Source: Clostridiales bacterium (GTDB lineage Bacteria; Bacillota; Clostridia; Saccharofermentanales; Saccharofermentanaceae). Taken from it: a stretch of 39,399 nucleotides of DNA. The notes beneath the pieces were generated by a model. The model did no database searches. It was not told the DNA's origin and worked only from the letters and a program-made list of their open reading frames with translations. Made by a program: the position numbers and the translations under genes. The stretch spans positions 1 to 39,399 of the forward strand of contig JAFWSW010000005.1 of NCBI GenBank assembly GCA_017519205.1, written 5' to 3'. Positions 1 to 39,399 of the stretch are shown piece by piece (the first letter of the stretch is position 1; every line of letters starts with the position of its first letter).

Positions 1-156
1 AAGGAGCAGAAGACCTTTCCCATAAAGGATGCGGTTGATCCTTTGCACTTCACATTTGACGCACTCAGGATTCTTCCCGTGAATCGTAAAGAGGCTTCCG
101 GTCTTAAGTCCCGCCAGTGTAGGTGAACACTGATCGACCAGATATTGCTCCAGCAT
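1..156 (-). CDS. DUF3793 family protein, N-terminal part (runs off the window)
   Basis: The minus strand opens with ATG at 156-154 and stays open for 52 codons to the window edge. The start MLEQYLVDQCSPTLAGLKTG carries the CSPTLAG-(I/L)-KTGSLF signature I associate with DUF3793, a clostridial family of unknown biochemical role. From memory, these genes often sit near flavodoxin and Feo iron-transport genes. Three cysteines are visible (Cys10, Cys32, Cys35). A GGAG-type ribosome binding site lies upstream of the ATG, and a strong promoter flanked by two palindromic operators lies further up, so the gene should be tightly regulated. The C-terminal part is outside the window. Family assignment is by motif recognition only. 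Confidence 0.75.
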   Translation of the reverse strand, partial: MLEQYLVDQCSPTLAGLKTGSLFTIHGKNPECVKCEVQRINRILYGKGLLLL

Positions 157-182
157 GTTCGGCTTTTCTCCTTTCTTTTGCA

Positions 183-198
183 GTTAGTGTATGCTAAC
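183..198. promoter_or_regulatory. GTTAGC-N4-GCTAAC operator 1
   Basis: GTTAGTGTATGCTAAC, one mismatch to the consensus. It lies just downstream of the -10 box of the DUF3793 promoter, at the expected start of transcription. Confidence 0.8.
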
Positions 199-211
199 TA
201 GCACCAAAGAA

Positions 212-240
212 ACTATACCAATCATAATATAAAAAGTCAA
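212..240 (-). promoter_or_regulatory. Promoter of the DUF3793 gene
   Basis: On the minus strand TTGACT (240-235) and TATAGT (217-212) are separated by 17 bp. GTTAGC-type operators lie on both sides, one at the start site and one upstream of the -35, an arrangement typical of strong repression. Confidence 0.75.
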
Positions 241-247
241 TAATAAA

Positions 248-263
248 ATTAGCGTATGCTAAC
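248..263. promoter_or_regulatory. GTTAGC-N4-GCTAAC operator 2
   Basis: ATTAGCGTATGCTAAC, one mismatch. It sits between the -35 boxes of two divergent promoters (235-240 minus and 278-283 plus) and could be shared by both. Confidence 0.75.
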
Positions 264-277
264 TTGAAAATTAAATG

Positions 278-306
278 TTGACAAAGAATTTGTCATCTGC
301 TATCAT
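278..306 (+). promoter_or_regulatory. Promoter of the candidate small RNA
   Basis: TTGACA (278-283), 17-bp spacer, TATCAT (301-306). It points away from the DUF3793 gene towards a stretch with no plausible gene before the terminator near 543. Confidence 0.7.
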
Positions 307-314
307 TCATATCA

Positions 315-330
315 GTTAGCGACAGCTAAC
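315..330. promoter_or_regulatory. GTTAGC-N4-GCTAAC operator 3
   Basis: GTTAGCGACAGCTAAC is a perfect match. It starts 8 bp after the -10 of the plus-strand promoter, so bound repressor would cover the start site. Confidence 0.85.
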
Positions 331-508
331 TAGTTTGTGTTCTTAGATGTCATACCTATACTGATCCGGGGGATTCCTGATATTTCCTTACAGAAGACCA
401 ACTCCCCTTTCGCACTTCTTGTAGTGATGCCCCCGGGAAAAAGTTGCCTGAAAGAAATCCGCTTGGCGAGGTGGATTAGGCAATCCTTTAGGTATTATCC
501 TTGGAAAA

Positions 509-543
509 GGTCCGCAACTGTACCTCATTGCGGACCTTTTTTT
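509..543. terminator. Bidirectional intrinsic terminator
   Basis: The stem GGTCCGCAA (509-517) pairs with TTGCGGACC (528-536) and is followed by seven T on the plus strand. On the minus strand the same stem is followed by TTTT, so it can also end the permease transcript whose stop is at 570. Confidence 0.85.
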
Positions 544-569
544 GGGCTTTTATTCTCATTCCGGGACGA

Positions 570-2912
570 TCAATCCATACCTTTGAGTATTTCTACCATA
601 TCCAGTTTTCGGATCTTCTTGTTGAACATGAAACTGACAAGTACCGAGATTCCGATCACGAAGGCTGCTGCGCCGAGATATACGAGCACGCCTGCTCCAA
701 CCGGATAGTCCATACTGTCTCCGTTACTGTCGAACATATACTGTAAAAGCATTGTCCCGAACGGTGCACCGAGGACTGTTCCAATGATCGAGAGCCAGAG
801 ATTCTGTAACGAAAGCACTTTGCGGATGCGTTTCGTAGAGAATCCGAGGACTTTGAGCGTTGCAAATTCCTTGACTCTTTCGTGGAATGAGAGGTTTCCG
901 CAGTTGTAGAGAACTACGACCGGAAGAACGGCGGCGAAAACAACGAAGACAATGAGCATCGCATAGATTATCTCCATCATGATGTCGAAGCTTTCCTTTA
1001 GATCTTTATCGTCATGGATAGCCAGTATGCCGGGTTTTCCTGCAAGTTCTTCGGCGTCGATATCGTTATCTGTATACAGCATCGTCGGAACGTAGGATGC
1101 TCCCGCCTCTTCGTAGTCTTCACGAAGCATTGTAACTCCGGAGTAGTTCGGATGACGGTTGATCAGACCGACTTTGGCCTCATACCAGGTGTTTTTCTCA
1201 TAGAGGTGCCAGTAGATCGTTTCTCCTTCATGGATATCCAGAGCGCGGGCAAGTTTCATTGTAACTGCGCATGTTCCGGGAGTAAGAGAAGAGAGCGCCT
1301 GCTTTTTATCAGTAAGACGGAACTTTTCTTTTCCCTCGGTGACTATTAAGGAAGTGGCCCGTTTCTTATCCGAAGTGGCGTTCGGTGTCTTGGCGATCTC
1401 GATGCCGGATGCCTGAATCAGCTCGCCGCCGTACATCGCCTGATACTCTTCCGCCTGATCTATAGAGATCTCTTCGGAGAAATCAATCTCGTTTTTAAAG
1501 TTCTGGATCTTATCGAATGTCCAGGAACTGGCGTCCTTGATTGTCGTGATCGATGCAAGCGCCGCGACCATGATCATCATACCTGCTGCTGTGCCGAAGA
1601 TGCCCATGAAAGTACGAAGCTTTCCTCGTGAAATATCACGGAGATTGTACTGGGAAGCGAAGCCAAGCTTGCCCCAGAACGGAAGCTTTTCGAAGAGAGT
1701 TCTTTTACCGGCTTTCGGGGATGCTGGACGAAGGCTTGCCGCCGGGTGAATATTCATTACTTTTCGGCAGCTGAGATAGGTGGCCAATGTGCAGCAGAAA
1801 ACAATAAGAACTAACACGATAAAGAAGGATGCATCCATCTCGACCGTCCATCCTGGGATGTAATACCACTCCCGGAAAATCGCTGCGATTAGTTCACCGA
1901 AGGCATAGGTTCCGACAAATAGTCCGACGATCGATCCCAAAAGGGAAACGACGAAACTGTAACTCAGATAATGGAGGATGATCTTTCTCTTTTTCATGCC
2001 CAGTGCGCGGAGTGTGCCGATCTGAGTTCTCTGGCGGGCGATCATGCGGTTCATGGTGGTCATGATGACCAGAAGTGCGATCGCGATGAAAACGACCGGG
2101 AAAGTAACTGCAAACTGATCGTGCTGCTCAAGCTCATCAAGCATAACGGAAATTCCGGGAAGATCATTACGGTCACAGAAGACAGCGAAGTTTCCGTGAA
2201 GTGCTTCCGAGATCTCGCTTTCCAGACTCTTCACATCCTCTTGATCAGTGGTAAAGATCAATTCATTAAAGGGGATGCCCGATCCGATATCTGAAAGGTC
2301 GATGCCCTTCAGTGAGGAGAGACTCTCCAGAAGTCCTTCATACGGCATATAGATGACAGCGATATTCTTGACTACGATATCGAGGTCCTTATCTGCTTTG
2401 AGATACTGGTATTCCGGAGCAACCATAAGTCCGCCGATCTTTTTGGTAATGGAAAAGCCCTGGAAAGAGAAAGTAAAATCATCTCCTGGTTTCAGATCCC
2501 AGGCGTTTGCAAACGATTCGGAGATCCAGATCGACTCAGTGTCTTTCAGGTCAAAAGCATCCCCGCTAATGAAAAACGGTTTGGAAACCAGGTTTTCTTC
2601 CAGAATGAATACTTCCAGCTGCGCCTGATCATGGCTCTCTGCGGTAGCAGAGACATGGATGCGGCGTTCCGCCTCTTTAATATCAGAAAGCGCACGGATA
2701 CTCGATAGGTTATCTTCGGTAAATCCTTCGCTGTAGATGAACCCGTCTGCGCAGTTCGTATCTTCCTGAAGGTCGGAGAGTTTCCTTCTCGCACTGATGT
2801 TACTTGCCTTCATGCAGGCGAAAAGCGATATAGCAAGAAATGCCAGAATAAACAGGGAGAGAAACTGCCCGAGGTTTCCCCGGATCTCCCGGAACATTTT
2901 TTTACAAAGCAT
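570..2912 (-). CDS. MacB/FtsX-type ABC transporter permease (system A)
   Basis: Membrane permease of 780 residues, probable partner of the ATPase immediately upstream. The start [13 protein letters not shown] is chosen because its ATG overlaps the ATPase stop (TAATG) and follows AGGTGGAG. It has one transmembrane helix near residues 12-32, a large extracellular domain, an FtsX domain with the QIGTLRALGMKK coupling motif around residue 300, a central transmembrane helix near 475, and a second FtsX domain at the C-terminus ending in the usual EILKGMD. The two-FtsX-domain layout is typical of Firmicutes permeases for peptide or drug efflux and of LolCE-like systems. The substrate cannot be read from sequence. 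The operator 5' of the ATPase should control both genes. Confidence 0.88.
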   Translation of the reverse strand: MLCKKMFREIRGNLGQFLSLFILAFLAISLFACMKASNISARRKLSDLQEDTNCADGFIYSEGFTEDNLSSIRALSDIKEAERRIHVSATAESHDQAQLEVFILEENLVSKPFFISGDAFDLKDTESIWISESFANAWDLKPGDDFTFSFQGFSITKKIGGLMVAPEYQYLKADKDLDIVVKNIAVIYMPYEGLLESLSSLKGIDLSDIGSGIPFNELIFTTDQEDVKSLESEISEALHGNFAVFCDRNDLPGISVMLDELEQHDQFAVTFPVVFIAIALLVIMTTMNRMIARQRTQIGTLRALGMKKRKIILHYLSYSFVVSLLGSIVGLFVGTYAFGELIAAIFREWYYIPGWTVEMDASFFIVLVLIVFCCTLATYLSCRKVMNIHPAASLRPASPKAGKRTLFEKLPFWGKLGFASQYNLRDISRGKLRTFMGIFGTAAGMMIMVAALASITTIKDASSWTFDKIQNFKNEIDFSEEISIDQAEEYQAMYGGELIQASGIEIAKTPNATSDKKRATSLIVTEGKEKFRLTDKKQALSSLTPGTCAVTMKLARALDIHEGETIYWHLYEKNTWYEAKVGLINRHPNYSGVTMLREDYEEAGASYVPTMLYTDNDIDAEELAGKPGILAIHDDKDLKESFDIMMEIIYAMLIVFVVFAAVLPVVVLYNCGNLSFHERVKEFATLKVLGFSTKRIRKVLSLQNLWLSIIGTVLGAPFGTMLLQYMFDSNGDSMDYPVGAGVLVYLGAAAFVIGISVLVSFMFNKKIRKLDMVEILKGMD

Positions 2913-3619
2913 TACCACTCCACCTCCCGAACAGAGACAGGAGATTCGTTGATACGGACCTCTCTGACTTTCCCGTTTTTCATGCGGATGACCTTGTCTG
3001 CACAGCGTGCGATATCCGCATTGTGAGTGACCAGGACGACGGTTTTCCCGCGTTTTCTGCATAGATCAGCGAGGAGCTCCAGAACGATTACGCCTGTTTC
3101 GGAGTCGAGTGCTCCAGTCGGTTCATCGCCAAGGATGATCTTCGGATCCTTGCAAAGAGCTCGGGCGATGGAGATGCGCTGTTGTTCACCGCCGGACATC
3201 TGAGAGGGAAACTTGTCCTTGTGGTCAGAAAGACCAACAGCTTCAAGCATCTCCATGGGGTCCCTTGCATCTTTGACGATATTCTTCACCAGAGCCACAT
3301 TTTCAAGGGCAGTCAGTGAAGGCAGGAGGTTATAAAATTGGAAGATAAAGCCGATTGTTGTAGCGCGGTAATCGGAGAGCTGCTTATCGTTCATGGAGGA
3401 CACTTGCTGTCCTGCTACGGTGACTGTTCCGGATGTAGGAGTGTCCATACCTCCGAGCATATTCAGGACAGTAGATTTTCCCGCGCCGGACTGTCCCAGA
3501 ATGACGACGAACTCGCCTTCGTCAATGGTAAAATTGACGTCGTTATTGGCAAGCTGGATGCCCTCGCCCTCGCCATATTGTTTGACTACATTTTTGAATT
3601 CTACAATCGTCTTTCCCAT
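2912..3619 (-). CDS. ABC transporter ATP-binding protein (system A, MacB/LolD family)
   Basis: Cytoplasmic ATPase of 235 residues. Walker [10 protein letters not shown] (about 42-50), the [17 protein letters not shown]-loop region typical of MacB/LolD, signature MSGGEQQR, Walker [12 protein letters not shown] and the switch His in VLVTHNA are all present. The start MGKTIVEF at 3619 is preferred over the longer frame because a GGAG ribosome binding site precedes it and the extra residues would cross the promoter and operator. It forms a two-gene operon with the downstream permease. Transcription is from TTGACC/TAGAAT (3710-3681) with an operator over the start site. Confidence 0.92.
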
Positions 3620-3657
3620 ATTCAGTCTCCTTAGATATATAGAAATAAGTGTTAGAG

Positions 3658-3673
3658 GTAAGCGATAGCTAAC
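3658..3673. promoter_or_regulatory. GTTAGC-N4-GCTAAC operator 4
   Basis: GTAAGCGATAGCTAAC, one mismatch. It lies directly downstream of the -10 box of the minus-strand ABC operon. Confidence 0.72.
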
Positions 3674-3680
3674 CAATGAC

Positions 3681-3710
3681 ATTCTACGCTTATCCCTGAA
3701 AATAGGTCAA
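3681..3710 (-). promoter_or_regulatory. Promoter of ABC system A
   Basis: On the minus strand TTGACC (3710-3705), an 18-bp spacer and TAGAAT (3686-3681) precede operator 4. Confidence 0.55.
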
Positions 3711-3718
3711 TAGAAAAA

Positions 3719-3734
3719 TTGAGACAAACCTCAA
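3719..3734. promoter_or_regulatory. TTGAG-N6-CTCAA dyad, distal copy
   Basis: TTGAG/CTCAA arms are separated by 6 bp (ACAAAC). A second copy lies 61 bp downstream at 3780, both between the divergent ABC operon and tetR. Likely the operator of the adjacent TetR protein. Confidence 0.55.
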
Positions 3735-3779
3735 CTTTGTGAAAAGTGAATAAAACGAAGAGAGGTATTTTGTGAAAAA

Positions 3780-3795
3780 TTGAGTAATGTCTCAA
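3780..3795. promoter_or_regulatory. TTGAG-N6-CTCAA dyad, proximal copy
   Basis: The same arms as the copy at 3719, with spacer TAATGT. The conserved arms and differing spacers argue for a protein-binding site rather than chance. No convincing -35/-10 pair for tetR was found nearby. Confidence 0.55.
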
Positions 3796-3869
3796 CTTTT
3801 GTGGTAATGGCAGATGATTTGTGGTTTAATGAATCTGGGGACAAGGAAACTTGTATCAAGAGGTGTAGG

Positions 3870-4550
3870 ATGGCAAAGAAGAAAGAAACAGAAAAAACTT
3901 CTATGGTGAGCCAGAAGACTCAAGACTCAGATATCCGGAAGGCCATGGCGGTTCCGAAGCAGAAACGCTCTATTGAGACCCGCCTTCGTATCCTTACGGT
4001 CGGTGGGGAACTGATCCTGAAAAAAGGCTACCATAATGTGACTGCTGATGAGATAGCGAAGGAAGCCGGAGTATCTACCGGTATCGTATATCACTATTTC
4101 CGCGATAAAAAGGATATCCTTATAACAGCTCTGGATATGACGGCAGAACATCTGTTAGATGATGTCAAGAAGTTTTACCATGAGGCGGAGACTGGGGAGA
4201 ATGACCTGGATTTTGATGCTTTTGCCGAAAAGACCATGGACTATATCTTGGAGTACCATAGAAGAAACTGGGAAGTCCATGAAGAAATGGAAGCGTTGTA
4301 TCACACAGATGCGGAAATTGCAGCGGTTTCAGATACATTCTGGCAGAAGTTTTATACGACGGTCGAAGAGATACTCATAGCCAAAGGAGCTCAGAAGGAG
4401 AACCTTTCCGAGAATATCCGCATGGCACTGAATTACTTTGAGTGTTACTGCCATACATATATGCATCCCATTAATGATGCACTCGATCAGGAATATATGC
4501 GAAGAAAAACGATGGCGATCATAAAGGATCTGCTCTTCGGAGAAAAGTAA
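3870..4550 (+). CDS. TetR/AcrR family transcriptional regulator (first of five)
   Basis: DNA-binding regulator of 226 residues. The TetR helix-turn-helix spans about residues 36-84, with the TADEIAKEAGVSTGIVYHYF recognition segment. The C-terminal ligand domain is aromatic and acidic and not assignable to a ligand. The start at 3870 follows AGAGGTG; a longer frame from the TTG at 3780 would begin inside a palindromic operator and lacks a ribosome binding site. The N-terminal 30 residues before the HTH are unusually long and lysine-rich, so later in-frame ATGs are possible. It is divergent from ABC system A, and two TTGAG-N6-CTCAA dyads upstream suggest autoregulation and control of that neighbour. 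Confidence 0.88.
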   Translation: MAKKKETEKTSMVSQKTQDSDIRKAMAVPKQKRSIETRLRILTVGGELILKKGYHNVTADEIAKEAGVSTGIVYHYFRDKKDILITALDMTAEHLLDDVKKFYHEAETGENDLDFDAFAEKTMDYILEYHRRNWEVHEEMEALYHTDAEIAAVSDTFWQKFYTTVEEILIAKGAQKENLSENIRMALNYFECYCHTYMHPINDALDQEYMRRKTMAIIKDLLFGEK

Positions 4551-4559
4551 AAATCCCCG

Positions 4560-4588
4560 TTGACATAATTCATATTCGGTCGTAAGAT
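4560..4588 (+). promoter_or_regulatory. Promoter of the second tetR gene
   Basis: TTGACA (4560-4565), 17-bp spacer, TAAGAT (4583-4588). The -10 overlaps the left end of the 28-bp dyad, consistent with autorepression. Confidence 0.75.
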
Positions 4589-4613
4589 AACGGTGTTACG
4601 TAACGGCGTTATC
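4586..4613. promoter_or_regulatory. 28-bp compound TetR operator
   Basis: Two nested inverted repeats with the layout ATAAC-N3-GTTA-N2-TAAC-N3-GTTAT, with GTTACGTAAC as the perfect core. This length and double symmetry resemble QacR-type operators bound by two dimers. The same layout recurs before the tetR gene at 38466. Confidence 0.7.
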
Positions 4614-4640
4614 TAATAACGCGCTTTGATGAGGCAAAAC

Positions 4641-5258
4641 ATGAAAAACGACAGAGAGACAAGAGAAAAACTGCTTTCCTGCGCGAAGAAAGAATTTATG
4701 GAGAAGGGCTTTCAGAACGCATCCTTAAGGCAGATCTGCAGTCAGGCGGGTGTAACGACCGGCGCGGTCTATTTCTTCTTCAAGGACAAGGAAGGCCTGT
4801 TCGCAGCACTGGTGGACGATGTCTATCAGAATGTCATGCAGACGCTTGCACATCACCTTGCTGAGGATTCGGAAGAAGACCTGGCAACGTATGTCCATAT
4901 GCCCGGCGATCACGATCCGTTTGTTGAAGAGCTGATTCATGCTCTTTACCAGAACCATGATGCAGTTGTTCTTCTTATCTCTAAGTCTACCGGCTCGAAA
5001 TACGAACATGCCGTAGAGGACATCATCTCGATTATTGAGAGTCAGTTTGGTGCTGTGGCGGAAGAATACGGAAAATCCGTTCCCGGCAAGCAGACAAACC
5101 GCGCGATGGTCCACTGGCTGTCGCATCTTTCGGTCATGACTTTCGTTCATCTTCTGACTCATGTCAAGGATGAAAAGAAAGCCCTGCGATTCATGAAACC
5201 GGCGATGGAACACCTCATCATCGGATGGACGAACTTTATTCTCGAAGATAAAGAGTAA
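4641..5258 (+). CDS. TetR/AcrR family transcriptional regulator (second)
   Basis: Regulator of 205 residues with an N-terminal TetR HTH (about residues 7-55, including SLRQICSQAGVTTGAVYFFF) and a helical C-terminal ligand domain. The start at 4641 (MKNDRETREK) has GAGG six bases upstream; the ATG at 4629 has no ribosome binding site. It has its own consensus promoter and a 28-bp dyad covering the -10. It lies just upstream of ABC system B in the same direction, and so is the best candidate for a local regulator of that system. It is similar in size and HTH to the TetR at 38466, whose operator has the same geometry, suggesting paralogy. Confidence 0.9.
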   Translation: MKNDRETREKLLSCAKKEFMEKGFQNASLRQICSQAGVTTGAVYFFFKDKEGLFAALVDDVYQNVMQTLAHHLAEDSEEDLATYVHMPGDHDPFVEELIHALYQNHDAVVLLISKSTGSKYEHAVEDIISIIESQFGAVAEEYGKSVPGKQTNRAMVHWLSHLSVMTFVHLLTHVKDEKKALRFMKPAMEHLIIGWTNFILEDKE

Positions 5259-5298
5259 TAATGCAGGTTCTTTTCGAAAAGCACTTTTATAACATGCG

Positions 5299-5314
5299 GT
5301 TAGCAGTATCTAAC
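5299..5314. promoter_or_regulatory. GTTAGC-N4-GCTAAC operator 5
   Basis: GTTAGCAGTATCTAAC, one mismatch. It precedes ABC system B and lies just after a possible -10, TATAAC (5288-5293), whose -35 is weak. Confidence 0.7.
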
Positions 5315-5333
5315 CTCAGAAGGAGAAGGGAAA

Positions 5334-6035
5334 ATGTATCTTACAATCAAAGATGTGAAGAAAAGCTATGGTGAGAACGGAAGCTATATTGAAGTGTTAA
5401 AAGGAGTGAGCACGGAAGTCGAAAAAGGCCAGATGTGCGTAATTCAAGGGACCAGCGGATCCGGTAAATCGACGCTTCTGAACTGTATCGGAGGGCTGGA
5501 TACCATGGATTCCGGCTCTGTACAGGTAGAAGGAAAGGAGATCTTCGGGTTAAAGCCTGCACAGCTTTCCGACTACAGAAGAGATAATCTGGGATTTGTA
5601 TTTCAGTTTTATAATCTGGTACCGAATCTTACGGTCAGAGAAAACATCCAGATCTGCCAGCATATCGCTGAAGATCCGCTCGATATGGACGAACTGCTGG
5701 ACACTCTGGGACTTACTGAGCATCAGAATAAGTTCCCTGCGCAGCTCAGTGGCGGTCAGCAGCAGCGATGTGCGATCGCCCGGGCTCTGATCAAGAATCC
5801 GAAGCTGCTTCTTTGCGATGAGCCGACCGGAGCGCTCGATTCGAAGACCTCTCGGGACATTCTTGTCCTTCTTGAAAAAGTAAATGCTAAGTATAACACC
5901 ACGATGCTCATCGTTACCCACAATAACTCGATCAAGAATATGGTGCATAAAGTCATTTATCTAAAAGACGGACAGATCAAGAAGGATTATGAAAACGAAG
6001 TCAGGACACCTGCTTCTGAATTGGAGGATCTCTGA
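5334..6035 (+). CDS. ABC transporter ATP-binding protein (system B, MacB/LolD family)
   Basis: ATPase of 233 residues with Walker A GTSGSGKST (about 38-46), Q-loop FQFYNLVPNLTVREN, signature LSGGQQQR, Walker [13 protein letters not shown] and a switch His in IVTHNN. AAGGAGAAGGG precedes the ATG. The stop overlaps the permease start (TGATG), so the two are translationally coupled. It closely resembles the ATPase at 30169 (shared LGLxEHQNK, GALIK/[20 protein letters not shown]), and their permeases also match, so systems B and C are paralogous. Operator 5 lies 20 bp upstream of the start codon. Confidence 0.92.
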   Translation: MYLTIKDVKKSYGENGSYIEVLKGVSTEVEKGQMCVIQGTSGSGKSTLLNCIGGLDTMDSGSVQVEGKEIFGLKPAQLSDYRRDNLGFVFQFYNLVPNLTVRENIQICQHIAEDPLDMDELLDTLGLTEHQNKFPAQLSGGQQQRCAIARALIKNPKLLLCDEPTGALDSKTSRDILVLLEKVNAKYNTTMLIVTHNNSIKNMVHKVIYLKDGQIKKDYENEVRTPASELEDL

Positions 6036-8257
6036 TGAATCGTGTGTTAAATCGAAGATTATTAAGGGATCTCCGCGTCAATTTCGGAAGATACCTGGCA
6101 TTATTATTCATGATCTTTCTCGGAATCTACCTTGTAGTCAGCATCGTCGGCTCTTCTGAAATGGTCATACAGGGAACGGAAAAATGGAAAGAAAAGAACC
6201 ATGTCGAAGACGGCCAGTTCTCGGTATTTCTTCCCCTTTCCGATGATATGCAAAAAGAACTGTCTTCGGATGGAACTGAGATCGAGGGGATGTTCTCGGT
6301 CGATCTGAGAGTGAGTGACGGATCGGAACTCCGCGTGTTTTCTGAAAGAGAGAAGATCGATCTGATCATGCTTGATGAAGGAAGCCACCCTTCATCAGAG
6401 AACGAAGCCGTGATCGAAAAGGGCTATGCCCGTGTACACGATATCTCTCTGGGCGACAGCATAGTCGTGGAGGGAAGTGCTTTTACCGTCGTAGGCATCG
6501 GATCGGTTCCGGACTATGATCAGGTTCTGAGGACGTTTTCCACTCCTGCAGTTGATAGCGAGTCCTTCGGACTGATGTTTGTGACAAAGGCTAGTTATGA
6601 CAGCCTGACCAGATCTCTTCCGAACAAAGTCCAGACATATACCTACGCTTATCGTCTGGGAAACTGTACTTCTGATGAACTGAAGGAAAAGATTCAGCAC
6701 CTTACTTCATTTGTTGCTTATGATGATAACATCCGCATCGAGGCGGCTTCCGGCGATGTGATCATGGATAAGAAGGTGGGACTGGTTGCCGGCATAATCG
6801 TGCTGATGCTTTTTGCCTATGTCATCTCGGTATTTGTCGTACACCAGATCGAGCGTGAGCAGCCGGTCATCGGTGCACTCTATGCACTCGGTGTGAAGAA
6901 AAGGAATCTTCTTGTTCACTACGTGCTGCTGCCGACGATCACGGCCCTGATTGCAGGGATACTGGGAGCAGTTGTTGCATTTTCTCCTTTGGGGATCGGT
7001 GTAATGAGCTTTTCGACCTATGAGTATTTCTCTATCCCGGAATTTCCGGTTGTGTATCCGCTTTATCTGATCCTTTATGCAGTTGCGCTTCCGCCGGTGA
7101 TCTGTGCTCTTGTCAACCTTTGGACAGTAAACCGGAGACTTTCCCGCACAGCGCTTTCACTTCTTCGCAATGAACAGTCGGCGGGAAGCTATAAGCAGGT
7201 AAAACTGAAGTGTAAGCGTTTCACTACGGCCTTCAGTATCCGGCAGCTCCTTCGCGAGCGCCGTTCGGCAATCACGATCATCGTCGGTATGGTCATCACG
7301 TTTATGGTCGTTGTATTAGGCATAAACACCTTTGTACTCTGCCGCGCGGTACGCGATAATAATACGGAAGATACGAAATATGAGTATATGTATTTATATA
7401 AATTCCCCGATGAAGTGGCACCGGAAGGCGGAGAGGCGACATTTGTAAAGACACTCTCTATTGACTGCCTGGGCTATACCCTTGACACGTCTGTGATCGG
7501 AATCGACGGTGAAAGCCGGTATTTTGATGCGAAGCCGGAAAAGGGCAAGAGCCGCTGTGTGGTGAACCGTTCTCTGGTACAGCGCTATGGCTACAAGGTC
7601 GGAGACAAGATCATATTGACGGACGGAGCCGAAGATATGGATTACTGCTTCACAATCACGGATATCAGTGAATACTCTGTCGGTTTTACGATCTTTATGG
7701 ATATAGACAGCATGCGAGATCTGTTCGGAGAGAAAGAGGGATACTTCAATGTGGTCTATTCGGACACGGAGCTTCCGATTGATGAGGCGAAACTGTATTC
7801 GATAACTACGAAAGAAGATATCAAGAGGAGCTCTTCGGTCTTCATTGATACGATGATGCCGCTGACGGTTACACTGCTTAGTGCCGGTGCCGTGATCTTC
7901 ATGGTCGTTATGTATCTGATGCTGGCGGTCATGATTGACCGTTCCGCGATGGGTATCTCGCTTATCAAGATCTTCGGATACCGTCCCGGCGAGATCCGTA
8001 AACTCTACTTAAACGGCAATACGTTTGTCGTGATCGTTGGCGGAATTCTGGCGTTCCCGCTGGCGAAGAAGATCATCGATACGATCTATCCGAGTTTTAT
8101 TGCCAATGTGGCCTGCTCGATGAATCTGTCCTACCCGTGGTATCTGTATCTTATGATCGCTGCCTGCGTTCTCCTGATCTACTTTATGATCAGTACGGTT
8201 CTGGTAAGAAAAATCAAGAAGATCTCTCCGACGGAGATTCTTAAGAATCGAGAGTGA
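6035..8257 (+). CDS. MacB/FtsX-type ABC transporter permease (system B)
   Basis: Membrane permease of 740 residues. The N-terminal helix is near residues 17-40, followed by an extracellular domain. The first FtsX domain is near 245-370, with the QIEREQPVIGALYALGVKK coupling region. A central helix lies near 410-435 before a second extracellular segment, and the C-terminal FtsX domain ends in ISPTEILKNRE. Start and stop context give a tight two-gene operon with the ATPase. It is homologous end to end with the permease at 30888 (similar N-terminus, SELRVF/SEVRVF, matching C-terminal KNRE) but more distant from that at 570. The substrate is unknown; efflux of a peptide or amphiphile is the usual role for this architecture. 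Confidence 0.88.
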   Translation: MNRVLNRRLLRDLRVNFGRYLALLFMIFLGIYLVVSIVGSSEMVIQGTEKWKEKNHVEDGQFSVFLPLSDDMQKELSSDGTEIEGMFSVDLRVSDGSELRVFSEREKIDLIMLDEGSHPSSENEAVIEKGYARVHDISLGDSIVVEGSAFTVVGIGSVPDYDQVLRTFSTPAVDSESFGLMFVTKASYDSLTRSLPNKVQTYTYAYRLGNCTSDELKEKIQHLTSFVAYDDNIRIEAASGDVIMDKKVGLVAGIIVLMLFAYVISVFVVHQIEREQPVIGALYALGVKKRNLLVHYVLLPTITALIAGILGAVVAFSPLGIGVMSFSTYEYFSIPEFPVVYPLYLILYAVALPPVICALVNLWTVNRRLSRTALSLLRNEQSAGSYKQVKLKCKRFTTAFSIRQLLRERRSAITIIVGMVITFMVVVLGINTFVLCRAVRDNNTEDTKYEYMYLYKFPDEVAPEGGEATFVKTLSIDCLGYTLDTSVIGIDGESRYFDAKPEKGKSRCVVNRSLVQRYGYKVGDKIILTDGAEDMDYCFTITDISEYSVGFTIFMDIDSMRDLFGEKEGYFNVVYSDTELPIDEAKLYSITTKEDIKRSSSVFIDTMMPLTVTLLSAGAVIFMVVMYLMLAVMIDRSAMGISLIKIFGYRPGEIRKLYLNGNTFVVIVGGILAFPLAKKIIDTIYPSFIANVACSMNLSYPWYLYLMIAACVLLIYFMISTVLVRKIKKISPTEILKNRE

Positions 8258-8287
8258 CAGGTCTTTTTTATAAAAGCATATCCTCTA

Positions 8288-8316
8288 TTGACAAATGCGT
8301 TAGCGTACATTAACCT
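8288..8316 (+). promoter_or_regulatory. Promoter of the methyltransferase gene
   Basis: TTGACA (8288-8293), 17-bp spacer, TAACCT (8311-8316). Operator 6 fills the spacer and operator 7 lies just downstream, so the promoter is doubly covered. Confidence 0.5.
8299..8314. promoter_or_regulatory. GTTAGC-N4-GCTAAC operator 6 (weak)
   Basis: GTTAGCGTACATTAAC, two mismatches in the right arm. It lies between the -35 and -10 and is supported mainly by the perfect neighbour 24 bp downstream. Confidence 0.5.
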
Positions 8317-8322
8317 TTTGGT

Positions 8323-8338
8323 GTTAGCGAAGGCTAAC
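8323..8338. promoter_or_regulatory. GTTAGC-N4-GCTAAC operator 7
   Basis: GTTAGCGAAGGCTAAC, a perfect match, 24 bp from operator 6 (start to start). Confidence 0.85.
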
Positions 8339-8374
8339 CACTCGGTTAAGCTTTATTTGCAGGGGGAGTCAAAT

Positions 8375-8998
8375 ATGGGACTTTTTAAGAAATTCATTAA
8401 TCAGACAAGAAAGCCGGAGGGATTCCTCGGAAAAATGATGGTCAACGGCATGAATGGCGGTCACGCCAAGATGGCAGACTGGGGCATGTCGTATCTGCCG
8501 AGGTTCTCTCCGGAGGAAATCGTGGATATCGGATGCGGCGGAGGAAGAAATGCCGGAGAACTTGTGAAGAAATATACCAATTCCCATGTCATGGCAATTG
8601 ATTATTCTGAAGTCTCTGTCAAAAAAGCGACGGCATATAACAAGTCCTGGATCGATAAGGGCAGAATGATGGTCACTCAGGGCGATGTTTCAAGACTCCG
8701 CATTCCTGCCGGGAAATTCGATCTGGCGACAGCCTTTGAGACGATTTACTTCTGGCCGGGATTGGCGCAATGCTTCTCTGAAGTATATAGAGTGCTGAAA
8801 CCGGGAGGCAAGTTCCTGATCGTCAATGAATCTGACGGAACGGATGAGGCGAGTCTCAAGTATCAGAAGATCATTGACGGGATGCGCTGTTACACGGTAT
8901 ATGAGATCGAGTCGGCGCTGAAGGAAGCCGGTTTTTCAGATGTGCAGATAAACCATCACGACGAAAAGGCATGGATATCCGTAGTTGCTACTAAATAA
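8375..8998 (+). CDS. Class I SAM-dependent methyltransferase
   Basis: Soluble protein of 207 residues with a Rossmann-fold SAM-binding motif, VDIGCGGGRNAGEL (about 48-61), an acidic post-I segment VMAIDYSEVSV and a Methyltransf_11-like VLKPGGKFLIVNE strand. The start MGLFKKF follows GGGGGAG; a longer frame would run through the operators. It stands alone between ABC system B and a terminator, under its own promoter with two operators. The acceptor is not deducible; the family includes enzymes acting on small molecules, quinones and lipids. Co-regulation with transporters suggests a small-molecule substrate, but that is inference. Confidence 0.85.
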   Translation: MGLFKKFINQTRKPEGFLGKMMVNGMNGGHAKMADWGMSYLPRFSPEEIVDIGCGGGRNAGELVKKYTNSHVMAIDYSEVSVKKATAYNKSWIDKGRMMVTQGDVSRLRIPAGKFDLATAFETIYFWPGLAQCFSEVYRVLKPGGKFLIVNESDGTDEASLKYQKIIDGMRCYTVYEIESALKEAGFSDVQINHHDEKAWISVVATK

Positions 8999-9016
8999 AT
9001 TTATACCGGAAATAGG

Positions 9017-9046
9017 AAGGCTGTCGCGAGACAGCCTTTTTCTTTT
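9017..9046 (+). terminator. Intrinsic terminator
   Basis: GGCTGTC (9019-9025), GCGA loop, GACAGCC (9030-9036), then TTTTTCTTTT. It ends the methyltransferase transcript and faces the convergent regulator gene. Confidence 0.85.
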
Positions 9047-9068
9047 CCGTGATTCTATCAAATAAGGA

Positions 9069-9776
9069 TCAGTGTGACAGATAATCCTCCGTAAGAAGCG
9101 TGACGTTTTTCCCGTGAAGAAGGATCAGACCTTCATCCTGCATACGTCCTAATTCGCGGCAGACAGATGCGCGCTCGGCGCAGACATAGGATGCGATCTG
9201 TTCTCTGGTGAAGTTCAGACGGAAGTGGTTACTGTCTCCGTTTTGTTTAGCCAGCTCGCGGAAGAAAAGCCAGAGTTTATCACGCAGTGTCTTCTGTGTG
9301 AGGATACGTATCTTGCGGTTTAGGCCGATATTTGTTGAAGCCAGGATCGAAGATATATTGCTGATGAATTTAATATAGTATGTATCTCCGTTTGGTGTCA
9401 TAAGGATTCTCCGAAGCCCGAAGAAAAGCATGGTTACATCGCTGGAAGCTCTGAAGAAGATGAATGAATTTTTCTTCCCGGCTATACAGAAAGCCTGTCC
9501 GATCAGTTCGCCGCTGGATTCTCTTACGACGAGTTCTTCACGCCCGGAGGGAGTGATCTGAATCACGTCCACAATTCCGCCGAGGATCAGACCGCACTGT
9601 TCGATGTCGCTTCCCGGAGCATAGATATCCTGTCCTTTTTCATATCTTCGGATCGAATACCCGGCATGACGCATGATCATATATACCTCTTCCGGAGTGC
9701 AGTTATTAAAGAGGTCTGATTCTACCTCAAAAGCATCCAGTTTGATTTTTTTTGAAAAGTGTTGCACAGGTAACAT
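9069..9776 (-). CDS. Crp/Fnr family transcriptional regulator
   Basis: Regulator of 235 residues: an N-terminal cyclic-nucleotide-binding-like beta-barrel (about 25-145) and a C-terminal Crp winged helix (about 165-230) with FTREQIASYVCAERASVCREL as the HTH. No N-terminal FNR-type cysteine cluster is seen: Cys26 and a few scattered cysteines do not form the Cx2-3C pattern, so oxygen sensing by a 4Fe-4S cluster is not supported. It is transcribed divergently from the nitrogenase-like operon across a 105-bp gap holding operator 8, so it probably regulates that operon. The start is uncertain because only a weak AAGAAAG precedes the ATG. Confidence 0.85.
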   Translation of the reverse strand: MLPVQHFSKKIKLDAFEVESDLFNNCTPEEVYMIMRHAGYSIRRYEKGQDIYAPGSDIEQCGLILGGIVDVIQITPSGREELVVRESSGELIGQAFCIAGKKNSFIFFRASSDVTMLFFGLRRILMTPNGDTYYIKFISNISSILASTNIGLNRKIRILTQKTLRDKLWLFFRELAKQNGDSNHFRLNFTREQIASYVCAERASVCRELGRMQDEGLILLHGKNVTLLTEDYLSH

Positions 9777-9808
9777 CTTTCTTGAGAAATATTCGGTATA
9801 GTGTCATG

Positions 9809-9824
9809 GTTAGCGAAGGCTAAC
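9809..9824. promoter_or_regulatory. GTTAGC-N4-GCTAAC operator 8
   Basis: GTTAGCGAAGGCTAAC, a perfect match, 7 bp after the plus-strand -10 TATAGT (9797-9802) of the nitrogenase-like operon. No good -35 is visible, which suits an activator-dependent promoter. The adjacent Crp/Fnr-type protein is the obvious candidate. Confidence 0.85.
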
Positions 9825-9881
9825 TCACATGAGACAATTATAGTCTTTCTAACGGATTTTGCAATATTTGGCGGGGTAAAA

Positions 9882-10709
9882 ATGATTAAAATAGCAGTGT
9901 ATGGGAAGGGCGGTATCGGTAAATCCACCACCACTTCCAATCTGGCGGCAGCATTAAGCCGTCACTATAAGGTAATGCAGATCGGCTGTGATCCGAAGGC
10001 CGACTCGACGAAGAATCTGATGGGTGGAAAGCCCATGACTACTGTTCTGGGGAAAATCAAGGAAAAGGGCGAAGACCTGGATCTCAGCGATCTTGTTCAT
10101 GAAGGATATAACGGAGTCCTTTGTGTCGAATCCGGCGGACCTACCCCGGGTATCGGATGCGCGGGCTTAGGCATTATCTCCGCACTTCAGAAATTGGAAG
10201 AACTCGGTGCTTTTGAGAAATACGAACCGGACATTGTCCTTTATGACGTTCTCGGTGACGTTGTCTGTGGCGGATTCGCCATGCCGATCCGTGACGGATA
10301 TGCCGAGCATATCTTTATCGTTACTTCCGGCGAGATGATGGCGCTCTTTGCTGCAGATAACATCAGCCGTGCCGTAGATAACTTCAAGGAGCGGGGTTAC
10401 GCGCGTGTCCGCGGCCTTATCCTGAACGAGCGTCTCGTGGAAAATGAGACAGAGCTCGTGGACCGTTTTGCAAAAGAACATGATCTTGAGGTGATCTCCC
10501 ATATTCACAGAAGTAAGTTTGTCCAGCTTGCAGAAAGTGAAGGGAAGACCGTTATTGAGAAATTCCCGGATTCTGATATCGCTAAAGATTACGAAGAACT
10601 GGCGCTGAAGATGGTCGCTCTCTGCGCTGAGAAAGATCTTTCGGAAGCGTCTGATACACCTTCGGATAAGATTCAGGCATGCCCGACGCTGAAGAGGTGC
10701 TGCGTATGA
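9882..10709 (+). CDS. NifH/BchL/CfbC-like nitrogenase reductase (iron protein)
   Basis: ATP-dependent electron-donor protein of 275 residues, close to the usual NifH length. Motifs are intact: P-loop GKGGIGKST (8-16), switch [10 protein letters not shown] (35-43), and the two cysteines that bridge the 4Fe-4S cluster of the homodimer, Cys93 in GIGCAG and Cys129 in [12 protein letters not shown]. The start MIKIAVYG follows GGGG; the longer frame would begin inside the operator region. The last residues contain extra cysteines ([10 protein letters not shown]). It is first in a nine-gene operon and its stop overlaps the next start (ATGA). Since nifB, nifE/N and nifV are absent, it should reduce the adjacent component-1-like subunits for something other than classical nitrogen fixation. 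Confidence 0.93.
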
Positions 10710-11947
10710 GATTTGAACCGAATCTTTGCTACTGCAATCCTGCGCATGGCGGTTGGGGCATCATCCGTGTAGCGGCCCTGATTCCGGGATCGTATCTCCT
10801 GTTTGTATGCCCATCTGCATGTTTCCGGCATGGCGCGCTGGGCGCGATCCAGCATCACTATAAGAACCGCCTTTCCTATATTTATATCGATCAGGAAGAT
10901 ATCGTTGATGGCTATGACCAGCTGATTATGGATGGTGCGGAAGAACTCCTCGAGAGAACAAAGGAAGATATTAAGCTCCTTTTTATCTACGTTTCCTGTC
11001 TGGATGATTTTATCGGAACTGACCTTGATAAGGTAGCGTCGACACTTGAAGCGCGCCATCCGGGGATCCTTTTCCGCGGTGGTCACATGAATCCTATCGC
11101 TTCAAGTACGAAGATGCCGCCGGCGGTTACTACATTTGATGCGATGCTGTCTGTGCTACCCGTGCACGACGAACTTGATAACGGAATCACGATCTGGGGA
11201 AACTTCGTAGGAATCCCGGATGAGTGTGAACTGATCCGTGTACTTGAAAAACACGGGCATCCGGTCCGTCAGATATCCTCCTGCCGGGATTTTGATGAAT
11301 ACGGGCAGATGTCCAGGTCGTCTCTGTCTCTGGTTTTTAAACCCTTTGCCAATTACGCGCTTTTCCGTCTTGAGAAAAGAACGCATGCTTCTCATATCGC
11401 AATGCCGGTCAGCTATGACCTGGATACGATCGAAGAAGAATACGAAGATCTGGCAAAAGCACTGGGGGAGAACATCCTTTCTGATCTTATTGCTGAGAGA
11501 AGCAGGACAGAAGATGTGATCGCAAAGGCAAGAGAAGAGGTCGGAGATATGGATGTTTTTGTCTCTGACAGTGCAACGGTCTTCCCGTGCAGCCTGGCTT
11601 GTGCGCTTCTGAAGTATGGATTCAATGTAACTCGTGTTTATCTGCAGGAAGTCGTCGGCCCGGATCAGGTGTATGCTGTAAAGCTTCAGAATGATTATCC
11701 GACAGTTCAGCTCATCCAGGCAGATCATCCGGATGCCGTAAACCGCTGTGAAGAAGATACCGAGGCACTTGCTGTCGGAGAAGAAGCAGCCTACCTGAGT
11801 CACGCGATCCATGTGGCGGATATTTCTTCGGATGAAGGCATGTTCGGCTATCACGGGATCAGGATCCTGATGGATGCGATGGCTAAGGCCGCTCGCGAGA
11901 AAGCAGATATACGTATGCTGATCGAGCAGTATGGAGGAATCGTCTGA
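10706..11947 (+). CDS. Nitrogenase component-1-like protein, subunit A
   Basis: Protein of 413 residues related to NifD/NifK/BchN/CfbD-type oxidoreductase subunits. Cysteines at 8, 10, 35, 39 and 98 sit in the N-terminal third. The last is in [15 protein letters not shown], matching the C-x4-IGDD segment of component-1 proteins that holds a cluster ligand. The ATG at 10706 overlaps the nifH-like stop and follows GAGGTG. It is shorter than true NifD (about 480-490 residues) and I cannot identify a homocitrate or FeMo-cofactor pocket. It presumably forms a complex with the next gene product. The reaction is unknown: ATP-driven reduction of a bound substrate using electrons from the NifH-like protein. 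Confidence 0.85.
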
Positions 11948-13128
11948 TGGAAAGAAAACATAAAGTCTGTATGTATCTTCCGCCGTTTGCGGGTGACTAT
12001 TCCGGTGTCTGTTCTGCGCTTTTTGATCTTGGCGGTATGATCTGCATTCATGATGCAGCCGGTTGCACCGGAAACTATACACATTTTGATGAGCCGCGCT
12101 GGTATGGCAGCCATTCCATGGTGTTCTGCACCGGATTCAGAAAGGTAGATGCTGTTCTTGGCGATGATGAGAAACTGATCGGCAAGATTGTAAAAAATGC
12201 GCTTCTGTATCATCCGAAGTTTATAGCGATCGTCGGAAGTCCGGTCCCGAACGTCATCGGATTTGATTTTAAGGGCGTGGCAAGAGCGGTGGAGAATCGG
12301 ACCGGTATACCGTGCTTCGGATTCGCGACGGCGGGGATCAAAGGTACGTATCTCGATGGAATTATGATGGCGTTCCGTGAACTTACCCGTTATTACAAAG
12401 AGAATCCGGAGAAGCGTGACCCATGGGGTAGCTCCGGTACGGTTGCGATCCCCGGAATCACACCCCTTGATATGGAACAGAGTGTATTCTCGACTCTTAC
12501 AGAGAAGCTCAGAAACGATGGCATCGCGATCCTGAATGATAAAGATCAGTACGGAAGTCTTCTTTTCTACCAGTATCCGGAGAAGATATCTTTAAATCTG
12601 GTATGGAATCAGGCAGGGCTTGCAATTGCTGAAGAAATGAAGCGAAAGTACAGCACTCCGTATATCGTGAGATTTCCGATCGGTGAGGATCTCTATGATG
12701 AGTACCTCACATTGATTCGCAAGAGAAAGACAACTGTATTGGGAATGGAGACCGAGTTTGAGGATCTTGTGTCCTTTGAAGACTCTTATGGGAAGATCCT
12801 TCCGGTAAAAAGAAGCGGATCCCTGTTTGCTGATGCTGTCGTGGCCGGTTCCATCTCGAATTTCCTGAGAAAGCACGGTGTTCAGCTGAAGTGTTTCACT
12901 ATCTCCGGGGAAGACCGTTTCGCCCAGTATCTTAAAGATGAAGACTCAATACTTGGAAAAGTGAATATGGAAGATGATCTTCTAATCGCAGATCCGCTTT
13001 TCCTGGAGCACGCCGAGCGTGCAAAAACTAAGATATGCCTTCCGCACTATGCGGTATCGAGCCGGGTGGGAAAAGATAAGACTTTTGATTATCTGGACCC
13101 GTCGTTATGGCTTGACCTTATTTCGTAA
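11947..13128 (+). CDS. Nitrogenase component-1-like protein, subunit B
   Basis: Protein of 393 residues, second component-1-like subunit. Cys8, Cys22, Cys33 and Cys40 (HDAAGCTGNY) are possible cluster ligands. The segment FCTGFRKVDAVLGDDEKL matches the conserved region in which NifK/NifE-type proteins have D-A-V-x-G-G/D-x-x-K-L. SPVPNVIGFDFKGVARAV corresponds to the C/S-x-P-x-x-IGDD-x-x-x-V motif, with the usual cysteine replaced. The start overlaps the previous stop (TGATG). The pair could form an A2B2 complex as in nitrogenase or dark-operative reductases. Loss of the cysteine in the third motif suggests asymmetric cluster binding. Confidence 0.83.
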   Translation: MERKHKVCMYLPPFAGDYSGVCSALFDLGGMICIHDAAGCTGNYTHFDEPRWYGSHSMVFCTGFRKVDAVLGDDEKLIGKIVKNALLYHPKFIAIVGSPVPNVIGFDFKGVARAVENRTGIPCFGFATAGIKGTYLDGIMMAFRELTRYYKENPEKRDPWGSSGTVAIPGITPLDMEQSVFSTLTEKLRNDGIAILNDKDQYGSLLFYQYPEKISLNLVWNQAGLAIAEEMKRKYSTPYIVRFPIGEDLYDEYLTLIRKRKTTVLGMETEFEDLVSFEDSYGKILPVKRSGSLFADAVVAGSISNFLRKHGVQLKCFTISGEDRFAQYLKDEDSILGKVNMEDDLLIADPLFLEHAERAKTKICLPHYAVSSRVGKDKTFDYLDPSLWLDLIS

Positions 13129-13213
13129 GTCCGATCGGAAGTTTTTATAAAACGAACGGCTTAAATATACAGTTATTTTCCACCCAAAAGCAAGGTGGAT
13201 AGAAAGAGGGAAT

Positions 13214-14458
13214 ATGAAGAAAAAAGTATTAACCGTACTTATGTCTGTGGCTATTGCGCTTGCTGCGTTTACGGCCTGTGGCAAGAAAGATGAAAAGAAG
13301 GATGACACGACCACTACCACTACGGCAGAGACAACGGCCGAGTCCACTTCTGAAGAAAGCAGCAGCGAAACAGAGAGCACATCCTCTGAATCAGAGATAA
13401 CTCCTGAATCGTCTGAAGAGAAGAATCCGTTTGGTGATCCGAACGGCACCCACAAGGTGACGGATCACTCCGGTGCAGAAGTAGAAGTACCGAATACGAT
13501 CAAGCGTATCTGTGTAGGTTCCTTCTATCCGCTGGCGTCTGTTATCACAGAATACCTCGGTTCTGCTGAAAATATCGTAGGTATCCACCCGGTATCTATG
13601 AGTGCTGCAGAGAATGGTCTTCTCGGCCAGATCTATCCTGAGATCCTTAAGGCAGATACCGGCTGGATCTCCGGTGATGAGGTCAACCTCGAAGAGCTCC
13701 TGCTTCTCAAGCCGGACATTGTCATCGGTGTTGGTGAAGAGCAGGCAAAAGCGATCCGCGAGGCAGGCATCCCGGCACTGGCAACATCTGCGTCTGCCTG
13801 GAATTACGATATCATCGTTACCTATGAGCACTGGATCGATCTTCTCGATCAGGTATTTGGCGGCAGTGATTTTGCCAAGGCGGCAATGAGCAAGACAAAT
13901 GAGATTCATGCAAATATTGTCGAGAAGACGAAGAATATTAAGGACGAAGATAAGGCACGCGTACTCGTACTCTTTAAGTATTCAGATGCAGCGATGGTTG
14001 CTTCCGGTGTGAATTTCTTCGGACAGTGGTGGTGTGAATCTGTCAATGCGTATAACGTTGCCAGCGAAGTAGACGGCGGATCGATCCTGAAGATCTCCAT
14101 GGAGCAGGTATACCAGTGGAATCCGGATATCATTATCATCACGAATTTCTGCGGCACACAGCCGGAGGATCTTTATAACAACGCGATCGGAAATGATGAC
14201 TGGAGCACCGTAAATGCGGTAAAGAACAAGAAGGTCTATAAGATGCCTCTGGGTCTTTACAGAAGTTACACACCGGGTGGAGATACTCCGGTTACCATGC
14301 AGTGGATGGCACAGACAATCTATCCGGAACTCTTCTCCGATATTGATATCCGTGAAGTTGCGAAGGCTTACTATAAGGAAATGTGCGGCTACGATCTTAC
14401 GGATGCGCAGCTTGACATGATGTTCATTCCTTCCCGCGATGCGGCCAGAGGTCTCTAA
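13214..14458 (+). CDS. ABC transporter substrate-binding lipoprotein (Fe3+-siderophore/cobalamin class)
   Basis: Extracellular binding protein of 414 residues. The N-terminus is a lipoprotein signal peptide with lipobox AFTAC, Cys22 being the lipid attachment site. A Thr/Ser/Glu-rich linker of about 50 residues follows. The mature domain begins at VTDHSGAEVEVPNTIKRICVG, the standard start of the Peripla_BP_2 (BtuF/FhuD/FepB) fold. LKPDIVIGVGEE, QWNPDIIIITN and VYKMPLGLYR fit that class. It is followed by FecCD permease and ATPase genes, completing an importer. The 85-bp gap before it has a small hairpin (TCCACC/GGTGGA near 13180) but no evident promoter. The ligand could be a siderophore, haem or a corrinoid. 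Confidence 0.92.
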   Translation: MKKKVLTVLMSVAIALAAFTACGKKDEKKDDTTTTTTAETTAESTSEESSSETESTSSESEITPESSEEKNPFGDPNGTHKVTDHSGAEVEVPNTIKRICVGSFYPLASVITEYLGSAENIVGIHPVSMSAAENGLLGQIYPEILKADTGWISGDEVNLEELLLLKPDIVIGVGEEQAKAIREAGIPALATSASAWNYDIIVTYEHWIDLLDQVFGGSDFAKAAMSKTNEIHANIVEKTKNIKDEDKARVLVLFKYSDAAMVASGVNFFGQWWCESVNAYNVASEVDGGSILKISMEQVYQWNPDIIIITNFCGTQPEDLYNNAIGNDDWSTVNAVKNKKVYKMPLGLYRSYTPGGDTPVTMQWMAQTIYPELFSDIDIREVAKAYYKEMCGYDLTDAQLDMMFIPSRDAARGL

Positions 14459-14476
14459 TAGATCGTAGGTGGGAAT

Positions 14477-15475
14477 TTGAAGAAGAAAACAGAAATCTTA
14501 TGGGTGATCGGTATTCTTGTGGCACTTGTGGCTTCCTTCATAGCGGCGCTGGTGATCGGAAGATACCAGATCCCGGTCAAAGACTGTGTCAAAGTCCTCC
14601 TTGGCATGAAGGTCGATGATCCGAATGTAAAAACCGTACTCTATAAGATCCGACTTCCGAGGTCGATCCTTGCGATTATTGCGGGAGCAGGTCTGGCAGT
14701 GGCCGGTGCGGCCTTTCAGAGCATGTTTTCGAACCCGCTGGCGACACCCGATACACTGGGCGTCGTCACGGGCGCTTCTTTCGGAGCGACACTCGGAATT
14801 ATGTTCCATCTTCCTTCTCTGGGAATTCAGGGAACGGCATTCATCATGGGTCTTATCGCAGTCGGACTGGTGTATATGATCAGCCGGGTCAAAGGTGAGT
14901 CCACTCTGGTTATGCTGATCCTTTCCGGTATGGTGATCAGTTCGCTCTTCGAAGCATTGGTGTCTCTGATCAAGTATGTCGCCGATCCGCAGGATGTTCT
15001 TCCCGAGATCACATACTGGCTCATGGGAAGCCTGGCAGGCACCAGTTTCAAGAAACTCTATATCGGAACGATTCCGATGCTTATCGGTATCGTGATCCTT
15101 TTCTGCCTGAGATGGAAACTGAATGTCCTTTCATTGAATGATGATGAAGCAAAGGCAATGGGTATCAATCTCAAGCTTATGCGCGGACTGACCATCGTGT
15201 CCTCGACCATGATTACCGCTTCGGTAATCGCCATGTGCGGCAAGGTCGGCTGGATCGGTATTCTGATTCCGCATATCTCACGTATGATGTTCGGAAATAA
15301 CAACAAATATGTTATTCCTGCCAGCATCGGACTGGGTGCGACGTATCTGCTCCTCATAGATACCATCGCAAGATCCGCGACTGCGGCAGAACTGCCGATA
15401 TCCATACTTACAGCAATTCTCGGAGCACCTGTATTTATCGTGCTCCTGCGTCGGACAGGAGGTGTGAAAACATGA
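14477..15475 (+). CDS. FecCD/BtuC-family ABC transporter permease
   Basis: Integral membrane permease of 332 residues with about ten predicted helices. YKIRLPRSILAIIAGAGLAVAGAAFQSMFSNPLATPDTLGV is the diagnostic FecCD segment (split here across residues 58-98), and GWIGILIPHISRM is the conserved coupling loop near the C-terminus. The start is a TTG at 14477 with AGGTGGG close upstream; there is no in-frame ATG before the conserved region. It is the single permease of the importer, so it presumably acts as a homodimer like BtuC. Its stop overlaps the ATPase start (ATGA). Confidence 0.93.
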   Translation: MKKKTEILWVIGILVALVASFIAALVIGRYQIPVKDCVKVLLGMKVDDPNVKTVLYKIRLPRSILAIIAGAGLAVAGAAFQSMFSNPLATPDTLGVVTGASFGATLGIMFHLPSLGIQGTAFIMGLIAVGLVYMISRVKGESTLVMLILSGMVISSLFEALVSLIKYVADPQDVLPEITYWLMGSLAGTSFKKLYIGTIPMLIGIVILFCLRWKLNVLSLNDDEAKAMGINLKLMRGLTIVSSTMITASVIAMCGKVGWIGILIPHISRMMFGNNNKYVIPASIGLGATYLLLIDTIARSATAAELPISILTAILGAPVFIVLLRRTGGVKT

Positions 15476-16389
15476 ATTTCGAAGTCGAACATGCATCTTT
15501 TGGTTATAGAAAAGAACCTGATATCCTTAAGGATATTCATTTCCAGATCGGAAAAGGTGAGATCCTTTCTATATTAGGTTCAAATGGTGTAGGTAAAACT
15601 ACGCTTCTGAAGTGTACACTCGGTTTCCTGCCATGGAGATCAGGACAGACTCTGATCGACGGGAAGCCATGGGGTGAGTGGAAGAATCAGGATATCTGGA
15701 AAAGGATCGGCTATGTACCGCAGGCAAAAAGATCTGCGTTTTCCTATACGACGGAAGAGATGGTGCTGCTTGGCAGAAATGCCCATCTGGGACTTCTTTC
15801 CCAGCCAAGTAAGAAAGACTACGATCATGCGAAGGAGTGTCTCGAGATGGTCGGCATGAGCCGTCTGATCGGCAAGCTCTGTAATGAGATCTCCGGCGGT
15901 GAGTTGCAGATGGTCCTGATTGCCAGAGCACTGGCGACAGATCCGGAGCTTCTGATCCTCGATGAGCCGGAATCGAATCTTGACTTTAAAAACCAGTTGA
16001 TCGTTATTCATACGATCCGGGATCTTTGTAGAGAACGGGGTATATCTTCCATAGTAAATACACATTATCCGGAACATGCGCTGGCGATCTCGCATAAGGC
16101 ATTGATCCTAAATCGGGACGGCACGAATGCTTTCGGCAATGCTGAAGAAATCATCAATGAAGAGCGTTTGGCCAAGGCTTTTGACGTAGATGTGCGTATC
16201 CGTTCCTTCATGGTGGCAGAGAATACGCACACGTGTGTACTTCCAATCGATATCGTCAGGAAAAGCACCCGTGAACGCGGCGATGGCGAGATCCGTGTAG
16301 CTATGGAAGAAGATGAACAGGAGTCGTACCGGGATACCCGCAGAAAGCGGGTATCGAAGAAACAAACTATCAGGAAAGAGGTGAGCTGA
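15472..16389 (+). CDS. FecE/BtuD-family ABC transporter ATPase
   Basis: Importer ATPase of 305 residues: Walker A GSNGVGKTT (about 37-45), Q-loop VPQAKRSAFSYTTEEMVLLGR, signature ISGGELQMV, Walker B LLILDEPESNLDF, switch His in VNTHYPEHA. It is about 45 residues longer than the usual 250-260. The C-terminal extension (from about 255) is rich in charged residues and ends in a basic stretch, function unknown. It couples ATP hydrolysis to import through the FecCD permease. Tight overlap with the permease and a 2-bp gap to the next gene show a single operon. Confidence 0.92.
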   Translation: MNFEVEHASFGYRKEPDILKDIHFQIGKGEILSILGSNGVGKTTLLKCTLGFLPWRSGQTLIDGKPWGEWKNQDIWKRIGYVPQAKRSAFSYTTEEMVLLGRNAHLGLLSQPSKKDYDHAKECLEMVGMSRLIGKLCNEISGGELQMVLIARALATDPELLILDEPESNLDFKNQLIVIHTIRDLCRERGISSIVNTHYPEHALAISHKALILNRDGTNAFGNAEEIINEERLAKAFDVDVRIRSFMVAENTHTCVLPIDIVRKSTRERGDGEIRVAMEEDEQESYRDTRRKRVSKKQTIRKEVS

Positions 16390-16391
16390 AG

Positions 16392-17345
16392 ATGAGTGTT
16401 TGTGAAATGAATGAGGAACTCCACTATACTGCGGAGAATAAAAATGCAGGATTCCTGGGACGTGTTCCATGCGTAGTCCAGCTGCCGTTTCAGGATTATC
16501 TGGACAGCATCTTCAAGAGCCGCGAAGAGTATAACATTGCGCTGGCCGAATTTGGGGTGGACTGGCTGAAGAATGTGTTTGAGACTTGCGACCCGGATGT
16601 GCTGATGGGCGCGGGAATCGAAGGTTTCGTTTCCGAACCGGAAATCGAGAAGAGAGGATACACCAGAGTGCATCCTGAACTTCTGGACAATCCGGACTTC
16701 CGGGATTTCAAAGATCCCAAAGGAATCTTCGATATCTATTCCTGTATTCCGCTGGTCATGGTTGTCGATAAGATGGCGGCAGCAGGAAGAGAGCTTCCGA
16801 AGAGCTTCGCTGATCTTCTTTCTCCGGAATATGCCCATTCGATCGTGTTTCCGGATGACGGGCACATGTTCGATGGGATCATTCTGACCTATGTTCACCA
16901 GGTGGCCGGTGATGAGGGAATAAAGCGACTTCGTGAAAATATCCACTCGATCGTTCATCCCTCGCAGATGATCAAGCCGGGCGGAGTGGAAGGAAAGCCC
17001 TTTATCTATGTGATGCCATGGATTTTCGGGACGATCAAAGCGCGTCAGGCATATATGGAACTGATCTGGTTTTCCGATGGCGCACCGATCCTTCCTGTTG
17101 TGGTTACCAGTAAGAATACGCCTTGCGCAGAATCAATGACCAAGGGCCTCTTTTCGAAAAAAGCAGGAGAGATCTTCAGAAATGACGGATTCTTCCCGAG
17201 TAATGTCACGGATGTAGATAACCGGCTTCCGGGGAAACTCCGTTTTGTCGGCTGGGATTATATCTATCGTGAAGAGCTTCCTGAAATCATTGCCCGCTGT
17301 AAATCACTGATATCCGGGGATGACCCGGACAGCGGGAACAAGTGA
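16392..17345 (+). CDS. Cytosolic protein related to extracellular solute-binding proteins
   Basis: Protein of 317 residues with segments typical of Fe3+/thiamine-type SBP_bac folds: MVVDK, the hinge-like FADLLSPEYAHSIVFPDD, MIKPGGVEGKPFIYVMPW, and FSKKAGEIF near the C-terminus. It has no signal peptide, lipobox or N-terminal helix, so it should remain in the cytosol. It has scattered cysteines (Cys4, Cys27, Cys65, Cys115, Cys247). GAGGTGA precedes the ATG. Within this operon it may hold the imported substrate or a metal intermediate for the nitrogenase-like enzyme. That role is inference; I do not recognise a characterised family member. Confidence 0.68.
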   Translation: MSVCEMNEELHYTAENKNAGFLGRVPCVVQLPFQDYLDSIFKSREEYNIALAEFGVDWLKNVFETCDPDVLMGAGIEGFVSEPEIEKRGYTRVHPELLDNPDFRDFKDPKGIFDIYSCIPLVMVVDKMAAAGRELPKSFADLLSPEYAHSIVFPDDGHMFDGIILTYVHQVAGDEGIKRLRENIHSIVHPSQMIKPGGVEGKPFIYVMPWIFGTIKARQAYMELIWFSDGAPILPVVVTSKNTPCAESMTKGLFSKKAGEIFRNDGFFPSNVTDVDNRLPGKLRFVGWDYIYREELPEIIARCKSLISGDDPDSGNK

Positions 17346-17367
17346 GTTGAGGAATGGAGACTAAGAC

Positions 17368-18051
17368 ATGAAACTTGTAACTTTCGCGGGTCCTCCTGCG
17401 ACCGGGAAGACGACGGTCATGACCCGTATCGTAAAAGAACTGGAGAATTTTGGCAACCGCATCGGAGCATGCAAATTCGATTGCCTTCAGACAGAAGATG
17501 ACAAACTATACGCTGCGTCCGGCATCCCTTCCATCAAGGGATTGTCGGCGGAGCTCTGTCCCGACCATTATTACATTACCAACATTCAGCTGGTATATGA
17601 CTGGGGGCAAAAGGAAGGATTTGACTTCCTGTTTACAGAGAGTGCCGGGCTTTGTAACCGCTGCTCTCCGTATATTAAAAACGTACTGTCCGTATGTGTG
17701 ATCGATCAGCTCTCCGGGATCCATGCCCCGAGGAAGATCGGACCGCTTCTGAAACTGGCGGATATTGTTCTGATTACCAAAGGGGACATCGTCTCTCAGG
17801 CGGAGCGCGAAGTTTTCTTAAGAAGAGTGGAGATCTCCAATCCCAGAGCGCGCATCTTCCACGTAAACGGATTGACCGGTCAGGGTATATCCGAAGTGGC
17901 AAACTCGATCCGGGAACTGGCGCAAGAGAGAAATATCGACAATGAGACACTTCGTTTCCCGATGCCGATGGCGCTTTGCTCCTATTGCCTGGGTGAAACA
18001 AAGATCGGTAAGGAATACCAGATCGGAAACGTCAAGCATATAAAGCTCTGA
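17368..18051 (+). CDS. HypB/UreG/CobW-like GTPase (SIMIBI G3E class)
   Basis: Nucleotide-binding protein of 227 residues with P-loop GPPATGKTT (8-16), ESAGLCNRCSP (91-101) corresponding to the E-x-x-G-x-x-x-CP segment of HypB, and a guanine-specificity-like TKGD (137-140). Metal-ligand candidates are Cys64, Cys96, Cys99, and a C-terminal CSYC pair (Cys204, Cys207). Such GTPases deliver or gate insertion of Ni, Zn, Co or other metals into enzymes. The position between an SBP-like protein and a soluble ABC ATPase, downstream of nitrogenase-like subunits, suggests a maturation or metal-delivery role. It could equally act on an uncommon metallocofactor. Confidence 0.8.
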   Translation: MKLVTFAGPPATGKTTVMTRIVKELENFGNRIGACKFDCLQTEDDKLYAASGIPSIKGLSAELCPDHYYITNIQLVYDWGQKEGFDFLFTESAGLCNRCSPYIKNVLSVCVIDQLSGIHAPRKIGPLLKLADIVLITKGDIVSQAEREVFLRRVEISNPRARIFHVNGLTGQGISEVANSIRELAQERNIDNETLRFPMPMALCSYCLGETKIGKEYQIGNVKHIKL

Positions 18052-18086
18052 GAAAATCACAGTTAAACCCGAAAGGACATCTATCC

Positions 18087-19073
18087 ATGATCAAGACAAA
18101 TCTTAAGGATCTTCTGATCTCCTGCCCGTATATTTCATATTATCTCGATGATTTTGAGGAGGATTTTGATGAAGAGATTTCTTTTGAAGAAAACCTCCGA
18201 AAGTTTCCGGATTATTTCTTCGAACAGAGAAAAATGAGCCGGGAGGAAGTCGCAGAAGAATTCGAGACGTACATTCGAGCAGCACAGGAGAGGCTTCATC
18301 AGGAGATCAAGAGTGTAACATCTGTGACGATCCTTCCGGGACGCGGAAAGGACGGAACAAAGGAGATTTTTGATCCGATTGAGATCCGAAAGGGCGAAAT
18401 GGTGGCGATCGTCGGTGAAACCGGAAGCGGAAAAAGCCGTCTTCTGGAAGATATTGAATGGCAGGCGATGGGGGATACCCCCACGGGCAGGACAGTTCTC
18501 ATCGACGGGATGAAAAAGACCGAGTATCGAAGGAAAGGCGGACGCTCACGTGCAATCGCACAGCTTTCCCAGAATATGAATTTTGTTCTCGACATGAATG
18601 TCGGGGAATTCCTTACCATGCATGCTGAGTGTTTCCTTAGAAAAGAGGAGATCCCGGAGAAAGTTCAAAAGGTATATGATGTTGCCGTTTCTCTGGCAGG
18701 AGAGACTTTCTCCATGGATACAGCGGTCACAGCTTTAAGTGGGGGACAGTCACGTGCTCTGATGATCGCAGACTGTGCTTTTCTTTCCCGTGCACCGATC
18801 GTGCTGATCGACGAGATCGAAAACGCCGGCATCGACAGAAGACGAGCCATGGATCTTCTGACTGGTAACGATAAGATCGTACTTATCGCGACGCATGACC
18901 CGATCCTCTCGCTTATGGCTCCGAAACGTATCACGATCCGAAACGGTGGTATTTCCAGCATTCTGCTTCGTGATGAGCAGGAAGAGGCTGTGCTTCTCCG
19001 TGCAGAGAAGATGGATCATGAACTGATGATCCTTCGGAATACGATCCGAAGAGGAGAGAGGATATCTATCTGA
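18087..19073 (+). CDS. Soluble ABC-type ATPase with unusual N-terminal domain
   Basis: Protein of 328 residues. Residues 1-80 are acidic and helical and unassigned (LKDLLISCPYISYYLDDFEED). An ABC nucleotide-binding domain follows: Walker A GETGSGKSR (about 111-119), Q-loop QLSQNMNF, signature LSGGQSRAL, Walker B PIVLIDEIENAGID and switch His in ATHDPI. The Asp-Glu of Walker B is followed by Ile-Glu rather than the transporter-like Pro-Thr/Ser, and no permease lies nearby, so it is more likely a mechanical or maturation ATPase than a transporter subunit. It is the last gene of the nitrogenase-like operon. An inverted repeat follows its stop but without a U-tract. Confidence 0.78.
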   Translation: MIKTNLKDLLISCPYISYYLDDFEEDFDEEISFEENLRKFPDYFFEQRKMSREEVAEEFETYIRAAQERLHQEIKSVTSVTILPGRGKDGTKEIFDPIEIRKGEMVAIVGETGSGKSRLLEDIEWQAMGDTPTGRTVLIDGMKKTEYRRKGGRSRAIAQLSQNMNFVLDMNVGEFLTMHAECFLRKEEIPEKVQKVYDVAVSLAGETFSMDTAVTALSGGQSRALMIADCAFLSRAPIVLIDEIENAGIDRRRAMDLLTGNDKIVLIATHDPILSLMAPKRITIRNGGISSILLRDEQEEAVLLRAEKMDHELMILRNTIRRGERISI

Positions 19074-19079
19074 CAGTTG

Positions 19080-19104
19080 GTTTCGACCGGTCTATAGTCG
19101 AAAC
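19080..19104. repeat. Inverted repeat GTTTCGAC-N9-GTCGAAAC
   Basis: Perfect 8-bp arms (19080-19087 and 19097-19104) lie between the ATPase stop and the -10 (TATAAT, 19118-19123) of the AraC-type gene. There is no U-tract, so terminator function is doubtful. It occupies the expected -35 region and may be a regulator site. Confidence 0.6.
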
Positions 19105-19129
19105 AGTGAGTCTGTGATATAATCTGCTG

Positions 19130-19145
19130 GTTAGCGGAGGCTAAC
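19130..19145. promoter_or_regulatory. GTTAGC-N4-GCTAAC operator 9
   Basis: GTTAGCGGAGGCTAAC, a perfect match, 6 bp after a consensus -10 TATAAT and 20 bp before the AraC-type start codon. Confidence 0.85.
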
Positions 19146-19164
19146 ATTTGACGAGAGGTGGATT

Positions 19165-19866
19165 ATGACTAAGATTCATTTCAGCGATACGTATATTACT
19201 GTCATGCCATCTTATGAGCAGACGAAGGAGCATAGCCACAGTATGCTTCATGTTTTTTTCGGGAAAGACACGCTGAAACTTGATGATACCTATGGCAGAA
19301 TGATCATTCTTGAACAGAATGTCATTCATAAGCGTCCGGAAGGAGAGATATTCTTCTTCCTTTTTGTAGACCCGACATCACGTCTGGCGGAGGTTCTTAG
19401 AAAGGATTATCTGAAGGGCGAAAAGGTATTTTCCACTATGAATGTTTCGCTTTTGATCGAGTCTGCCTGTAAGGCCGGAGAAGAATGCTCCATAGAGAAA
19501 ATAGAGAACTGTCTTACAGATCTTTTCGGAGAGGTACTTCATACCAGAAGAGAAGGGATAGACTCACGAGTTCTTCCGATCCTTGAGAATGCGGACAATT
19601 TCGAGTATCTGGATAAACATGTCAAAGACCTCGCACAGGAATTATTCTATTCCGAGAGTTATGTTGCCCATCTATTTAAGAAAGAAACAGGAGTCAACCT
19701 TAAAAACTATCTTCTTCTGCGGCGTTTCGAATATGTCTGGAAGAAGATCTCTTCCGGAGAGCAGATCACACAGGCAGTGATGGAAGCCGGTTTTTCATCC
19801 CCATCCCATTTTTCGGATACATGCCGTAAACTGACAGGTATCAGTGCTCTTGAAGTAATGAGATAA
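19165..19866 (+). CDS. AraC family transcriptional regulator
   Basis: Protein of 233 residues. The N-terminal half looks cupin-like (HSHSMLHVFFGK, MIILEQNVIHKRP), a ligand-sensing fold. The C-terminal AraC double HTH covers about 135-233: the first HTH has VKDLAQELFYSESYVAHLFKKE, the second QAVMEAGFSSPSHFSDTCRK. It ends shortly after the second HTH, as is normal. GAGAGGTGG precedes the ATG. It follows the nitrogenase-like operon, has its own operator, and reads into a metallo-hydrolase gene, so it may respond to a metabolite handled by either neighbour. Confidence 0.88.
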   Translation: MTKIHFSDTYITVMPSYEQTKEHSHSMLHVFFGKDTLKLDDTYGRMIILEQNVIHKRPEGEIFFFLFVDPTSRLAEVLRKDYLKGEKVFSTMNVSLLIESACKAGEECSIEKIENCLTDLFGEVLHTRREGIDSRVLPILENADNFEYLDKHVKDLAQELFYSESYVAHLFKKETGVNLKNYLLLRRFEYVWKKISSGEQITQAVMEAGFSSPSHFSDTCRKLTGISALEVMR

Positions 19867-19950
19867 AAGTGCTGCCGAATTAAGCAGATTTTCAGAAGTT
19901 TGTTTTTATATGACACCTTATACTCAAAGAAAAAATGTGAGGTCGTACAT

Positions 19951-20754
19951 ATGAAGTTTATGTATTTTTTCGATACCAGACTCAAACGATATACCATGTA
20001 TGGAAAGAGAATGCTGCATCCCGCAGAGTCAGGAAAGTATAAGGAAGGAATCAGTGCTGTCCGGCAGGATGATGTCAACATTTGGTTCTACACGAAAAAC
20101 GGTGTAACGATTGCCATTGATTCAGGACATCTGGACCATAAGGGTGCAGCGGAAGCGGTCCGGAAACTCGGTATCGATCCGGATAGAATCAAGCATGTTC
20201 TCCTGACACATTCTGACGTAGATCACTGCGGCGGTGTAGATAAAAATGCGAAAAAGAACCTGTTCCCTAATGCTCAGCTTTATCTCGGGAAAGGAGAAGA
20301 GGTATATTTTGACGGAGCCTTCTGCCGAATGATAAAAGTCGGGATCCCACTTAAGAATCCAGTACGTTTATCTGCATATAACACTGTTACAAATGACGAG
20401 ATATTGGACTTGCACGGCATTAGAGTCGAGGTGATCGAAGTTCCTGGGCATACATCAGGACATGTCTGTTATCTGGTGGATGACACAGTCCTTTTCAGCG
20501 GAGACTGTCTGGCTGTAAATGCCATGGGAGGATACAGTCTCTTTGAATTTTTCACACAGAATCCGACTCTCAACAAGAAGTCTCTTCAAATCCTCAAGAC
20601 CAGGATCGAACACTCAAACGTGAAGGTAGTATGTACCGGTCATAGCGGAATATGGGATTATTCCCCGAAGATCTTTGCGCATATCGATGAGTCGGCCAAG
20701 AGTTCCTGGGGGAAACCATTTGATCCTACAGCGAGCAGAAGTATTCGGGGATAG
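19951..20754 (+). CDS. Metallo-beta-lactamase fold hydrolase
   Basis: Protein of 267 residues of the lactonase/glyoxalase-II-like group. The metal motif reads H87-S-D89-V-D91-H92 (THSDVDHCGG), that is HxHxDH with the second His replaced by Asp. Further ligands are the His in VPGHTSGH, the Asp in FSGDCL and the His in CTGHSG. GAGG lies 8 bases before the ATG at 19951; the longer frame has no ribosome binding site. It lies 84 bp after the AraC gene with no clear promoter, so it may be cotranscribed. AHL lactonase is one relative, but the substrate cannot be named from sequence. Confidence 0.85.
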   Translation: MKFMYFFDTRLKRYTMYGKRMLHPAESGKYKEGISAVRQDDVNIWFYTKNGVTIAIDSGHLDHKGAAEAVRKLGIDPDRIKHVLLTHSDVDHCGGVDKNAKKNLFPNAQLYLGKGEEVYFDGAFCRMIKVGIPLKNPVRLSAYNTVTNDEILDLHGIRVEVIEVPGHTSGHVCYLVDDTVLFSGDCLAVNAMGGYSLFEFFTQNPTLNKKSLQILKTRIEHSNVKVVCTGHSGIWDYSPKIFAHIDESAKSSWGKPFDPTASRSIRG

Positions 20755-20804
20755 ACAAGGATCCTGTCATATAGAAATCCAGATCAATAAGTGATAATAT
20801 GCTG

Positions 20805-20820
20805 GTTAGCAATTGCTAAC
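20805..20820. promoter_or_regulatory. GTTAGC-N4-GCTAAC operator 10
   Basis: GTTAGCAATTGCTAAC, a perfect and fully palindromic 16-mer. It follows a possible -10 GATAAT (20793-20798) and precedes the alpha/beta hydrolase gene. Confidence 0.85.
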
Positions 20821-20842
20821 CTAAAGCATGGGGGGATTTTAT

Positions 20843-21754
20843 ATGCCGAGTATACAGTCGAAGATGATCAGCGGTCTGTTTAAGACGATTGGTGTCAATA
20901 AAATGCTGGACAAACAGGGAGAGGATTTTGATAAACTGCTTGAAAAATATAAGCAGAAGCAGAAAAAACCGTTAAAAGTTCCCTATAAGAAAATGAAGAA
21001 CTTCGATATTGTTACGAAGGATGTCTCCGGTACGACTTGTTATGTAGTCAGCAAAAAAGGCGCTGATCCGGATAGAGCGATTCTGTATCTGTTTGGCGGC
21101 GGTTATATTCTTCCGCCGGATCCGGGGGATATTATTCTATGCGGGCAAATGGCTGAAAACTGTAATGCCAAAGTATGGTTCCCGCTTTATCCGATGGCTC
21201 CTGAACATCGTCTGGTAGAAACCCTTGAAAGTTCGCTTGCTGTTTATAGTGATATTTTGAAAGAATATGATGCTTCTAGTGTGCGATTCTTTGGTATATC
21301 GTCCGGTGGAGGTCAGGCGATGTCACTTTGTGTATATATACGTCATGAGAATATAGATGTTCCGCTTCCTGAAAAACTTGTTCTTCAATCTCCAGGGCTT
21401 CAGGTTCCCCCGAGTGATGCGCAAAAAGAAGAAATGGCAAAGCGGAGTAAAAAAGATGTCATGATTCCTCCGCGTTTCTTTGATAGTATAGCGCCCATAC
21501 TCGCCAAAGGAGATGAAGAGTATCTGTTAAGTCCGTTACTTTACGATCTAACCGGATTCCCGGAAACGGATATCTTCTATGGGACCAATGAAGTAATGAT
21601 CGCATATCTGAAAGATTTCCAGGATGTGTGTAAGAAATACGGAGTAAAACTGAACACCCATATCGGTGAAGGGATGATGCACTGCTGGGGGGCGATGGAG
21701 TTTGTTCCGGAAGCCCGGGCGGTGAGACAGGAATACTTCCGCGCTTTGAAATAA
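20843..21754 (+). CDS. Alpha/beta hydrolase (hormone-sensitive-lipase/acetyl-esterase type)
   Basis: Protein of 303 residues. The oxyanion segment LYLFGGGYI corresponds to the HGGG motif of the Abhydrolase_3 family with the His replaced by Phe. The nucleophile elbow is G-I-S-S-G (FFGISSGGG). MAPEHRL-like YPMAPEHRL is a strong family marker. The catalytic His is probably in GEGMMHCWG and the acid in the preceding strand near TDIFYGTNE, where the usual Asp is not obvious. The start at 20843 follows GGGGGG. It is a single gene with its own operator; substrates of the family are short acyl esters, and siderophore esterases are a speculative possibility. Confidence 0.85.
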   Translation: MPSIQSKMISGLFKTIGVNKMLDKQGEDFDKLLEKYKQKQKKPLKVPYKKMKNFDIVTKDVSGTTCYVVSKKGADPDRAILYLFGGGYILPPDPGDIILCGQMAENCNAKVWFPLYPMAPEHRLVETLESSLAVYSDILKEYDASSVRFFGISSGGGQAMSLCVYIRHENIDVPLPEKLVLQSPGLQVPPSDAQKEEMAKRSKKDVMIPPRFFDSIAPILAKGDEEYLLSPLLYDLTGFPETDIFYGTNEVMIAYLKDFQDVCKKYGVKLNTHIGEGMMHCWGAMEFVPEARAVRQEYFRALK

Positions 21755-21768
21755 AACAGCGATAACGG

Positions 21769-21797
21769 TTGACATAGCGCAAGTTGAATGATATAAA
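21769..21797 (+). promoter_or_regulatory. Promoter of eno
   Basis: TTGACA (21769-21774), 17-bp spacer, TATAAA (21792-21797), followed 7 bp later by a perfect operator. One of the strongest promoters in the window. Confidence 0.85.
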
Positions 21798-21804
21798 TAA
21801 AGAG

Positions 21805-21820
21805 GTTAGCATATGCTAAC
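21805..21820. promoter_or_regulatory. GTTAGC-N4-GCTAAC operator 11
   Basis: GTTAGCATATGCTAAC, a perfect and fully palindromic match, placed over the expected eno transcription start. Confidence 0.88.
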
Positions 21821-21834
21821 TTGTCTTGGTCTAT

Positions 21835-21885
21835 AATTCCTCTCCATATGCGCCGCTTTCCAATTCCCGGCGCGGGAGAGGAATT
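21835..21885 (+). promoter_or_regulatory. Long hairpin in the eno 5' leader
   Basis: AATTCCTCTCC (21835-21845) pairs perfectly with GGAGAGGAATT (21875-21885), enclosing GCGCCG/CGGCGC (21850-21855 and 21868-21873). No U-tract follows. It could stabilise the mRNA or be a regulatory structure. A related hairpin with the same upstream spacing lies beyond the eno stop on the other strand (23316-23363). Confidence 0.7.
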
Positions 21886-21896
21886 AGTATGTATGA

Positions 21897-23210
<1,314 letters not shown>

Positions 23211-23240
23211 AACCTTCCTTTCGAAATATCTAACGCAAGG

Positions 23241-23285
23241 ACTGCCCTGCCTGTGATTATGTCACGGACAGGGCAGTTCAGTTTT
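23241..23285 (+). terminator. Probable terminator of eno
   Basis: ACTGCCCTG (23241-23249) pairs with CAGGGCAGT (23269-23277), with further pairing inside (CTGTGA/TCACGG). The run after the stem, TTCAGTTTTGG, is only moderately T-rich. Confidence 0.6.
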
Positions 23286-23315
23286 GGCCTTTGTCTGTTT
23301 TTTCTTGGAAATGTT

Positions 23316-23395
23316 AATTCCCTCCCTGTGCCCATTCCAGAAAGACACTTGTGGGAGGGAATTTTGAATTAAGACATGAGTTAGCGTATGCTAAC
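23316..23395 (-). ncRNA. Candidate small RNA or orphan leader between eno and xylA
   Basis: A strong minus-strand promoter with a perfect operator starts about 1 bp past the xylA stop and reads towards the 3' end of eno, where there is no gene. The transcript would begin near 23395 and soon form a long hairpin: AATTCCCTCCC (minus, 23363-23353) with GGGAGGGAATT (23326-23316). The layout operator, TGTCTT, 7 nt, AATTCC-stem is the same as in the eno leader. No good terminator is seen on this strand, so the 3' end is unknown and the RNA may extend antisense to eno. It may be an iron-regulated RNA or a duplicated leader that lost its gene. Confidence 0.4.
23380..23395. promoter_or_regulatory. GTTAGC-N4-GCTAAC operator 12
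   Basis: GTTAGCGTATGCTAAC, a perfect match, 6 bp after the -10 of the minus-strand orphan promoter. It lies at the 3' end of xylA, not upstream of a gene. Confidence 0.85.
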
Positions 23396-23401
23396 TATCT
23401 C

Positions 23402-23430
23402 TTTATACCATCGAGAAATGTTTTTGTCAA
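23402..23430 (-). promoter_or_regulatory. Orphan promoter at the 3' end of xylA
   Basis: On the minus strand TTGACA (23430-23425), 17-bp spacer, TATAAA (23407-23402): the same boxes and spacing as the eno promoter. Confidence 0.75.
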
Positions 23431-24756
23431 TCAATTATTCGAAAGAATAATATTATTGAGAACACCTTCGAGGTATTCCTGTTTGCCGGATACAGGATTT
23501 GCCGGAGCTTTCAGTTCGGAAGCTCTTGCTGCCAGTTCTTCGAGTGTGGAGTCGCCTGATCTGACCTTCTTTCCGAGATCTGAAGAGAAGGAGGAGTAAC
23601 GCTCTTCGATATTCTTCTCCAGTCTTCCATCTTCGATCATTTCAGCAGCTTTCAGCAAACCATAGGCAAATGAATCCATTCCGAGGATAAATGCGTAGAA
23701 CATATCCTCATAAGTGTTACTCGGACGACGGTTCTTGGAGTCGAAGTTGATGCCGACCGGAAGTCCGTCATTCTTCAGGATCTCATACATAGCAAGAGTT
23801 GTGTCATAGACATTGCTCGGGAAGCAGTCAGTATCCCAGCCGAGCATGATATCGCCCTGGTTAGCGTCGATCGATCCAAGCATATTGTTGATACGGCTGA
23901 TTCGGAGTTCATGCTGGAAGGTGTGACCTGCAAGAGTTGCGTGGTTAGCTTCAATATTCATCATAAAGTCTTTGTCCAGACCATATTCCTTAAGGAATCC
24001 GATTGCCGTAGCTGCATCAAAGTCGTACTGATGCTTCATCGGCTCCTTTGGCTTAGGTTCGATCAGGAAGGTTCCGGTAAAGCCGATCTTTCTTCCGTAA
24101 TCTTTTGCCATCTTCATCAGGTTGGCGATATTCTCCTGCTCAAACTTAACTTTGGTATTGAGAAGAGTTTCATAGCCTTCTCTGCCGCCCCAGAATACAT
24201 ATCCGCGTCCACCGAGCTTTACAGTGAGCTCAATGGCTTTTTTTACTTGAGCTGCGGCAAAGCAATATACATCGAGGTCATTTGTGCTTCCGGCACCGTT
24301 CATAAAACGAGGATTGCTGAACATGTTGGCTGTTCCCCAGAGACATTTAATGTCAGTACCGGCTGTCTTTTCGAGGATGTAATCTGTAATTTCATCCAGT
24401 CTTTTGTTGGTCTCATTGATGTCATCCGCTTCAGGAACGAGATCGACATCATGGAAGCAGTAGTACTTAATGCCGAGCTTCTTCATAAACTCAATTCCTG
24501 CATCCACTTTTGCCTTGGCATGTTCCATTGTACCCTCTGATTCAGCACCAAAACGCTTGTCTGCTGTACCTCGTCCGAACATGTCAACACCATTGGCGCA
24601 GAGATTGTGCCACCATGCCATAGCAAACGGGAGCTGTTCGCTCATTTTCTTTCCGAGAACGACTCTGTCCGGATCGTAATACTTAAATGCCATCGGGTTT
24701 TTGCTGTTGGGTCCCTCATACTTGATCTGAGGGATTCCTGCAAAGATTTCACTCAT
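23431..24756 (-). CDS. xylA: Xylose isomerase
   Basis: Enzyme of 441 residues, the normal length for the clostridial type, interconverting D-xylose and D-xylulose (also glucose/fructose) with two divalent metals. Diagnostic blocks are MAWWHNLCANGVDMFG, catalytic His in YCFHDVDL, FWGGREGYE, FLIEPKPKEPMKHQYDFD, NIEANHATLAGHTFQHEL, LGSIDANQGD and NFDSKNRR. The start at 24756 follows GGAGG; a TTG further up lacks support. No xylulokinase, xylose transporter or XylR gene is adjacent, so it stands apart from a pentose operon. Transcription is from a consensus promoter with a perfect GTTAGC operator. Confidence 0.97.
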   Translation of the reverse strand: MSEIFAGIPQIKYEGPNSKNPMAFKYYDPDRVVLGKKMSEQLPFAMAWWHNLCANGVDMFGRGTADKRFGAESEGTMEHAKAKVDAGIEFMKKLGIKYYCFHDVDLVPEADDINETNKRLDEITDYILEKTAGTDIKCLWGTANMFSNPRFMNGAGSTNDLDVYCFAAAQVKKAIELTVKLGGRGYVFWGGREGYETLLNTKVKFEQENIANLMKMAKDYGRKIGFTGTFLIEPKPKEPMKHQYDFDAATAIGFLKEYGLDKDFMMNIEANHATLAGHTFQHELRISRINNMLGSIDANQGDIMLGWDTDCFPSNVYDTTLAMYEILKNDGLPVGINFDSKNRRPSNTYEDMFYAFILGMDSFAYGLLKAAEMIEDGRLEKNIEERYSSFSSDLGKKVRSGDSTLEELAARASELKAPANPVSGKQEYLEGVLNNIILSNN

Positions 24757-24797
24757 AGTGATACCTCCATTCAATAATACTTGATTTGCGCAAGAAA

Positions 24798-24813
24798 GTT
24801 AGCACTTGCTAAC
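24798..24813. promoter_or_regulatory. GTTAGC-N4-GCTAAC operator 13
   Basis: GTTAGCACTTGCTAAC, a perfect match, over the xylA start site on the minus strand, 4 bp after the -10. Confidence 0.87.
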
Positions 24814-24817
24814 TATA

Positions 24818-24846
24818 ATCTTATCGAGTTCACAAGCTTCCGTCAA
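24818..24846 (-). promoter_or_regulatory. Promoter of xylA
   Basis: On the minus strand TTGACG (24846-24841), 17-bp spacer, TAAGAT (24823-24818). Confidence 0.72.
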
Positions 24847-24887
24847 CAATATTCTTTAAGAAGAGAGTGATTGTTGTGATATAATAG

Positions 24888-24903
24888 GTTAGCAAAAGCT
24901 AAC
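24888..24903. promoter_or_regulatory. GTTAGC-N4-GCTAAC operator 14
   Basis: GTTAGCAAAAGCTAAC, a perfect match, directly after a plus-strand -10 TATAAT (24880-24885). It belongs to the membrane methyltransferase gene, divergent from xylA. Confidence 0.87.
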
Positions 24904-24922
24904 TGATGTTTTGGAGGATAAT

Positions 24923-25714
24923 ATGAAACCTGATTATAAAAACTGGATGCCAAAGGGTATGGTACTTGGATTTGCGTCAGCAGCACTCGTGAGTGTATTG
25001 TTGCTGATTCTTTTCGGCTTTTCTCCAATACTCTCATCCGGTGTTTTAAAGACTGTTCTTACGATAATATTTTCCGTTGTCTCTATTCTGTTCATTTCCG
25101 TTACGATATGGATGTTTCTGATGTATCGTGCATTTTCCTATAACGGAAAGCGTCAGATGTCGAGGCAGATCATTGAAGGCATTGCACAATATGTGCATAT
25201 ACCGGATGGCGGATGTGGTCTTGATGTCGGCTGCGGAAGCGGAGCGCTGACAATTGCCTGTGCGAAAAGAAATCCGAGAGCGTTTATGGTCGGAGTAGAC
25301 CGATGGGGAAAGGAGTATGCTTCATTTAATAAGAAGCTTTGTGAGAAAAATGCACTGGCGGAAGGTGTACCGAATGTATCTTTCAAGCAGGGAGATGCTG
25401 TGAAACTGGAGTATTCCAATGAATCTTTTGATGTTGTTACAAGCAATTATGTATATCATAATATCCCACTAAAGGATAGGCAGGGCATCCTTCTGGAAAC
25501 CTTACGAACTCTGAAAAAAGGCGGAACATTTGCGATCCACGATATAATGTCCCAAAGCAAATACGGAGATATGGAAGCCTTTGCCAGAAAACTCCGCTCG
25601 ATGGGATATGAGAGCGTGGAACTGATCGACACAACAAAAGGTAAATTCATGTCTCCATCTGAGGCATCCTGGATGGGCCTTTCAGGATCAAAGCTCCTTT
25701 TTGGAAAAAAGTAA
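24923..25714 (+). CDS. Membrane-anchored class I SAM-dependent methyltransferase
   Basis: Protein of 263 residues. Two hydrophobic helices (about 11-32 and 38-65) anchor the N-terminus. A Rossmann methyltransferase domain follows with motif I LDVGCGSGALTIACA, VGVDRWG as the acidic post-I loop, FDVVTSNYVYHNI, and LRTLKKGGTFAIHDIM. GGAGG precedes the ATG at 24923. The membrane anchor suggests a lipid, quinone or other hydrophobic acceptor, or one brought by a transporter; the substrate is unknown. It is a single gene behind its own operator, divergent from xylA. It is unlike the soluble methyltransferase at 8375 outside the SAM fold. Confidence 0.85.
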   Translation: MKPDYKNWMPKGMVLGFASAALVSVLLLILFGFSPILSSGVLKTVLTIIFSVVSILFISVTIWMFLMYRAFSYNGKRQMSRQIIEGIAQYVHIPDGGCGLDVGCGSGALTIACAKRNPRAFMVGVDRWGKEYASFNKKLCEKNALAEGVPNVSFKQGDAVKLEYSNESFDVVTSNYVYHNIPLKDRQGILLETLRTLKKGGTFAIHDIMSQSKYGDMEAFARKLRSMGYESVELIDTTKGKFMSPSEASWMGLSGSKLLFGKK

Positions 25715-25734
25715 AAGATTAACGAAAAAAAGTG

Positions 25735-25763
25735 TTGACAACAATTAGCGAACGGTGTACTCT
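25735..25763 (+). promoter_or_regulatory. Promoter of the third tetR gene
   Basis: TTGACA (25735-25740), 17-bp spacer, TACTCT (25758-25763). The 48-bp dyad starts in the spacer and covers the -10 and start site. Confidence 0.7.
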
Positions 25764-25792
25764 AACTACGGTTAGCAAACACTGTTCGCTAA
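25745..25792. promoter_or_regulatory. 48-bp nested dyad, likely TetR operator
   Basis: The outer arms TTAGCGAACGGTGT (25745-25758) and ACACTGTTCGCTAA (25779-25792) match in 13 of 14 positions. An inner palindrome CTAACTACGGTTAG (25762-25775) has exactly the same centre. It probably autoregulates the adjacent tetR gene. It contains GTTAGC and TTAGC half-elements but no 16-bp global operator. Confidence 0.7.
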
Positions 25793-25823
25793 ATTTGTTT
25801 TGATCCTCTGGAAAGGAAAAATA

Positions 25824-26438
25824 ATGGTTCGCGATAAGAAGGGACATCACGATCTGATCATGAAAGCGGCGTATGAAGAATTTCGTGCGCACGGTTTTAT
25901 GGATGCTTCTATGCGCAGGATCGCTTCTGCTGCCGGTATGAGTGCATCTGGTCTTTACAAACATTTTGAGAGTAAAGAGGAGATGTTCTCCGCACTGGTC
26001 GATCCCGCTATTGATGGAATGATGACTCTTTATAATGATCTGGCAAAAATGGAGAATGAAGTGCTGAACCTTCCCGAAACAACGCGCGCGTGGGAGGATT
26101 CTTCATCAACATCGATCATGCTGGATTATATCTATTCGCACCTTGACGCGTTTAAACTGATCATCTGTTCTTCGCAGGGGACAAGGTATGCCAACTTCGT
26201 CCATGATATTGCTCTTATGGAAGAAAAGAATACTCTCGAATATATAGCGACTGCAAAAAAGAATGGTTTTCAAGTCAATGAAATTTCGGATGAAGAATTG
26301 CACTTGCTGGTAACCATGAACATTGACGCAGTCGTTGCAGCAGTGGAACATGACTTTACCAGGGAACAGGCGAAGCATTATGCCAAGACTCTGGAGAAGT
26401 TCTTTGTTCCGGGATGGCGGGCGGTTCTGGGGATCTGA
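25824..26438 (+). CDS. TetR/AcrR family transcriptional regulator (third)
   Basis: Regulator of 204 residues with a TetR HTH at about residues 10-56 (SMRRIASAAGMSASGLYKHFESKEEMF) and a helical ligand domain. The start MVRDKKGHH follows AAAGGA. It has a consensus promoter overlapped by a 48-bp palindrome and an intrinsic terminator just after the stop, so it is monocistronic. It lies immediately upstream of the four-gene ABC operon in the same direction and is probably its local regulator, in addition to the GTTAGC operator of that operon. Confidence 0.9.
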   Translation: MVRDKKGHHDLIMKAAYEEFRAHGFMDASMRRIASAAGMSASGLYKHFESKEEMFSALVDPAIDGMMTLYNDLAKMENEVLNLPETTRAWEDSSSTSIMLDYIYSHLDAFKLIICSSQGTRYANFVHDIALMEEKNTLEYIATAKKNGFQVNEISDEELHLLVTMNIDAVVAAVEHDFTREQAKHYAKTLEKFFVPGWRAVLGI

Positions 26439-26448
26439 AACAAGAAGG

Positions 26449-26472
26449 AGCGACGAGGTCGCTTTTCTTTTT
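26449..26472 (+). terminator. Intrinsic terminator after tetR
   Basis: AGCGAC (26449-26454), GAG loop, GTCGCT (26458-26463), then TTTTCTTTTT. Confidence 0.78.
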
Positions 26473-26480
26473 ATAGGCGA

Positions 26481-26496
26481 GTTAGCGTACGCTAAC
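26481..26496. promoter_or_regulatory. GTTAGC-N4-GCTAAC operator 15
   Basis: GTTAGCGTACGCTAAC, a perfect and fully palindromic 16-mer, 70 bp before the four-gene ABC operon. A possible -10 TATAGG (26472-26477) precedes it; the -35 is not clear. A CCGGC/GCCGG hairpin (about 26524-26541) lies in the leader. Confidence 0.85.
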
Positions 26497-26566
26497 TGCG
26501 AGGTGTTTACTAAACTATCTGTCCGGCGTTCCATCTGCCGGCAAAAAACACAAGGAGGGGTGAGTG

Positions 26567-28324
26567 ATGGAAAAAAACACATCAGCGGCAAAACCAAGGT
26601 CGACAATCAGCTGGATCGTGGAGTTTGCCGGATCTAAGAAGAGTTACTATATCATAAGCGTGATCCTCGCGATCTTAAGTGTCGGATTCGGATTTCTTCC
26701 GTACATTTTTGTCGGGCGGATCGTAAAAGAACTGCTAAGCGGAACAGCGAGCGAAGCGTTCTGCTTCCGCCAGTGTATCTGGATCGCGATCGCGTGGACC
26801 TTGAACCGTATATGTCATACGGTTTCTACGGCACTTTCGCACCGAGCGACATTTGAAGTCCTTGGAAAGATCCGAAGAAGAATCACGAAGCATATGTCGA
26901 AAATGCCATTGGGTGATGTTCTGGATCAGTCTTCGGGAACCTACAAGAATATCATCATCGAACGTGTCGATTCCGTTGAAACAACCATGGCACATATCCT
27001 TCCGGAAGTCTCCTCGAATCTTCTGATTCCTATTCTGGTATTCGGATATATGCTTTCCATCAACTGGAAACTGGCGCTGCTTTCGTTGCTCTCGCTCCCG
27101 ATCGGTGCAATCTTCTTCTGTTGCGAGTTTATCGGAGCAAACGAGAGTTTCCAGAACACGATCGATAAGACCAAAGCTTTGAATGATACAGCAGTTGAAT
27201 ACATCAACGGTATTGAAGTCATTAAGGCTTTCGGTAAAGCAAAGACTTCTTACGCAAAGTTCGTAACGGCAGCAAAAGAGGGTGCTGATTGTTTTATTGA
27301 GTGGATGCGCCGCTGTAATGTCTTCCAGAATATTGCCATGACCATGCTCCCGGCACAGCTTCTGTCACTTGTGCCGTTTGCAGGATGGTTTTACAGCAAA
27401 GGATGGGTCACCGGAAGTGATGCATTTATGCTGATTATCCTGGCGCTCGGTCTAGTTTCCCCATTTTTGATCATTGCCAATTACCTTGATGATCTGAAAA
27501 AATGCCAGGTCATCATCGGTGAAGCGACATCGATTATCGTTAAACCGGAACTTGTCCGTCCTGAAAAGAGCACAGAGATCCCGAAAGGAAATGACATTGA
27601 ACTGAAAAATGTGCATTTCGCTTATAAGCAGGAAGAAGTGCTTCATGGGGTGAACCTGACGATCAAAGAAGGCACGGTCAATGCACTGGTCGGACCTTCC
27701 GGATCAGGAAAGTCCACGATCGCAAAACTTATTGCGTCCTTTTGGGATGTCGATGAAGGTGCGATCCTTCTCGGCGGAGTTGATATCAGAAAGATTCCGC
27801 TGGAAGAATATAACCGCAACATCGCCTATGTTTCTCAAGATAACTATCTGTTTGATGAAACCGTTATGGAGAATATTCGAATGGGTAACCCGAGTGCAAC
27901 GGATGAGCAGGTGGTTGAGGCGGCGAAAAAGTGCGGTTGTCATGATTTCATCATGAAACTTGAACACGGTTACCGTACGGTTTGCGGCGGCGCCGGATCC
28001 CATCTTTCCGGCGGTGAACGCCAGAGAATCTCGATTGCAAGAGCAATGCTGAAAGACGCGCCTGTCGTAATACTGGATGAGGCGACAGCATATACTGATC
28101 CGGAAAACGAAGCGCTGGTACAGAGAAGCGTAGCAAAACTGGTCGCGGGAAAAACTCTGATAGTTATTGCACACCGCCTCTCCACAATTGCATCAGCCGA
28201 TAACATCATTCTGATCAATGAAGGAAGAGTGGAAGCCTGTGGTACTCAGGAAGAACTCCTCGCAGAAAGTCCGCTTTACCGTAATATGTGGGAAGCCCAC
28301 AATCTTTCGAAGGAGGTGGTGTAA
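26567..28324 (+). CDS. ABC half-transporter, TMD-NBD fusion (pair 1, YbtP/IrtA-like)
   Basis: Protein of 585 residues: a six-helix ABC transmembrane domain (about 20-315) fused to an NBD (about 345-575). The NBD has Walker A GPSGSGKST, Q-loop YVSQDNYLFD, signature LSGGERQR, Walker B VVILDEATAYTDPENE and switch His in IAHRLS. The ATAxxDPENE form of Walker B is what I associate with siderophore-related YbtP/YbtQ and IrtA/IrtB half-transporters, which import although their fold is exporter-like. AGGAGG precedes the ATG at 26567. It pairs with the next gene as a heterodimer. Import of a metallophore fits the operator, but drug or lipid export is not excluded. Confidence 0.9.
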   Translation: MEKNTSAAKPRSTISWIVEFAGSKKSYYIISVILAILSVGFGFLPYIFVGRIVKELLSGTASEAFCFRQCIWIAIAWTLNRICHTVSTALSHRATFEVLGKIRRRITKHMSKMPLGDVLDQSSGTYKNIIIERVDSVETTMAHILPEVSSNLLIPILVFGYMLSINWKLALLSLLSLPIGAIFFCCEFIGANESFQNTIDKTKALNDTAVEYINGIEVIKAFGKAKTSYAKFVTAAKEGADCFIEWMRRCNVFQNIAMTMLPAQLLSLVPFAGWFYSKGWVTGSDAFMLIILALGLVSPFLIIANYLDDLKKCQVIIGEATSIIVKPELVRPEKSTEIPKGNDIELKNVHFAYKQEEVLHGVNLTIKEGTVNALVGPSGSGKSTIAKLIASFWDVDEGAILLGGVDIRKIPLEEYNRNIAYVSQDNYLFDETVMENIRMGNPSATDEQVVEAAKKCGCHDFIMKLEHGYRTVCGGAGSHLSGGERQRISIARAMLKDAPVVILDEATAYTDPENEALVQRSVAKLVAGKTLIVIAHRLSTIASADNIILINEGRVEACGTQEELLAESPLYRNMWEAHNLSKEVV

Positions 28325-28325
28325 G

Positions 28326-30065
28326 GTGTTTTCTACACTGAAGAAATTCTTTGATTTTTGTAATGAAGAAGATCGTAAGAAACTGTATCTTGCCATCGTA
28401 CTCAGCGTAGTCAAGGCGATCTTCGCAGCCCTTCGTATCTCTGCAGTCGCCGTATTTGCACAGGGTGTGATCGAAGATGATATGACCAATAACAGGATCC
28501 TCCTTTCTCTGGGGATCATGATCGTATCCGTGGTCGGACAGATCCTGATCGGATTGAAGACCACGATGCTGCAGACAGAGGCAGGTTATCACTCCTGTGC
28601 GCATAAGCGAATGGAGATTGCCGAGCACCTTCGTTATCTGCCGATGGGCTTCTTCAATCACAACAGCCTCGGATCAATCACAAACGTTACGACAAATGTT
28701 ATGGAAGGCCTTTCCGATATCGCCACAAGAATCGTCATGGTCGTATCGCAGGGTATCCTGACTACCGCTGTGATCACTGCTTTCGTCTTTGCATTTGACT
28801 GGAGGATCGGTCTGATCCTTCTTGCAGGCATTATCGTGTTTGTTCTTTGGAATACCGTTATGCAGAAGAGCACAAAAGTCGTTGCTCCTCAGAAGCATGC
28901 TGCCGATGAGGCGATCGTTACCGCCGTTATCGAGTATGTACAGGGTATTGCCGAAGTTAAAAATTTCAATCTGACGGATAAGACGGCAAGAAAACTGGAA
29001 AACTCGATCGCAGGTAAGGTGAAGACAGACACGAAACTGGAATTTGCAGTTATGCCCGGTGTTTTCTTTCAGGGATTAACGACAAAACTCACAGGCGTGC
29101 TGATGTGTGTAGCATCTCTGCATTTCTACTTCGACGGAAGCATGTCACTTCTTTACTGCATCATGATGATGATCTCCGCATTTATGGTCTATGACAGCCT
29201 GGAGATCATGGGTATCTTCTCGGCACTGATCCGTAATGTTAATATCGCCGTTACAAAAGCCAAAGAGATCATGGATATGCCGCCGATGGATATTGACGGT
29301 GAAGATATCACTCCGAAGGATCATACGATCGAAGTGAAGAACATCGGATTCTCTTATGAGAAAAAGAAGATCATCGACAATGTCTCCCTGAAGATTCCGG
29401 AAAAAACAACGACGGCTTTCGTCGGACCTTCCGGAGGCGGAAAGAGTACACTTTGTAATCTTCTGGCTCGCTTCTGGGATGTACAAGAGGGTGAAGTAAA
29501 GCTGGGCGGAAGAAACGTTAAGGACTACAGTTTTGACTCTCTGATGAGAAACTACAGCTTCGTATTCCAACGCGTATATCTCTTTGAGGATACGATCGCC
29601 AATAACATCCGATTCGGAAAACCGGAAGCGAGTATGGAAGAAGTGATCGCCGCTGCGAAAAAAGCACGCTGCCACGATTTTGTCATGATGCTCCCTGACG
29701 GATATGACACAATGATCGGTGAAGGCGGTGCAAGTCTTTCCGGTGGTGAAAAGCAGCGCATCTCGATCGCACGTGCGATTCTTAAGGATTCCCCGATCAT
29801 TATTCTCGATGAGGCGACGGCGAACGTGGATCCGGAGAATGAGGCGGAGCTTACAGCTGCAATTGAAGAATTGACTCGTGAGAAAACGATCATTATGATC
29901 GCGCACCGTCTGAAGACCGTGCGTCACGCAGATCAGATCTTCGTCATCGACGACGGTAAAATCGCCCAGCATGGTACGCATGACGAACTTGTGAAGGAAG
30001 AAGGCATCTATAAGCAGTTCATTCTTGACCGAAAAGAAGCTGCTTCCTGGAAGATCACAGAATAA
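28326..30065 (+). CDS. ABC half-transporter, TMD-NBD fusion (pair 1, partner)
   Basis: Protein of 579 residues with the same architecture: six transmembrane helices then an NBD with Walker A GPSGGGKST, FVFQRVYLFEDT, signature LSGGEKQR, Walker B IIILDEATANVDPENE and switch His in IAHRLK. A GTG at 28326 is the likely start, one base after the previous stop and preceded by AAGGAGGTGG; the frame extends further upstream without a ribosome binding site. It forms the heterodimer with the preceding half-transporter. Both catalytic Glu residues are kept in the pair, so neither site is degenerate by sequence. Confidence 0.9.
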   Translation: MFSTLKKFFDFCNEEDRKKLYLAIVLSVVKAIFAALRISAVAVFAQGVIEDDMTNNRILLSLGIMIVSVVGQILIGLKTTMLQTEAGYHSCAHKRMEIAEHLRYLPMGFFNHNSLGSITNVTTNVMEGLSDIATRIVMVVSQGILTTAVITAFVFAFDWRIGLILLAGIIVFVLWNTVMQKSTKVVAPQKHAADEAIVTAVIEYVQGIAEVKNFNLTDKTARKLENSIAGKVKTDTKLEFAVMPGVFFQGLTTKLTGVLMCVASLHFYFDGSMSLLYCIMMMISAFMVYDSLEIMGIFSALIRNVNIAVTKAKEIMDMPPMDIDGEDITPKDHTIEVKNIGFSYEKKKIIDNVSLKIPEKTTTAFVGPSGGGKSTLCNLLARFWDVQEGEVKLGGRNVKDYSFDSLMRNYSFVFQRVYLFEDTIANNIRFGKPEASMEEVIAAAKKARCHDFVMMLPDGYDTMIGEGGASLSGGEKQRISIARAILKDSPIIILDEATANVDPENEAELTAAIEELTREKTIIMIAHRLKTVRHADQIFVIDDGKIAQHGTHDELVKEEGIYKQFILDRKEAASWKITE

Positions 30066-30096
30066 GAAAGAAACAGTTCAAAAACGCGCTATACAA

Positions 30097-30126
30097 GGGA
30101 AGGTGAAGGTGAAAAAACACCTTCCC
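30097..30126 (+). repeat. Intercistronic hairpin
   Basis: GGGAAGGTG (30097-30105) pairs with CACCTTCCC (30118-30126) in the gap before the ATPase. There is no U-tract, so it is more likely an mRNA processing or stability element than a terminator. Confidence 0.55.
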
Positions 30127-30168
30127 GGGTATAGTACGCGAAAAAAACAGCAGAAAGGATATACGAAA

Positions 30169-30867
30169 ATGTTTGTTGAAGTAAAGGATTTGAAAAAAGA
30201 TTATGGCATTGGTGAGAACATCGTTCATGTGCTGAAGGGACTGAACTTCCAGCTCGAAAAAGGCGAGATCTGCACAGTTCTGGGACCGTCCGGCGCAGGT
30301 AAGTCGACACTTCTTAACCTGATCGGCGGCATCGATACTCTCACTTCCGGTGAGATCCGTATTAACGGGAAGAAGATCGAGCTGGATGACAAGGACGGAC
30401 TTCTCGAATACAGAAGAGATCACCTGGGGTTTGTGTTCCAGTTTTATAACCTTATTCCGGATCTTACCGTTAAAGAGAATATTGAAGTATGTGGGTTCCT
30501 GGGAAAAAAGTCGCTGGACATCCAAAAACTTCTTAAAGATCTGGGTTTGAAAGAACACCAGAATAAGTACCCGAGACAGCTATCCGGCGGACAGCAGCAG
30601 AGAACCTCGATCGGAAGAGCCCTGATCAAAGCGCCGACACTCCTTCTTTGTGACGAGCCGACCGGAGCGCTTGATTATGATACATCCAAGGAAATATTGG
30701 AACTCATTGAAAATGTTAACAAAGAGTATAACACTACCATTCTCATCGTAACGCATAACGAAGCGATCAGCCGGATGTCTGACCGTATCATCCATCTTAA
30801 AGACGGTCGGATCACAAAAAACGAGATGAATCCGTCTAAGATTTCTGCAAAGAATCTGGCCTGGTAA
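30169..30867 (+). CDS. ABC transporter ATP-binding protein (system C, MacB/LolD family)
   Basis: ATPase of 232 residues with Walker A GPSGAGKST, Q-loop FQFYNLIPDLTVKEN, signature LSGGQQQR, Walker [13 protein letters not shown] and a switch His in IVTHNE. The start MFVEVKDLKK follows GAAAGGA; the frame extends upstream through the hairpin with lysine-rich sequence and no support. It partners the permease 20 bp downstream and is a paralogue of the system B ATPase at 5334. It follows the half-transporter pair with a 103-bp gap and no promoter visible, so it probably belongs to the same operon. Confidence 0.92.
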   Translation: MFVEVKDLKKDYGIGENIVHVLKGLNFQLEKGEICTVLGPSGAGKSTLLNLIGGIDTLTSGEIRINGKKIELDDKDGLLEYRRDHLGFVFQFYNLIPDLTVKENIEVCGFLGKKSLDIQKLLKDLGLKEHQNKYPRQLSGGQQQRTSIGRALIKAPTLLLCDEPTGALDYDTSKEILELIENVNKEYNTTILIVTHNEAISRMSDRIIHLKDGRITKNEMNPSKISAKNLAW

Positions 30868-30887
30868 TCAGGGGAAGAGGTGTCATT

Positions 30888-33152
30888 ATGAAAAATGTAC
30901 TAAGGAAAAGACTTCCCCGATTCTTAAAAAGAAACCTTGGCATCTATGGTGGAATCGCGTTGTTTATTATTCTTGTGATAGCTCTGTCTGCCGCTTACGT
31001 GGTAGGTAATCAGGGTATTCGGGCGGCTTTCCATGATATGGAAGAAAACAACCGTTTGGAAGATGGATTCTTCGCTCTTTCTTCTCCGATGAATGAATCA
31101 GAACTTGCTGATCTTTTAGGAGATTCTCTCGAATTTGAATACCAGCCATATGCTGATCTCTTGTCATCGGATGAGTCAGAAGTGCGCGTGTTTAAAATGC
31201 GTGAATCTATTGATATTCCGTTTGTACTGGAAGGAAGCCTGCCGGACAGCGATAATGAGATCGCTCTGGATCGCCTTTATTGCGAAGCCCATGACCTTGA
31301 TCTCGGAGACAAGATCCTGGTCGGATCTGAGGATATGGAAGTTTCCGGCATTATCGGTCTTCCCGAGTATATCGTCAGTTTCAAGGAATTGGGAGATCTT
31401 CTGGCAGATCGTGAAGTCTTCGGTGTTTCGATCGTCAGCGACGGATTCTTCTCTACTCTCGATGAAGAGAAGATGACCTATCAGTATGCTTATAAGTTTA
31501 AAAACGAGCTTACCAGGGAAGAGGTCAATCAGGAAAACAGAGATATCATTAAGAAGCTGGGCGACAAAGGTGTACTTTCCAATTTCTGCGCTATCGGAGA
31601 TAACAACCGAGTCAATAACATGATCTCCAAAATGGAACTGAACATCAATATGGCCACATATTTCATGGTCCTTGCCATGGTGATCGTCGCTTTCCTCTTT
31701 GCACTTGTGTCGGTGCATACATTCGAGGATGAGTGTTCGTTTGTCGGTGTCCTGATTGCTACAGGTTATAAGAAAAAGACTATCCTTCGTCATTATCTGA
31801 CGATCCCTGTACTGGTTACACTGATTTCTACGGGTATCGGTATGGCGCTGGCTTTGTCTTTCGTATATAAGCTTCCGACACAGAGTGTTTACGACTATTA
31901 TGTTTGTCCGAAAATGCTCTATACGATCGATCCTGTCAGAGTTGCTTTCATGATCGGATTCCCGATCCTTGCAGTGATTCTGATCAACCTGATCGTATTC
32001 GGCAGAAAACTCAATCTTACACCGCTTCGCCTGATTCGCAGAGACACGAAAAAAGAAAAGCGCGTCAAGAATGCCCATGAGATGAAAAACCTCGGATTCC
32101 TCAACCGTTTCCGTGTCCGTACGGTCGTTCGAAGCAAGGGACAGTATATTTCCCTGATCATCGGTGTTTTCCTTGCAGGCCTTCTTTGTATGTTCGGTCT
32201 GGGCATGCGTTCCTCCTTCGATAAATATATCGACAGCCTTCCGGATTCGGCGGTATCTGAATATCAGTATGTTCTGAAAGCACCGCTTCCGGCTCCTTCG
32301 GTCCTGCCTTCCGATGTGGAAAAGGATACGATAAGCACCTACGAAACCGAGTATAACGGCAGAATGCTTCCGGTAAATGTTCTCGGTATCAGTAGTGATA
32401 CGAAGTATTTGAAGGATTTCAACGTAGCTTCCCTTGGAGAGGATGAGATTATCATCTCTGATATTATGGCGGCGAAACTCGGTGTTCATAAAGGTGACAC
32501 CATCGAACTCGATAATAAGCTGACACTTCATAAATGGAATGCCAAGATTGTGGAAGTTGCCGATTTTGAACTCGGAGTTTATGTATTTACATCCCAGGAA
32601 ACGCTGAATACTTATCTTGAAAAAGAAGAAGGCTACTATAATACTGTTTTTGCCGACAGCGAGATTTCGGGAATCGATGAACGCTTTGTCTCCACAGTGG
32701 TGACAAAAGATAAGGTGGCGGACAGCGCCAAGCAGATGAAGACACTCATGGCATCTCTCATCGTGATGCTTACTGCAGTTGGCATTATCTGCTATGTTAT
32801 CGTCATGTTCATGTTAACGAAGATGGTCATCGACAAAAATGCACTGAACATCTCGCTTCTGAAAGTATTCGGATACAGGAATAAAGAAGTTAATAAACTG
32901 TATCTTTCACAGACTCAGTGGATCATTATCCTTTCTGTGATCCTGTTCCTGCCGCTCCAGTATTTTCTCATCGGAAAGATCTGGCCCGGTATGCTCAACT
33001 CGATGAGCGGATTCTTCTACTTCCGTGTCACCCCGCTTGTCATGGCGATCATCGTCGTTCTTGGTACAGCGACCTGCCTGATCACCAATGCGATCCATGT
33101 CAAGCATGTGCGTAAGATCGATATGACCGAAGCACTGAAAAATAGAGAATAG
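30888..33152 (+). CDS. MacB/FtsX-type ABC transporter permease (system C)
   Basis: Membrane permease of 754 residues, same plan as system B: N-terminal helix (about 19-40), extracellular domain, first FtsX domain (about 255-385) with the FVGVLIATGYKKKTILRHYL coupling region, central helix near 425-445, second extracellular domain and C-terminal FtsX domain ending MTEALKNRE. GAGGTG precedes the ATG. It is the last gene of the four-gene operon and is followed by an intrinsic terminator. Similarity to the permease at 6035 suggests a duplication of the ATPase-permease pair. The substrate is unknown. Confidence 0.88.
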   Translation: MKNVLRKRLPRFLKRNLGIYGGIALFIILVIALSAAYVVGNQGIRAAFHDMEENNRLEDGFFALSSPMNESELADLLGDSLEFEYQPYADLLSSDESEVRVFKMRESIDIPFVLEGSLPDSDNEIALDRLYCEAHDLDLGDKILVGSEDMEVSGIIGLPEYIVSFKELGDLLADREVFGVSIVSDGFFSTLDEEKMTYQYAYKFKNELTREEVNQENRDIIKKLGDKGVLSNFCAIGDNNRVNNMISKMELNINMATYFMVLAMVIVAFLFALVSVHTFEDECSFVGVLIATGYKKKTILRHYLTIPVLVTLISTGIGMALALSFVYKLPTQSVYDYYVCPKMLYTIDPVRVAFMIGFPILAVILINLIVFGRKLNLTPLRLIRRDTKKEKRVKNAHEMKNLGFLNRFRVRTVVRSKGQYISLIIGVFLAGLLCMFGLGMRSSFDKYIDSLPDSAVSEYQYVLKAPLPAPSVLPSDVEKDTISTYETEYNGRMLPVNVLGISSDTKYLKDFNVASLGEDEIIISDIMAAKLGVHKGDTIELDNKLTLHKWNAKIVEVADFELGVYVFTSQETLNTYLEKEEGYYNTVFADSEISGIDERFVSTVVTKDKVADSAKQMKTLMASLIVMLTAVGIICYVIVMFMLTKMVIDKNALNISLLKVFGYRNKEVNKLYLSQTQWIIILSVILFLPLQYFLIGKIWPGMLNSMSGFFYFRVTPLVMAIIVVLGTATCLITNAIHVKHVRKIDMTEALKNRE

Positions 33153-33199
33153 CCCGAGAGTCCGATTTCGGACAGGACATACTAACCCCTCTTATTGAA

Positions 33200-33245
33200 A
33201 GGCCCCTTGAAATCTTCCTCTTTCATGGGGCCTGATCTTTTCTTC
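33200..33245 (+). terminator. Intrinsic terminator of the ABC operon
   Basis: AGGCCCCTTGAAA (33200-33212) pairs with TTTCATGGGGCCT (33221-33233) with one mismatch, followed by GATCTTTTCTTC. Confidence 0.78.
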
Positions 33246-33247
33246 AG

Positions 33248-33544
33248 GTGTTTTTGGTACTTTTCTGCGGTTCTGTCATGGCGGCAATGGGATGTTTTAA
33301 ACGCCTGTTTATCTGCTCAGGAATCTATGCCGCTATGTTCGGGATCTATTATTTAGGTGTCCATTACCATGTGTTGACGTTCATGGCCGGGATCATGGCG
33401 ATCATGCTGCAGTTTGTCCCGTGCCTGATGCTTGCCTCCGGAATTATGCACGTCGGTCAGGCATGGGGATCCATCATTCCTTTGTACCAGAATATTGATT
33501 GCCTCGCTTTTGTCCATAAATCCATCCCCCATAGGCTTCAATAG
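33248..33544 (+). pseudogene. Remnant of an ECF transporter T component
   Basis: A 98-codon frame starting at GTG encodes three or four hydrophobic segments (VLFCGSVMAAMG, LFICSGIYAAMFGIYYLG, MAGIMAIMLQFVPCLMLASG). The sequence resembles the N-terminal membrane half of ECF-T (CbiQ-like) proteins, in which a LLxFxPCLMLAS-type helix precedes the coupling helices. The conserved Ala-Arg-Gly coupling motifs and the C-terminal half are missing, no ribosome binding site is seen, and the start lies directly after a terminator. ECF modules often accompany YbtPQ-like half-transporters, such as the pair starting at 34365. I judge it a decayed fragment; a small expressed membrane protein is less likely. 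Confidence 0.45.
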
Positions 33545-33583
33545 CTCTTTGCACAAAACTGCGTTGCCATTATACCACTTGAA

Positions 33584-33599
33584 GTTAGATATCGCTAAC
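33584..33599. promoter_or_regulatory. GTTAGC-N4-GCTAAC operator 16
   Basis: GTTAGATATCGCTAAC, one mismatch. On the minus strand it precedes TATAAT (33574-33569). On the plus strand it follows TTGCAC-N16-TATACC (33549-33576). Neither direction leads to an intact gene, so it may have served a gene now lost. Confidence 0.65.
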
Positions 33600-33613
33600 A
33601 CCCGGTTTGATGA

Positions 33614-34165
33614 TCAGCTTAACTTCTGCATTTCCGAGAAGATGGACAGGGCGTGATTGGTTAACTGCTCAGGCGTGAGGCGCATGCCATCCCGGATCCA
33701 TAGGATCAGCATCTGCCAAAGACCGCCTAGAGTGAAGTAATAGGCATACCGTGAGAATTCAGACACATCTGTAAGTTCCGGAGGGAGGTCGTCATGGACT
33801 TTTCGTCCTACGTGCTGGTAAAGAAGCTGATCCTGTTTTTCGCCCAGAAAGAATAAAAGGTTCTGCTTATTCAGAAGAGAGAGAAACTCACGGTTCCGGT
33901 TCCAGAACGTGAAGAACTGTAGAAAGCCTGATTTCGGGGTAAGTACAGTTTTATTCATTTCGTCTGCCATATCAGATAGCAGCGAGGCGCAGTAAGAATA
34001 CAAGATATCGTCTTTAGAAGTGAAGTATCGGTAATAAGTACGTCGGTCATATCCGGCCTTCCCGGCAAGTTCTGATACGGTTATCTGAGAATACGGCTTG
34101 CTTTTCATCAGAAAAAGAAGCGCATCGATGTATGCCTGCTGTGCTTTGTTGGGAGAGCTTTCCAT
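33614..34165 (-). CDS. TetR/AcrR family transcriptional regulator (fourth)
   Basis: Regulator of 183 residues. The TetR HTH lies at about residues 10-56 (ITVSELAGKAGYDRRTYYRYFTSKDDIL), of the DhaS/YfiR-like type with the RRTYYRYF recognition helix. The C-terminal region is aromatic (FLQFFTFWNRNREFLSLLNKQNLLF), as in TetR_C_33-type proteins. The start at 34165 (MESSPNKAQQ) follows GAGGTAA; an upstream ATG has no ribosome binding site. It is divergent from the half-transporter pair 2 across 199 bp that hold a TGTC...GACA dyad and operator 17, and is probably their local regulator. Confidence 0.88.
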   Translation of the reverse strand: MESSPNKAQQAYIDALLFLMKSKPYSQITVSELAGKAGYDRRTYYRYFTSKDDILYSYCASLLSDMADEMNKTVLTPKSGFLQFFTFWNRNREFLSLLNKQNLLFFLGEKQDQLLYQHVGRKVHDDLPPELTDVSEFSRYAYYFTLGGLWQMLILWIRDGMRLTPEQLTNHALSIFSEMQKLS

Positions 34166-34287
34166 ATCTTTACCTCGTTTTGTTATCTCACCGATTATAT
34201 ACCCCATGTCACAAATCTTTCTTTTTGTAGCGTTTTACGGAAATCCGTTGACAAGGATCAGGGAAAAGTATATCGTTTGTAACGAAA

Positions 34288-34303
34288 TGTCGCAAGTGTG
34301 ACA
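34288..34303. promoter_or_regulatory. TGTCGCAAGTGTGACA dyad, possible TetR operator
   Basis: A 16-bp palindrome with one mismatched pair between the divergent tetR and ABC genes. A related TGTCACA half-site occurs at 34207-34213, nearer the tetR gene. Confidence 0.45.
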
Positions 34304-34333
34304 TGCACCTGCGATATAATTTTTTAACACGCA

Positions 34334-34349
34334 GTTAGCAAAAGCTAAC
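34334..34349. promoter_or_regulatory. GTTAGC-N4-GCTAAC operator 17
   Basis: GTTAGCAAAAGCTAAC, a perfect match, 13 bp after a plus-strand TATAAT (34315-34320) and 15 bp before the ABC start codon. Its four spacer bases are the same as in operator 14. Confidence 0.86.
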
Positions 34350-34364
34350 TGACAGAAAGGTTTT

Positions 34365-36155
34365 ATGGAGAAGAAAAAAACAGGTTTTTCCAGGCTGCTT
34401 GAACTTGCCGGAAGAAAGAAAAGAAAACTGCTTGCGGCATGTGCACTCGCTGTTATATCGTCTGCGGCGAAACTGATTCCGTTTTTTACGGTGTATGGTG
34501 TGATAAAAGTGCTTTTGGAATCTTATAATGATGTGAGTGGAATGGACGGGAACAGGATCACGATGCTGTCGGCGATCACTCTCGGCGCAGCGCTGCTTTA
34601 TGGAGTGTGTGCGTATGCTTCCTCGGCACTGTCACATACGGCTGCCTACGACATTATTTTTGAATTGCGCATTAAATTGATGGAAAAACTGGGCAGGATT
34701 CCGTCCGGATTTTTTACCGGTAAGACGCAGGGCGGGATAAAGAAGATCCTTTCAGATGATACGGAACAGGTTGAGATATTTGTCGCGCACCATTTGTGTG
34801 ATATTGCTGCTGCCATTGCTACGCCGGTTTTCACGTTGGTTTACTTATTTGTTATGGATTGGCGGCTGTCTCTGATCACGCTGTTGCCGATCTTCATTTC
34901 GATCTTTTTGCTGGTCATGTGTCTGGTCAAGCCGGATAAGGCTGCGCTTCAAGTGGAAATGCATGACAGTCAGGAAGCAATGCAGGGAACGATCGTACAG
35001 TATATTCACGGGATGCCGGTAATTAAAGTTTTCAATCGATCGATAAGTGCTTTTCGAAAGTATGAATCGGATATAGATAGATTTGTCACGGCGGTAGATA
35101 CCACCGCACGCGCCAATGCCTGGCCTATGTCTTTTTACTATGCTTTCTTCGGCGCTCAGCTTCTCTTTTTGCTTCCGGCCAGTGCCTATCTGATCCTTCG
35201 CGCGGACTCGTATATCGGCTATCTGCCGGTCGTGCTCCTGTTTCTCCTTGTTGGAACCGGGTTGAAAGAACCTATGGAGAATATGATGCAGATGGTGATC
35301 CTCTCCGGAAGAATAACGGAAGGCGTGAAGAGAATGGATGAGATCCTCTATGCTCCCGAAATGGAATACGGAAATGCGGATATGCCGAAGACTTTTGATT
35401 TGACGTTTGATCATGTTTCTTTCTCATATGAGGAAGGAATACAGGCTGTAAAAGAACTGTCCTGTCAGATAAAACAGGGGACTGTTACCGGCCTTGTCGG
35501 GCCGTCCGGCGGAGGAAAATCAACATTGGCAGGGCTTCTTCTCAGATTCTATGACCCGCAAAGCGGAGTTATCAAGATAGGAGATACGCCTCTTTCGGAG
35601 TTCCCGGCAGAAGTGTTGAGCCGGATGATTTCTTATGTGTTCCAGGAGAGTTTTATTTTCCATGATACGGTGGAGAATAATATACGGATGGGGAATAAAG
35701 AAGCAGATATGGAACAGGTGATCGAAGCTGCAAAAGCTGCCGAAATCCATGATGTGATAATGGCGCTGCCAAACGGGTATCAGAGTGTGCTTGGAGAAAA
35801 AGGAGTTTATCTCTCGGGAGGCGAACAGCAAAGACTGGCCATAGCCAGGGTATTCCTCCGTGATACGCCCATCGTTGTTCTGGATGAGGCGACGGCCTAT
35901 GCGGATGCGGAGAACGAGGCAAAGATACAGAAAGCTTTTGCAAAACTGGCAGAGAATAAAACCGTGCTGATCATCGCACACCGCCTGAAGACGATCGAAA
36001 ATGCGGATCGGATCCTGGTCATGAAGGAGGGCCGCCTCGTCGGGCAGGGACAGCATGATGAACTTCTTCTTTCGTGTACTGAATATAAAAATCTGGTGGA
36101 TGCCAACGAACGGAGAAACTGCTGGAATATCAAGAGAATGGAGGCAAGAGTATGA
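34365..36155 (+). CDS. ABC half-transporter, TMD-NBD fusion (pair 2, YbtP/IrtA-like)
   Basis: Protein of 596 residues: transmembrane domain (about 15-315) and NBD with Walker A GPSGGGKST, FQESFIFHDT, signature LSGGEQQR, Walker B VVLDEATAYADAENE and switch His in IAHRLK. AGAAAGG precedes the ATG. The stop overlaps the next start by four bases (ATGA), so both halves are cotranslated. The TMD has basic N-terminal residues (GRKKRKL) typical of the family. As for pair 1, the Walker B neighbourhood resembles siderophore-linked YbtPQ/IrtAB proteins, and the regulatory site fits metal starvation. Substrate and direction are inferred only. Confidence 0.9.
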   Translation: MEKKKTGFSRLLELAGRKKRKLLAACALAVISSAAKLIPFFTVYGVIKVLLESYNDVSGMDGNRITMLSAITLGAALLYGVCAYASSALSHTAAYDIIFELRIKLMEKLGRIPSGFFTGKTQGGIKKILSDDTEQVEIFVAHHLCDIAAAIATPVFTLVYLFVMDWRLSLITLLPIFISIFLLVMCLVKPDKAALQVEMHDSQEAMQGTIVQYIHGMPVIKVFNRSISAFRKYESDIDRFVTAVDTTARANAWPMSFYYAFFGAQLLFLLPASAYLILRADSYIGYLPVVLLFLLVGTGLKEPMENMMQMVILSGRITEGVKRMDEILYAPEMEYGNADMPKTFDLTFDHVSFSYEEGIQAVKELSCQIKQGTVTGLVGPSGGGKSTLAGLLLRFYDPQSGVIKIGDTPLSEFPAEVLSRMISYVFQESFIFHDTVENNIRMGNKEADMEQVIEAAKAAEIHDVIMALPNGYQSVLGEKGVYLSGGEQQRLAIARVFLRDTPIVVLDEATAYADAENEAKIQKAFAKLAENKTVLIIAHRLKTIENADRILVMKEGRLVGQGQHDELLLSCTEYKNLVDANERRNCWNIKRMEARV

Positions 36156-37921
36156 GTGCTTTTCGAAAATGGTTCCATACTATGACGCTGGGGCAGACGA
36201 AGAAATATATGAAACTGCTGATCTGGTGTCTGTTTGACAGTTTTGTTGTTTCCATTCCGTATGCGGTGATGGTGATGGCAGTCTACGTGTTTCTCATTCC
36301 GGTGGATTCTCCCGGTACATCGCTTCCTGTTGACCGGGTATGGATCCTTCTGGGAATTCTGATCGCACAGTTTGTCGGGTATTTGTTCATCCGGAAAAAG
36401 TCCTATCTGGATTTCTGTATAGGATTTGCAGGCACAACGAAGACCTCCCGGATCGAAATGGGAGAACATCTTCGTAAACTGAGTATGGGGTTCTTTTCTT
36501 CAAGAGATGCCGGAGATCTGTCTACCGTACTTCTGAGAGATTATACCGAGATAGAAACATTTGCGCAGCAGATCCTGCCACAGGTAGCCACCATTCTGAT
36601 CCGCTTTTCCATAGCGGTTGTGGTTCTTTCTGCATTCGATGTCAGAATGATGCTGGCCGTTTTTATTGTGATTCCTCTGGCACTTCCGTTTGCGGTCCTT
36701 TCTATGAAGAAGATGGAAAAAGAAGGCCTGCTTCTACAGACTTCCCAACAGCAGGCTTCTTCCGGCATTCTGGAATATGTCGGGGGAATACGCACGCTAA
36801 AAGCGTTTCATATGGCAGGAAATCATTTTGTGAGGCTGAAAAATACGCTTGATGAACAGCGGAAAGCGGCCATCGCCATCGAAACTCGGGCGGCAGCGCC
36901 GGTCAGCATGATCGGGCGTTTTGTTCTGAACTGTGGAATCGGCCTCGTGATGTTTGTCGGATCGATATTGCTGATGGCGGGAAAACTGGCAGTTTTCTAT
37001 TATATTGCTTTTCTGCTTCTGACGCTTACCATCTATGATCCGGTGCTTTCGCTGTTTACTTTTATCGCGGATCTGACCCGTACGACTCGAAGCGGAAGAC
37101 GGATCAGAGATCTTTTCGAGGAACTGCCATTGCCTGAAAAGAAAGGGGACAGGAAACCGGAAGGAACGGCAATCGAACTGAAGGATGTGTCATTCGGATA
37201 TGGTGAAAAGGAAGTCCTGCATCACGTCGATCTTTCATTCCCGGAAAAAAGTGTAACGGCATTAGTCGGACCATCCGGATCAGGTAAGTCTACGATTACG
37301 AAGCTGATCGCGAGATTCTGGGATACAGATTCCGGAACTGTAACGATAGGCGGAGTTCCGGTGACAGACATCACGACAGAAGAACTTCTGGGAAATATCA
37401 GTATGGTCTTTCAGGATGTGTATCTTTTCCGGGATACCATAGAAGCCAACATACGCATGGGGAGAAGCTCGGCGACACGCGAGGAAGTAATAGAAGCAGC
37501 AAAAAAAGCAGCTTGTCATGAATTCATCATGGCACTGCCGGATGGCTATGACACCATGGTCGGAGAGGGCGGATCTACATTGTCCGGAGGCGAGAAACAG
37601 CGTATTTCTATTGCTCGGGCACTGCTTAAAGATGCCCCGGTCATCCTTCTGGATGAAGCTACGTCTTCGCTCGATCCTGAAAATGAAGTGATGATCCAGC
37701 ATGCCATATCGGCACTGGTTGAAAATAAAACGGTTATCGTTATTGCGCACCGTCTTCAGTCTATCAGCAATGCTGATCAGATCGTTGTGCTGGATGAGGG
37801 GCGGATCGTAGAAAAAGGAAATCACGAATCGCTTCTGGAGAAAAAAGGAATCTATGCGAAGATGTGGAATGAACAGAATCAGGCTGGAAACTGGAGAATC
37901 AATGAATTAAAGAATACTTAA
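36152..37921 (+). CDS. ABC half-transporter, TMD-NBD fusion (pair 2, partner)
   Basis: Protein of 589 residues. The transmembrane domain (about 20-320) is followed by an NBD with Walker A GPSGSGKST, VFQDVYLFRDT, signature LSGGEKQR, Walker B VILLDEATSSLDPENE and switch His in IAHRLQ. It forms a heterodimer with the preceding half-transporter. It is closest in layout to the second half-transporter of pair 1 (shared ARFWDxxxGxVxxGG, CHxFxMxLPDGYDTMxGEGG), so the two pairs are likely duplicates. No terminator is visible before the next frame. Confidence 0.9.
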   Translation: MSAFRKWFHTMTLGQTKKYMKLLIWCLFDSFVVSIPYAVMVMAVYVFLIPVDSPGTSLPVDRVWILLGILIAQFVGYLFIRKKSYLDFCIGFAGTTKTSRIEMGEHLRKLSMGFFSSRDAGDLSTVLLRDYTEIETFAQQILPQVATILIRFSIAVVVLSAFDVRMMLAVFIVIPLALPFAVLSMKKMEKEGLLLQTSQQQASSGILEYVGGIRTLKAFHMAGNHFVRLKNTLDEQRKAAIAIETRAAAPVSMIGRFVLNCGIGLVMFVGSILLMAGKLAVFYYIAFLLLTLTIYDPVLSLFTFIADLTRTTRSGRRIRDLFEELPLPEKKGDRKPEGTAIELKDVSFGYGEKEVLHHVDLSFPEKSVTALVGPSGSGKSTITKLIARFWDTDSGTVTIGGVPVTDITTEELLGNISMVFQDVYLFRDTIEANIRMGRSSATREEVIEAAKKAACHEFIMALPDGYDTMVGEGGSTLSGGEKQRISIARALLKDAPVILLDEATSSLDPENEVMIQHAISALVENKTVIVIAHRLQSISNADQIVVLDEGRIVEKGNHESLLEKKGIYAKMWNEQNQAGNWRINELKNT

Positions 37922-37989
37922 AACAAAGGCAAAGATTATTCGATTTAGAAACAGGTATACTATAGCTGTGTTTACGAAGTATCGTAGTG

Positions 37990-38373
37990 ATGAATTCAGT
38001 TCATCTATTTAAGATGGTGGCAAATGCCATGTATGAGTTTATTCAACCACAGATCGGTTCGATGAAGAAACTGGCCAGTCATGGCTGGTTTGTGAGATTT
38101 TTGAAATTGACTATGCCGGTAAAATTCAAACATACACTCGGGCATGGCTGGGATGTGGAGTTCCCGAAGTGTCCGTCGGATACCTTTTCTATGACTACGC
38201 ACAAGTGTATATACCATCAGATCTTTACTAAGTATGGAATGCCGGAGATGACGGCTGTTTTCTGCAGGGTGGATGACATTTTGTACAGCGAGCTTCCAAG
38301 AGCGAAGTTTACTTATACCGAGCAGATCGGCACCGGCGGCAGCATGTGCGATTATTCTTTTATAAAGCGATGA
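37990..38373 (+). CDS. ATC-hydrolase-like protein, apparently N-terminally shortened
   Basis: Protein of 127 residues. The C-terminal half (FPKCPSDTF, GMPEMTAVFCRVDDILYSEL, TEQIGTGGSMCDYSF) matches the conserved end of the L-2-amino-thiazoline-4-carboxylic acid hydrolase family, with the characteristic CP, F-C-x-x-D and G-x-x-x-C-D-F/Y elements. Family members are usually longer, about 200 residues, so the N-terminal region seems missing. An in-frame stop lies at 37963-37965 and no ribosome binding site precedes the ATG. A TATACT box at 37956 might drive it. It may be a 5'-truncated relic or a short variant. Many members have no tested ATC hydrolase activity. Confidence 0.5.
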   Translation: MNSVHLFKMVANAMYEFIQPQIGSMKKLASHGWFVRFLKLTMPVKFKHTLGHGWDVEFPKCPSDTFSMTTHKCIYHQIFTKYGMPEMTAVFCRVDDILYSELPRAKFTYTEQIGTGGSMCDYSFIKR

Positions 38374-38389
38374 ATCTGAAAAAATCATA

Positions 38390-38418
38390 TTGACAAACAG
38401 TTAGCATAGGCTTACTAT
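38390..38418 (+). promoter_or_regulatory. Promoter of the fifth tetR gene
   Basis: TTGACA (38390-38395), 17-bp spacer, TACTAT (38413-38418). Operator 18 lies in the spacer and the 30-bp dyad follows the -10. Confidence 0.68.
38400..38415. promoter_or_regulatory. GTTAGC-N4-GCTAAC operator 18
   Basis: GTTAGCATAGGCTTAC, one mismatch, between the -35 and -10 boxes. Confidence 0.68.
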
Positions 38419-38446
38419 ATAACCCGGTTATATAACTGGGTTATAT
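38417..38446. promoter_or_regulatory. 30-bp compound TetR operator
   Basis: The layout ATAAC-N3-GTTA-N2-TAAC-N3-GTTAT is the same as at 4586-4613 but with different spacer bases (CCG and TGG). There is only one mismatched pair over 30 bp. It probably autoregulates the gene at 38466. Confidence 0.72.
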
Positions 38447-38465
38447 TTGTGCACAGAGGTTTTGT

Positions 38466-39095
38466 ATGAGAGACAAAGAAGCAACACGACTGCGGATTCT
38501 GGATGTAGGAAAGAAGACGTTTATTGAAAAGGGATACGAAGATGCCTATCTTCGGGATATAGCCAGAGAAGCGGGGGTGACTACCGGAGCGATTTACGGG
38601 CATTACAAAGATAAGGATGCTCTGTTTGTGGATCTGGTGAAACCGGTTCTTGATGGCCTGAAGAGTGAACTGTCTAAGATCCAGCAGAAGTATCAGGTGA
38701 TTGACAATGAGCAGCTTAAGAAGGAGCCGATGATGCTTCTTCCGGCGGATCATGTCATTGACTTTGTATATGATCATTTGGATGAGGTTTCCCTGCTTTT
38801 GCAGTCCGCGGATAAGACATCACTTCGGAACTGGCAGGAAGACCTGTTTCGGGAAGGTGTGGCTGAGGCGGAAGCATACCAGCGCAAGTGGAAAGAAGCC
38901 GGAATCCTGAGCAACGATTTTGATTCTGAGTTTCTGTCGATTATCACGGCTTCCTATTTCAAAAATATCATCGAAGCGGTACAGAGAGGTTTTGACAGAA
39001 ATAAGACCAAACAGTTTGTAAGGCTGCTTTCGGTCTATCATACAGGCGGCCTTCAGATGATGGCGGCTGCACAAAAAAGAAATAAGGAGATATAG
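38466..39095 (+). CDS. TetR/AcrR family transcriptional regulator (fifth)
   Basis: Regulator of 209 residues with a TetR HTH (about 8-54: YLRDIAREAGVTTGAIYGHYKDKDALF) and a helical ligand domain. Length and HTH resemble the regulator at 4641 (AREAGVTTGAIY against SQAGVTTGAVY), and the operators share one geometry, so the two are likely paralogues with slightly different specificities. Two kinds of operator overlap its promoter, so it would respond both to the global regulator and to its own product. It is followed by a membrane protein gene after 2 bp. Confidence 0.9.
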   Translation: MRDKEATRLRILDVGKKTFIEKGYEDAYLRDIAREAGVTTGAIYGHYKDKDALFVDLVKPVLDGLKSELSKIQQKYQVIDNEQLKKEPMMLLPADHVIDFVYDHLDEVSLLLQSADKTSLRNWQEDLFREGVAEAEAYQRKWKEAGILSNDFDSEFLSIITASYFKNIIEAVQRGFDRNKTKQFVRLLSVYHTGGLQMMAAAQKRNKEI

Positions 39096-39097
39096 TT

Positions 39098-39399
39098 ATG
39101 CTGATTACGATTTTACTTTCACTAATGATGATGGCGGGACTTTTCCTGATGCTTTGGAGCGGCGTCGGGTTTATCCAGGACAAGAAATTTTTCTCTTCCG
39201 CTCCCAAAGAAGCCATTGAGGTGACACCTGACTATGTCCCGGAACGGTTTAAAGGACAGCACGTAGTGGGTTATGTTATGGCAGCGCTATCGCTGGTTCT
39301 AATGGGTGGTGCAGTCGTTCTGGGTGCATGGGACGGCATACATAACGATTACAGCTTCTGGCAGTTCTTCGTAAGATTTATGGTCATGCTGCTTATGCT
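39098..39399 (+). CDS. Membrane protein of unknown function, N-terminal part (runs off the window)
   Basis: An open frame begins at ATG 39098, with AAGGAGA upstream and the tetR stop 2 bp before. About 100 codons are visible. The product starts with a hydrophobic helix (MLITILLSLMMMAGLFLML), a short polar loop (QDKKFFSSAPKEAIEV), a second helix (VMAALSLVLMGGAVVLGAW) and the start of a third. I do not recognise the family. Operon position directly after a TetR gene suggests it is that regulator's target. Confidence 0.75.
   Translation, partial: MLITILLSLMMMAGLFLMLWSGVGFIQDKKFFSSAPKEAIEVTPDYVPERFKGQHVVGYVMAALSLVLMGGAVVLGAWDGIHNDYSFWQFFVRFMVMLLM

Follow-up and report, generated by a model that had tools for sequence, protein, structure and literature searches.

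A covarying, operator-led RNA that probably acts as an iron-sparing small RNA in a genus of uncultured Clostridia

Promoter, operator and terminator at the locus

The window analysed here, a stretch of 39,399 nucleotides from a Clostridiales genome, opens with the 5′ part of a DUF3793 gene on the minus strand (1–156; PF12672, E 6.5e-5 for the fragment). Divergent from this gene, on the plus strand, lie a promoter, an operator and an intrinsic terminator that together span 278–543. The promoter is of the sigma-70/A type and is composed of TTGACA (278–283) and TATCAT (301–306) separated by a 17-bp spacer; it matches the consensus at 11 of 12 positions and contains an extended −10 TG. The 18-nt operator, AGTTAGCGACAGCTAACT (314–331), is a perfect inverted repeat with arms of 7 bp and a 4-nt spacer. 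It starts 7 nt downstream of the −10 element and covers the predicted start site of the RNA, placed near 312–314 from the position of the −10. The terminator (505–543) consists of two 13-nt arms (505–517 and 528–540) that are 100% complementary, giving a 13-bp stem that runs into seven T; it might at the same time terminate transcription of the ABC permease gene that converges on it. An earlier note, made from the letters of the window, had described a promoter with a 17-bp spacer, a perfect operator at the start site and a strong terminator, and each of these was recovered.

Taken singly, the promoter and terminator matches do not exceed chance; they stand above it because they are conserved in relatives. 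In 17 of 18 homologous loci, TTGACA (TTGACG once) is found 17 bp from the −10, which in turn stands 7–8 nt before the GTTAG of the operator. The operator and the terminator hairpin are kept in all 18 copies, with the terminator U-tracts interrupted in one subclade. The operator box is also far more frequent than expected. The 2.5-Mb genome contains 17 instances of GTTAGCNNNNGCTAAC, most of them inside the window, as against one of the reversed control; within the window, TTAGCNNNNGCTAA, with up to one mismatch allowed, is present 17 times where 0.6 would be expected. Two further boxes, at 184–197 (one mismatch) and 249–262, lie inside the promoter region of the divergent DUF3793 gene (184–262), the minus-strand promoter of which is located at 240–212.

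A structured RNA family of the source genus

The predicted transcript (314–543, plus strand) is a structured RNA of what we term subtype A, as judged from its fold z-score, covariance matches and covariation. Folding of 314–546 yields −78.7 kcal/mol with z = −4.46, and none of 200 shuffled sequences did as well. In a structural alignment fitted to a covariance model, 88.7% of cells are paired and double-sided changes are present at 19 of the 29 pairs; pairing falls to 30–47% in controls in which the partners were slid by one to three columns. Minimum-energy folds of single sequences, calculated without the model, return the same helices in most copies. Covariation supports a junction closed by P1 that carries the arms P2 and P3. 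P1 joins AUACCUA (352–358) to UAGGUAU (489–495), the latter strand being conserved as well; it shows an A-U to G-C change on both sides between subtypes, and its register slips in one subclade. P2 joins CCGGGGG (366–372) to CCCCCGG (430–436), and all 8 pairs of its core show both-sided changes somewhere among the copies. The P3 hairpin (443–484) is variable in sequence; like P1 and P2, it is backed by fold and covariation. When the divergent subtype B is aligned by itself, this junction is recovered again, and 10 of its pairs are changed on both sides as opposed to 0–2 in slid controls.

Conservation of sequence is found in AGUUUGUGUUC near the 5′ end, in P1 and in the C-rich segment of the P2 loop. 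The 5′ segment AGUUUGUGUUCUUAGAU (332–348) is nearly invariant in both subtypes and largely unpaired in most copies, its first 11 bases having a mean unpaired probability of 0.90 in the window copy. For the C-rich segment, GACCAACUCCCCUUU (396–410), a candidate pairing seed, this value is 0.96 in the window copy, above 0.75 in 16 of the 18 copies and 0.40 and 0.59 in the remaining two, compared with a mean of about 0.4 for the whole molecule. The core of the segment, AACUCCCC (400–407), is invariant in all copies, mostly unpaired, and complementary to the ribosome-site-like sequence GGGGAG. The C-rich runs noticed previously are thus borne out in that one mostly unpaired segment of this composition is invariant. 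Subtype B has an additional invariant loop, GCUACCAC, in P3.

The covariance model (R1), built on 13 subtype A sequences (alignment A2), identified 18 full copies in 15 of the 23 genomes (species) of the source genus, a group of uncultured Clostridia with mostly ruminant-derived genomes, and no copy among another 92 Saccharofermentanaceae genomes. The covariance search proposed in the earlier note therefore uncovers a conserved structured RNA. Five of the 18 copies belong to subtype B and score 29–41 bits, as against 142–194 bits for subtype A. A DNA search of related genomes, in which matches with E above ~1e-3 were taken as noise, likewise found homologues in most congeners. A second copy in the same genome, on contig C29, is 94% identical to that in the window. 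An Rfam scan of the whole window returned no family at gathering level, and the weak matches from a permissive scan of the window copy are confined to terminator or operator sequence and constitute noise. A pattern scan of public genomes, for which ~12 chance matches were expected with the pattern used, found Clostridia records that fit the family; matches in records of Nitrospirae, Deferribacteres, Scalindua and Bacteroidales were collectively put down to probable coincidence.

Several related arrangements were observed alongside the full copies. A unit of DUF3793, boxes and RNA stands at the beginning of both contigs (window positions 1–543 and L032 positions 1–544), the two copies being 87% identical across 554 aligned bases. 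The RNA is therefore present in duplicate, and this repeat is the probable cause of the break in the assembly. A truncated 3′ part of subtype B, devoid of promoter and 5′ end, is present in G001 (L185, near 1501–1631), and in G008 a coding region is followed by a remnant of subtype A that has kept just its 3′ end and terminator (L014, 1501–1565). In two genomes of a sister genus (L192, minus strand, and L193, plus strand, from 1501), the same box covers the start of a different RNA, also well folded (z about −5), that has a terminator and is situated upstream of NfnA/NfnB-like genes, these names having been assigned by eye from the sequence. This type C appears to be a similarly built operator-led RNA, with the likeness being one of layout rather than of established homology.

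The operator box and iron

The box of the RNA operator is also found upstream of feoA-feoB in this genome (Pfam FeoA, FeoB_N). Relatives carry the RNA in divergent orientation to DUF3793 and flavodoxin genes, with a gene for a DtxR-type repressor (PF02742, PF01325) nearby. Boxes are present in all 15 RNA-bearing genomes of the genus and in 3 of the 8 RNA-less ones, with 5 of 8 having none (Fisher p ~0.002, with genomes taken as independent and their relatedness ignored). At the level of sequence, the RNA has its own promoter under a predicted iron-repressor operator, as an iron-responsive small RNA should. Because the box is common to feoAB, to loci with flavodoxin and DtxR neighbours, and to a siderophore-type island, we infer with strong support that the RNA is under iron control, and a DtxR-type protein acting at the operator would be responsible for its repression by iron.

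The DtxR family includes IdeR and MntR, and the presence of manganese sensors in the repressor family raises the question of whether manganese or another metal, and not iron, is the signal to which the regulator responds. In keeping with this alternative, mntP-ZIP lies on the contig of the second RNA copy and provides the best seed match among sampled genes (see below). Such a reading is nonetheless improbable, given that the box precedes feoAB and is accompanied by flavodoxin and siderophore-type transporter genes.

The box also marks a larger region. An iron-box island extends over window positions 8324–34348 (see also L181, 3482–3524; L180; L032), and most perfect GTTAGCnnnnGCTAAC boxes of the genome fall in the window and contig C29, with others at feoAB and at siderophore-type ABC pairs. 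Box-headed genes of the window comprise a NifH-like/nitrogenase-like operon, siderophore-type ABC pairs and enolase. In the operon (9801–16389), the genes of a NifH-like protein and of two nitrogenase-component-1-like proteins come before a substrate-binding protein gene and genes of ABC transporters; its product would be a nitrogenase-like reductase under probable iron control. In the stretches 21806–24902 of the window and 652–1705 of L032, iron boxes precede enolase, phosphoglycerate mutase belongs to a box-headed cluster with an HMA-domain gene, and a xylose-isomerase-like gene has a box upstream. The occurrence of central sugar-metabolism genes within an iron regulon is unexpected.

Mode of action and candidate targets

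We consider it probable that 278–543 is a stand-alone gene for a trans-acting small RNA of ~230 nt that is repressed by a DtxR-type protein, induced by iron starvation and operates in the manner of FsrA, IsrR and MrsI. In the proposed mechanism, an iron-loaded DtxR-type repressor would occupy the operator over the start site and block RNA polymerase. When iron is low, the repressor would leave, and the RNA would be made alongside FeoAB, flavodoxin and siderophore-type transporters. P2 of the folded RNA would then display the mostly unpaired, invariant AACUCCCC for pairing with the ribosome-binding sites, of the GGGGAG type, in particular mRNAs. Hfq may assist this pairing, and translation of these mRNAs would be blocked. 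We infer the binding of the DtxR-type protein to the box, the induction upon loss of iron, the pairing in trans and the direction of the effect; the RNA would thus probably help the cell to save iron by blocking selected mRNAs. This is the best reading because the seed is arranged as in FsrA and IsrR, MrsI provides a precedent, Hfq is present (in 23 of 23 genus genomes) and a role in cis is unlikely. Interrupted terminator U-tracts are not typical of Hfq clients, and those of one subclade count against an Hfq-assisted RNA. The earlier suggestion of an iron-responsive small RNA, an analogue of FsrA in Clostridia, gains support from the conserved fold, the operator shared with feoAB and the invariant C-rich segment.

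Iron-sparing small RNAs are known in Proteobacteria, Bacillus, staphylococci and mycobacteria, and a limited search of the open-access literature found none described in Clostridia. RyhB and PrrF are likewise iron-repressed, trans-acting and iron-sparing, and PrrF also exists as paralogues, but both are proteobacterial and controlled by Fur, and neither was matched in the Rfam scans. Staphylococcal IsrR is genus-restricted, 174 nt long and iron-sparing, is expressed from a sigma-A promoter with Fur boxes, ends in an intrinsic terminator and has three hairpins, stem-loops with unpaired C-rich regions and tested targets (PMC9410917). The Clostridia RNA resembles it in its restriction to a genus, its sigma-A promoter with presumed iron-repressor boxes, its stem-loops with unpaired C-rich sequence, its terminator and its probable iron-sparing role; it differs in having a DtxR-type palindrome in place of Fur boxes, a junction closed by P1 instead of three hairpins, and targets that are candidates only. 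FsrA of Bacillus subtilis binds Shine-Dalgarno sequences through a C-rich motif (PMC9410917). It shares with the Clostridia RNA the C-rich single-stranded region complementary to ribosome sites (AACUCCCC here), a likeness of mode and not of descent, and repression by iron, which for the Clostridia RNA is predicted; it differs in its Fur control and FbpABC chaperones. The comparison with FsrA was one of descriptions, and the Rfam scans showed no match. MrsI of Mycobacterium tuberculosis, an iron-starvation small RNA of about 100 nt with a 6-nt seed, has an IdeR binding site (PMC8628891) and so offers a precedent for DtxR-family control, but it is shorter, comes from an unrelated organism and gave no match. 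The Clostridia RNA is a new, uncatalogued RNA family of a known regulator type and, as far as tested, is separate in descent from IsrR, FsrA and MrsI. With the family now defined by fold, seed, operator and species range, it becomes possible to test directly whether rumen fermenters, with their hydrogenase and ferredoxin enzymes, regulate their iron use through RNA.

Other modes of action were weighed against the same data. The strong structure, the several invariant unpaired segments and the lack of a conserved target among those sought would suit an RNA that binds and sequesters a protein, in the manner of 6S or CsrB, or a sponge for another small RNA. We regard this as unlikely, as the invariant AACUCCCC is complementary to ribosome-site-like sequence, as in FsrA and IsrR (PMC9410917), and no repeated protein-binding motif was noticed in the course of the other analyses.

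A cis-acting leader or attenuator, in which fold and terminator would decide whether transcription continues into the gene behind them (gpmA in subtype B loci, for example), is quite improbable. In its favour are G011 and G020, where the ribosome site and start of gpmA (phosphoglycerate mutase) follow the terminator by ~20 nt or less; these are the only two loci with gpmA directly behind the RNA, and a conserved same-strand downstream gene, the hallmark of a riboswitch or leader, was not found. The gene that follows is convergent with the RNA in the window and at the majority of subtype A loci; elsewhere, unrelated genes lie downstream at a distance of hundreds of bases. At the second copy in this genome, boxes separate from the operator of the RNA accompany the HMA-gpmA cluster past the terminator, and Rfam gave no riboswitch or leader match beyond the terminator- and operator-region noise. 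A role in cis is thus unlikely because the downstream genes differ or converge and the terminator intervenes.

A small peptide or a dual-function RNA can be virtually dismissed: in the window, a frame that begins with the GTG at 337 runs open through 123 codons across the entire element, a nuance to the previous description of the stretch as having no credible reading frame, but no ribosome site is visible before this GTG, and among relatives some copies reach a stop after 8 codons and others at various positions further along, with frame shifts and no common sequence past the first residues. No reading frame is common to the 18 copies, which disposes of the conserved short peptide that the earlier note had named as grounds for refutation.

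For the trans-acting small RNA, candidate targets were sought through the complement of the seed. Before start codons this complement showed no clear excess in RNA-bearing over RNA-less congeners, GGGGAGTT preceding ATG ~6.2 times per RNA-bearing genome and ~5.5 times per RNA-less genome. The first obvious iron-enzyme candidate, the mRNA of a TM1266-like hydrogenase regulator, did not track with the RNA and is not supported as a conserved target, since its GGGGAG site is found both with and without the RNA in the genome and is missing from other RNA-bearing genomes.

The mntP-ZIP mRNA is a hypothetical target, found post hoc by looking for the site, and its orthologues are related. In this genome, the predicted pairing at the site runs through 10 consecutive bases, and the gene ranks first of 268 sampled start regions; orthologues of the other RNA-bearing genomes tested rank between 3 and 20. 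Of the 268 regions, among them two mntP copies, 6 contain GGGGAG; of the 13 orthologues that could be read, 12 have it, including one from an RNA-less genome (G016). A wider interpretation, which we put forward as doubtful, would have the family serve a DtxR-type iron regulon in Clostridia at the post-transcriptional level, with two duplicated subtypes that have different second loops and target sets (B adding GCUACCAC) and that silence a manganese exporter, among others, so that manganese can replace iron. Were this true, the similarly built type C RNA of the sister genus would point to a recurrent element of the whole family Saccharofermentanaceae.

The mntP-ZIP leader has a further feature of its own. 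An Rfam search of L032 gave no match for it, and in most orthologues (L209–L220) a hairpin and then a T run directly precede the GGGGAG ribosome site, an arrangement that resembles an attenuator or metal riboswitch.
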